Assembly: GCA_019054805.1 (NCBI GenBank)
Contig: JAHQIY010000001.1
Span: 7,950,501 to 8,014,500 of the forward strand
Direction of reading: 5' to 3'
From: Brachionus manjavacas
Taxonomy: Eukaryota > Rotifera > Eurotatoria > Ploima > Brachionidae
Length of the DNA stretch: 64,000 bases
The notes under the pieces: model-generated
Told to the model about the DNA's origin: nothing
Databases searched by the model: none
The model's input: only the letters and a program-made list of their open reading frames with translations
Translations under genes and position numbers: made by a program
Shown here: piece after piece, positions 1 to 64,000 of the stretch
Layout of the letters: each line of letters begins with the position of its first letter
Numbering within the stretch: the first letter of the stretch is position 1

Positions 1-825
1 GCTCAGCCAAAAAGCAAAAAAGACGAAGTTTACAATTACCACAGTGCGGCAAATAGGCCTTCCAATTTTTCTATCTCATCTAATAAAAACAACGATTATC
101 AATCCAACTCAATTTATTTAGATTACAAGTCTAAAAAAACAGCAAATTCATCCAGTGTTTATTACAATTTGGCTAGTGGCCGCAATCCGGCTGTGTTTAA
201 TAATGAAGAGGCAAAAAATGTCAGGAATAGCGCGATGAGCCGCAAATTTGTTGGTTTTAATTTCAACGAAAATCACAACTCCCAGAATTTAATCCAAAAG
301 CAAAAGAATCAGCTGGAGGATAATGTGTATATAAAGAGTACAGAAAGTTTTAATGACATATATTTTTCTGCGCCAAGTGGCGTGTTCTATGAGCAAAAGC
401 CAGTGGAAAAAGGTGACACCAGACAAAAATCTGCATTAACTGAGGCCAGGAACAATTCACCACTGCCAACCGAATCTCCGGCGATTGTCAATTTGCTGTT
501 GAATAACCAAAATAAGCTGTATGAATCGACTAAGCTTGTTTACGATGCCAAAAAGTATCCAAGTAACAGAAAAGAGCTGAGATTGAATGAAACAATTGGA
601 GAAGGAGACGAGAAAAATGATGAGCAATTTGAAAAGAATAAAAAAGGGAGCAAGGATAACGAGAGAAGTTTGGATAAGTGCACTGACGACTATGATCCCA
701 ATGAAAGTGCTTTGATCGCTGCTGTTTACAAAAAGTGCAACGAGTGGCTGGAAAAACATGTTATCCCAAATTTAGAATCCCATTCTAATACATCTAGTCC
801 TACGTTAAATGAAACTATCAATTGA
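1..825 (+). CDS. 3' part of an unrecognised Asn/Ser/Lys-rich protein (left end cut)
   Basis: The frame is open from base 1 to a TGA at 823-825, giving 274 codons with no upstream stop, so the true start lies outside the window. The product is hydrophilic and low in complexity, rich in Asn, Ser, Lys and Glu, with scattered Tyr, and shows no signal peptide, membrane segment or cysteine pattern. The stretch from about residue 195 to 245 is highly charged. The last 40 residues are more ordered and contain an Ala/Leu/Ile/Val run followed by a Lys-Cys-Asn-Glu-Trp-Leu motif, which could be a short amphipathic helix. Base composition is clearly less A+T rich than the flank after the stop, which supports real coding. 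I do not recognise the family and assign no function. It could be the last exon of a cytoskeletal or scaffold protein. Confidence 0.7.
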   Translation, partial: AQPKSKKDEVYNYHSAANRPSNFSISSNKNNDYQSNSIYLDYKSKKTANSSSVYYNLASGRNPAVFNNEEAKNVRNSAMSRKFVGFNFNENHNSQNLIQKQKNQLEDNVYIKSTESFNDIYFSAPSGVFYEQKPVEKGDTRQKSALTEARNNSPLPTESPAIVNLLLNNQNKLYESTKLVYDAKKYPSNRKELRLNETIGEGDEKNDEQFEKNKKGSKDNERSLDKCTDDYDPNESALIAAVYKKCNEWLEKHVIPNLESHSNTSSPTLNETIN

Positions 826-1791
826 CATCTTATTGACTGGTTTTTTGAATGGTTCGATCCTGAGTTCGAAAATTTCCATTGCGATTTTAAGTGATTAAAA
901 AGTGGTTCTATGGTGAAGTATTTTTTATTTGAAAAAGCAAACAATATTTAACATTAAATTCAACATTCAGAAATTTTGAATTTTTATTGTGTAAAATATT
1001 TTTTTTTTAATTAAATTTTGCAAAATTTTTATATTTTACCGTTATTAAAAGAGTGATTACGGAAATACATACTGACATAAAAAATAATTTATTTATAAAA
1101 ATCTACAGCTTATGTAATTAATTTTAATATTTTTTAAATTATTATTTACAATATTTAAAAGTACATTTTTTTTCTTTTTGGAAAATTATTTATTATTTAA
1201 ATTTAGACAAATTTTAATGTTATTTATTTTAAATTTTCCAAAAATTTAATTATCTTTTATTTTAAAACTTTTGATTATTTTTTTAAGTTTATTTAGTCAT
1301 TTTTTCTTCTTTTTTTTTAATTATTCTCTCTTTGTTCATTCCCTAAAATATCCCAGACATTAGCTTTTGTTAAATTATATTCAAATATCAGACGCTTTAA
1401 AATCACCTGAATCTATCATTGCATGTTTTGTTCATCATTTCTGTTCATCATTACAGTTCAGCTATTAATATTTTTTTGTATTCTTTCTTTTATTGAATAA
1501 TCAAAACCATCAATATCATCGGTTGTAAAGTGTAAATTTATCTTATCTTCAAGCTTCAAAATTTGAGCTATTACAAAATAATCATAGTATAAATTAAGAT
1601 TTTATAAATTGTTCACCTAAATTTAACAATGTTAACCTATCTTTATAATTTGACAAAAAGATTATTTTTAACTGTTCCTTGTAAAATTTATATCAATATA
1701 GGAAAAATAATTTTAGAATACAAATTTGTAAGAATGATGCTTCAAATTTAGAATTTAATATAAATATTATATTTTTGAAATCCAAAATTTT
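826..1791. other. Intergenic, no gene seen
   Basis: A+T-rich sequence with homopolymer runs and no open frame of note. Around 1605-1640 there is a TTGTTCACCTAA-like piece resembling the TTCACCTA repeats at 3735-3886 and 62415-63004, probably debris of that family. Confidence 0.5.
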
Positions 1792-3616
1792 TTCAAGAGA
1801 GGTTGTGCATATTTAATGGGAAAATTCGCTCCCTAGACCATCCCATGTTTATGCCCATATTATATATCATTTTGAAGGTCATCATATTAGGATCATAAAA
1901 AAATATGTTTTACGTAAATAAAAGTTTGGGGCCATGAGATATAAGAGCTTAAAGACTACCAACTCTAAATATTTAAAATATAAGAAAAACGTATTAAAAT
2001 AAGGACTATGATGATATGAGTGCTGAAAAAAATATTCGTCTTGTATAAAATTTTATGCTCTGTAAGATAAAGCAATTAAGGAAAAACTAAATAAAAAAAT
2101 TGAGGTTTTATTGAAAGATTTTGATATTAAATAGTATATTTATATTTTTTAAATTTTCAATATGGCCCCAAATTATTTTTCTTTAAATTTTTAAAAATAC
2201 ATGTTTTTTAGTGATTTATCTTCAATTATAAGTGATTTTCTTGCTTAAACACCGAAAATTTCTCGAGATCATAGTTAACAAATTTTGGGTTATAAAAAAA
2301 AGACGATTTTTTCTTTTTATAATTAAAACAAAAGAGAGATAGTTTAATAATATTTTAATTTTATTCCAAAATATAAAAGCAAAGATCAACAGAATTTATT
2401 GATTGATTTTCAATTACTCGATTGGTATTTCTATCATCAATTTCAATAAACTTGTTACATATGTAATATTTACCTTTAAAATGATTACGACTAGCTTTAA
2501 AATTACAACAAAGAAATCGATATGTTTGAGATTCTATTTCTAATGTTTTAGGTACTTTTTCTAAACTAACTGTAAAATTATGACTCGTTTCAATCAACAA
2601 AAAAGGGGGTAAAGTTTGAAATCTACTTAAATTATTGTAAAAATAGCCACAAAAGTTACATTTAGACTCATTTTTTAGTATATTTACCATTAATGAATTA
2701 TTATCGTTTTCAAAAAGTAACATAATACCATTACTTTGATGATTTCCGCGACAAGACACTTTACCACAACTGTTTGAACTGTATCTTTGAAAATTTTCCA
2801 TATGTTTCCCAAAAAATTGATATGCTGATCCGAAACAATCGATTTCATATCGATTGTTTGTTAAATTCAGAACTGGAATAGCTTTACATACATCAATAAG
2901 CCAAATTTTTTTTGCTTCGTCCCATTTTTCATTCTCTATTTCTGCTATATCTTCTTCGATTTTGTTTGCGACTGTTTGAAAAGAATTTGTGTCTAAAGCT
3001 CTTACAAAATTAGGAGACACATTTGATGCAATCCAAAAGCCTAAAAGAAAGTAATCAAAAGAACAAGTATTAATAAATTCTATTTGTTGTCCTTTAACAT
3101 TTATTTGACCCACCCCATTTTGGAATCTTTGATTTGAATGTACTCATACAGATTTCTTCATCACATAAAATACCATCACATTCAGTTGTAGAATTATTCA
3201 ATGAACGGCTTGTTTTTTGAGACTTATTGTCGTTTTCAAAAATTTGACTTGATAGTTCTCTTTTTAAAGAGTTTAGATTTAGCTCTTTTTCTTGGGTTGA
3301 TTTGAAAAAGAAAAACCAAAGAAAATTTAATTTAGTAAGTCTAAATTAATTTTTATAAGTTATTGATACAAATCAGTTGATTTGTAAAAAATATTTCATC
3401 AATTAATTGATAAAATAATCGAATTGTACCTTAAATGGTCATTTTTTGATGAATTCAGAGAAAAAAATGGCTTTTTCATTTTTTAAAAATAAAGTATGTC
3501 TACACTAGATTTTTTGTCTTATTTTAACGCTGTAATGTTTTTTTTATTATGGAAAGTTTTTTTAACCCTTTTTTTTGGAGCGAACTTTGCATGTAAATAT
3601 GCACAACCTCTTTGAA
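1792..3616. mobile_element. DNA element with terminal inverted repeats carrying a USP-like protease ORF
   Basis: The left end at 1792-1832 (TTCAAGAGAGGTTGTGCATA and on to TTCGCTCC) is matched in reverse complement by 3577-3616. The pair agrees over most of about 40 bp, with a few mismatches and a one-base indel. The interval is about 1.8 kb and encloses the minus-strand USP-like ORF. I see no DDE transposase in it and no convincing target-site duplication, so the superfamily is open. It is probably non-autonomous, or its transposase was lost. Confidence 0.6.
2361..3300 (-). pseudogene. Transposon-borne USP/USPL1-like cysteine protease, frameshifted
   Basis: A 250-codon open frame (3113 down to 2361) shows a Cys-box-like Asn-Thr-Cys-Ser-Phe-Asp-Tyr near its start, a pair of CxxC-type cysteines in the middle (KCNFCGYF) and, near the C-terminus, Asn-His-Phe followed about 15 residues later by Ile-Asp-Asp. 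This Cys...His...Asp order fits the ubiquitin/SUMO-protease-like domains known from some eukaryotic transposon proteins; the family call is from motif memory only. Upstream, 3300-3111 is open in another frame and ends in Lys-Trp-Gly-Gly just where the protease frame begins. One frameshift in the G-run near 3110 therefore splits what was probably one protein. No ATG begins the protease frame. It lies inside the TIR element 1792-3616. Confidence 0.5.
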
Positions 3617-3734
3617 TAAAAAGCCATAAAACTGGGAGTCATGAGTAAAAGTTTTTAATTTAACAGCACACAAGAAATAAAATTCTTTATTCGAAATCTC
3701 AAATAAATTTATTTTAAATTATACTTTTTTTCAA

Positions 3735-3886
3735 ACGTTCACCTATTTTCAATATTGTTTATTTGTAAAATTGTTCACCAAAATTTTTTGAATTTTCATG
3801 TTCACCTATCAGAATAAAAATAATTAGGTGAACAATTTGTTCACTTAAACCGTGAACATGGATTGTTCACCTAATGGACTAGACCC
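3735..3886. repeat. TTCACCTA-type repeat, solo end
   Basis: The motif GTTCACCTA or its reverse complement occurs several times here in both orientations. The right edge reads TTCACCTAATGGACTAGACCC, whose reverse complement matches the left terminus of the foldback element at 62415 (GGGTCTAGTC, two variable bases, TTAGGTGAA). It looks like one end of that family, abutting the LINE remnant at 3891. Confidence 0.5.
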
Positions 3887-3890
3887 AATT

Positions 3891-4490
3891 AGTAGAGTTC
3901 AGCGGAGATCGGTGTGTGGTGCGATCCTTTTTACTATTTACATAAATGATTTACTAGAAAAACATTTGTAAGTTGCTTGATATAAAATCATAAGTTTAAT
4001 TTAAACTGATTCATCAATTCTAGAAGATATAAATAGTTTGCTTTAATGGTCAAAACAACACCTAGAAAAGCAAATTATGAATTCATTATCTAGTCAGTAT
4101 GGTACCAGCTGTCATATTATCTGTTTGAAAAACAACTAGTTCGTTACTACAGTCAAAGATTAAATTTTTTACAAACCGAATTACAAATGTTTGGAATTTT
4201 ACTAAGAGAAGTTGTTGAACAAGAAAAAATTAATGGCTTTAAAATTAAACTTGACAACTATTCAAAGAAAAATAAAATTGATTGTACAGGCTACTTAAAT
4301 GCAACTAATCCTTGCACTCCGTTAGAGGATGACTTTTAGTAACTCCTTATCAATAGCCTTATTATTATTTTTATTAAATCTCTTTTTACTTTTTTTATTT
4401 TGCTTATTTAACTGTATTTTGATTTTGATTCTGAAGGTACTTAAGCTCGGTACAAAAAACAGATAAATAAAATGAAAATAAATAAGAAAC
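3891..4490 (+). pseudogene. Decayed non-LTR retrotransposon (LINE) reverse transcriptase 3' end
   Basis: Frame-broken matches to the RT C-terminal half run in order along the plus strand. First, 3898-3968 encodes a degraded 'GSVLGPxLFxIYINDL' block (here VCGAILFTIYINDLLEKHL). Next, 4010-4070 gives ILEDINSLL-stop-WSK, typical of the next helix. Then about 4140-4250 gives FFTNRITNVWNF and, in another frame, INGFKIKLDNY, the usual C-terminal block of CR1/L2-like proteins. After the last stop (4337-4339) a short stem-loop (GGTACTTAAGCTCGGTAC) and an AATAAA-type A-rich tail follow at 4430-4490, as in LINE 3' ends. Many stops and shifts show that it is dead. Confidence 0.65.
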
Positions 4491-5214
4491 TAAAATTTCT
4501 TTAAAGAATATATAGCTTTTTTAAAATAATATTTTTTTAATAAAATTTTGAAAATAAAACAAAACTTAAGTTAAACTTAATAAAAATATTGTCAAACAAA
4601 AAATCTGGTCTAACCCATTGCACAATAGGAAAACTAAATAAGTCTTTAATATGATCTATAATTGATCACTCTTTTCCGTGTCTGAATTCATTATCAGAGA
4701 CAAAAATTAAAAAAATTAAAACCTCACAAAACTTAGCAGTTCGTTATATATAATCTATTTTAGTTTAAGTATATTTACTTTAAAAAAAAATTTTAAAAAA
4801 ATTTGGATCGTAAAAATTTGTTCCAGTGGTGGTCACCTAATTTTTGAATGTTATAGCTGACCAAGAAAGAATATTAAAAAAAGTGATCAGAAAAATATGT
4901 GATCAGTTAATTTTGTAATTTAACATCACCATTTTGATGAATCTAAAGCACATGTATATTTACCGGTAAATGTGAAAGATGGTCTTATGTCATTTATCTC
5001 AAAATATCACTTCGAACCCAATCTTAAAGAGGAATTCGTGTGTTAAAAATAGTTTAGCATGGAATTAATAATTGATGAAGGATATTTTGTCAAAATGGAA
5101 TAGGAAAACAATAAAAAAATTCTTCGACAATATTTATTTTTTCTAAGCAAAAAAATAAATAGTTATTGTAAATTTTTTTGGACATGGTCATATATTCTGG
5201 TTTATAACCTTGGC
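4491..5214. other. Intergenic, no gene seen
   Basis: A+T-rich spacer between the LINE tail and the 3' end of eIF3b. I see no conserved frame or strong hairpin. The eIF3b transcript presumably ends in its last 100 bases. Confidence 0.5.
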
Positions 5215-7601
5215 CTATTCGTTTACTTCTTCTTTTTTCGTTTCAACTAAAAACTGAACAGTATACTCAATTTCTTCGACTTCATTTTCTCCAGATTCTA
5301 CATCAACACCATTTCTCAATTCCAAACGCTTTGCTTTTTGCTCAGCCAAGCGTTTGGCAGCTATTCGACGGAAATTACTAAATTCTGCCATCATCTTTCG
5401 TCGTTTTTCTAGTTGCTCTTGTGAAACAATTCTCTGGCGAGTGCTGTCCAAAGCGTTGTATTTTTCGCTGTATTGTTTTAGATTTTTTCGTATTTCTTTT
5501 AATTGTTCGGGACTCAACAATGTCGGTGGTTTCGGACGCCAGCTAAACTTATACAATTTATCAAACACTTGCTTCTGAAGTTGTCTTCCTTGAAAATTCC
5601 ACATTATAAACGCATTTTCCAGCTTAAAAAAGATTAAATAAAAATCAAATTCGGTTTTTTCCTTTTAATTACTCTATAATTCCAAAATGAGACGTAGGTT
5701 ACAAAATAGCGGCCAGTTGGGTCCCATTCATAGTCTGTCATGTGCTCATGTTCAATTTTATTAGACAGAATGACATCGTTGTTTTGGACATCGTAGAATT
5801 CAGCATGACAGCTGGCTGCTTGCTGCTTTGACGCACTGGTAATTAGCACACAATGCTGCCCATTTGGAGACCAAGAAATTTGCAAAACAGCTCGGTTTTT
5901 GAGCTCTTTAATTAGTTCTAATTTACCCGCGACTGTGGCAGTGGGACTCGCTACTCTGTAAAATGAGCCGGTAGTTCTGCTAGTGGCCTCGCCTGAAATA
6001 ATGGCAAATCGCTGGCCATTCGGTTCCCAGGCAAACGAGTAGCAGTTTTCTTTTATTTCCAGAGAATCGACTGGAATTTGCTTTTCTCTGATTCGGAAAA
6101 ATTCCAAATTATAGTAAATACCAGTGTATCTTAAAGTCTCTTTTTCGTTCTCATCTTTTACCACGTTTGCTTTTTTGTAACGCTCTACTTTAACGCACAA
6201 AAAATCACCGACACTTTGCCAATACATTTTACAATCTACCACATTGACCAAATTCTGAACAAAAAAAATTTAAAATTAAAGAAAAAACATTTTACAAAAT
6301 TCGGAGCAAACTTTGGATCTTATTTCAGTTTTGGATGGAACATCTATCAAGACAACACGTGCGGGCACATTGTTGTGCTCGGCGACCCAGTAAGAAATGT
6401 AGTTGTTGGCTGGTGACCATTCAAAGTCTTTAATATGAGGAATCTTAATGCTCTTTTTTTCCACAAGACTAAAATTTGCAGTTTCATAGACCATTAGACA
6501 ATCATTTCCCAGTCTGGCAAAGTATTTATCATCAAAGTTCCATTTGAAGTATGGCCAAGAAAAGCTCACTGATCTATCACATGAAAATGCTCTCTTTTTT
6601 TTTCCAGTCCGCACACACCAAACAATTACTGCCTGGTCATCTACACCAGCTCTGCTCGGGTTGCATGTTACCAAGTAGTTTTCGCATGGTGAAAAATCGA
6701 TTAACTGAACACCGGAGTGACTAAAACGCTCGAATTTATTGAATTCTTCCCGAGCCCAAAGAGCAATACCACGCTCATGAAAAGTGCATAAATAATGTCC
6801 TTTTGGCGACCATTGGAAGCGAGTTTCGCTCCATTTCTAAATTAAAAAAAATTAATTTTTTTCCCTTTAAGAAAAAAGACCAACTTCTCTTGAAATTAAT
6901 GTCTGAGGTCCATTAGGTGTATTCAATAAAACGCTTATAATGTTTTCGCCATGTTGAATACAAATTTGGTCATATGCTTCTGGTTTAGTTAACCACCATT
7001 TGAGGTTTCCTTGGTTCTTGAATGGAGCTGGCTCACCGATATCTTCTTCGCGTATTACCAAATTCTTGTATTTCTCTATATCACCAAACAAGTTTACTTT
7101 GAAGCAGTGCATTTTGTCCAAATGGTATCCATTTAGTTCAGAGACTGCCTTTTGAGCAAGATTTTCATCTTCCAGTTCGACAAAAAAATATCTTTTCAAG
7201 TTAACTTTAAAATAAATATTTTGGAAAAAAAATTTTTATTCAAGTACCCCTTCAAAACTTGGTTCTCATCTTCTGGGTAGTAATCATTGACAATTTTTCC
7301 ATAGTTTTTCAGTAAGTTGTTCAACACTTTTCTCAGTCGTTCCTTTTTTTCTTTCGGCCCAACTTTCGGAATGTTATCAATGATGATTATTTTATTCACA
7401 GAGTGATCGAGTCTAGGCTCAGTTTGCATCAATTCTGGCAAGAGATCTAGAAAATTTATTATTTTGAAAATAAAGCTTTCAGCTGTAAGAGAGGAAAAAA
7501 AGCTACCGACCTTCATTGGTAATATCATCTTCAAAGTCCTCGGGGTCGCTAAAGTCGGGTAAATTTTCCGGGGTATCGTTACGATTTGAATTTGTTACCA
7601 T
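5215..7601 (-). CDS. eif3b: Translation initiation factor eIF3 subunit B, complete, six exons
   Basis: This is the scaffold subunit of eIF3, which binds the 40S ribosome and other eIF3 subunits during translation initiation. Exons on the minus strand are 7601-7511, 7446-7248, 7191-6885, 6836-6312, 6254-5673 and 5622-5215. All junctions are GT-AG and in phase, giving 703 residues, within the usual 690-815 range. An acidic N-terminus is followed by an RRM at about residues 49-135 (KIIIIDNIPK; YFFVELEDE). Next come beta-propeller repeats with the family signatures KWSETRFQWSPKG and CNPSRAGVDDQAVIVWCVRTGKK, then the C-terminal helix with MWNFQGRQLQK and WRPKPPTLLSPEQLK, ending in an acidic and basic coiled tail. 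The start ATG at 7601 is the first one in frame, and stops lie upstream. Introns are 43-65 nt. Nothing is missing; confidence is high. Confidence 0.95.
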
Positions 7602-8177
7602 TTCGAATTAATTACTCTAAATTATATTTTAAAAATTCAATTAAATCCGTCAAAAAATATGCACCTTGTTGATTAGATAAATTTTTATTTAAAATTTAGC
7701 AATTCTTTCTGCCTTTATCTACACGTGTTTAAAGCTTGAGAAGTTTTTGAATGTATGCAGCAATTTTTTTGAATAATTTCAAGCCATAAACTTGAAAAAA
7801 TAAAATTTAAAAAATTTGCTTCTGCACAGCAAAAAGTCAAAATTTTGTTGATATATCTATTTGATATATGAAACAAATCTAGCTTTAATCGTTGCGGATG
7901 GATGAGCTTATGATAAAGTCAATTTTCTATAAAATCCAAGATAAAGCATAATTTTAAAAATAAATTTTATAAATTGCAAAGAAAAATTATTAAAATAATT
8001 GATATGATTGTTAAATATTTAACTTAACATTTAATTTTTGAAGCTAAATCACATGTAATTTTGTTTATTAATTTCTTAATTTAAAATTGTAAATCGAGAG
8101 CAATTTAGATTTGAAAATAAAAAAAAAATTAAAATAAATAATAATTACAAATTTTATCGATAAATAATTTAATTATA
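7602..8177. other. Upstream flank of eIF3b, no gene seen
   Basis: A+T-rich spacer that must hold the eIF3b promoter (read leftward). No TATA or initiator element stands out from the background. No open frame of note. Confidence 0.4.
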
Positions 8178-8209
8178 TACTTTCAAAAAATTAACGGTGA
8201 TCGATAAGA

Positions 8210-8281
8210 GGTTCTATGGTGTAACGGTTAGCACTCTGGACTCTGAATCCAGCGATCCGAGTTCAAATCTCGGTAGAACCT
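8210..8281 (+). tRNA. tRNA-Gln (CTG anticodon)
   Basis: 72 nt fold as a canonical cloverleaf. The acceptor GGTTCTA pairs with TAGAACC with discriminator T, the anticodon stem CTGGA/TCCAG encloses the loop CTCTGAA, and the anticodon CTG lies at 8243-8245. The internal A box (TGGTGTAACGG) and B box (GAGTTCAAATC) are intact. There is no intron and CCA is not encoded. A TTTTT run at 8286-8290 is a Pol III terminator. The sequence is nearly the standard animal tRNA-Gln. Confidence 0.95.
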
Positions 8282-8335
8282 TCAATTTTTGTTGCTCAAA
8301 TCGAAATTTTTTTATTCATTCTAAAAAAAAATCAA

Positions 8336-8407
8336 AGGTTCTACCGAGATTTGAACTCGGATCGCTGGATTCAGAGTCCAGAGTGCTAACCGTTACACCA
8401 TAGAACC
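8336..8407 (-). tRNA. tRNA-Gln (CTG anticodon), identical second copy in opposite orientation
   Basis: The exact reverse complement of the tRNA at 8210-8281, transcribed leftward towards it (convergent pair). The anticodon CTG lies at 8374-8372. A run of T on the minus strand just beyond its 3' end (A-run at 8322-8330) can terminate Pol III. Cloverleaf, A box and B box are intact, so both copies should be expressible. Confidence 0.95.
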
Positions 8408-8439
8408 TCTTATCGATCACCGTTAATTTTTTGAAAGTA

Positions 8440-8925
8440 TTTAATTAAACTAATAAAAATTACTCTAAAAAGACGCCTTTTGCATAAAATAAAAGCGAAC
8501 ACAAATAATAGAAAGTTGCTATTTAATATTCTATTTGAGTTAAAAAAAATTTTTCTTGAGTTTTTTTGTTTACTAAAGTAATAAATTATTTTTTATTTTT
8601 TTATCGATGAATTTTATAATCATGATTTTTTAAAAATTTTTTTCCTAAAAAAAATTTAAAAAATCAATATTAAAATTTTCATTATTGGAAATTAATTTTC
8701 AAATAGATAAAACTAAAATTCATCTAATTTAAAGGAATTGTTTACATCTTCCAATTAAAGCTCGAATTTAGGAAAAAATTTTGGCTTGGAATTTTCCAGT
8801 TATTTGTAAATATTAACATCATGATTAATTTTTACATAAGCAAATAATTTGATCAGTTTCTATAATTAATAAGTTTCCCCAAATGGCTGATTTCTAAACC
8901 CAAGTTAAAAAGGTAAAAAGGTCAA
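8440..8925. other. Intergenic, no gene seen
   Basis: A+T-rich spacer between the tRNA palindrome and the transposon nest. No frame or repeat that I can support. Confidence 0.4.
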
Positions 8926-9032
8926 TCAAGATTCTAAGCAAGATTCCGTCAAAAAAACATCAGCAGGATATTTGCCTATGTTGCGCTTGGTTTTATTGAT
9001 GCATTTTTGCGAAACTCCAACTAACTCGACTA

Positions 9033-9707
9033 CAGTGAATTCTCGATTATCGAGACCCATGATTATCGAGACTCGAGACTTTTTATATAAATTTTTGTTT
9101 CCTGAATTTTTTAAATCCTTTTACACGTAAAAAAAATTGATTATCGAGACTATATTTTATAATAAAACTGAGACTTTTAATGTAAAGTTTGCTTAATTTT
9201 CGAGACCTAAATTATGTCTTATTGAATATTTTTTCAAATGTCAATTTTCTATGTTATATATAACATATGTTATATCGAAAAATTGATAATTAAAAGCACT
9301 ATTTTTATTTCTTCTATTCTTTGGTATTAATTTTCAAAATAAATCTTGAAAAGAAAAGTTTAAACATTTCGCAAAAAATTGAAATAGATCAATATGCTAA
9401 AGCCAATCCAAAAGATTCTGAAAGCTATGAAAGTGATTTAGATCACCTTGCTGCGATAAAAATCAGATTGGATAGCTTGAAAGAAACAAATTGAAAATCT
9501 CAAAAATTGATAACTTCATTTTTCGATTTTGAATCTAAATGATATTAATTTGTATAATATACTTTAAATTTTTTATTTTTTTTTAAATAATATTTTTATA
9601 TAAAAATTTTCGAGACTTTTATTTAAAATTGAAAAAGTCTCGAATATCGAATAAAGAGACTAATATTTTTGTTTCCCAAACGAGTCTCGATAATCGAGAA
9701 TTCACTG
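9033..9707. mobile_element. Internally deleted pogo/Tigger-like DNA transposon
   Basis: 24-bp perfect terminal inverted repeats (9033-9056 and 9684-9707, beginning CAGTGAATTCTCGATTATCG) flanked by TA on both sides (9031-9032, 9708-9709) define a 675-bp Tc1/mariner-superfamily element. GTCTCGA-type subterminal motifs recur inside both ends. A coding relic at 9381-9542 resembles the C-terminal tail of pogo-like transposases. It sits inside the Tc1-like relic 8926-9791. Confidence 0.85.
9381..9542 (+). pseudogene. C-terminal tail of a pogo-like transposase
   Basis: An acidic, helix-prone frame (EIDQYAKANPKDSESYESD and on) runs 37 codons to a TGA at 9492. In the same frame it then continues KSQKLITSFFDFESK to a TGA at 9540-9542. 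The 'Q-x-x-IT-x-FF' ending is the usual C-terminus of pogo/Tigger-type transposases, so the internal TGA is likely a mutated codon. The HTH and DDE parts are absent. Confidence 0.5.
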
Positions 9708-9791
9708 TATTTATCTTTCATTTTTTGTCTGATCTTTCAAAAGAACTTCAATTTGCCATCTTTGTTGATCGGCTATTTTATTTTTAGCCAT

Positions 9792-11177
9792 TTTTTCTAT
9801 TGTGGCAAATTTTTAGGTAGAATAGTAGACTTTGATGGGATCAAAAAAAGTAAAATGTCGCATTTATTGGCAAGCATGGTCTAAAATCAAAGATAATTAA
9901 GCTTTTTAGCAAATTTGGTAAAATGCATCGGATATTCGATTTTTTTCTTTAAAAAAAGTTACATTTTTTTGAATTTAATTAAAAAAGAGATCATTATTTT
10001 TGAGCGTTTTTTTTATATTTTATTTTAGAGTCTTTAAGACTAGAATAGGCATGAAAAAACTATAATCAATAATAGAACCAATTAATGTTTTATATATATT
10101 AACCAAAGTATTGAAGTTTTGTGCAAGAATTTTTAAGAAGTTAGTAAGATCAATACTTCTTGTGTAAGTATTGTCATTGATTAAAAATTAGAAAAAAAAG
10201 CTTTAATTTGATACCTAAATCAGGCATAAAAATTCATAATTAATGATTTTTTAAATGCAAATAAACAGTATTTTTATTTTTTCAGTTGAATTCTAACTTT
10301 TTGTTGCATACCTTTAACAATCAATCATAAATTTAAAGACATATTAGCTAAAAAATTACATTTTTAACATTTTTTTGATGAAAATTCAAAAGATTTTGAA
10401 CAGTTTCACATAAATTTTCATAAGAACAAAAAAAATAAATATTTTACCGATTCTATAAAATCTGCAATTTTTTTCCAGCCGAAAAAGGTATAAAGAAAGC
10501 TATAAAAAAAAAATGAAATCGAATTTTATAGAAAAAAAATTTAACAGGTTTATCAAGAAAAAATATTTTAAGTATTCAATGTGCTACAATAATGAATTAG
10601 ATTTACTAGATGCATCAACAGAAATTTCAGGCTGATGCGACATTTAAACTTATTATACAAAATTTTCCGATTTTTATAACTGAAACATCTTTAATATTGA
10701 TAATAGACATAAATATGATAAAAATCAAACGATTAAAGTAATCAATAATAATTTCTTTTAATTATTAGCAAAAAAATAAATAATTTTTAAAATTTCGATA
10801 AAATAAAAATAGTTTTCAAAAATTTTTGTAATATAAATATCAAATAAAAACATCAAAGAAAGCTAAAAAATAAAATTTAGTTTTTCTTCAATCAATTAAA
10901 TATTCGAAAATCTCAAAATTTCATAATTAGGTTTATTTTATTTAAAATGACAAATATCAAAAAACTAAAATTCAAATAAAAATAATATTTATTGAATAAA
11001 TTTCAAAATTTAAATGTTTTAAAATAAACATTTTGCAATATTAACTAAGTTTGACTGATATTCAAATTAGTTTTTCTTTTCTATGACATTAAATAACCTC
11101 CTATTTATATTATAAATATCATTTTATTATATAAAACCACCATCAATTTGTTCGTATCAGTATAATAAAAAAGATAA
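9792..11177. other. Intergenic, no gene seen
   Basis: About 1.4 kb of A+T-rich sequence before the ADAMTS-like gene. No supportable frame. The last 150 bases must carry its promoter, but no distinct element can be named. Confidence 0.4.
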
Positions 11178-14100
11178 ATGATTTATCAATACTTAATATT
11201 TAATCTGGTTTTTTATTTAGTCAACTCGTTCTCTTTTAAAGAAAAAGGTAATTTTTTTCTGTAAAACCGTTTAGCCTAAGTCAACAAAATATAATCGATC
11301 CAATAAATTTAAATGGTTTTACGGTATTAAATTAAATATTTATTAATTTTCTTAAATAGAAATCGTTAATGTTGCAAAAAACAAAAAAGTCATTGTTCAA
11401 GACTTAAGAATTGAATTAAAAGAAAAAAAATTCAATGGATTTTTTCCGGATTCAATTCAAATTAGTTTTAGAGCATCAAAAACCAATAAAACTATAATTC
11501 TGCAAAAAAGTAATCCAGGATCTAAAAATCATCCTTTAGTCAATGACTGGATTTTAAATCCGGAACAAAATGAGCATCTGAATATGTTTGATTTAGCTAG
11601 CAAAATTGCTTTTTACCATGATACAAATTTTTCATGTTCTTTAACTCTTATAAAATTTACCATGAAAAACTTAAAAGCTGTAAAGTTTATTTTTCTTTAG
11701 TTTAAAAAAAATTTAAAAATTATTTTAGCTTGGAACTTGTTATGACTTAACAGCTGTTTATTCATTTTTACCAGTTGATTTAGAACATGGACGACATAAG
11801 AGATCTGACTTAGAAAATCCTCATATTCTTATTGAAAAACCGAAAAATCTTGAACAGAATTTCGATTTTATCAAAATTGGTGCAGGTATTAAATTATTTT
11901 TTTCAAAAATAATTAAATCAATAATATTAAATTAGAAAAAAAAAATGAAATGGTTGAAGTCAAAAATTTAAAGTATTATCAATTAATTAAAAAAATATTT
12001 TATTGAGATTTTTAAAGTTTTAGAGAAAACACAACCAATTATTTGATTGAAGTACTGGTTGTGACCGATTATTCAATTTATAGAAACTTTAAAAAATTAA
12101 CGGGAATAAACAATAAAAAAGCTTTAATAAGTTACATGAAAATTTATTTTTCTCAATTGATAAATGAAGTAAACTTTAAATATTTAAATTCGTTTAAAGA
12201 TGATCCAGAGCTACGAATTTCAGTGAAAATAAAAAACTTTATTTTTTCCACGGTATTTAAAAAAAAAAATTGTTTATAAATTTTAAAACTAAGTCTAATT
12301 CAAAGAAATCCAGTGACTCAAAATGGTCGCATAGAAAGACAGTAGGAATAAATGAAATTCCTTTTTACAAGCAAAAAGAAGTAGTTCTAGCTGATGATAC
12401 CATATTGGCTTTCTCTGAATTCATGGTTGGCAAAAAATTGAATTATACTTATGATCATGCCGTTGGAATAACCAGTAAGGATTTGTGGAGTTCAGATCAA
12501 TATTTGGGATCACATGTGAGATCATTAACTTCAGGAATGGCGTTTTTTGGTCGTATTTGCTCTCCGAAATTTAAATTTTCAATTATTGAAGACAACGCTT
12601 TATTGGGGGGAACAACTGTAATAGTTTTAAAATTTATTCAATTTTTATCTTAATAGTTTTGTGTTAATTTATTTTATAAAATCAGACTTTGGCTCACGAG
12701 ATCGGGCATAATATAGGTTCCGATCATGATGGGGTTCAAGGCCTATATAAAAATTGTAGTGCAAGCGACGGATTTGTTATGTCTCCGAGTGTTTTAGTTT
12801 CATTAAACAACAATAGATTCTCAAAGTGTTCTATTGAAGCCATTAAAAATTATATGTTAAAAAACAAGTAAAATTTTATTTACAAAAAAACAATAAAATA
12901 CAAAGAATAATTAAAAAAAATTAAAACAGTGATGTTCAATGTCTTACCGAGGTTGATAGTTATTTAAAATCGACAGAAGTTAATTTAACAGAAAATTTTA
13001 GACTCGGTACATTTTGGGAATTAGACGAGCAATGCAAAGCTGTTTTTGGAGTAAATGCTTCATTTTGTAAAGTAAAAAAATTTTATTATCACAAGTTAAT
13101 TTTTTTTAGTAATTTACTAAAAATATTCAGTTATTTATTTAAATGAATAAATTTTCAGTAAATAAGCAAAAAATTTTTATTACGCAAATTTATTGGTAGT
13201 TCAGTAATTTTGCTAAATTACTATAGTATGCATAAATATCAAAATCAATATTTTTTCATCAAATTTAAATTCGTCATTTAAAAGAACTTTATAAATTTAG
13301 TCTAATTATCAGAAAATAGTTCTTTAACCTGAGTTTTGAATTCATTAGTTCCACTTATCCTTTGAGCGAAAGGAAAGACCAAGTTCTATTCTGAACGGCT
13401 AGAAATTATTTTTGTATCTAAAATTGTTTTTTCATCACCAAAATAAATTTATTTTATAAAAATTCTACATTTATTTAAAATACTTTACATAAATAAACAA
13501 CTTTTTTGATTAAAAAACTATTTTTATGTAAAAACTCTTTTTGACAACAGAATTAATTAATAAATTAAAGTATAATTTTTTTACCAAATTCTGAAATGCT
13601 TTTTTTGATGATTAAAGATGTTTAAATTTTTTCCGAACTGAAACTTTTAGTATAAAACTTTTTTTTATGTTGAAAAAGTCTTTTATACAAAAAAAATCAT
13701 TTATATCCCAAAATCGTTTCATACGCTAAAATTTATTTTACATAGATATAAGTAAGTTTATTAAGGTGAAGTTAAATTAGGGATTAAAAAAAGGATAGGT
13801 CACTCTTGTCTGCCAGAGCTGATATTTTGGTCCAAATTATATTTTAAATAAAATAAATTAATGCTAAATCAGTTCATTAATGACTCTCAAACTGGACTCT
13901 ATTCATTTTATGCATCGTCCAAATCATTGTTTCCTTCAAATACTTTGCTTATCTAAGTTAATTTGACATCACAAATAAATTATACCGTATTTCCTCGCGT
14001 AATATCCCTTTGGTATTAAACAGAACATGCCTTTAAAGCAGAGTTGGTCAAAAGTCAAAGTCAAGTCTGGACTTTGACTTTAAATTTTATTTTCCGAAGC

Positions 14101-16420
14101 CAATGTCGACTTTGACTTTGACTTTTAACGATTCTGACTTTAAAGTTTGACTTTTGACCAACTCTGCTTTAAACTTATTTTTTATATTAATTATTTATAG
14201 AAAAACAACACAATTAAAAAAATTTTATTCATTAAGTTCTTATATGGGACTAAAGATATAAAATTATTTTTTAAGAAATTGATTTAAAAAATATTAACTG
14301 AATCAAAATTACTGAGTTTCAAACACACCTGAATATTCGATGCTCGATGTTTTTCAAATTTTAGTCTAAAATTACCATGTTTTACTTATTGTCACTTAAT
14401 GCTTCATGTAAACGGGCTATCATTATTGCAAAAATTGCTATTATTCATATTATTTACTAAGCAGATTGAATCATGTCGCATTCAAGTTCCAAGTGGGTTA
14501 TTACGTGAGAAAATTCGGTAGCTCTTCATTTTCATTTGAGTTCGGATGAATTTAGTAACGTAGTTGTCTCATTTGAACTTTGGAGAAACAGCGTTAGGAA
14601 TGATGTAGCTATGCCACTGTGCTGATATTAGATGAAAATTTTCTTAAATTAGAAAAATTCCATCATATTCTTAATCAACTTTAAAAAAAATTTTTTAATG
14701 TTTTTGATATTTTTAAATAGCAAAATGCCATAAAATTTTTAAATCAAATTATTGTTTTCAAAGGATTTTCAAAATGGTTTGTGCTTAAATTTGTACTGTC
14801 GAGAAAATAAATCTGCTGAATATTGTTCATCTCTGGGAGGCGCATTACAAGGATCGATCTGTGATTCTGGAAAAATATGTGTTCATGGTGAATGTGTTTC
14901 GGACAAAAAAGCTATAAATGGTGATTGTCCGTTAGGCGATGATGCAGTTGTTAAGGATAATTTTACAAACGAAAGTTTAACATGTGAAAATTTTATTAAA
15001 AATGCCATCGTAAACAGCAATTTTAGTCGTAATGACTGTATAAATAATCACTGGATTAAAAAAAAGTGTTGCAGTACCTGTAAAATATATAGTAAAATGA
15101 CTTGTTTTGATAAATATAGTAATTGCAATGAGTTAAAGGAATTTTGTATATTTAGTGACAATATAAAATTAGGCTGCCCTAAAACATGTGGCATTTGCTC
15201 AAGTATAAATTATAATTTTGCCTTCATTTGATTTTTTAATCCTTTTTTGCTATTTGAATTAATAAAAGCTAAAATAAAATGTCAAAGTGATGAAAATTTA
15301 TGCCAAAATGAAGGTGTTTGCAGAAATATCACAACCGAAAGCATCAAGTCTTTTAAATGTGATTGTAAGGAAGGTTATGACGGTGAATATTGTGAAAAAA
15401 GTAAATTTTTTTTGTACATATAATAACCAAAGATGGCTAATATTTTTCAGAATTTTGAAAATACTTTTAAAATGTTTAAGTTCTAATAAGATAAACAAAA
15501 ATTTAAGAGTTTAGTAAAAATCAAAATTTTTGAGTGATTTTAGTTGATTAATAAATTAATTTTGAAATCTATGAACTTTTTCCACATTAATTTCCAAAAT
15601 ATTTTTTTCTAACCGAATTCAAACAAATTCTTAGATTTTAGCAAACTGAATTACGAATCGACCAAATTTTGATAAACTAGATTTTGGTTAATTTCTCAGT
15701 CAACTAAATTTTAAAGGATCTTTAAAGAAATTTTGGATAAATTTTTAGAGTTTTTTTACAGTTTGAAAAAAATTTTTCATATACTAAAGATTTTGTAAGA
15801 ATCTGAAAAGAAACTATAAAAAATCTCTAAAAACTTTTTGACGCGGTAAACAAACTAATAATATTACAGAGAAATTAGAGAAAATAAAAATACCTTTTTA
15901 TTTACATTAATAGATTTTTTTATCTCTAAAATTTCTTTATTTTCTCTTCAAAATAGGCCAAATTTTAGAGATTTTTTAAAGAATCTTTTAAGAAACTACA
16001 AAAAATCTCTATAAAATGTTTAACTGGGTTTGGTTGACTCGATTTTTTAACAGATGTCACTTTTTTATAAAAAAAATAGCAAAATTTATTAAAAATAATT
16101 TATTAATTTAATCGTAAGTTATTTTTTTTAAAATAAAGTAAAATAAAGTTTATAATTCCTTCATTCACAATATTTAAATTTATGTATGTAATTGAATAAG
16201 ATATTTCAAAAATCGAAGTTTTGTTTTATTTAGAAATTTTTTCAATGTAAATTAAAATTAAAAAAATTAAAAATTAAAAAATACTAATTATTTTTGGTTA
16301 TTATTTGAATTTTTAAAAATTTTGAACATTTGCAAATAAGGAAATCCATGTGTTCCAAATCCATGCATTCGTGATCAAAAATGTTATAAATTTGGAAAGA
16401 AGGGTTTTATATGCTCATAA
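11178..16420 (+). CDS. Secreted ADAMTS-like zinc metalloprotease with ShK and EGF modules, ten exons
   Basis: Predicted zinc endopeptidase of the reprolysin (M12B) family acting outside the cell. Exons: 11178-11247, 11360-11679, 11729-11885, 12026-12252, 12294-12617, 12686-12867, 12930-13071, 14764-15202, 15269-15400, 16341-16420. All phases agree and give 690 residues. Order: signal peptide (1-20), prodomain, furin-type RHKR (152-155), catalytic domain from about 183 with HEIGHNIGSDHD at 370-381 and the Met-turn FVMSP, and an ADAMTS-type disintegrin-like region (LDEQCKAVFG to CVHGEC). ShK-like domains lie at 529-580 and 588-619 (second ends CPKTCGIC), an EGF-like domain at 625-662, and a short Cys-rich tail at 668-690. 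No thrombospondin-1 repeat is visible, although that repeat defines ADAMTS proteins. The 1.7-kb intron 7 holds transposon debris. Confidence 0.85.
13302..13400 (-). pseudogene. LINE reverse transcriptase C-terminal fragment
   Basis: On the minus strand a frame-shifted 'RTW...PFAQRISGTNEFKTQVKELF-stop' matches the usual last block of CR1/L2-like RT proteins. It lies in intron 7 of the ADAMTS-like gene. Short and degraded, so only moderately sure. Confidence 0.4.
14039..14166. mobile_element. hAT-type MITE, 128 bp
   Basis: 21-bp perfect inverted ends (CAGAGTTGGTCAAAAGTCAA at left) enclose degenerate GACTTTGACTTT repeats. The 8-bp flanks CTTTAAAG (14031-14038) and CTTTAAAC (14167-14174) look like a one-mismatch target-site duplication. 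CAGAG termini with 8-bp duplication fit hAT. Located in intron 7 of the ADAMTS-like gene. Confidence 0.75.
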
Positions 16421-16632
16421 TTAAAAGTCTATTAAAATAATGAATTTAAATTTTTTAAATAAAAATATTCATTAAAAATCTTATTTTTTATTATAGCAAT
16501 GTCGACAATTTTACAGTCTCATTTTGCTAGCTCACGTTTTTCTATTTTTCATATTAAACATATATTGGCATTTTTAATTTTAAAGAAAAAAAAACTTAAA
16601 CAAAAATATTCATTTTAAACCAAACAATAAGC

Positions 16633-18053
16633 ATGGGTCTTGCGGAGCCAAAGAAAAAAGTTAAATATTCGATCGACCCGAACGCACTTCATTGGGCTAA
16701 TAGTAATTTTCTTCATATTCAGATTCATTAATTTTATTAATTAGTTTTTCAGATGAGGACAAATTTGGCAAGCGCTTAATGGAAAAAATGGGCTGGCAGA
16801 AAGGCAAAGGCCTGGGAGCCAACGAAAGTGGCATGACCGAGAACATAAAAGTCAAATTCAAATCTGATACCAAAGGCATAGGCTTCAAAAAAGAATACGA
16901 CCACGTTTGGCTAGATCATCAAGACGAGTTTGAAAATTTACTCAGTAGTCTTTCACAAAATAATGGTAATGGCAAAACCGAAAAAGTGGAAGAAGTAAAT
17001 TCTTTGGAAGAACGCTCTAGAAAATCAAGAAAACTGCACTACCAAAAATTTGCCAAATCTAAAGATCTATCAAGTATCACAGCAAATGATTTAAATTGCA
17101 TTCTTGGAACTAAGAAACGAAAATTAAAATCCTCAGAAGAGTCTAACAAACCCTCTAATTCTGAAACTGAAGATGCGGAAGCGTTCAGGCCTTCTTTCAG
17201 CCAAGTAAACAGCGATAAAGCTAAAAATGAACTGGAGAATAAAGTAGAGGACGAATCTGGTCTGAAATTTAGCACTAATAAACTTTCTGTAAGCGATTAT
17301 TTCGCTAATAAAATGGCATCTAAACTTAACCTAATCAAAAATACCACAAATGGCTCTTGGAATGACTCGGACTCAAGAGAGTCAAATGAGGCCAAGATTT
17401 TGAATCAAGTTGAAGAGGAGAATTTCCCTAAAAAGAAGAAAAAAAGAAAAAACAAAGAAAAAGATGAATCAAGAATAGAACTAAAAAATGAGGATATGAA
17501 AAATTTGGGAAAAGATGAGAAAAATACGAATGAGTCGATTGAAATACCAGTTAATTTTGAATTTAAAGAAACCGAGGAACATGATTCTGATGCTAAGAAG
17601 AAAAAGAAAAAAAACAAGGAATTGGTTGAGTCTGAAGGGTTTCGCATGTCAGTGAAAAGAGAACAAATAATTTTAGCTGTTGATGAGGATTCAGACAAAA
17701 GGAAAAATGAACAAGCTGATAACAAACATTCTAAGAGTTCAGTGACTGAGGCTGAACTGAGTGAAAATATTCCAAAAAAGAAGAAAAAAAAATCCAAGGA
17801 AAAAGAAGAAAATGTAAGTTTAAATGAAGAAAGCAATGGAAAATCAAATGATTTAGATTCATTAGTAAAAGCTTCATTTAAAGGTTCAAACTTATTGAGC
17901 ATTTATGGCTATTCGGCATATTATATCAACTCAAATTTGGAAGAAGTAATTAACGAAAAAGTTAAACGACTTAGCAGAAAACGATATTTGATGAATAAAA
18001 AAATAGAAATTGATGCCGAATATTATAAAATGAGCAAAAAAATGAATGTTTAA
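16633..18053 (+). CDS. pinx1: PINX1-like G-patch protein, two exons
   Basis: Nucleolar G-patch protein of the PINX1/Pxr1 family; known members act in rRNA/snoRNA processing as cofactors of the DEAH helicase Prp43 and, in vertebrates, inhibit telomerase. Exon 1 is 16633-16702 and exon 2 is 16753-18053, giving 456 residues. The N-terminus (MGLAEPKKKVKYSIDPNALH) and the G-patch (about residues 24-75: FGKRLMEKMGWQKGKGLG, ENIKVKF, GIGFK) match PINX1 closely. The rest is a long charged tail with three poly-Lys clusters (KKKKKRKNKEKD, KKKKKKNK, KKKKKKSKEKE), likely nucleolar localisation signals. The final 60 residues are helical and basic. It starts only about 210 bp after the ADAMTS-like stop on the same strand. 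AATAAA lies at 18054-18059, immediately after the stop. The antisense Ser/Phe-rich frame is a shadow. Confidence 0.9.
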
Positions 18054-19599
18054 AATAAATTATTGAATCAATTTTTTTTCTTTTGGTTTATTTTAAAAGA
18101 AAATTTGAAAAATTGAAATTTAAAAGCCTGAAAAAATTAAAGGGTTCTAGAAAATAAATTAATTGAAAACAAAGTCTAATATGAAATAAATAAAAGGATT
18201 TTCAATGTTTAATCTTTAATTGACCAAAAAAAACCAATTCTTGATGTGAAAAAAAAATTGTTTTAATTCTAAATATCATTTTGAATTTCTTAACCAAGTT
18301 AGAGAATATTTGACAAATTTACAACAAATTTATTTTAAATTTACTAAGTTATACTTCATTTTAACCTTAACACTTAAAAAAAACAACAAAAACAGTAAAT
18401 TTTTTTCTAATTTTCGGATTCAAGATTTTAAATTTTCTTGAAACCCTATTTTTACTTTGGCCAGCCGAAAATTTTATTTTTAAATAAGAATGTTAATCAA
18501 TTAATTAATTTTTTTCTGTTTAAAAAACTTCAACCTAATTTATCTAATGTAAGAAAAGAGTTTCAGCTAAATTGTGAATCTTTAGAGGAATTCAAATGAT
18601 GAGTCTAAATTAAGTCGCTTGGTATTTCCTATTGTCAACGAGTCAACAGTCCTAAGAAATAAAGCTCTTTTTAATACAATAAATTAATTTTATGGTAAAT
18701 GAGCCTAACCGGGTGACCTTTTTTTATTTCATTTTTCGCACTCATTTTATTCAAAAACTCCAAAAATGCTCACCGAATTAGATCAGTTTTTTCTAGTCAC
18801 CCCTTTACCTCCTGCGGTTAATTGGGTGAGGTCTTATTGGGTGAATTAGGTTAACCCAGTTACCCCTGATTTTGTAAATATTTAGCCCTAGAACTAACCT
18901 CTTTTTCAGGATATTCACCGAATTCACCCAATTAGCCCAATAATAATTAAAAAAATTATTTTAAGTGTTATTTTTAAAAATATAAATATTTAAAATATTC
19001 TTTATTATCATTCTTTTAAATGTACGCTACAACATAACTATTAAGAAAAAAATTTAAACGAATTTTTAACGAATTCAAAATAAATTTTTATGTTTGATTT
19101 TTTTTTAGTTAAAAAGATCTGTCTCGGAATGTTGTATAAATTTAAAGCTTGAGTAGAGTTCAATTTTTTTTCAAAAACATCTTTTTTTGCGTTATCAAGA
19201 TCTTCCATCGAATTCTTTTTTTTTTAACTTTTTTTGTTTGTTCTGATTCATTTTTATAAAATATTGACGATTTTTGATAATACAGAATGAATATTTTTAT
19301 CAAATAAAATCAAATTATTTTTGTAAAAAAAGGAGAAACAAAATTTAAAATTTTTCATAAAAAATTGTCAAACATAATTACTAATTTGAAAAATTCTACC
19401 TAATTAGCCGAAAAAAAACTTTGAATTAAAAAAAAAAGTTTTAAAAATTTTTTAAAAATATTTCATATATATATTTGGATTCCTCTCTTCAATATCTACA
19501 AGAATATGTGGGTTGTTTAAAAAAAAAATAAAACGACTGATATATTTCGGTTTTTCAAATTACGTCACCGAATTTACATTAAATACATTTAGGCTGTGT
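18054..19599. other. Intergenic; contains a possible MITE at 18693-18950
   Basis: No gene seen. Between about 18693 and 18950 the motif GGGTGA or TTCACCC recurs in both orientations (CTAACCGGGTGAC; TTGGGTGAATTAGG; TTCACCCAATTAG), and the two ends are loosely inverted. This suggests a decayed foldback element, but I cannot fix its limits. Confidence 0.35.
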
Positions 19600-19913
19600 T
19601 ACCATATGTATTTTTTTTATTTAATTTTAAATAAAATAATATTAATTTAAACATTAAGTAATGATTTATTAAAATGATTATATCAGAATTTACGCGAATT
19701 ATCCAAAATTTTGGTAAATTTATCAAATTAATAAATGTTCTAACAAATGGTCTATTGAACAATAAAATAATTTGCTCGCTGCAAGAATACTTAAATGCTT
19801 TCTTAATTAAACCCAGCATTCTATTTGCTTTAGCTGTTGCATTTTTGACTTGTGTTCCTCATTTTAAATCACTCTGTAAATTCCCATCTATTTTTACTAA
19901 AATTTATAATTGA
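19600..19913 (-). pseudogene. LINE reverse transcriptase fragment
   Basis: Read leftward from about 19893 the minus strand gives NLQSDLK, then after a stop in the usual Trp position GTQVKNATAKANRMLGLIKK, followed by LLFNRPFVRTFIN. This is the common 'WxxHVxxxxxKANxxLGLIKRxF...LYxxLVRPxLEY' block of CR1/L2/RTE-like RTs. No catalytic palm domain is present. The overlapping plus-strand frame of 79 codons is its shadow. Confidence 0.6.
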
Positions 19914-20063
19914 AAAATAAAACTGTATAGCTAGCCTGCTAATCTTCATTAAAACTAAACTTTTGTAAAATTTAATTTGTTTAAATAATATAAATAAATC
20001 TAAAATAAAAAAGTTGATATATTAATTGAAAAATAATTTAAAATAAAAATAATATCTGATAAA

Positions 20064-23000
20064 ATGAGACTTACCGAAAGAGAAATTGATTGTTTATTAA
20101 TTCATAACGCCGGATTTTTGGCTCAAAAAAGACTCTCCAGAGGAATACATTTAAACTATCCGGAATCAATCGCTTTAATATCAGCCCAAGTATAGCCTTA
20201 TCAGGCGTTTTGTTTACAATTCTATTTGTCAAAAAATATTTAGATCTCAGAATTTGCTCGAGATGGACAATCTTGCGAAGAAGTTACAGAAAAAGCTAAG
20301 CAAATTATTGGGCGCAAAATGGTTCAAAGTGGCGTAAGCAAAATGTTAAGAGAGCTTTCTGTTGCAGTTACATTTTCCGAGGGTCTAAAAAATGTCAGTG
20401 TTATATTTAAAAATTTAGTTAATAAAATAATCTTTTTGATAAAGGTATTTATCAAAGATCCTATTTGTACCGAATATGGAAACATTGAGCTTGCTTTATA
20501 CGGTAGTTACTTACCCATTCCGAATACTTTCAATCCTGAGTATAAAAATGAAACAGATATTCAAATGAAAGATGCAAATGGAGACTTAAGTGCAGAAGAA
20601 ATGCATCCTGGTCAAGTTATTCCATTTAAGTCTGATAATTCACCAAAAGAAACATTGGACGAAGGCGAAATCGATGAAAATCAAAGCATGAATAATGACG
20701 ATGAAATTCTTAGTGATTTCATTGAGATCAACAAAGACAAAGGACAGGTGGCATTACTGAGTGTCACGAATCCTAGCAATGAAATAATTAAAGTATAACA
20801 TTTTTGTAATTAAAATCAATTAAACTTTTTGAAAAAGATTGGAAGTCACTTTAATTTGATTGAAGCAAACAAAGCATTACAATTTGACAGAAGTCTTGCT
20901 TTCGGAAAAAGATTGGTGAGGATTTAAATTTTTGATTACTTTTAATTTTAAATAAAATTTTGAAAAGAATATACCATCTGGTGACTGGATCGAATTTGAA
21001 CCGAAGAGCACAAAAATTGTTCCTATTATAAGAATCTCTGGTTTAAAGTAAAATATTAAAATTTCTAAAATTTATACCCGAGTAAATATTTTTTAGAGTT
21101 ATAAAAGGTGGAAATTACTTGGTCGATGGTAAAATAAATGATGATTTACTCAAGAAGACTCTAAAAAAATTGAATAAAAAATCATTTGCTAATAAGCATC
21201 AAGAGGTATTTTTAAGATTAAAACTTGAAAAGATAGTAAATTTTATCAAACAAATAATCGTCTAGGTTTTACGAAATATCATTTACGACTGCTAATTATT
21301 AAATTTATTTTATTGAAGTAATAATGTTTTTAGTCATTATTCATGTTTTAATTAACTAAATTATTTTATTAAAAGAATTTTCTTTTATCAATAATTAAAC
21401 ATCTATCGATTTTCATGATTGATAAAAGAAAATTTAGGATATTTTTAGTAATTGAAATTAAATTTTTCTTTTAAATTTTTAAAAAAAATTTTTTATTTAC
21501 TTTTGGGATAAACCCGAGCATCATCTGAATGGCAACTGCCTTCGTTTGAACCCTCTTACTTGCATTTCAATTTTTTTAAATTAGAAAAAAGAATAAAAAT
21601 ATAAAAATAAAGACTTTTAGCTTTCTCATCAATTGTATTGAGTTTAAAAGTTTTGTGTATTGTAGGAATAGATGTTTTATTGGGAAAAATTTGATGATTT
21701 TAAGGAACATGTAGTTACATCCAGATTTACCAAATGGGGTTTGAAACAGAGTTTTGATTCCAGCTTAATACCTTTTAATTAATTGAGCAAGCTGATAAAA
21801 GATTTCAAAGTCTCATAGTCGAAAAGACTTTTAAATCTTCAATGAAATTTAAATGAAAAATTTATGAAATCTATTTTCTAAGGAATAAAATCATTAATAT
21901 AATTTTTTAATTTTCTTTCCTTTCTCATATATAATGTATTTCAATTTGTTCATGGGACTTAAACTTTTATTTAATAAATAAAAAAAAATAAATTGATCAT
22001 ATTATATTTCGATGAAATCGTTACACTTTAGAACTATATGAATTAATGACTATCAATTTTTTGATAAATTTATAATAAAAAATCAGTATTTTGTAGTTTT
22101 GCTGAATAAAAAATGTGGCCTCTATTTTTTTCTTATATTGAATTTTTAGGAAATAAAAATAAATGAAGAAAATCAGTTGATGATAGAAAAATACTCAAAA
22201 ATACCTAGAGAAATTTACATAAAAAAATATGGACCAACAAGAGGCGACAAAGTATCCTCGAAAATTTAATGATTAATTTTTTTGCTAAAATGAATTATGT
22301 TTAGGTAAAATTGGCAGATACTAATTTAGTTATTGAAATAGAAAAAGATTTCACAATTTATGGAGATGAACTAACTTTCGGAATTGGAAAAGTATTAAAA
22401 TTATACCAAAAATGTTTGTTAGAGTTGTTTTAAATATTTTAAAAGAATTTAAGAGAAGGTCTAGGACAAAGTGTAAGCATGAGAAATGATGTTGCTTTGG
22501 ATACTGTAATCACCAATGTAGTAGTTATTGATAGCGTGTCAGGCATTTTCAAAGCAGACATTGGAATAAAAGATGGAATGATTCATGGAGTTGGAAAAGC
22601 TGGTAATCCTCACACAATGGACATAACTGCTGGTATGATTGTTGGCGCAGGAACTGATATTATCTGTGGGGAAGGACTTATTGTTACTGCTGGAGCGATC
22701 GATGTTGGATCTTCTTTTTTTCAATCAAAATCTAGCTTATTATCTGCACTAGGTTCTGGAATAACTACCATTTTTGGTATGGAAATTTATTTAAAACTAA
22801 AAATAAAATAAAATATTTTTCTCAAGGTGGAGGAACAGGCTCATTTGAGAGTTCGTCAACAAACTGTACTCCAGGTCCGAATAATATTAAATACATGATT
22901 CAAAGTACTGATGAGCTTCCTCTAAATTTTGGATTTTACGCGAAAGCAAACAGTTCATCGTCGAAATCAAACGAAACTTCTTCATTCGATTTTCCAAAAG

Positions 23001-24417
23001 AAATTGAAGACCAATTGGTTTCGGGCGCAATGGGTCTGAGATTGAGTGAGTATTGGGGGGCGACACCTGCCGCTATTGATTCGTGTCTTAGAGTCGCTGA
23101 TTTTCATGACGTCCTAGCCATATTGGACATTGACACCCTTCACGAGACTTATGGAAATGATTATCTCATTAGTTTGATAAAAAATAGAGTCGCTGGAATC
23201 GCTTTTAATTCTAGTCTTTTTAAATCTGATTTCATAAATGAAATCTTAACTCAAGTAAACATGATTGGAATATCTGCTTTTAATGAATCAGATAATTATG
23301 AATTAGAGAAATACCTTCATGATCTAGGTATAATCAGCATGGTGTCGTCGTCATCGTTTTCTTCAAATAACCGATCAAAAGTAATCAAATGAGATAAAAT
23401 TTTTATTCGAAAATTTGGTATAGATGAGTCCGATTAACTTCATTTTTGGCATGTATCCGAGGATACATAAAATATATATCTGAGGATGCATCAAAATGTA
23501 TTCTCGGATACAAAATATGTATTTTGTGAATCAAAAATATACAAATTGTTTATTTTATGTATCCTCGGATACATGCCAAAAATGAAGTTAATCGGACTCA
23601 TCTATACCGAAAATTTTGAAAATTTTTATTTAGACAATGATTGAAAATTTGATTAACAAAACCTGGCAAGTTGCTAGTACAATGAAAAGAATGGAAAAAA
23701 TTGAATCTAGAAATGATAATCAGAGAGTGAAACGTTACTTAGCCAAGTATACCATTAATCCGGCTGTATTTTGTGGTTGCTCACATGCTGTAGGAAGCAT
23801 TGAAGTAAGCAAAATGGCCGATTTGGTTCTATGGCGACCAGAATTTTTTGCCACCAGACCAGAAATTGTAATCAAAGGAGGACAAATAGTTTCTTCTGAA
23901 TTAAATAGTTTTGAAAGAACAAATCAAATATTGGGTGTATGTGGAAAAAGTCCCTGTGCTAATTCAGTTGTTTTTATATCAAAGGTAAACTTTTATTTTA
24001 TAATAAAAAATATAATCGTTGATATTTTTGAAAGGCTTCGTATGAAATCGGAGCAACGAATACTTATGGAATTTGTAAGCATGTTGAACCGATAAGAGAT
24101 TGCCGCAGTCTGAATCGAATTCAAAATATGTCTCCAGCAAATTTTTGTCCAAGAATTAGCTGTAAGTGAATTTAAATTTTTATTAAATTCTATACGATAA
24201 TTTAAAAAAAAAAAGCTTTAATAAAAAAATATTCAAAATCTTAAACTAATTTATTTAAAATTTAGATTCTAGTACTCATGCTAAAGGAATTTTAAATTAT
24301 ATTGAGCATGAAACGCAGCAAAGTAAACAACTTTTACCCCTTAGACCAGAGGTTAAATCAACCATGGAAAATATAAAAATCAGTCAATTACTCAGTCAGA
24401 GATTTTACCTGTTTTAG
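20064..24417 (+). CDS. Urease-like protein (gamma-beta-alpha fusion) lacking the nickel site, 13 exons
   Basis: Exons: 20064-20189, 20244-20393, 20445-20792, 20838-20915, 20968-21047, 21097-21205, 22150-22251, 22305-22391, 22446-22776, 22827-23380, 23634-23984, 24035-24161, 24266-24417. All are GT-AG and in phase, giving 864 residues, like single-chain plant urease (about 840). Gamma part 1-100 ([20 protein letters not shown]), beta about 115-290 ([21 protein letters not shown]), alpha from about 298 ([60 protein letters not shown]), ending QRFYLF. Urease would hydrolyse urea with two Ni ions, but here the ligands are gone: DxHxHF is DVGSSF (446-451), GLKLHEDWG is GLRLSEYWG (540-548), LHTDTLNE is LDIDTLHE (570-577), SSDSQ is SSSSF (644-648), and the HTEGAGGGHAPD and MVCHHL segments are absent. 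AATAAA is at 24455. A catalytically dead but intact pseudoenzyme is the best reading. Confidence 0.9.
23417..23608. mobile_element. MITE with 58-bp perfect inverted ends in urease-like intron 10
   Basis: Arms 23417-23474 and 23551-23608 are exact reverse complements (start GGTATAGATGAGTCCGATTA). An exact 8-bp direct repeat GAAAATTT flanks it at 23409-23416 and 23609-23616. The element is 192 bp and contains several GGATACAT/ATGTATCC palindromes. The perfect arms imply a recent insertion. The 8-bp duplication suggests hAT-like mobilisation. Confidence 0.85.
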
Positions 24418-26402
24418 ATTGACTTTTACTTTCAAAAATATTCTTGTATATTTGAATAAATGTTTAGTATAAATATAATTTTATTTCATTTTTAATTCCA
24501 AATTCATTTTAAATGTTGTATGAAGTCAAAAACAAATACAATATACAGTATGAATGCCAACAGTCAAGTTAAAATAATGACTTAAATTTGACAAGAAATA
24601 AATTGATTAGCAAAAAACGCAGAAAAATTTCCTAACAAATGATTGAGAAAATTTTATTAGAGGTATTTAAGAAATATTTCAATTTTTTTTTAAATAAAAA
24701 TAAATCTTGAATCAGGGATAATTTAATACTTGAATTCATAGTATAAAATATTGACTTTGTTATCGGTGTTAATTCCCATTTTAAAAATTTTACTATAATT
24801 TATGTGATTTGTGTGATATGTGAGTGATTTGGATCTTTATTATATTTTTATTTATAGCTTGACTTTTAATAATATTTAAGAATATGCCCCTTTTCTTAAT
24901 TTTTTATAAGAAATTGTTACAAAAAAACTCGATCACTATCCAAAGCTAACTTAGTATACTTTTATTAATTTTTTTTTTATGTGGCAGCTTTTTTCTCATT
25001 TATATTTAAATTTCGAATTGTTTTAATTAATTACAAGGAAAAGAAATAGATTATTAAAAAATTAAAATTAATTGGAATAAAATTTATTATATTACTTATT
25101 AATTTTTGAAGACTTAATCTCGTTATTTTTTTTAACTTTCGTAGACTTAGTTATGCCTAAACTGGAGAAATTTCATTGTTTAATCAAAAAATTTATAAAT
25201 TAGAACTGTATGATATTTAGCCTTAAATAAAATATAAATTTCTTCGCAAATTATGTGATTTCATTTATTTCACAAAAATTAGAACTTCGAATCATATTTT
25301 ATTATAAGATAAGAATTAAATGAACTAAAAATTTATGTTCTTTGAAATTAAAAATATATTTTAGTAAAAAAATAATCCATTTTTTAATTGTTAATTAGAA
25401 AATACTGTGTCAATAGAGGGCAGTGTGGCATAATATAGAAAGACAAAATATAGACAAAAAACATCAAAAAAAAATTACGAAAAAAAATGCAGAAAGACAA
25501 AATATCGAATTAAAAAAAAAGAAAATTATACAATGATTAAATAGTCTAATTATTTTTTTTTCAATTTTTTTCTTCACCAATTAGTAAATAAATAGAATAA
25601 ATAAAAATTCTCACTTTTATAATATGTCACTAATAATAAAATTGTCAAATTAGTCTCATGTTTGTATTTTTTTGGTTTAAATTGTTTATTTTTAAGCGTA
25701 ATTTAAACATTAGCTTTTTGATTTAAAGTTTTAGCCAAAGTCTCTATTTTTTTCTATATTTTGTCTTTCTATATTTTAAAAATAATTCTACATTTCGTTT
25801 TTCTATTTTTTTGAAAAACGAAATGCCTACCCAATAGAGCCACTCTTTTTATTTATATAAAGAATTTTCATTTTAATAAATTTTGATAAACTTTTCATTT
25901 GCATTATTTGATTTTAAAAAAAAATTTAAAAATTGTGAATTTTTGAATAAAAAATAAAATTTTAAATCTAAACAGCTTTTTGTAAAAATGTATCACCTGA
26001 TACAAATTTTTTATCGCCTAAATTTAACTGCTGAAAAAACTCTGTAAGTCTGCAAAGCACTAACTGTATTAGAAATTTATTAAAATTGAATTTCATTGTT
26101 ATTACAGAGACTAAATTGGATAATTATTCAAAAAAGAGATTACGATTTTTCTGCTAAAATCTTATTTTTTATGTAGAAAATTAATAAAAAAAAAGATTAT
26201 ACAATATTCCAAATATCATTTAATAAAAATTTCCGGAATCCCGGAATCTATAACGATCAATCAATAATTTTTTAGATTAGAAAAAGTTAATTTGTTTAAT
26301 TAATTTTGCTTTTGCGAAAAGAATTATGCGCAAAAAATTAATTTAATTCATAAAAATTTTTTTATAGCTTGTAGTTTAAAAAAATTTAAAAAATTTTAAA
26401 GA
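24418..26402. other. Intergenic; small inverted repeat at 25434-25773
   Basis: No gene seen. TATAGAAAGACAAAATATAG at 25434-25453 is matched in reverse complement at 25754-25773, with another partial copy near 25488. Outside them, AATAGAGGGCAGTGTGGCAT (left) and a CAATAGAGCCACTC-like piece (right) may be decayed termini of a foldback element of about 430 bp. Confidence 0.4.
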
Positions 26403-29054
26403 ATGGTTTATGCTGAAGCAAAACGAATAATGATTGCTTATGAAAATAAGCAAGGATCGATTCAATCACTTATTGCCCAGAGTAACAGTCAAGTATTTTT
26501 AGAATTTAAAGTTTATTCTTCACTTTTGAGTTAATTAAATCAAAAAGCATAAAAATTCACTAACATGTCTAATAATGAAAACCATGAGTTACAAAAAGCT
26601 TTTAAACAAGATAATAAAAAAGTCAAAAATGCTTGAAAACGAAAAGTTTCTTGGTGATAAACTAGCTCAACTATTAGTCTATGATGTTTTGTTTGGAATG
26701 GGCGTAAGAGGGAAGTTTAAAGTATTAATTTTTGTGTTTATTTTTTGCCTAAGTTTTAATAAACTTCTGAAATTAGAGTGCTGTAAAACGAAATTATCAA
26801 AGTCTAATTGAAGCATGTGATCATTATATGAAAAAATACCAGGTTGATAAGCGTGAAAATCTTCTCAAAATTTTCGACGAAAAACAGTTTTATTCGAATA
26901 ATTCTTCGATAAAACCGAAATATATTTATATAAATCAACTTAAACTAAAAAAGAAAGAAATTTTAAACATACTAAGCGAAGATTCGTTTCAAATGGTCGA
27001 CTATGACAGAAAAAGTGAAAATTTTACAAAATCAATTGAAGAATATAAACATTTGATTGAATCATTAAAAGAAAATGAATTTATAAAAGATAATCATGTA
27101 AAAAATTTGATCATATTTAAACATGATTCGGTAATAAATAAAAATTATAATCTTTTTGCTGAGGGACATTTATTGCAAATTGATAAATCAAGTTGTTTGG
27201 TTCCGCTTGCTCTAAATCCCGAAAAAGATAGTCATGTAATTGATGGCGCCAGTGCTCCAGTAAGTGAATACTCATTTCCTGATGAAAATTTGAAATTAAA
27301 TTTTTAGATTATTATTTATTAAATTCATGCTTAAGTAATATTCAGAACTATTTAGAAACAGTATTTTCATATTGTCCAATTATTCGAATACATTAGTTGA
27401 AAAAGACAGGATTCCAGTCATTTAGTCAGTAAATTTTTAATATGAGTGTAGCTTGAGTTCAAGACAAATTTTACACCCGCCAAACACTAAAATGTTTGGA
27501 ATGTGTATTTTTTTTTGATTGTATCTTATTAATTAAGTAAAAAATATAAAATATCTGAAATTTTTTCTTTAAATTTTATTTTTTCTTGGAATTTTTTTTT
27601 AAGTTTCTGGCAGACTAAATTTAAAGATTGGTCACATATTATGTGACCAATAACATAAATAAGCTATTTATTTGAAAATTATAAAATTAATATTTAAAAT
27701 CGATTAAAAAATTCTAGTGGATTTAAAAATAAGTCGATTTATTAAAATCGATTTTCAAGTTATTTTCCAATGATTATTTTATTTTTAAAACGCAAATAGA
27801 AATTATTTTATCTTAAAACATTTTAGTTTAAAAAATTGAGAAATATTTCTAGAATATTTTTACAAAAATTTTAAACCATTAACTGTTTATTTATGTGACA
27901 AAGAAATATTTTATTTGACTAATTATTTCTATTTTTTTTATCTCATATTTGTTGGTGACATTATTTGTAATCAGTTGGTCACATATTGCAATAGACTCTT
28001 GAAATTAAGTAGAAAAGAATAATTTTGTAGGTTTTCTCTAATAGCTACAAACTAGTTAATAATGTTGAATAATGCTGATTCAACATTATTCCATAAAATT
28101 CTCAAGTCAAATAAAAGTGAAAAATCCCTGCAAATTGTGATAAATATTCATAGTAAGAATTTAAATTTATCACATGATTTCATTGTTTTTTCAGAAATTG
28201 CAGATTTTGAACCAAAATAATTTTCAAAAATTTGAGTGATGAGTTCGAGTAGCCTTTTTTAAGTTCAAATGTATGTAAATGTCACATAAATAATTTATTA
28301 AGAAAAATAGGAATGTAATAGGATTTTTTTTTAATTTTTAAAAATTAAATTTTTATAAAGGGTAACAAAACAATCTTGATATCAAACATTTTAAAAAATA
28401 CTGGGTAATTTTTTAAACAAGCTCTTAAAGAAGTTATTTTTAAATATTTTCAAAAGACTGATTCATGCATTCGACATCGATGAAACAAGAGTAAAACTGA
28501 TGCAAAACAATCTTAAACAACACCATGTAACAAATGTCAGATTAAAATGCATGGATTTTTTACAAACCGAAGTTCATAAATATGATAGAGTGAGTCATAT
28601 AATGTTAGACGTTCCTTGTAGTGGAAGTGGTATGACCAATCGTTTGAAATTCGGAGATACGGACCTGGAAAATGTTAAAGATGATAAAAGACTGTGGAAA
28701 TTAGAAGCTTTACAACGAAGGATGCTACTTCATGCAATGTCATTTCAGAATGTTACGCGAATTGTTTACTCTACCTGCTCAATACATCAAGAGGAAAATG
28801 AAAATGTAATACGGTATGCTCTTAAAAACTGTGACGAAAGATTTAAGCTTGTAAATTTGTTTGCTGACAAATGGAACTATGGTCGAGGATTATGTACAGA
28901 CGAAAAGGATGCGAATGATTTGCACTTAGATTATTGTGTTCGGACTAGCTTTGATAGTAACTTTACTAATGGTTTTTTTATAGCTTGCTTTGAATTAAAC
29001 AGAAATAATGATTTAGAGGCTAGCCCGGAAGAAAGTCAATTAATTGGATATTAA
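26403..29054 (+). CDS. nsun5: NSUN5-type rRNA cytosine-C5 methyltransferase, five exons
   Basis: SAM-dependent RNA m5C methyltransferase; the NSUN5/Rcm1 family methylates one cytosine of large-subunit rRNA in the nucleolus. Exons: 26403-26492, 26548-26721, 26777-27259, 28361-28404, 28457-29054. All phases agree, giving 462 residues, close to the family's 430-490. The N-terminal helical region (KFLGDKLAQLLVYDVLFGMGVRGKFK) matches NSUN5. The pre-catalytic part includes LLQIDKSSCLVPLALNPEKDS. Motif I is VIDGASAPGNKT, split over an intron (the usual C of DxCAAPG is S). Then AFDID, motif IV DVPCSGSGM and motif VI IVYSTCSIHQEENE carry both active-site cysteines, and the C-terminus has NGFFIACFE. 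The 44-nt exon 4 is easily missed, and without it the SAM loop is lost. The 1.1-kb intron 3 holds TGGTCACAT repeats. AATAAA is at 29082. Confidence 0.92.
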
Positions 29055-30768
29055 ATTGATAAATTCTCGCTTTTTATTTTGAATAAAATATTTTCAAAAT
29101 TCAATTATTTTTATCTAAAATATCTTACCGTAATTTGGACAATCTTTTTTTTGTGATATGGAATTTGGAAGCAATTTTATTCAAAATTTATTTAAAAAAA
29201 AATTAAAAAATCATTTTACTTTTCTAAATTTTAATGCAATCTTTCGAACTAAACGATCAAATTCTTTTTTAATTGAAAAATTGTTTTTTTTTTAAACTGT
29301 TCAAGTCCAATATAAAGCTTTTTTAAAAATTAAACAAAAACATGATTATTTTTTCCAAAAAATAATTTGATCATTTATCTCTTGAAATGTAACAGTTTTA
29401 CTAGGAAACAATGTTAGAATTTCCTTTTTTTAAAAAAGGTTAAAAAGGTGAATGATTTCAATAGGAATTTTAGTATTTTGAACTATTTGTTTTTCTCAAT
29501 TAAAAGATTTCTAAATGTTATTAAATATGAAACTTAAAATTAAGATAATACATAATTACAAAATAAAACAGATTGAAAATATAAATTCTATTGTATTAAT
29601 TTTAAATATTATATGGGAAGTTTTTTTTTCTGTTTAACTTTTTTCATTAACAATCAGACAAGATATATTAAAAACGTCTCTTTTAACAAATTTAAATCTC
29701 TTGATAAATTTTACTTTGAAAAACGATTAAATGTTTTACAAAGTAAAATGTCTTTACTACACTTTTTGGTTTTTTTCAAAATTTAGGAACAAATTTTTTG
29801 AGAGACTTTTTTATTATGTAAAACATATAACCGGAAAAATTATCAAGTGGTTTAAATTTTTTAAAAGAGATATTTTGAATTTTATCTTGTCCGATTTTTG
29901 AATAATAAAACCAATTATTTTTTGGACTTTTTTACTTTCAGGTTTAATGAAAAAACTTGCGTTATTAAAAAATAAAGTCAAATGAAAAATCCTTTGAAGC
30001 ATTTAGAAGAAAAATGTTAAATTTCTTAACTCTTTTTAAAAATAAATGCACTAGTTTGTGTTTTTTTTGACTTACAAAAAATTTTGTTTTTTAAAAACTC
30101 ACTTGGTCTATAAAATTTATGATTTAATTGAAATAAAATATCTATTTCTTTTCTAAAAATCTAATATCACAAAAAATTATTTATTTTGCATGAAAATTTC
30201 AATCCACTAATAAGTTTTATTTTTGATTCCGAAAAAAAATATAAATGATAAATAATAATCGAAAGAAACTGCAACCAGAAAGCTTGGGCGAAAGATTAGT
30301 TCTTCAAAAGAAAACAAATCAGATTATGATTTTTATACGATTTGAGATTACTAAAATTCAAAAAGAATTTTTATATAAAAATAACATGAAGTGATTTTTG
30401 ATGATAAAAAGAGAGTAAGCCATTAAAAACGTCTCAATCCTTATCATCGTTAAAATTTTTTTTTGTTTTTAGAGCCTTGAATAGTTTATATTTGTATTCG
30501 AAAAACCTTAAATACAGATCATTTAATTGAGACAAATAATTCAAGTGATTTAAACTAATCTCAAAAGACTAATTTTAAAAAGGTTACTTATAGCAATCAT
30601 ATTGCCAAATATTCATACTAATTACCTTTTAAAATTTTAATGAATGATTAAAACTGACTCTAAATCTTTGAAATTAAAAAATCCCTCTTTTCGAACATTA
30701 TTTAAAGCCGATTTGTTCACTAGACTTTCATATCAAAAATTTGAAACAAAACAAAAGCGAAAAATAAA
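29055..30768. other. Intergenic, no gene seen
   Basis: About 1.7 kb of A+T-rich sequence with long T and A runs. The only open frames are short, antisense and made of Phe/Ile/Lys/Asn, as expected from composition. The promoter of the chitin-binding gene must lie near the right end, but nothing specific stands out. Confidence 0.4.
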
Positions 30769-32365
30769 ATGTACTCTCAAATAATAATTTTTTTGGCAAT
30801 TTTTTCCATAAGAACTCATTCGTATTTGATCGAAAGTCCCATTGGCGAAGAGGAAGTCTGCAATTTCGAAGATCGCAGACTAGCAGAATCGGTCAGACTC
30901 ATAAGGTCCAAATACAATTGCCGAGTTTATTACGTATGTGCGTTTTACAAACAATATTCTCTTATTTGTGCCGAAGGCCTTTACTTCGACCAAGACTCCA
31001 ACTCCTGCAATTACCAGGAAATAGTTAAATGCAAGTTACCATCAGATGATTACACATTTCAAGAAACTTCGAATGTATCTTTACTAGTTGAAGAGAATCA
31101 AGAAACTTCAAACAATAGCAACCTAACCCAGGACGACTCCTTTGATCCCAATCTTAATCAAACTAATTTTATAATGAATGCTACCGAAGAGCTCATTTTT
31201 TCAACATATTCGAGTGAAATGATATCTAATTTAACAGAGACTGATTCCATGAATGATAGCTTCAATGAAACATTTTCTTCAATTGCCTCCCTAAATACTA
31301 GCTCGACCCAGATGGAACCTACGACTACTTCTTCTATGTCAATTCAGACATTTGCGGATGTAAATAATTGGTGGTACGGTCCAAGTGATTGTATAGAAGG
31401 CTTTGAACACAAATTAGCTCACAAAGAAAATTGTGCTTTGTTCTATGAATGCACAAAAGAAGGTGATAAGATTCAAAAAGCGTGCCCATATCCTCTTCAA
31501 TACGATGAAATGCTTAATGAGTGTCGATTTTATGATTTAATTGAATGTGGTACTCGAAAGCAAGCCAAAGATTTATGTAAATTTTTGTAAAAATAAAAAT
31601 TTTCTCTAAATTTTTAATACTTTTAAAAAAGGTGATTATCAAATAAATGCTTCTCTTCCAAGTTCAATTCCTTGCGATAAGTATCCAAGTTGTAAAGGTC
31701 TAAGTGATGGTCTTTATCCGTCAAACGACTGCAAACATTACTATCAATGCAAAGATGAGAGAACGCTAAGGATTTACAGTTGCCCAAAAGACCAAAAAAC
31801 TGGAGCTCAATTAAAATTTAATTATTTGACTAAGAAATGTGATTTTCTTGAGAATGTGTCATTTAATTGTGGGGGTTACGCTATTCCGATTGATATCTAC
31901 AGTAATTTTACCATTAGGCCTTTTAATAACTTTAAAATAACATTAAAATTTTTAGCTAATAAAATGGTTTGTCCAAGCAAACAAGCAAAGTCAGATGAAC
32001 AGCCCAGCTTGGAAACTCGTGATGTATATTTTTCTCATCCGAGTGAATGTCATTTGTACGTGACATGCGACATGCATGGAAACATGTCTATTTTAGAATG
32101 CTTTAACGGTACCCATTTTTCGCCATATTATCAAAGCTGTGTGCATCCATCAGTGGTAAATTGTAAAAAGTATCCTATGGTCAGAGCTCAAGCAATTTAT
32201 TCGCTTAAAAACCTTTTTATGGAGGCGAAAATAAAATCAGGACTAATAAATCAGACATCTGAAATGTCACCTGAATCAGACTTAATAGAAACAACACCAA
32301 TGGTTGAATTTAATACAACTATGGTTATGGAACCAAGCAATAATACTAATTCGACAATTTTCTAA
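30769..32365 (+). CDS. Secreted protein with four peritrophin-A (CBM14) chitin-binding domains, three exons
   Basis: A predicted extracellular chitin-binding protein of the peritrophin type, as found in gut linings, cuticles or eggshells. Exons: 30769-31576, 31632-31901, 31956-32365, giving 495 residues. Residues 1-18 form a signal peptide (hydrophobic IIIFLAIFSI). Four six-cysteine CBM14 units can be seen: residues about 31-84 (NCRVYYVCAFYKQ), 207-260 (NCALFYECTKEGDK), 285-355 (DCKHYYQCKDERT) and 365-430 (ECHLYVTCDMHGN), each with the aromatic-Tyr-x-C core. Between domains 1 and 2 lies a Ser/Thr/Asn-rich linker with many N-x-S/T sites, likely mucin-like, and the C-terminal tail is also Thr/Asn-rich. 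The 54-nt intron 2 has no stop and keeps frame if unspliced, which would add 18 residues. AATAAA is at 32440. Confidence 0.88.
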
Positions 32366-32639
32366 AAAAATTATTTAATTCATAGAAAGCATTGATTTAA
32401 ATTTATTTATACTATTTGTTCTTTTGCTGTTAAACAGCGAATAAAATATTAAAGAAAAAAAAATTTTGCTTTTCAATTTTCTAATTGCAATTAGTCTAGT
32501 AAAATTTAAAGTCTGATATGTATTAAATTCCGAGTCATTCAAAAAAGTCATTTTCGAGTAAAAATCCTATAAATTATTTTTAGAAAGTAAAAATTGTGAC
32601 CTTAACTTGTTGGAAAAAAATTCATGTTTGATTAAAAGG

Positions 32640-33200
32640 ACTTCGAGTGTTTAGTGACCAGTGGCTTAATGTCGATTTTGTGATCAGGTAAACCCCTCTT
32701 TGAATGGTCACAAAATATGTTTGGAGTAATAACGAATTTTTAAGATAATTTTTTTTTAATTTTATTATTTTCGTGCCAGTAATATAATATATGTTACCAG
32801 TTTTTAGATTTTTGTGACCATTTTGTAAAATTTATTTTAAATTTTAAATTTCAAAAAATATTAAAAACTAGCACTTATACATCTTTGAGTTGTGTTGCTT
32901 GACAGCAAGCTCATTTTTCATCAATCTACCGCTCTCTGGACAAGCTATTGGGTTTGTATGTTTGCTCAGGGCTCTTTTTACAGTAGAAGCAGTTTGAACT
33001 TCAGATGCGATTATTGAATACTTTACTAACTTATTCTTTGTTGGATTTATTTTAAGTTTAATTTATAAATCATATTATTATATTTACATTTAACAGGTTA
33101 AACAGGTTAACAGGTAATTTTTAACAGGTAAAACCTTTCCTTACCTTACCTTAACCTTTTACCTGTTATGTAAATCACAAGTCACATAACAGGTAAACCC
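32640..33200 (-). mobile_element. Repeat copy A of a TGTGACC/CACATAACAG family with coding relic
   Basis: About 85% identical by eye, over at least 180 bp, to the reverse complement of 49200-49390, with similarity continuing through GTGACC-rich flanks. The outer edge reads AAGTCACATAACAGG (33186-33200). On the minus strand 33058-32868 encodes an open frame (SEVQTASTVKRALSK, NPIACPES, KNELAVKQHNSKM) that is conserved in the other copy. Possible transposon exon with a damaged C2H2-like finger. Full element limits are uncertain. Confidence 0.55.
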
Positions 33201-34090
33201 TATTAAAATTTGAATTAAAAAAAAAACAAATCTGGTGATATAAAGGAAAATTTTACTGATATTATACTTTTTTTTGCAACTAAAGTTTAAAAATATGTAT
33301 TGATTTTTTAGAAAAAAAAATATTTTTGAAATTTATCTATTTGCATCAAATTAATATGATTAATATTTATGTATAATTAGAGCCTATTTTTTGGATAAAT
33401 TTAATTTAATTTAATTTATTTTATATTTTTGTTTTTTTTTACTTTATTTTTAATGAATTATTTTAAAATTAAGTCTAAATATTTAAAAATTATAGAAAAG
33501 ACAAATATTTTTATCAAATTTAAATTTAAATTAATTAAAGTTGTATTTCTCTTAATGGTGCTGCAATATCGAACAAGGGAATATTTTTATTGCAAAGCAA
33601 CAATTCATAGTGAATATTTAAAAAAATGTCCCCTTATTAAATAATAATTAAATATAATTTATCATGAAATTTTTGTTATTTTTTCCGATTTAATTTTAAA
33701 TCAACTTTTTTTAGATTTTGGTTCGGATTTAAACATTTTTTAAAAGATATATTAAATATGAATTTTGATATGATTTTTGATTTGATATGAATTTGGAGTA
33801 TGAATTTTGATTCCTATTCTAAAAAGTTCAAATTTATGTAGGAACGATTATAAGGAGTCGACTGTACTAAAAAAAATAGTATTAAAATTTTAGTTTAATA
33901 GTATTTTTTTTTAAATTAATTAATTATAACAATCATTTTTCTGTGAATATTAATTTTTTTTTAAATATATTTGTCAGGAATTTACTAAAACAGTCATCTG
34001 AAATAATAAGCAGTTAAATTTTAGTAATACATAGAATAAAAAAATCAACAAAATTTACACTAGTTTTTATTCTTTTTGTCATCACCTAAC

Positions 34091-34684
34091 GGACTGACAA
34101 AAAATTACATTAGATGACAAATAAACTAATTGACTGACAAGTTGAATATTTCCGGGGTGAAAAATTTAAGCAAAAATGATTTCAAAATCTTATTAATTTA
34201 GATGACTTAAGTAATGAATGACAAAAATTTAAAAAATTAATCTTAATCGATAAGGTAAAGAATGACCTTTTTAGATTCTAAAAATTTGGGAAAATCCATT
34301 AAATTATTTATCTAAAAAACCCAGCCATTCAAGTTATGATAACATAATGATGAAAATATGCATACTACCAGTTCATCAATAAGTCCTTATTTAGTTTATT
34401 TATCAATGATATAAAAAATTAAAATGCTCTCTTCCTTTTGAAGACGACTTGGTTGCATTAAAAATTTTAAAATTCAAGTAGATCAACTGTTAAAAAACCT
34501 AGAATAAATAAGTCAGTTATACTTTTCCTTTATTTTTTTAATTAAATTTTATTTTTTGTATATTTCTTCTATTTTTCAATAAACCTTTTTGTCATTTTGA
34601 TTTTTATTTGGTCATTTAAATAAATATTTTTGTCACCCGAATTAGTTTATTTAGTCTATTAAATAAGATCTATTCCGTCAGTCC
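34091..34684. repeat. Foldback repeat with GACTGAC ends
   Basis: GGACTGAC at 34091, followed by ATAAACTAATT, is matched imperfectly in reverse complement by 34632-34684 (AATTAGTTTATT then CCGTCAGTCC). GTCAT/ATGAC-type motifs recur in between. Probably an old MITE of about 0.6-0.75 kb. No clear target duplication. Confidence 0.4.
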
Positions 34685-35942
34685 AAAATTATTAGAGAGT
34701 CAGTTCAAAATATAAATGTGTCATTACAATTAGTTTTTGACCACCTCAAAAAGTAAAATTTGTCACTCCTAAAAAGTTTAAGTCATTTACTTAGTATTTT
34801 TTTCAGTAAAATCAAGAATCTAATTATTTTACAGGATAGAACCAGATTATAGTGGACAAAAATTCAGCAAAGGGAAATCGGGATAACCAAAAATTGTTTT
34901 TTTGGTCAAGTTTGGCTATTTACGAATTTCAATTATTTTTGAATTTCTTAAGCACTCTAGGGAAACCTTTCTATTCTAAGTCTTTAGCTCATTAAAGAAT
35001 TCTAGAACAAAAAAAATTCTAGAAAGTATAAAAACTAATTGAAATTGAATCCAATCTTTAGGAATAAATTAACAAGTATTCTTTATTAAAAGCTTAGCAT
35101 AATAAACCATTTTTTTTATTGATATTTAATATATTTTTGTTTTTATAGCAATATTTGAAAATTTTTTGTTGCTAATAGATCAATTTTTATTTACTAGTTT
35201 ATTCATTTTGACGTAATATTTGTTTGTCTTATTTTAGGCTAAAATCACTTACTTTGTCAGTCAAAATCTGGAAATTGTTCTTGTTCAAACCCAAATCTTA
35301 ATTTTTAAACGTCAAACTATAATTATTAATCGAAATATTTTTAATTCCTACTATTCAAAATATGATTTTTTTAAAGTACAATTTTCAGCTAGAATTTCGA
35401 AAAATTATTAGATAATTTCCAACTCAGTTAAATAATACTTAAAAAAAATTTTTCATTGATTATTATAGGACTGCTTTTAATCTAATTTTATTTTAAATGA
35501 TATCAAAATCACTGATTTTGATCATTTAAATTTTAAAATAAAATTTCCAGTTTAAATATAGAATTTCTTAGAAATTATCATGTTAGATGTAATTTTTAAA
35601 TTATTTTGTATTTAGACTTATAGTGAATAAAAATCTTTTTTCGGTCAAAATTGAATGAATAAACAGTATTGAAAAATTTCTTCGATTAATCAACAGTAGC
35701 TGTCAAAATTATTTAAAATTCATACAGATATAAATTGATCTTTTTCTGCTTAAAAATGATAAAAGTAATTTTTAATTTAATAAAATATTTACTAAATTTA
35801 TAATAGCTCAATGAATGTTTAATAATTATATTATATTTGATAATTATTTTGTGAATTTGAATTAAATTTTGATTTCAAACGATTGTAAGAAAATTTGAAA
35901 ATATTTTAGAATTATCAAGTTACTTAGCTTTAGAAAAAATAT

Positions 35943-36210
35943 ATGTATCTTTTAAAAAAGATAGATAGCTACCTGAAAATTCAAACTTATCAAGATGCTG
36001 CCGAGTACCATCATGAAGGAAATAAGACTCGAATGAAGCTTGATAAATCAGATTCTTGTTTTGACTGATTTTTTCAGGAATTCAATTAGAGAAAAAAAAA
36101 TAGTCTTTAATTTTATAAAATTTCCCTTTTTTAATATTTCTCTTTAATATTAATTTTTTTTATCATCGCCAAATCTGGCGTAATTTTTGAAATAAATAAT
36201 AATAATAATC
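35943..36210 (+). pseudogene. LINE-like 3' end: short ORF, stem-loop and (AAT)n tail
   Basis: A 41-codon open frame (35943-36068; YLKIQTYQDAAEYHHEGNKT within it) is less A+T rich than its surroundings. About 90 bp later comes the hairpin CGCCAAATCTGGCG (36166-36179) and then GAAATAAATAATAATAATAA. Hairpin plus microsatellite tail is the form of many CR1/RTE-like 3' ends. The ORF could alternatively be an isolated exon. Confidence 0.35.
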
Positions 36211-37426
36211 AATTAGTCTTCTAAATGTGTTTTTGCTATATCTATAGATAAATAGTAAGAATATTCCTTTCCATTTAAAAATGCTGACATTAAAATAATC
36301 AAAGCATCTTTTCAATTATTTTCATTTAAAATTATTAAGAATCTTAGTGAACACATCTAAAACACTGAAACGTGACCTATAAATTAGAAAATGGATTTAA
36401 ACCCAAAGATTAATTCTTTAATGATTTAAGCCTTTTTAAATTAAAAACAACGAATATCAACAAAAATTTAGAAATCCTAATTAATTTTACTGAATATGAT
36501 TTTAACTATGATCATTTTCTGATTTACAAAAATTTTTATTAATTTTTCATATTTATAATCATTGTTAAATTAAAAGCAAACTTTACAACAACAAAAAAAG
36601 AAAGAACCAAGGATAATTGAGACTTCTTTTTGTCAAGCTTTTTATTGAGATAAAAAAGACAAAAAATAAATTATCTATATGACATGTTTTATTTTTGATT
36701 ATCAATTCTTATTAGGATAATGAATAATCAAATACCATGTATCAAATAGGTCCCTTATGCTTGAAATTAACTTTATCTTACCATCGATTGTAGAATTTAT
36801 TTTAAGGCAAATTTCATCACATATTTTAGTAGTACTAGTAAATTTTATAACGATAGGCAAAGTCATAAACTTATATTTTCAGCATTAGTTAAATTTATGA
36901 TTTATTGACGCATGAAATTTTTAGTTTTTCCAATTAAAAAAACCAATATCAAGATCGTATCTTATTAGTTTTTGAGAATATTAAAAGTATATAATCTTAT
37001 TTGCTAGATGTTCTCCGGACTAGTATTTTTAATTTCTATCTTTATTGAAAACAGAATAATTAATTTTAAAATTTCACGTTTAGTATTTAGATTTTATTTT
37101 GAAGATTTTGATAAAATTCAGCATTTTTTTAATCTTTGAAAGAAGTTTTTGAGTATTTATTTAAAATAAATAATCCAAGTATAAGAAGTATATTTAGAGC
37201 CCTTAAGCGACTTTCAGAAAATTTGGATTTGTTAATTATTTTAAAAATTTATCTTAAAAAAATCGAATGAATGATGTTCCAAAGTGTAATTACTTGAAAT
37301 TCAAAATTAGAAATTTTAATCCTAAATTTCCGTAATTTACTTTTTGATTGCTTTAAATCTTTTCTCACACATTTACATTTTATTCATTATTTTCATATAA
37401 TTTAATTATTTTATTCTTTAGATTGA

Positions 37427-37480
37427 AAAGAAGGGTAATACCCATTCTACGAAGCCGGAGGGTTTACCTCCAAGTATTTA
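37427..37480 (+). repeat. LINE-like 3' stem-loop end
   Basis: A GC-rich island in A+T-rich sequence: GGGTAATACCC, then CGAAGCCGGAGGGTTTACCT, forming two small hairpins, followed by A/T tail TTTAATTAAATAAA. Its shape resembles CR1-type LINE 3' ends. No RT is detectable upstream. Confidence 0.35.
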
Positions 37481-38745
37481 ATTAAATAAAATTATTTTAA
37501 TATAGATTTAAATATTAAATTTTTTTAATATTTAATTGAAAATAAAAACTTGTATAATTTTTAAGTATAAAGATTTTTTTTCAATAAAGCGTTGTAAGCT
37601 AAGAATCTTTTATCACGTTTTATACTCCTAATATGATGAACTAAGGAACCATTTAATTTTTTATCAAACATACTTTATTTGAATGAATTTTGTACAAACA
37701 AGTTTTTTTTCGAAAAATAGTGAAGTGAGTGAAAATAAGGTTTTTTTGCTGAAAATTGATTTTGTTAAAAAATCAATCTACATAAAATTTAATTTTATGT
37801 TGTAACAAGTTTTGTTTAGTCGAAAATCATTCTCAAGTTGCAGATTTAAAAACTTCGCTCGAAACTATTTTGCCAGTGTAAATATTTGAGTTTATTTAGC
37901 TAAAAAGAAATGTCCTGATTTGAAAGAAACAAGTGTATTATATAAAAGATAAATAGAATTAATATTTAATATTATATGTTTCGAGAAAAACTTGGCAAAA
38001 ATATAATATTAAGTTTTTCTTTTTGGATTTGTTGCCAAACAATTTTTGCTTTAGAGTTAATGAGAATGAATAAGTAAGTGGTTGTTTATGTTTTTTTTTT
38101 TTAAATAGGATTTATCATACTTTGGTGGGTGAAATTAACCAAAAAAATTGCAGTTCTTTGATAATTTTTATTTCTTAGTTTAGAAATTAGATTTTACTGA
38201 GTTCAGAAGCCAATCGTCTATACAAAAATCTAATTTAACAGATGTGTGTAAATAACCTTGAAGTATCTTAAATCTAATTAAACATTTCACTTGATTAACC
38301 TTTAAAAAAAAACAGAAAAATATTTTTAAATTTTTATCTCTGAATTTTATTTTTTGAATTTCAAAGATTTGACTCTAAATCGATCCTTTTTTAATTTTTT
38401 TGTCGCGAACTTTAATTGTTTAATTGTCGAATTTTTTCAAAAAAATACTTTTGAACAAAATTCATTTTGATTACGATTTGTTAGTAGTATACTATTATTA
38501 AAAAGAACACAAAAAAATTTTGAGAATATGTAAATATTAATTGAATTTTTGATTAAATAAGTGTAAAATTGTTTTTGATCCTTACAGGCATTTATTTCAT
38601 TTTTTCCAATTTAAATTATTTACAAAATACAAATAAAATTCATTTATCTGCTTTGTTAAGGAAACTTGAATTGTCATGGAACTCGATCAAATTAAAATTT
38701 TTTTGATTTGAAAACAAATGTCCAGTCCCTAATTCACGAATATTA

Positions 38746-38768
38746 GTTTTGTGAAATTCAGTACAAAC
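38746..38768 (+). repeat. Solo end of the GTTTTGTGAAATTC MITE family
   Basis: GTTTTGTGAAATTCAGTACA is identical to the left terminus of the element at 40627-40990. No matching opposite end was found nearby. Confidence 0.45.
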
Positions 38769-38984
38769 AGATCAAAAAGATAAAAATTTAAACTTTTGCA
38801 TCATTTTTTAGAGTCTGTTAATAAAAATCTCTCAAAATTGCTTAAATAAAATTTTTTTAATTCTAGCTCAATATGCAAAGGTTAGAAAAAATTTTAAATA
38901 ATTTAACAAAATTACAAAATAATGAATTTAATTAAATCTGAATATTTTATTTTTAAAAATTTATTTATTTTATTTATCTATTTT

Positions 38985-39030
38985 CATTGAACGCCTTGAA
39001 GGCGATGTAAAGTTATAAGATTATAAAAAA
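38985..39030 (+). repeat. LINE-like 3' stem-loop end
   Basis: The perfect hairpin CGCCTTGAAGGCG is followed by GATGTAAAGTTATAAGATTA and an A-rich tail, again the pattern of a LINE 3' terminus. No coding remnant is recognisable. Confidence 0.35.
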
Positions 39031-40626
39031 GAAAAAATAAGACAAATAATTAGATAGTCAATATAGTCAATATCTTAATTTATTTTGAAAGATTAGAATT
39101 TAATAACATTTTATTTGTTCTTTTTCTAAAATATTCAATACTATTTTAAGATCTTTAGATAAAGCTTTTGGTTAATCGTACTCGAGGTCACATCCATCGC
39201 TTTAAATTAAATACAAAGAAATGTGTTGTTGCACTATGTTGTATTTTTTTTAGAATTATTTTTATTTTATTTTTAAATTATTAAAAAAAGAAATATTTTT
39301 GTTCAATTTGTAATGAATTTCACCACTCCCTTCAAAGTTTTATTTGAAATTAATTCTTTGATCAAAATTAAATAAAAAGTTGAGAAAAAATAATCAATAA
39401 TCCTAAAATCTTTGACAAAAAATAATTTTTTTTTATTATGATATATCAAAGCTTTATATTGTATAATCTAATTTGAAATCATGAAACTGATCGCTATCTT
39501 TTTCGATCTAATAGACATGGAAAGCATACTTTTATAAAATATTAGAAACCTCTTATAAGAATTATCAGATCACATGAATTTATCTTAATTTTTACAACAA
39601 AAAATAAAGATTATTTTCTTAATATTTGGAAAAAATTATTAAATGCATTCTTAAAAATAAGTGAATTTAACATTTTTGTTTTTTTTTCATTTCAAGAACA
39701 GCTATTACAGTGAACCTTGAAATTCATATGAAATTTTTTTAGCTTTTCTCTTTTACGAATGTTTTTTTTTCATCACTATTGAAAAATAACAAAAAATAAG
39801 AATAAGCTTAAGAAAAATATAAAAATCAAAATTATAAGAATTTATTTGAAAATTTAATTCAAAATTTTCTAAGTTGATTTCTTTATAGTATTGTAAAATT
39901 TTCTATTATCAAAATTATGAATCTTTTGAAAAAAGGGTTTGTAATCTTTGAAAGTATTTAGGAATTATTTTTTTTGTTTTTATTTATTATAGTATGATGG
40001 TATTTAAGGCCATAGAAATGCTCAAACTAAATTTAACTTATCAAAATTAAGAATTGATAGATTATATTTTTTATTTTTTTATTTAAGGTTTTATATTGAA
40101 AATCAATTAAATTCAAGATATGCATAATTGTGTTTTTAAAAATGTTTTAAATTAATATTTTATAAACAGAAATAATTTATTAGATTTAAATTTTTAATTT
40201 TTGAAAAACAGTTTTAAAAAATTGATGAATTTTTTTTTTATTTTTCCTTACATTTTTGTAACTTAAAAGCTAGCAGGATATAATAATTAACTAGAAATCA
40301 TGAATTAGTTATTATGAATTTTAGTTTAAAATCTTAATTATTTTGTCAGAAAATGCATTCTACGATTTTGTTTTACCAAATAATGAGCATCATTTTTTTT
40401 ACTGATCAAACACTTAATTGTTTATTTTTTTTGGTTCGTGTTTCTTCGATCTTTGGATTAATAAACTTTTATATTCAATTAACAAATAAATATTTTTTAC
40501 AAAAAAGATTTGCTTATCTTTTTTAAATCTGGTTTGTTTTTAGTTTAGTATATTTTCTCTCTTGTTAATTCGCGAGACGCAATTATCTCGGAATTCAGAA
40601 GTTAAATTTTTTATAATATAATTAGA

Positions 40627-40990
40627 AGGTTTTGTGAAATTCAGTACAAAATGAAAAAAAGAACAGAAAAAATGTAATAAAAATTGAAAAACTTTTTTTC
40701 TTAAGGTTTAAACTTAGTTCTGTAGATGCAATATAGTGCAATTTTTAAAGTTGCATCAAATATCAAAGTCTGCTAGATTTGCAGAGTTATGCAGAAATTA
40801 AATTTCAATATAATCGAGCGTGGTGCATTTTGCAGAGATTCTGCACACCATTAGCAGACTTTTACAGTTGATGCAACTTTTAATGTTGCACCATGCTGGA
40901 TTTACAGAATTTTTTTAAAACTTTTAGATAAAAAGTTATTAAATTTTTTAATACTTTGTTCTGTTCTTTTGTACTGAACTTCACAAAATC
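40627..40990. mobile_element. MITE of 364 bp with nested inverted repeats
   Basis: The inverted ends GTTTTGTGAAATTCAGTACA and TGTACTGAACTTCACAAAAT are flanked on both sides by the exact direct repeat TAATTAGA (40619-40626 and 40991-40998). A second, inner inverted pair (GTTGCATCAA...AAAGTCTGCT near 40762-40786 and its complement near 40857-40882) makes it a nested hairpin. The 8-bp duplication suggests hAT mobilisation. Confidence 0.75.
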
Positions 40991-43645
40991 TAATTAGAAT
41001 TAAACAATAAGTTTTAAAATTATTTTTAAATCTTAAAATTTTTTGCTAAAACTGTTCTTCAATTAATATGAGATGAACTTGATTAATATACAATATAATT
41101 AAACTGGAGCTCCATATTACCTGGATGATCTAAAATGAATTTATAAATTAACTATTTTTAAAGTGTATAATTTTAATTGAATAAAATAAGATCTAATAAA
41201 GTATTTTTTGATAAGTTCGAAATTTAAAGAAGCTTTCATTATGAGCATAATTAAATTCATTATATAAGATTTTGTTTTAAGTATACTTCTTTAAAAATTT
41301 TTGGTTAATAAATTGAACTAAAGCGATTAAATTTAATTAGTTTTAAGAATTTAAAATAAGCTGTTAGAACCACATTAATTTTAATTAATGAAAAAAATTA
41401 GGAAAGTTTGTTTATTTTTTTCAATTAAATAAAAAAAGTTTCAAATAAAAAGAAAAGAGGTTTAATTAAATTTAATAACAAAATTTCAAAGTCAGGATAT
41501 TAACTTTACACTTTTTACACTCTGAAGAGTTTATTTAATGATTTATTGAAATTAAAATTTAAATTTTTTCATTTCAATTCAATTTAGTATCACTTGACTC
41601 AAACATATTGTTTAAGCAAGCATTCTAAAAAAAAATTTTAAAAAATAGAATCATTTAAAATTTTCGCAAATATAAACAAATTATTTCAAAAAAAAGTTAA
41701 AAATAATTTTAATAAAATTACGTTCTAAATTAAAATTAAAGTTGTAAATTTACAAGAATATATTTTGAAACGAAAGGGGTTTAGATTATTCTGAAAATTA
41801 TTTAGACATCTAATTATTTATTAATTATTTATATAAGAAGAGAAAATTAAATAATTAAAAAATGAACAATAAAAAGAATTCAGAAAAGAATATCATCAAT
41901 TTTTTAGATTATGCCTTTTCAATCAAAATTACTAGGACAAGAAAACTTTTTAATTGATTTAAAAAAAAGCAATAATTTGTTTTTATATTATTAAAAGCGC
42001 TCAATGCAGTCACTTCAATTATTTTTTATAAGTAAGCATATTCAACGCATTCTTAAAATGAGTTTTGAATTCTTTTAGATTTTTTAAAGTGATGTATCAC
42101 AGATTTTAAATTTTTAAAAGTGAAATCTGAAGAAATTAATTAAGTTGTAACCAGCAAAACCAACTATAATGAATGATTGAATTAAAAATTTCGAATTTTT
42201 CAATTTGGTGGTGTTAATCAAATATAAATAAAAATTAGATACTAGTTGATGAATTTTCTTTTGACAAAGTAAAAATTTTTACAATTTTAGATCAAATAAA
42301 CAAATTTAACTGAAATTCGGATAAAAAAATTTCATTAGGAAAATTCGATTTCAGTGTTAGAACGATTTTCTGGCCTAGACTTCAAAAAATGATTTTTTGA
42401 TTATTATGCAGAATTTTTTAGTTTATCGACAAAAATTGCATAATCATGCTATCACATTCCTTTAAAAATATTGTTTGCCAAAGTTATTAATTATTTGTGT
42501 GATGAATTTACTTTTCTAAATAAGTTGGAAGCTGATTCAGAATGTTTAACAGTTCGAAAATCCTTTTTGTTAAAATTTCATTAGAATCTGTTTTCCGTCA
42601 ATAGTTTAACCAAAGACAGTTTTACTGTGTTTTTTTTTGTTAAATTTTAAAACTGTCATTTGAAGCCACCCATTTTGTTAATTTGAATCCAAGACGGGGA
42701 TCGATTGGTGAACATTTAGGATTTCAAGTACGGGATCCATAATTTTTGCTTGAATAATTTGAAAATTTTAATTAATGTTTTTTCTTTTTTTTAATTGATA
42801 GAAATAGGTGCATTAAAAAAATTAAAATTAGGCAATAATTATCGCATACAGTTCCAGGTGTTTTTACAAGTTCATTATAGTCTCGAAATTTACCTATAAT
42901 TCACTTTATCACGAAGCAATAAAATATTAAATTACTTGTTTTTAATAATACTTTAATAAATTAGATTTTTTTTAAGTATCATTGAATTTTAGAATTATAA
43001 ATTAATATCTTTTTACAGTAGATTTATTTTTAGTAGGTCTATTTAATTGATTTTATGTTCACTTAAAAGCAAAATGGATTAGAATCATATGATAGCTTAG
43101 ATCTATATAAGCTAACATCTAGTATCCAGAAAAAATCTTATATTTTGATTTCATTTGGTTAAAACTATCTTCATAATAAAGAATATGACGTTAAAGTATT
43201 TCTTTTCAGTTCGTACTGGCTTAAGAAAAATTTTTGGCAATATTTTTAGTTAATTAGTTTTATGTCATAGTTTTATGTCTAATATTATACTGAATGCATC
43301 ATGATTTATTTTTTAAATCAAGTTTAATTGTAACTAACTAAAAATTTTTCAATTTTAAAAAAATTAATTCATTCAAGGAAATGAAAAATTAAAATGTCCA
43401 TTGATTCCTTAGAAAACTGATTAGGACCTTCTGTCGACAACAATAGAGATTTTGTTAAAAAAATTCTCAAATTTTTAAATCAGTATCTACCGAATATTTA
43501 TTTTTGAGTATTTGAAAATAAATAATTAAGCTCATTTAATTTATATATTTAAATTTTCTCCCAATTGCATTTTAAGAATAATAAAATAGTCGGCTGTTAT
43601 AATTATTTTTTCGATCAAAAATAAAGTGATTGTATTTATTTTGAA

Positions 43646-43744
43646 ATGTTTTCTCATTTACGTGCTCTTTCAGCTCAACGAAATTCGAATACAAATGATG
43701 ACATCTCCGAAATTGACAATCTGAATAGATCTCTTAAAAAAATC
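43646..43744 (+). CDS. Orphan exon candidate (33 codons) in the gene-poor region
   Basis: An ATG at 43646 opens a 33-codon frame (MFSHLRALSAQRNSNTNDDI and on to NLNRSLKKI) that ends exactly at a strong donor, ATC|GTAAGA. An alternative exon begins after the acceptor CTCTTTCAG at 43672. Codon content is less A+T rich than anything within several kb. The product is hydrophilic and unrecognised. No partner exon is identified, so it may be the first exon or a microexon of a gene with very long introns, or chance. Confidence 0.3.
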
Positions 43745-46700
43745 GTAAGATTCTGAAGTTTAAGGGCAGGTTGCTCCAATCTTTAATAATACAATTTTCG
43801 TTTTAAAGCAGCTAAATTTCATTTATGCATTTAATTAAATAATAAAAATTTTACAGAAATCTTTAGAATTACACAAATTTCCTTCGATTTGTGGTCAAAG
43901 ATTTTTTTTTTTTTATATTTGGTTTCCTAGATAGTGATGGGAAACCGGTTCAAAATTAAATTTAAGAATATTTAAAAAGATTTTAATTTTTATATTACAA
44001 TTGAATTTCTCTTAATCGTTTAATTGAAAAAGTGTAAAATTAAAAGTATTTTAAATTTTTCGAAACGAGTCAAATTCTCAAAAGATGGACAAAAAAAAAA
44101 AAAAATTTAAATTTTTTTAATATTTACTTTTATTTCTGAATTTATTTTCTAAATCATAATGTAAAACAAATATTTATCATATCAAATTATTTAGTAGAAT
44201 ATTAAATTGAACATAATCTTAAATAAAACAAAAATGAGCTCAAAATTTTTTAAAACCTGTTGATGGTGAAAAAAATCAAAAACACACCAAAATGTTCAAG
44301 ATATAAAAACAAATAATGTTCAATTACCTATCAACTACATCTTAACTTAATTTATTATGTTTTCAAAAATTTCTTACTTTATTAATTGGAATTGTTTTGT
44401 ATGAATTTCTATTCGATTATTTTATTTCTGAAAAAATCAATGTAACGCTCGTATGAGAGTTTAAACGAAGGCTTTTGTCATTATGAAGAATACTGGATTT
44501 CCTCTAATTATTTTTTAAATAAATAAAGCTAGATATTTAATTTAAAAGATTTTATAGAATCAAAATTAAGAATATCTGAAACAGCTTTAAAGCTCGATAC
44601 AGATTTACAAATAAGAAGATAATAAACAATATCTGCGATCCTCGGATGTTTAGGGGATTTTTAGTTTTAATAAATAGAATTAAATTCTTAAATATGTGAA
44701 ATGAGTGATTGGGTTCTAATTCTTCTTTCCAAAATTTTTATTTCAATTATTAAGCTTCAATACTGGAAAAACCGGTCAAGTTATTTTGACAAAATAAAAA
44801 AATTAGCCAATTTAAAAATATATAAGAATGGAGAAATTTAAATTATGTTGCTTTTGCTAGCTTATTTTTAAATTTAATTATAAAGATATTTAATTTTTTA
44901 TTTTGAATCCGATTAAATAATAATTCTTTAGTTCAAGTAATAAAAATTAAAATATTTTGCCGATCCTTTTAGTACTAAGAATGTAAGTTTAATGAAAAGA
45001 AAGATAAGATTTTATACAAAGAAATTCATTTTTAATAAAAATTTTAAAAATAGATTAATAAAAAAGTTTTTTGTAGAATAATTTGTTTTCATTAAGCTTT
45101 AGGAATGGTTTGAAAGTCAATCGAATAATTTGGACAATACTTTACTATTCTTAATATTTAAAAAAAAATAAATTCATTTAATCTTTTTCCAATTAAACAT
45201 TTCATTTAATTTAAGACACTAAAGGACTCTAGAATAATCAGAATAGTATAAAAAAAATTAATTTAATTTTTAAATCATTTTTGTTATATTTTGATAGCTA
45301 ATGAATTTTTGAAAGAATTTTTAAGAGTTAAATGAGACTTTATTAATTTTTAAGATAATTTTGAGAATTTTTGGTTATTTATAGCGACAATAATCGATTC
45401 TTTAAAAATAGGATAAAAATTCTTCTTAAAAATATCTTCCTCTAGTTGATGTGTAATCAATATAGAAAGCAAACAAAATTAAAATTTTAGTATATAAGTG
45501 TTTCTTATACAATCTAATATTAAATGAACAAAAATCTTCTATTTTGGTTTTTTTCACATCATTTGACAATCGTCAGACATAAATGAAAAATAGAAGGGTA
45601 AAAAAATCTCAATTATAAGAAAAATTTTATATGTTATATCATCAATTTTCAATAAAATAATCTTATAATTCAAGTTTACCATACATGGCTCCCATCTTAA
45701 GAATTTTAATATACGAATGAGGCATTTTTTTCTTTATAATATAAATCGTGCAGTTGAGCTTTTTTATTTCTAAATTACGTAGTTAAATTTAAAAAAATTA
45801 AACGATGTAATAAAAAATTAAAAAAATTTAAAGTTCACAAAACTTGCCATGTATAAAATCATTTATTAAAACATGAAATTTAAAAATTGGTCCTTTTAAC
45901 AATATAAAACAAAAATTTTTAAAATCGGGAATCGAGAATTCCGATTCAAAAAGATTTCTCATTTTTAATTTAAAAAAAATTAATTTTCGCTAAAAAATTT
46001 TTTTTTTTAAAGCAATTAAGCTGCAATCCAACTATATATAATAGGTTTTTAATATCTCCAGTATTTTCAATTGCATCCAAAGCCAATTGTTTCAATTAAA
46101 TAATTTTAGGATAAAAAAACTTAAATAATATTAAGAAAAAATTTGAAGATATTAGTACAAAAATATAATTAATTAATTAATGATCGTGTCAAGATATAAA
46201 AGTAAAAAAAAAAACATAAAATTAAAGTAAAAATAGAAAAGATAAATACAGCTAAATAAAAGTTTCAAAAAATAAATTATATTTTTTGTTATAATAGTTC
46301 TATTCTTAGTTTAATATATGGTATTAATCTTTAAAGTTATTAAAAATATTAAATAGATGATAATAAAAAGCACAAAAAAGTAACCTTTTTATTTAAATTT
46401 AAAAAAAGTAAAATAATTTGTCACAAGTCTTATCTTGATTAATAAATATCTGACAGTTGAAAACTTTCAGTTTATAAAAAATTTCATTGCTGCTCCAGTT
46501 CGAACTTATTATTCAATAAAAATGCGACGAACTAGGGTTTAAATATTCAGCTATGGCATATTTATATATCCATCATTAGAAAAGATTAGATATAATTTAT
46601 TCATTTTAAAAAATATTCTATCACACTGATGTTAAATTTATAAGGAGAATCATTTGACTTATACAAAATATACAAAATTAAATTCCTAATATATACAACT

Positions 46701-49080
46701 ATTTAAATGCTTCTAGTGTTTATTTTTGAACATGTTATACGGTAGACAATTTGTTAAATTCACATATAATTCATTTCAGGTACCTGATATTCGATTTTCA
46801 AAAAATTTAACGGGTGTTTAAAAAGAAATGTTCAAAATTTGTACAAGTAAAAAAATATGTTCTTATTGACCGAATTTAACCAAATTTTGTAAATTAATAT
46901 TTAATAGACTTTAAAGATAAATAAAATTAAAAAATCCACTTGTACCATGGTTGACTAAAACAAAAAGGCCACTTAAAACACCTTTACATATAAATAACAC
47001 CTGTCCTCTATTTTTTTTACTAGATAACATATATGTTAAATACTTCATAAAGCACAATAAAATATGTTTAAAATAAGCACGTTTTTGAATTCCTAAAAAA
47101 ATTAAGTACCTATTTACTTTTTCTCATATCTGCCATAAGGAAAGTCTAATCCATCTGAAACTTTTAAGGTCAATTAATTAATGACTTAGCTTCACAACAA
47201 ATATATTGTCAATAAATTTTTTAATGAGTCCTGCATACATGTTCAAAAAAAAACTTAAAATTGTGTGAGCTCACTTCCTAATAGATTATGCCCTAAAGAC
47301 TTCCTCGACTAAAATATGTAAGTAAACAAATTAATAAATTAATTCGAAAGTAAGCTTTAAAGAATATATAATAAATAATGGTTTAGCTCATTTAAATCAT
47401 TTTTTATTGCTCTTTAAAATAAATTTTAAACATTTATATTTTCTTGATAAAATTAGACGACAAATGTCATTTAAATGCAAAGGTATTTTAAGTGACCTTT
47501 TTTATAGTTGACCATCTAAAATTAGTGAAACAAGTTTAATTTTTTTTTATTGTTTAAGTTTATTAAATATTAATGCAAAATTTGATTAAATTCGGTAATT
47601 AAGAACATGTATTTTTTTTGAACATTTTTCAAATCAATTAAAATATAATAAGGCACCTAAATAGTTTAAAGATCATAAAAAAATCTGAAATTAATTGAGT
47701 AAATAAATTAAAATAAAAATATTTCAAAGAGATTCAAAAAAGATAATAAAAATAATTTATTTTATATTTTATTAATTGTCCACTGCATTTGTTAAAATTC
47801 TAAAATTTCTCTTTTTCAATATTTTTTTAAAGCAATTAAAAGAAAGAAAATCTATAATCTTTTTTTATTTTTAAATTTATTAAATGCATAATTTAATCAA
47901 AAATTATTGATAAATTTTTATTTGGAAGTAAATTTGATTTGTACAATTAAAAAATATTTTTATTTAAAAAGTAAAACTTATAATTACTTTTTAAATGTAA
48001 AATTTAATCTAGACAGCTTCCTGTTTCTCATGAGTTTACGGAAAAAATCAATGAAAAAATTAACTAAAAAAAATTTGTATAATATATTCTTTGATTACAT
48101 CTAAGCTATTCAGCCCCTTAATTTATTTACTTTTTTGAGAAATCTCCTTTTATTGATTCTTACGCCAGATTTTTTTTAAACCTCACAATAAAGCTTTGTG
48201 AAACAAAGTATTCTTCGATACACCAGTAGTTAATTTTGAATGTTAAATATTTACACAATTGATTTTTTCAAGTTTAAAGAAGAATTAAAATTTTTACAAC
48301 GTGAAAGAAAAAATAAAGAATTTACAAGGATTTTGTGATTTATTGTTTCATGCTCGTTAGTTTATTAAAAGCTCTTTTTTGTATTAAGATTTTCTGATAG
48401 GCAATGCATTCATGGGGTCCTCAGGGTCTTAAAGTGACCATATTCAAAAATTTAGGTATTTTTTAACGAATACTGTTAACACTTTTTTTAAATCAAAAAT
48501 AATGTTTTTAAAATCCTCATACAATTATGCGAATTTTTTTCTCATTTCTCTTAGAAAATTTTAGGCGCCATATTTCTTGACATAATTGCCATATAAATAA
48601 AAAAATTAAAATTTTTGAATCACTTCATCAAGATCTAGAAGAAGATAGGCTTTCATTTGGGATTTTTATTCCAATTGTCCCATATCCTTTATATTTGAGA
48701 TAAAATTAAAAAAATTAAACTATAAATACTTATTAAAATTTTAAACACCTCTTTATGCAAATTTCTTTTATAATCCTTAATTTGTATTAAGAAATTTTTT
48801 TTTTAATCCAGATCCGTTCTTTAGCAGTGTAAACCGATCGAGAATAATCCTTCTTTTAGGTGCCAAAAATCCGGTTCCGCCAATTCATATCCGCTCATCC
48901 GGATTCGTATTTTGGATATAATCTATTAATTCTATTTCGAAATAGCATTTTATTCTATAATTAAAACTTGGTTTGATCGTTTTTGAGCATCAAAAATTGA
49001 CCATAAATTTCAAAACTTCATTTAATTTTAATTTAAAAATTATATTTTTCAATCTTTTTAAATATAAAACTTTAATTTTA
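43745..49080. other. Right part of the 16-kb gene-poor region
   Basis: Very A+T rich with no supportable gene. The 65-codon frame at 47907-48104 is compositional. A less A+T-rich patch at about 48850-48920 (ATCCGGTTCCGCC ... CTCATCCGGATTCG) is partly palindromic and may be transposon debris. Confidence 0.4.
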
Positions 49081-49084
49081 TATT

Positions 49085-49600
49085 AAACTTGGATCTTATC
49101 TGTTATGTGATAAGTTGAACACTTATTATATGATCTATTACTTTTAGTCAATTGTGTGACTAGGTATTTTTTTGACTTGTCACCTTTTCTTATTAATAAA
49201 ACTTAAAATAAATCCAAAAAAGAATAAGTTAGCGAACTATTCAGTTATCGCATCAGAAGTTCAAACTGTTTCTGCAGTAAAATGAGCCCTGAGCAAACTT
49301 AAAAACCCAATAGCTTGTCCAGAGAGATGTAAATTTGTTAAAAATGAGCTTGGGATTAAGCAACACATCTCAAAGATGCATTAGTGGTAGTTTTTATTAT
49401 TTTTTGAATCAATTTTACATAATGGTCACAAAATTCTGAAAACTGGTCACATACATTTTATTACTGGCACGAAAATAATAAAATTAAAAAAAATTATTTT
49501 AAAAATTCTAATTCTTTATTACTGCTCACATTTTAAATGTTCTGGTAACAAAATCGACATAAAGTCACTTGTTTGACCAACTAGTCACATAACAGGGGAG
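49085..49600 (+). mobile_element. Repeat copy B of the TGTGACC/CACATAACAG family, inverted relative to copy A
   Basis: The left edge is near CTGTTATGTGATAAG (49100) and the right edge AGTCACATAACAGG (about 49586), giving short inverted ends. The plus-strand frame 49204-49384 (INPKKNKLANYSVIASEVQT, one TGA, then ALSKLKNPIACPERCKFVKN, ending KQHISKMH) is colinear with copy A read on its minus strand. Cys-x3-Cys followed by His-x4-His hints at a zinc finger of a transposon protein. Family unknown. Confidence 0.55.
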
Positions 49601-50012
49601 ATCCGAAAACTTAAACTTAGCCAAAATTGAAAGATTTTGAATCAAAATAAATGAATCAAAAAATTGTTCATTTCAAAAAAAAACATTTTTTTTTATTGAA
49701 TCAAAAGACTGAATATAAAATTTAGACTAAATTACATTTATATTAAGCAAATTTTATCTTTAATCAAATTTATCAAAAAAGTCTACCTCTCATTAAAAAA
49801 ATAAGCTTTACTCATATAATTAATAACATTCGCTTTTTGACATTAACCATAAAGCTTAAAAAAACCTGGAAGCGGAATTCTCAGAGCTAATTTGAATTAC
49901 TTGAATAATTTGCTATCTTGTAATTTATTTAAAAAATTCTTTCATTTTGTTTTATTTAGATAACTTTTAAATAGATAAAACAAAAATGAGCTGCTAAATA
50001 ATTCAGACAAAT

Positions 50013-53000
50013 ATGTTGTTGTACACCAAGGTTCACAACATACATAAAAGCTTAATTTCTAATCTGTTTTTAATACTCATTTCAACGTTGCCTACTGCTT
50101 CCACCAGTCAATCAATTCATTCTTATCAAAAAAATACAACAAAATATTTAGACAGCTCGAAGCTAGAATTTTGTGAACAATGTGACATATTTATAGGAGG
50201 TCTGTTTCCTATACATGGTCCAAAGTATGCACGACATTCGAAAAAAACTCCTGATGATCAATTTAGGGGCAATTCTGAATCAATAAATTATTTTTCGACA
50301 ACGCCATCTTTGTCTGTGGATAGCTACATGCAGAGTGAGATCATTTGTGGCGAAATCAAAAAAGAACGCGGAATACAGCGTCTAGAGGCGATGCTTTTTG
50401 CTATCGATTTAATTAATAATAGCACAAATCTTTTGCCTAATTTAAAACTGGGTGCCCGTATTTATGACACCTGTGATCGTGACACCATCGCCATGGAAAA
50501 GTCTCTTAATTTTGTAAGTGACTATTTTTTGTTAAAAGAAGAGAACATTGCCAAAGATTTCACATGTTTGAGTAACAATCCTAGCTTGATGGATTTGGCA
50601 AACAATTTCAAACCAAAAAAGAACAAAGATGCTATTCACAAACGAAAAGTTGTTGGTGTAATCGGAGCAGCAAGTAGCAGTGTGTCCATTCAAGTAGCTA
50701 ATTTACTTAGATTGTTTCAAGTAAGTTTTCTTAATAGAAAAGAAAATTGTCTTAATAAATTTTCTCTTAGGTTCCTCAAATAAGCTATGCCTCTACAAGC
50801 CCCGAATTAAGCAACAAGGAAAGATTTCCTTTTTTTTCTCGCGTTCTCCCTTCCGATACGTTACAAGCAGAGGCGATGGCTAATCTTGTTCATTCTTTAA
50901 ATTGGAATTATATTGCCACTTTGAACGAGGAGGGAAATCTTGGCGGAATCGATTCTTTCATTTCAAATGCTAAATCCAAAAGTATGTCTTATGATTTGTT
51001 TAAAATGTTTTATTCTTTGTAAAATTTGAAAAGACATTTGTATATCTGGGTCTTATACTTTGTCTCAAACTGCCTCTGAAGATGATGTCAAAGCTATTCT
51101 AATGGAAATGTATGAGCAAAAAAATGCTCGAGGAGTTGTCGTGTTCCTACAGGATCATAATGTGAGGTAAAATTTTAATTGTAGTATATAAAACCTTTGA
51201 ATACTTATTAATACTTTTAGTAATTTAATTATTTTAAAATTAAAAAAAAGCTTTATTTAAAGAATATTTAAAAAATAATTTTTGTTAATTTTTTGATAAA
51301 TTTTGGAGAGATTAAATAAGAAAAATCAATAATTAAAAAATAAAAACTTCAAAATGCCACATTAATTTAAACACTACACAATACATAATCACGCTATTTA
51401 TTGAGAGTAGGATAAATAAAGCAAGAATGAATTAAAAGTTATAAAGAGGTTTTTTTCATTTTTAAAAAAAGATAAATTTTAAGCCAATTCTAAAATCATA
51501 AAAGTTGTTAAGAGAAATGAAAATCATCGTAAAAAGTTATTATTATTCAATTAAAAATTGATTTTAATAAAGTCATGTTTTAAACATAACTCAACAAATA
51601 GAAAAAAAATTTTTGATTTTTGCAGATTAAAATGAATAGCTGTTCCTGCAATAAATTTTAAAATTAAAGTTTAAAAATTCAATCTTTAAATTCACCTGAG
51701 AAATTACTTCTAATTTATTTCAAAAATAATAATTTGATTTGTTGCGTATTCATATTTTAGGTAAATCCTTGTTAAAAAATCCCCTAACGATCTTTGGAAT
51801 CTTTTGAATGAGTAAATTATAAACTTTAAATCTAATTAATTCGTCTTGATTTATTTTATGATTAAGATTTTTTAAAATAAACAAGAAAATCAATTAAAAA
51901 AAACATAAATTTTCTGAGCCACTAAAGAAACAAAATTGACTCAAAAGTTGTTAAATATTTTGGACACATTTTTTCACAAAAATTTACATAAAATGTTGAA
52001 AATTTAAATTAACGTAAATTTTTTTTTATAATGGTTAAATAACATGGATAGACAATGAGATCAAACTTTTAAAAAATAATTTTCCTTTCTTTACTTTTTG
52101 TACTTTTTCAAAATATTATTTTATTTGGCCCTGTTCCTTTTTATGCTTTCTGTACTTTTTGTTCTTTTTCAAAATATTATTTTATTTGGCCCTGTTAATT
52201 TTTGTACTCTTTCAGAATATTATTTTATTTGACCCCGTTTAAGTTTTAATAAAATGATTAAAATTATCATTTTATTAGGTTTAGGGATTCGGGTATGCTG
52301 AAGGTAAGAAAAATATTAGTTAAATATAAAATTTATATTTAAATATTGATTAATAAAATGTTTTTTTATTACCATTAAGAGCAAAAAGTACAAAAAGGAA
52401 CAGTGCAAAATAAATAAATTAGAAAAAGTACAAAAAGTACAAAAAGTAACAGGGCCAAATAAAATAATATTCTGAAAAAGTACAAAAAGTACAGAAAGTA
52501 CAAAAAATACAGAAAGGATTTTTAATTTTAAATATTTTCATTGTCTATACCTCTTAAAAAAAGTAAAAAAAGAGAAATTAAAAGGAAAAAAGTAATTTAA
52601 ATTTTCAACATTTTATGTAAATTTTTGTGAAAAAATATGTCCAATGTTGTTAAATGTCCTTTATCAATCATTTGTTTTTGCTATATATTATATAACGAAA
52701 GCTTTTTAAACTTTTAAATGGATTATGCTACACTTAATGTACTATTGACTGTTCGAATTTTTTATGTGACCTTAATATTTTTGGGCTGGTAAATTTTCTG
52801 ACCACTGGTCATTATTAATATTTTTCTGACTTGTTTTTAAAGGCTAGTTTTATGATCAAAAAACACTTTCTTAATATCTCGATCTGTAATTAAATTTTTG
52901 ATCATAAAATTTATCCTAAAATTTGGTATTGTTTTGATAAGAATTTTTTCTGTAATTTTTATGATAAAAAAAAAATCTCTTAAAAATAAAACCAATTGAA

Positions 53001-56000
53001 TCAACAACATTCTTAGTAAAATTTTACAAACATAGTAAAATGCGTGTAAAATTATTTATTTAAAATCAGTTAGAATGATAAATATATCACACTATTAATT
53101 TAATTAATTCAATAATAGATTAAAATTGTTTTAATAATAATAAAAATAATAATAAGCTACATCAGGAGACATGTGGAGCGAGACTAGACTTTTAATTTTT
53201 TTAAATAATTTAGATAAAAAAATCTAGAGAAAATTTTAAAATAAAATCTTGTTAGATTTTTTGTTGTCTACTACAAGTTTATTTTGAGTAAAAATTTTAT
53301 TTGTTCATATGATTAACTAATAAGTTGATTAGGATAACAAAAAAGAAATTAATTTACTTTTTTTGATTATATATACTCATAAATTATATAAAACTAATTT
53401 TTCATCTTATTTTACCAAGTTTAACACATAATTGACCCTTTTTAGCTTTACGGTTAGATTAGTAAATTTACGTAAAAAAGACAAAAAAGACAAATGTTGT
53501 AGCAGTACTGTATGCAATTTTTTTTAATAAAACAAAATAAAATGAATTTTGATTATTGATTAATTGATGAAAAATAACTTTTTGTTTTCACTAAAGGAAA
53601 CTTCTCAAGCTGGTAAAGGATTTGAATATGACCAGACATTTTCTGTGGATAGCAAGTGACAGTTGGGGTACCAAAATAGAATCGATCAGAAATAACAATT
53701 TAGCAGCAGAGGGAGCTATTACTTTTGCTCCAAAATCTTTTATAATAAAAGAATTCAGTGATTATTTCCAAAAATTGAGACCAGGCAAAAACATAAGAAA
53801 TCCTTGGTTTGAAGAGTTTTGGCAAGATGAATTCAAATGCCGCATTGAAAATCCAATATTTCAGTCAAATCGTCGCTCATCTTACACCAAATCATGTACT
53901 GGACATGAAACCCTGAATATTACTCAAGATGGTTTTATTCATTTTGTTATTGATAGTGTTTTTGCGATTGCTCACGCTATACAAGATTTAATATTTACTC
54001 ATTGTTCGAAACTAAATTTTAATGACTTAATAAATTGTCAGCACAAGATCATTTTCAAAGGACCAGACTTTCTCAATGCGATCAGAAATGTTAATTTTAA
54101 TTCAATAACTGGACGTCAAGTCGAGTTTCTCAAAGATAAAGACAATTCAGGAGATGGCCTAGCACCTTTTGAAGTATTTCAGTATCAAAAAGATGACAAG
54201 GGAATATTTGGTTACAAAAAAATAACCGAGTGGGAAAAAAACAAGCCATTTGTTTTGGATAAATCGCTGCTAAAGTGGAATAGCGATAGTGACAAAATAC
54301 CACGATCAATTTGTAAAGAAGAATGCGGCATTGGCGAGGTTAAACAAGGAGATCACTGTTGCTGGGTATGTGTGAAATGCGAAGAGAATCAATATGTTGA
54401 TATTAACAAATGTATCAAATGTCCGCAAGGATTTGGCCCAAATGAAAATAAAACAAGTTGTCTAAAATTGACCATTGAGTATATGACATTCAATAGTCCA
54501 TTTACATTGATACCAATCATATTCTCTACACTTGGGATAATATTAACAATTTATATTATCTACATATTCATAAGGTATATTAAATTTGCCATAAAATCAA
54601 TTTTTTTAATTTTTATTTCTTAGATATAATGAAACTCCGATCATAAAAGCATCTGGAAGAGAACTTTGCTATGTCTTATTAGCTGGTATTTTAGCAAGTT
54701 ATCTAGTCACATTTTTTCTAGGTAAATTTTTTTTAATAACGATTGTTAATGATTTTTTAAACTTTGACTTTTTCCTAAGATTAATTTGAATATAAGTTAG
54801 TTACATCAATTATTATTACAATCAATTATTATTTTTTTTCAATTTACGCAAATTCTGGCACTAATTATTAAGAAATTAAATTTAAAAAAAAATAAGAATA
54901 GTACAAATTTAAAATCAGAGTTGATTAAGAGATTTTTGGTTAACTTTAAATAAAATTTAATAAATGATCGAAAAAAGAATATTTGCTATTTTTAAATAAA
55001 AAAAATTGATCAAAACAGTCAAAATTTAAAATTCTCTTATTAATAATTTCTTTAAAATCATTTTTATTGATTTTTTAAAATCTAAAAAGATTAGCTTCAC
55101 AGGGTTCAAAAATTCCAAAATTTGTTATTTGATTTAGCAGTTCACAATGTTTGTTTAAGAAAATTGAATATGATAAATTGAATATTTTTTCTAATCAAAT
55201 TTTGAATAATCTGAGTTATACGTAAAATTAAGTAAAAATAGTAAATATTTTTTTTTTTTTACAATTATTTGACCATCTACAAAAAATTACCAAAAATCCT
55301 TGTGGATAAGAATTGAATTGATTCTGTATTAATAATTAAAAAAAATAAAAAGCAACTGAACTTATAATTTTTTAATTTTTTTTTAACATAGGCAGTTTCA
55401 TCATTTTTGAAACAAAATTTTAAAATTTAAAATTCATGCTCTTTGATTTTTTGATTAAATTTGGAACTCTAGCAAAATTAAATATTATTTTATTATTTTT
55501 TTTTTTATTTCATAATAAAGTTTGTTTAAGGCTAAATTTATTTTTGATTCTAGTCACGAAACCAAATTTTGCCTCCTGTCTTCTTCTACGTTTTGGTTTC
55601 AGCACCAGCTTAACCATATGTTTATCAGCTCTATTCACGAAAACAAATCGATTGTCCAGAATATTCAACAATAGCATAAAACAGGTGAGACAAGCAAGCT
55701 ATGTAAGCCCGAAATCTCAGCTGGTTATATGTGGTTCAATAATTTCAGTTCAAGTTGTAGCTATATTCATTTGGATTTCAATTAGGTAAAGATAGGTTAA
55801 ATTCAAATTAAAGATTCTTAATTTTTGTTTAGTCCACCTGGCACTAGCTTTGACTATGACGACCCAAAGAGAGTGATTCTCCAGTGTAAAACTCAAAATA
55901 CTCATCTAGCCATTTCATTTTTGTATAATTTTTTTCTTGTTATTCTTTGTACAATTTATGCCATTAAAACTCGGAAAATTCCGGAAAATTTTAACGAAGC

Positions 56001-57594
56001 TCGTTTCATCGGATTCACCATGTACTCTATTTGCATAATTTGGGTTGCTTTTATACCAATTTATTTCGGTACAACTGCAGCGGCTGGTACCAGCAAATCT
56101 CCAAAAAATAACTACAAAGTATTTTATTTGAATTTAATTTTTTTTAAATAAACTTTTTTGTCAAGATACAACTAACCACAATGGCTATGTGTTTGAGTTT
56201 GAGTGCAACAGTGATTCTTTTTTGCTTATTTTTGCCAAAAATTCGAGTGGTTGTTCTAAAGCCAAACAAAAATGTTCGTTCAAAATCAACATTAAACAAG
56301 TCAAGCTTTAAAAGTAACACTCAATATAAAAACTCGAAAGTAGTCTTGCAATCTAAGTGTACTGGAAATTTTGAAAAATCCCTTACTGTTGCCACTGTAG
56401 CTAGCTCTAACAGTACCGCAAGTTCTCCTGGTAATAATTTTGAACGCCCGGTGTAATTTTTTACGGAGAGGCCTTATTATGATTTTCTGGAATTTTGAAT
56501 TTTAAGAAAAAAATTATTCTAAAAATTAAACTTGTAATAACTTTTATTTATTAAGACTAAAATTAATCTGATGATGTTCTATCTTTTGATGCTTTTTGCA
56601 AAAGAAGCTTGAGTCTTAAAAAATAATAGTTGTTTCCATTTTTATTTTTTTAATTAAAATACAAAATTCCTTCTTCTCAGAATAATTTTTGATTTTAAAA
56701 TTAAAGAAATTATTGATATTCAATAACTAAAAATTATGTATTAAAAAAATCAAAATCCGGGCTTTGGCAGTTTAAAAAAAAAATTGTAATAGTTCCAAAA
56801 GTTACTAAAATTTTTTTGATAAATAAAATTTTTAAAATTCTTATATAACCTTAGGTTTTCAATCAAATAAGAAAGAAAAAAATGAAAATGAAGCAAAAGC
56901 CGGTGGAAATCAATCAAAGCTTTCAAATGCGTCAGTAAAAACTTGCAACATATCATACTCATTAGAGCCGGAAAATGAGGCTACCAGGAACGAAGCTAAT
57001 TTAGTAGATTTGAATTATTCCGAACAATTATCTGGTCAAGAAATTGACAGGAGAAATGAAAGTGCGATAGAGTTTGGGGTAAAAAATGTCGTAGATACAT
57101 TAGGGGATTTTTCATTAAAGATTCTGACCAACCAAATAAATGATATAAATAATAATTTAATAAAAATAAATGATGATGTGAATAGCATGGGATCAGACGA
57201 GATCGATTTTCCAGACTATGACTATATACTTACCTCGAGAACACCCGAATCCAAACATCAAAAAATTTCATCAAAATCGATTGATAAAAACGATTCCTCA
57301 ATGCGTCAAACTGAAAATATTTCCAAAGAGTCAAAAAATTTTCCAAAAAAAATTAAACATCAAGACATACCTAACGAAATAGTGCTTAAATATAGAAAAA
57401 ATGATGTTGACAAAATGAATGATCTAACGATTTCATCTTTTTCTATTCCAAGTGATGTTTCGCTTGAAAATCTAAAAAGCAATGACAAAAAAAGTGTTCG
57501 TGGTAAAATAAACATGAAAAAAGAGGATGATTTAATATTCGATAGTTCGGCTGATGCTTATGATTTTCAAAGCCTTAAAATTACATTCGTTTAA
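50013..57594 (+). CDS. Metabotropic glutamate receptor-like class C GPCR, nine exons
   Basis: G-protein-coupled receptor in the plasma membrane. Exons: 50013-50720, 50771-50981, 51034-51166, 53597-54574, 54624-54721, 55554-55785, 55833-56118, 56166-56430, 56873-57594. All phases agree, giving 1210 residues. A signal anchor lies near 14-32. The Venus-flytrap domain includes [36 protein letters not shown] and [11 protein letters not shown] cysteine-rich domain spans about 593-641 and seven membrane segments follow, with family signatures [22 protein letters not shown] and [17 protein letters not shown]. The phosphate-binding Ser/Thr block is kept, but the usual GNYG tyrosine is Leu (EEGNLGG), so ligand preference may differ. 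A 50-residue insert precedes CGEI. The 3' exon joins in phase from CCT G|GTAATA; if unspliced, the protein ends at 56456. The spliced tail ends ITFV, a possible PDZ ligand. AATAAA is at 57623. Confidence 0.9.
51957..52646. mobile_element. Foldback (MULE-like) element in intron 3 of the glutamate receptor
   Basis: Inverted ends of about 50 bp (TTTTTTCACAAAAATTTACA ... at left; its complement at 52600-52640) are flanked by the exact 9-bp direct repeat TTGTTAAAT (51948-51956 and 52647-52655). Inside, both arms carry multiple copies of a subrepeat built from TACTTTTTGTACTTTTTC and ATTATTTTATTTGGCCCTGT, in opposite orientations. A 9-bp duplication with long ends suggests Mutator-type mobilisation. 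Confidence 0.8.
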
Positions 57595-57882
57595 ATGTTA
57601 GAGTTTTAAACCTTTTTTCACAAATAAAATGTTTAACAAAACTATATTTTTTAAGGTGAATTTATTTGTGATACTCCTATTATTAAATAAGATACCCCCA
57701 ATTTTATTAGAATTATACCAAATTTTATTTTATGCACATCAAAAAGAGAATTACTATTCTAAACAAATAAGAACCAAATTTATGAAAAATACAGCTAGAA
57801 TTTAATGAATAACAGAATATATTAATATAAAAACAAAATGAATTAATTTTAGAACAAAAAAAAATAAAAGTGTAACAGATAA

Positions 57883-58191
57883 AAAATTATTTTGAGATTT
57901 TTATTATTGAATGAATCGAAAACTAAAAGGAAGAAAAAAAAACAAAAAGAATAAAACAAGACAAAATAAAAAAATTATTTTTGAAAAATTATTTTGAGAT
58001 TTTTATTATTGAATGAATCGAAAACTAAAAGGAAGAAAAAAAAAACAAAAAGAATAAAACAAGACAAAATAAAAAAATTATTTTTGAAAAATTATTTTGA
58101 GATTTTTATTATTGAATGAATCGAAAACTAAAAGGAAGAAAAAAAAAACAAAAAGAATAAAACAAGACAAAATAAAAAAATTATTTTTGAT
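57883..58191. repeat. Minisatellite, three copies of a 102-103 bp unit
   Basis: The unit begins AATTATTTTGAGATTTTTAT and contains GAATGAATCGAAAACTAAAA and a purine-rich GGAAGAAAAAAAAACAAAAA block. The copies differ by one or two bases in the A run. It starts about 290 bp after the glutamate receptor stop. No unique spacers are present, so it is not CRISPR-like. Confidence 0.9.
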
Positions 58192-58601
58192 GGACGAGAT
58201 ACATGGAGAGTTTGAGTTGGACGTCCCCTTTTTAATTTTGCATTAAGTGGAACACTTTTAGCTTAAGGGGGCACTTTGCACAAATTAAATCAAATACCAA
58301 AAAATACAAAATGTTTACAAAAATAATGTTTAGCAAAAGTAATAAATCAGCACTTACTCAGCATCCAATTTGTGTTGGGAATCGACTAGGTCGACTAGAG
58401 TCGATTAAATTTTTTCAAAGTCAACTTGAGTCGACTCGCATATTTTTTTAGTCGACTTGGAAAAAAAAATTTACTTTTAAATTTAATTTTTTTTAAATAA
58501 TATTTTAAGAAAATAAATTAAATAAAAATTGTTTAAATTCAAAAAAGTTTTACTGAGAAATATTTTATTTTAATTAAAAATTAAATTATAAAGTTTAAAA
58601 T
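58192..58601. other. Spacer and probable right end of the hAT element
   Basis: 58365-58460 holds TGTTGGGAATCGACTAGGTC followed by repeated GTCGACT/AGTCGAC motifs, the style of a hAT terminus with subterminal repeats. 58192-58364 shows nothing I can name. Confidence 0.4.
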
Positions 58602-59373
58602 TTATAGAGCCACAACATTTTTTGGTGATTTTCTATTCCTTCTGTCGAAAATTTGATATTTGCATTTTGAAAAAAGTCTCTCTGAACGTGTTGTTGAAGC
58701 TGGAATCGCCAAAAATTCTGATGACAAATTCAAAAGATTAGGAAAATCTTTAATATGATTTTTCGAGTAAAAAAGAGGGTCTTTTTCTGTAAATAAATCC
58801 AATTCATAGGCTTCGATCTCATTTTTTAAAGTCTCTAAATTTTCGGCTTCATTTCTTGGCTGTGGAATAAAGTTGTTATCATCGAAACTATCATTTAATG
58901 TTGAAGAATTTTCCGGATTGATAATATTAAAACTACTCGACCCGAACTCGGAATTTTGAAAAAATTTTTTTGAGGTATTCATTCTCAACAATTCTTATTG
59001 CAGAGCCACTCGTAATGATAAACATTAGGAACAAAAATAAAATTTGTGATCGACTCGATTTCGTTTGTTCATCTTGAGGCTGAATTTTGTGTATCGAGAT
59101 CAAGTGATTGTTCATGTTATATTTTGACGTCAAGTAAACATTTTTTTTTCCACAACCATCAACTTGACAGACTGTGTAATTACCATTCTCAGATGATAAG
59201 CGCTTGAAATATTTCCAAACACCAGAAGGCATACGATTGGTTTTGACTTCAACAGCTTCTTCATCATCCGATTGATAATACAATTCTTCAGATATTTCTT
59301 CATCAGATGAGTCTTTGGAGCATTGAACTTTTTTCTTGATTGTGGAAGAATTGTTTTGGTTCGATCCGATCAA
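58602..59373 (-). pseudogene. Internally deleted hAT transposase with BED finger
   Basis: Read leftward, the first frame (59373-58933) has an acidic N-terminus and a BED zinc finger (SGVWKYFKRL, YTVCQVDGCGKK, NMNNHLISIHKI). It then has FIITSGSAIRIVENEYLKKI, the block that normally follows BED in hAT proteins. The second frame (58991-58602), overlapping by 59 bases in another phase, carries the C-terminal dimerisation domain (EFLAIPASTTRSERLFSKCK, DRRNRKSPKNVV). The RNase-H-like catalytic middle, usually several hundred residues, is missing, so the copy is inactive. A possible upstream exon is an ATG at about 59497 ending at the donor near 59422, rich in Gly/Asn/Asp. Confidence 0.75.
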
Positions 59374-59489
59374 AGGAGTTTTTTAGCTATTTTAGGTATT
59401 GAAACCTTCATCATTACTTACCATTGTCTACACAATCATCATCATCACTATAATTGCCATCACAACTACCATTACCATCACCATTATCT

Positions 59490-59741
59490 TTATTCATAAT
59501 TAGAGAATTTTCGAAACTTTTTTCCAGATCTGTTAATTGAAATTCGTCTATCAGAAGTCAAATTTTGTTTAATGCTGGATAAAACCTCCTCATTAATATC
59601 ATTTTCATCACCAACTGGCCTATAAATATCCGAGGTTTTATCACGCTTTTGCAATTTTTGATTATCTTTAACAAAATACACTGAAGTTTCTTTTCTTTTT
59701 GAAGAAAAAGAAGAGCTTGAGCAAGGTGTTTCATTAGACAT
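59490..59741 (-). CDS. Short Ser/Lys-rich ORF beside the hAT relic
   Basis: An ATG-led frame of 83 codons (MSNETPCSSSSFSSKRKETS at the start). It is hydrophilic, with no motif I recognise. It lies just upstream of the deleted hAT transposase on the same strand, so it may be an N-terminal exon of that element or an unrelated host fragment. Codon content is better than background. Confidence 0.35.
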   Translation of the reverse strand: MSNETPCSSSSFSSKRKETSVYFVKDNQKLQKRDKTSDIYRPVGDENDINEEVLSSIKQNLTSDRRISINRSGKKFRKFSNYE

Positions 59742-60256
59742 TTTTTTTCGAGGTTAGAAATTATTTTATTAAATAAATTCTAGAGCTTTTTATATTCAAA
59801 ATTTATATGCCGAAATTAAAGGCAAAATACATTTGAATCATGTTTTTTCCCATGAAATTGTAAAAGAATGATATCGAGATTTTTTTTAGTTTGTTCTTAT
59901 TTATCATGATTTTAAACATTTATTCACTTTTTTAATATTAAAAAGATTTTAATATGAAAATATAGTTGTCCCTGAATAAAAATTAAATTTAATACGAATT
60001 AAAGTTCGAAGTTCGATAATTAAAAAAAATTTTTTTGTCTTCCGTTTTTTCCTATTTATTCAACTATCAAATTCTAATATTACTTATTTAATTTAATTGT
60101 TTTTTAAAATTTACATTTATCTCCTTTCATTGAGAATCGATCCCGGGCCCAATTGTTGAGAAAAAATAAACAACGACTTAGCTTAATCGACTTTGCAGTT
60201 TCTTTGATATATATGTTGAAAAATCCAACTTAAAACCTTTCTTTTTAATTTATTTT
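59742..60256. other. Intergenic between transposon relics
   Basis: A+T rich. A less A+T-rich patch near 60125-60150 contains GATCCCGGGCCCAATTGTTG, but I find no partner for it and no gene. Confidence 0.4.
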
Positions 60257-61217
60257 TTAAAAAAACATTTTCCGTTGCTCACACCACTCTTCTTGTTCAC
60301 CTAGTATAATCGTTGTTTTGCCATCAGCTTTGGTTTTGTAATATTTCGTATGGTTTTTAATCTGTTGTTTAGATGGGACAGAGACGGGAAATTTTTGAGA
60401 AAGTAATCCGAATAAAGCTTTTGATTTAGTTATCTTTTTGTTAACTAAATCATACATTTATTCTTTGACATCTTTGTTGATACCATGAGTGGTTTCTATC
60501 GAGTTGTGTTTTTCGAAGTGTTCAGCTTCACTTCTAAATATGTATATTTTGTCGTCATCTGATTCGGATAAGATGTTGATTCGTACTGGACGTTCTCCGT
60601 TGAAACAATCCATTTGAGACCATCATTTGTTCTTTGATTTGTTCCTTTTTTCCAACACTTTTCATTAACGACCACTTGAAATGCATCTTCATAAGACTGG
60701 TAGGTTCTTTGTCTAGAAGATATATAGCTGCTTTGCCTCTGTGTCTTTTCGGAGTTAATTCTACATCATCGTTTGTATTATATGGATCATTAGAAATAAA
60801 GAGTATATCAATATTTATATCGCTGATAGTGTCGTCGTTGTTGGTTTTGTTTTTCGATTGTTTGAATAAGATTTGTTCACGCTGAGTTTGGTGGTTGACT
60901 TTCATTGCTTTGAAATAGTTGTATAATCTTGTTTTTAATGCGTCTCTTTTACCGTATTTGGATATATGATATTGGAAACAAATTTGTTGTAATTGTTTAA
61001 GATTATATCCTGCATATGAACTAATTTCATAAACCTGATTTAGAGAATGTGTACATGCTTGGGTTGTTGTTGGTTATATCAATATCTTGGTATGTAGATC
61101 GGGTTCACTAGACTGTGCTTAATTGATTCGCTCGATTAGTTGCGCTTTCAAACCAATGGCTGGTCGTTTTAATGCCCTACAACATTCTTGTAATTTTTTA
61201 AGGGATAAGTTTTTCAT
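60257..61217 (-). pseudogene. Transposase relic with two SAP-like motifs (MULE/KDZ-type N-terminal part)
   Basis: Read leftward from an ATG at 61217: MKNLSLKKLQECCRALKRPA and ...LIERIN, a SAP-like helix-turn-helix ending in a stop. After about 60 bases there is a second SAP-like unit (YNLKQLQQICFQYHISKYGK, LKTRLYNYF). Then, continuous to 60555, comes an acidic Asn-rich part with KRHRGKAAIYLLDKEP. Finally, 60530-60257, interrupted by a TAA, reads HNSIETTHGINKD ... KALFGLLSQKFPVSVPSKQQ ... LGEQEEWCEQ. The last two blocks resemble the region before the DDE domain of MULE-like transposases. No catalytic domain lies in the window. Stops and shifts show decay. Confidence 0.5.
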
Positions 61218-62414
61218 GATGAAATCACTAATAATACTAGAGTAATTTTTTTACATTAGATCTGATATATTCACAAAAAAAGGATCAATTCCACCAATTC
61301 ACCAATTCCAGAGATAAAAAAAAAGAAAAGCTTGTTTGAGATGAAAATAATTCAAAATACACTTGAGTTGTAAATAAGTTTATTTGTCACTAAATTTGAT
61401 TCTTTTTGTTTTTGATTATTACATTTCGTTCTGAGATTAATTGATTTTTATTTTGTTCTGATAAAATCTTTATTTTGTTCTTTTATTTAATCAATTTTGC
61501 TTTTGTTTCATTTTTATAGTTCTAACAATAAATTTTAGAAGAAATAAAACCTCTAATAGTATAAAAAAAATACCAAATCACATTTATTAAAAAAAAATTA
61601 CATTTTTTAGGATAGGCTCAATATCTTGTCTAGCTTAAAGTATGTCTGCTTTTTTTCTGTAATTTCTTTATATTCTTAGTGTTCGATAAATTCCAAAAAA
61701 ACCTTCTAATTAATTCGAAAATTAAATAAATCTGTTAAATAAAAAAATCCACTAACAAAAACTATTCATTACTTAATTCTGTAAAAATCCACCAATTAAG
61801 AAAATTTTGCATTTACCTATTCGTATGGTTGTAAGTTGATCCCATACACCACAGTCTTTAGTTCTTGATATATTGAGTTAAACAAAAAACAAGTTCAGGC
61901 ATACCATGATTAACAAGTAAAACAAAATTGTGTAAGGAAATATAAATAAATGAATTTTTAAAAAATCTTTCTAGCTATTTCTTTGCAGTGACGATTTGAT
62001 AAAGGAAATTCATTGATGGTTAAAATATTTTACTAATTACATCGGTATAAATGATTAGAGTAAAAATATTTCGATATTTTCTCTTTGAATTACTTAAAAT
62101 TCAATAACCTTTTAAATATATCTTCATATTTCTATAATTCAATTGCTAATAGAGTAAAAAAAAGTATGAATATTAAAAACTTTTTAAGAACTTATTATGA
62201 ATATTAAGTGAATATTGTAAGTATGGAAAACTTTGATTTTTTTCTTTAGATTATGACTTTGAGTTTGTGACATGATGACTAAAGATAGTATTTGTTTAAA
62301 AACTATCTACGCTCTGTTTTGCATATTTTATAAATTGAGTTTTCTATAAAATTCATCTAATTAACTTCAATTAACACTAAAGTCAAAATTTATAAAGAAA
62401 AAAATAAAGTTTTC
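61218..62414. other. Intergenic, no gene seen
   Basis: A+T-rich sequence with no supportable frame, hairpin or repeat boundaries. Confidence 0.4.
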
Positions 62415-63004
62415 GGGTCTAGTCGGTTAGGTGAATCATAGTTCACCTGTTCCTGCAGCAATTCTTGTTCTCAGGTTTTATGAACTATTAGTTCACCTAA
62501 TCCTAAAATTATTCACCTAATTTAAAAAAGCTAATGAAATGATAAAAAATAAGATAGAAAAAATAATTACATAGAAAATTTATGGTTGGGCGGAGTAGGA
62601 AAATTTTGCGAAATAGATGAATCTATGTTCCCCAAAGTCAAAAACTTGAACGGTGAAAAATTAATTTTGATTTCCTTTAATTTTTATTATTTATGCTGAA
62701 AGGCAAAATTTAAGAGAGCCCATTTGGATATTTGGAATTATGGAAAGAGTAATACCAAGTCAATCAGATCAGAGCAAATTCAATTTCCAAAGCTCCTTCA
62801 AAAATAAAAAAACAAAAAAAAGTTTAATTAATTTTTTTATCAGTTTTGAGAATGATGCATTCATTTATTAAATGGTTTTATTCAAATTGTTCACCAAATT
62901 CTTTTTTTAACAAAAAAATTGGGTGAACTAGTAGTTCAGAAAACCTGAGAACAAGAATTTTTCGGATAATAAGTGAACTTTGGTTCACCTATCCGACAAG
63001 ATCA
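62415..63004. mobile_element. Foldback element with about 85-bp inverted ends (TTAGGTGAA family)
   Basis: The left arm 62415-62505 and the right arm 62920-63004 are imperfect reverse complements, sharing a 20-base exact core (ATTCTTGTTCTCAGGTTTT). Internal GTTCACCTA/TAGGTGAAC palindromes recur. The near-identical flanks AAGTTTTCGG and AAGTTTTTCGG may be the target duplication. The terminal GGGTCTAGTC motif matches the solo end at 3886. There is no coding capacity. Confidence 0.75.
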
Positions 63005-63778
63005 AGTTTTTCGGTGATTTAATATAAACTTAAATCTAATAAATTATATATCTATTTTTTTATTTTTGTTCATTTTTTATTTTATTTTATATTTTTTACC
63101 TTTTTTTAGTTTTTTCATGTGTTTTTATTCTGAAAGGGCATTTGCTCTGTAGAAAAAAAATAAATGAATTGTTTAGAAGTTAAAAAAGAATTTTAAATAT
63201 TTTCAAATTTCTAAATAAAAATTATACTCATTCAATTTCACTAACGAGTTTAATTTCAAATATGATAATGCTTGCAATATTAACTTGAAATTATTTTTTT
63301 ATTTGAGACTGAAAAAAATATTTGCAACATCGCACTTTTTCAATGTTATATTAACATTGGAAAAATTTTGTAATTCAAACACAAAAAATAAAACCAATTG
63401 TTTTTGATGTTTTTTCCATTAAAACACTGCAATATTTCTCCGAAATATTCTTACTGGAAAAACAAAAAAGCAGCAAAAAAGTTTGTTTTGACCATCTTTT
63501 ATGGTGAATTTATAACACTGAATTAATTAATTTTGATTTTAAAAATTTTTAACTGACTTGATTTTCTGTTGGATTTTAATAGTTTATCTCTTTAAAAAAA
63601 CAGATTTATTTAAACCCTTTTTTATCCAATAAAATCTTATAAGAGATTAATTATAATATTATTTTTAAATATTGAATTATTTACTAAAAATGGTTTTATT
63701 TGATAAAAAAGGGTTCATTGTCAATTATTCTGATTTTACACTTTTATTCTTTACTTGAAAATGCAAAAAAACACTTGA
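63005..63778. other. Intergenic, no gene seen
   Basis: A+T rich; a small imperfect hairpin (CAATGTTATATTAACATTGG at 63340-63359) is the only visible structure. Confidence 0.4.
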
Positions 63779-64000
63779 GGCTGCAATGAGGATATTAATG
63801 CAAATGCACATTCTAGAACAGAGGTTACTTTTACACATGATGCGATTTTTAGAGCGAAAAAACGTTTGTTGAATTTAAGTATTTGGAAAAAACTAAAAAG
63901 TTTTAAACAACCAAATATACATGAACATTCAGTCAATTTAAACTTTGAACAACCTAACTATTATGCCATAAGCATATTGAAATGTTTTATTAAAGAAATA
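63779..64000 (+). CDS. Open frame running off the right edge, possible exon
   Basis: From the TGA at 63776-63778 to the window end the plus frame stays open for 74 codons, with a mixed amino-acid content unlike the surrounding compositional frames (NANAHSRTEVTFTHDAIFRA, then KKRLLNLSIWKKLKSFKQPN, ISILKCFIKEI). Possible acceptors are TTGAG at 63779 and AATGAG at 63789. It is basic and helix-prone and I do not recognise it. It may be a host exon or a transposon fragment. Confidence 0.35.

What the first reader, a model, noticed from the sequence alone, without database searches (positions are those of the whole stretch)
20064..24417. Intact urease-like gene with every nickel and catalytic residue replaced or deleted
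Seen: 13 exons join in phase over 864 codons with no stop, and the gamma, beta and alpha regions and the C-terminal end are all recognisable. Known: urease needs four His, a carbamylated Lys and an Asp to hold two Ni, plus a Cys-His flap. Here both His of DxHxHF are Gly448 and Ser450, Lys is Arg542, its neighbouring His is Ser544, the LHTDTLNE His is Asp571, the SSDSQ Asp is Ser646, and the HTEGAGGGHAPD and MVCHHL stretches are gone. Inference: the enzyme lost urea hydrolysis while selection kept the fold, pointing to a structural, regulatory or binding role not described for animal ureases as far as I know.
Basis: partly seen in the sequence, partly recalled or inferred. Interest (0 to 1): 0.92.

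Follow-up and report, generated by a model that had tools for sequence, protein, structure and literature searches.

The report
Dead urease kept throughout rotifers
Rotifers carry an intact, conserved urease gene in which every residue needed to hold nickel and break down urea has been replaced or deleted, so the protein has very probably been kept for a different, still unknown job.

Summary
Thirteen exons (20064-24417, 12 GT-AG introns) encode 864 residues without a stop; all six nickel ligands and the flap Cys-His are replaced or lost. The organism is a Brachionus rotifer: best hit B. plicatilis, 95%. The loss reaches beyond this genome: eight near full-length rotifer homologues (B. plicatilis, three unnamed relatives, four bdelloids) and five rotifer-like fragments also lack the ligands. 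Of the other listed ureases, 111 of 112 and 115 of 115 keep them. The nine rotifer sequences form one clade (100/100) with shared replacements (Lys490 to Arg, His519 to Asp), so the loss most likely predates the bdelloid-monogonont split. Differences from B. plicatilis avoid conserved sites and are conservative, pointing to continuing selection. Three relatives look like spliced transcripts. No second urease and no UreD, UreF or UreG were detected. AlphaFold models of two relatives keep the urease fold. Best reading: a rotifer-wide pseudourease kept as a non-catalytic scaffold or binding protein, comparable to CRMPs. That function is inferred, not shown.

The parts
20064..20393 (+). Exons 1-2 (20064-20189, 20244-20393): urease gamma region, residues 1-92
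   Evidence: splice model; aligned to jack bean urease
20445..20792 (+). Exon 3: end of gamma region, acidic linker (residues 119-190, 20 D/E against 5 K/R), start of beta region; residues 93-208
   Evidence: parts of the linker have very low confidence in the P0001 model
20838..21205 (+). Exons 4-6 (20838-20915, 20968-21047, 21097-21205): beta region, residues 209-297
   Evidence: alignment
22150..22391 (+). Exons 7-8 (22150-22251, 22305-22391): start of alpha region, residues 298-360
   Evidence: exon 8 Urease_alpha match
22446..22776 (+). Exon 9: alpha region, residues 361-470; carries Gly448 and Ser450 in place of His407/His409
22707..22715 (+). Codons of Gly448 (22707-22709) and Ser450 (22713-22715), former nickel-binding His pair
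22827..23380 (+). Exon 10: barrel core, residues 471-655, with the shortened flap stretch
23039..23047 (+). Codons of Arg542 (former carbamylated Lys490) and Ser544 (former His492)
   Evidence: Arg in 9 of 9 near full-length and 5 of 5 fragment rotifer sequences
23126..23128 (+). Codon of Asp571 (former His519)
   Evidence: Asp in 9 of 9 and in the 3 of 5 fragments that cover it
23351..23353 (+). Codon of Ser646 (former Asp633)
23634..24161 (+). Exons 11-12 (23634-23984, 24035-24161): end of barrel and C-terminal part, residues 656-814
24266..24417 (+). Exon 13: C-terminal end (...SQRFYLF) and stop TAG 24415-24417
   Evidence: similar ending in other ureases

Best explanation
The gene encodes a pseudourease found in every rotifer sampled here. 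In an ancestor of bdelloid and monogonont rotifers the nickel centre of the single-chain eukaryotic urease was dismantled (His407, His409, His519, His545, Asp633 and the carbamylated Lys490 lost, the flap stretch shortened). The rest of the polypeptide has stayed under purifying selection. Shown by computation: intact gene, loss of ligands in all rotifer homologues found, one clade, signs of constraint, no second urease detected, no maturation factor detected, urease fold predicted for two relatives. Inferred: the protein does not bind nickel or hydrolyse urea; an Arg542-Asp571 pair may replace the metal bridge structurally; the gamma-beta-alpha particle serves as a non-catalytic scaffold or binding partner, as CRMPs do after losing most of the dihydropyrimidinase metal site. 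Likelihood by step: not a urease about 0.97; under selection for some function about 0.93; scaffold or binding role rather than a new enzyme about 0.7.
Against: No functional data of any kind. dN/dS not measured. The homologues are protein records, so disrupted copies in other rotifers would not be seen. Fold predictions used alignments containing true ureases and lean towards that fold; the Brachionus model is of moderate confidence (pLDDT 69.4, pTM 0.74). Rotifer sequences diverge more than active ones (0.47-0.52 identity between bdelloids and monogononts against 0.67-0.74 among seven active animal-type sequences), so constraint is partly relaxed. Measured against variability in 24 active ureases, the avoidance of conserved sites is weaker (6 of 232 against 28 of 523; 468 of 20000). 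Concentration of lost constraint in the catalytic core is only suggestive (42 of 704 and 14 of 659 circular blocks as extreme, region chosen after seeing the data). Five rotifer rows failed the tree's composition check. No interaction partner or surface was identified.
Confidence: 0.8

Rival explanations
1. The former active site has been rebuilt into a new ligand-binding or metal-independent catalytic pocket, so the protein is a new enzyme or small-molecule sensor rather than a scaffold.
For: Nine positions carry a residue fixed in all 9 near full-length rotifer sequences and never seen in 24 active ureases (jack bean 375, 412, 480, 490, 519, 540, 690, 783, 789). At seven of them (window 417, 454, 532, 542, 571, 592, 704) held-out fragments cover the site and agree; the last two lie beyond the real urease part of the fragments (P0156 shows Lys and Glu there, in a non-urease tail). 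Asp573 and Glu577 near the pocket are invariant in the eight rotifer relatives.
Against: Residues at 407, 409 and 492 vary between rotifers (Gly/Cys/Ala, Ser/Cys/Asn/Tyr, Ser/Asp) and the flap stretch is shortened and poorly conserved, which does not look like a precise new active site.
Confidence: 0.2
2. A decaying pseudogene that still happens to be open in this genome.
For: All catalytic residues lost; more divergence than among active ureases.
Against: Long open proteins in both rotifer subclasses (with the caveat that broken copies would not be listed); recent substitutions avoid conserved sites and are conservative; bdelloid copies 79-90% identical; coding-type composition, GC 0.42/0.36/0.25 by codon position against 0.20 in introns; apparent spliced transcripts in relatives.
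Confidence: 0.04
3. Gene-model or assembly artefact: real exons carrying the ligands were missed or collapsed.
For: Intron 6 is 944 bases long and could hide an exon; the B. plicatilis record has a different C-terminal end.
Against: The replaced positions lie inside exons 9 and 10 with flanking urease motifs intact; independent records of bdelloids and other rotifers show the same losses; a Priapulus urease query gives five matches in the whole genome, all within this locus.
Confidence: 0.02
4. An active urease with an unusual metal or unusual ligands.
For: An iron-containing urease exists (Helicobacter mustelae, 3qga, title seen).
Against: That the iron urease uses the same ligand set is recalled, not tested. 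Here no ligand survives in any of the nine near full-length rotifer sequences and no maturation gene is detected.
Confidence: 0.02

Closest known systems
Eukaryotic single-chain urease (jack bean urease, PDB 3la4; animal ureases with intact ligands such as Priapulus and Lingula)
   Same: Gamma-beta-alpha order in one chain, about 40% identity over nearly the full length, urease Pfam domains, predicted fold
   Different: All six nickel ligands and the flap Cys-His lost and the flap stretch 39 residues shorter (29 in bdelloids); no second urease and no UreD, UreF or UreG detected in the genome
CRMPs / dihydropyrimidinase-related proteins (amidohydrolase pseudoenzymes)
   Same: Amidohydrolase barrel that lost most metal ligands while the fold was kept. 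PMC2999344 (passages read) lists Tyr75, Gln165, Lys254 and Gly332 of CRMP1 opposite His69, Lys159, His248 and Asp326 of rat imidase, and says it lacks metal and amidohydrolytic activity
   Different: Parent family is dihydropyrimidinase, not urease; CRMP1 keeps two of the His positions, the rotifer protein keeps none; CRMPs act in semaphorin signalling (title of a reference seen), no partner is known here
Non-enzymatic (moonlighting) activities of plant and bacterial ureases
   Same: Urease proteins can act without urea hydrolysis (abstract of PMC8268090; starts of the abstracts of PMC3317107 and PMC3332383)
   Different: Those proteins keep their active site (recalled); here it is gone

Membership tests
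Urease, by descent | Gamma, beta and alpha/amidohydrolase domains in order | tested here: met
   Urease_gamma, Urease_beta, Urease_alpha and Amidohydro_1 over cut-off in P0001 and matched in 8 of 8 rotifer relatives; the window has Urease_alpha over cut-off and its spliced protein aligns to jack bean urease in three stretches
Urease, by descent | Urease fold | tested here: met
Urease enzyme (EC 3.5.1.5) | Four His, Asp and carbamylated Lys binding two nickel ions | tested here: not met
   None of the six present in window or P0001-P0008
Urease enzyme (EC 3.5.1.5) | Mobile flap with catalytic Cys-His | tested here: not met
   His593 column empty in all nine in both alignments; position 592 Ser in the five monogonont-type rows in one alignment, gap in the other, gap in bdelloids
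Urease enzyme (EC 3.5.1.5) | Maturation factors UreD, UreF, UreG in the genome | tested here: inconclusive
   No match at E <= 0.001 for any of the three. cobW and ATP_bind_1 GTPase families are found in the same genome, but sensitivity for intron-split UreD/UreF was not calibrated on an animal
Urease enzyme (EC 3.5.1.5) | Urea hydrolysis; trimer/hexamer assembly | not testable with these tools
   Needs purified protein
Pseudogene | Disrupted frame | tested here: not met
   864 codons, no stop, 12 GT-AG introns
Pseudogene | Neutral pattern of substitution | tested here: not met
   dN/dS itself not tested
CRMP-type pseudoenzyme | Descent from dihydropyrimidinase | tested here: not met
   Urease-specific domains, closest relatives all ureases, and all 53 solved sequences matched are ureases. 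Works-like comparison only
CRMP-type pseudoenzyme | Amidohydrolase barrel kept with metal ligands lost | tested here: met
   precedent in PMC2999344

The most novel reading that the evidence does not exclude
Rotifers as a phylum converted urease into a new protein class. The dismantled nickel pocket and a fixed rotifer-specific residue set (Thr417, Ser454, Asp532, Arg542, Asp571, Val592, Cys704, His788, Asp794) form a new ligand-binding, sensing or metal-free catalytic site that is now important for rotifer physiology.
Probability: 0.2. Interest if true: 0.85.

Novelty: new variant of a known kind. Interest (0 to 1): 0.72.

Why it matters
Urease is a textbook nickel enzyme, and databases label several of these rotifer proteins 'urease' (names seen), which invites wrong conclusions about urea use by rotifers. 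A urease kept without its metal site in both bdelloids and monogononts would be a clear natural case of an enzyme becoming a non-enzyme, comparable to CRMPs, in animals small enough to test by gene knock-down. It would also show which parts of the urease chain can be selected for apart from catalysis.

Tried and rejected
Missing exon: intron 6 (21206-22149) was read in three frames in part. A short open stretch near 21670-21785 has no urease motif that I recognise, and B. plicatilis P0001 skips it. Second active urease elsewhere: a Priapulus urease query gave five matches, all at this locus. cobW hits as UreG: one (L008) is a 469-residue frame that I recognise as CBWD/ZNG1-like; the other (L009) lies beside intronless bacterial-looking frames on contig C40 and is probably a contaminant (names recalled). 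The UreG model itself had no hit in the genome. Horizontal transfer: the tree puts rotifers and 19 other rows that I take as animals on one side of a branch against seven rows that I take as non-animal (100/100; several rows on either side are unnamed), but rotifers against the other animals is unresolved (80/77), the rotifer branches are long and five rotifer rows fail the composition check. I claim only that the data fit vertical descent. Acanthocephalan relatives: none was named among the listed hits; only the best 120 of each are listed and many are unnamed, so this is no proof of absence. Lost constraint confined to the catalytic core: only suggestive. Literature: nine searches listed no paper that I could recognise from title and abstract start as being on a rotifer or animal pseudourease; the library holds open-licence papers only. 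PMC12274423 (passages read) reports 'nickel ureases/hydrogenases' conserved in acanthocephalans and rotifers from Pfam and MeBiPred labels; I saw no residue check in those passages, and its supplements were not seen. Rows and sites dropped: one search left out residues after 830, where the P0001 record diverges, and sites with too few rows; the 24 active sequences were chosen by hand from 111; searches used 7 of the 9 rotifer rows and hand-chosen sets of 7 active ones.

Full report
WHAT IS THERE. Thirteen exons between 20064 and 24417 on the + strand join through twelve GT-AG introns into 864 codons and a stop. Eleven introns are 45-253 bases long and one is 944. Composition is coding-like: GC 0.42, 0.36 and 0.25 at codon positions 1-3 against 0.20 in the introns. 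The spliced protein matches jack bean urease over gamma, beta and alpha regions at E = 4.5e-169.

WHOSE GENOME. The best database hit is 'urease isoform X1' of Brachionus plicatilis, 95% identical; over the first 830 residues there are 40 differences and no gaps. The genome (114 Mb, 61 contigs) is therefore taken to be a Brachionus close to, but not identical with, that record; no tool names the species.

THE ACTIVE SITE. In an alignment of the window protein with 120 hits, the six ligand positions (jack bean numbering, recalled: His407, His409, Lys490, His519, His545, Asp633) read HHKHHD in 111 of 121 rows. They read otherwise in ten: the window, P0001-P0008, and one row (P0086, a Cannabis record) with a single Ser. 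P0001-P0008 are B. plicatilis, three unnamed sequences (P0002-P0004) that group with Brachionus in the tree, and four bdelloids (Adineta ricciae, Adineta vaga, Didymodactylos carnosus, Rotaria socialis; names). P0008 lacks a short stretch at the start of the alpha region, so I call the set near full-length. A third search aimed at shorter proteins listed 120 hits, of which 115 keep all six ligands. The other five (P0155, P0156, P0158, P0159, P0161) are rotifer-like fragments without them wherever covered; P0158 and P0161 cover only the first half of the set. No hit listed under a rotifer name keeps the site, but only the best 120 hits of each search are listed. The stretch between position 519 and the LHD motif measures 102 residues in Canavalia and Priapulus, 63 in Brachionus, 56-58 in P0002-P0004 and 73 in the bdelloids.

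ONE LOSS, THEN CONSTRAINT. The nine near full-length rotifer rows form one clade with 100/100 support, split into bdelloids and monogonont-type rows; five of the nine fail the composition check of that tree. Lys490 to Arg, His519 to Asp and Cys412 to Ser are fixed in all nine, and Asp633 is Ser or Thr. The first three also hold in every fragment that covers them (5 of 5, 3 of 3, 5 of 5), and those fragments were not used to define them. The simplest reading is loss before bdelloids and monogononts parted. Positions 407, 409 and 492 differ between and partly within the two groups. Constraint persists. Of the 40 differences between the window and B. plicatilis, 33 fall at scorable sites: 4 of 274 sites invariant in the other seven rotifers, 29 of 454 variable ones, matched by 3 of 20000 permutations. 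Against variability in 24 active ureases the signal is weaker, 6 of 232 against 28 of 523, 468 of 20000. The 40 changes have mean BLOSUM62 0.85 against -0.24 to -0.38 for random missense changes, reached by 0 of 20000 draws under each of three mutation settings. Bdelloid copies are 79-90% identical across genera. Compared with seven active animal-type sequences, invariant sites in seven rotifer rows number 22 against 51 of 75 in residues 541-646, 29 against 45 of 101 in gamma, 31 against 42 of 101 in beta, 56 against 61 of 114 in the alpha N-terminal part, 36 against 49 of 86 in residues 446-540, 40 against 55 of 84 in 647-745, and 25 against 26 of 94 in the C-terminal part. The loss is steepest around the old catalytic core, but a block test of that is only suggestive (42 of 704; 14 of 659 with a second active set; region chosen after seeing the data).

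EXPRESSION. P0002-P0004 come from contigs of at most 2986, 2741 and 2848 bases holding proteins of 894, 875 and 863 residues. There is no room for introns like those of this gene, so these contigs look like spliced transcripts. That the source code 'lgn' means assembled sequencing runs is my inference. Fragment P0158 carries extra residues at the places of introns 8 and 9, and P0155 and P0156 run into non-urease tails at the place of intron 11, which suggests conserved intron positions.

GENOME CONTEXT. Neither the Urease_alpha model nor a whole urease of Priapulus with intact ligands finds anything outside this locus. UreD, UreF and UreG models find nothing, although related GTPase families are detected. 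The searches run exon by exon and were not calibrated on an animal UreD or UreF, so absence is likely rather than proven.

HOW IT MOST LIKELY WORKS. Without any ligand, carbamylated lysine or flap, and with no maturation factor detected, urea hydrolysis by the known mechanism is excluded for practical purposes. Conservation of the parts outside the old catalytic core favours a non-catalytic scaffold or binding protein. The closest precedent is CRMP1, an amidohydrolase relative with Tyr, Gln, Lys and Gly at four metal-ligand positions, which lacks metal and amidohydrolytic activity (PMC2999344, passages read); it keeps two His positions, so the rotifer loss is more complete. A rebuilt pocket with a new ligand is the main rival.

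NOVELTY. Non-enzymatic effects of intact ureases are known (abstract of PMC8268090; starts of abstracts). In nine searches of the open-licence library I saw no title or abstract start about a rotifer or animal pseudourease; subscription papers were not searched. I file it as a new variant of a known kind: an amidohydrolase pseudoenzyme, new for the urease family as far as these searches go.

Noticed in passing
window 23414-23611 (intron 10): A palindromic element with 61-base arms, 98% complementary, sits in intron 10; a 221-base query over it has 59 matching pieces across the genome (the locus itself included), so it looks like a MITE-type repeat family.
   Followed up: partly
L009 (genome contig C40, around 204183-204710): Three long intronless frames side by side, bacterial in look (one matched the cobW model; the other two I would call aspartoacylase-like and dihydroorotase-like, from recall), suggest that contig C40 is bacterial contamination in the assembly.
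   Followed up: no
P0001, residues after about 830: The B. plicatilis 'isoform X1' record ends in a tail unlike urease, while the window and the other rotifer records end in FYLF, YFLF, YFIF or YFMF; the record is probably mis-spliced or an alternative end.
   Followed up: no
window 20394-20444: Intron 2 is 51 bases and open in frame, so retention would add 17 residues without a stop.
   Followed up: no
PMC12274423: This paper treats proteins labelled nickel urease/hydrogenase as conserved nickel binders in acanthocephalans and rotifers; the rotifer urease-type proteins found here lack every nickel ligand. Whether the paper's rotifer proteins are the same ones was not checked.
   Followed up: partly
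window 16707-18053, 26400-29054, 30745-32365, 49998-57594: Neighbouring frames look like animal genes (G-patch/PINX1-like, NSUN5-like, chitin-binding peritrophin-like, class C receptor-like), names from recall; no family search was run on them.
   Followed up: no
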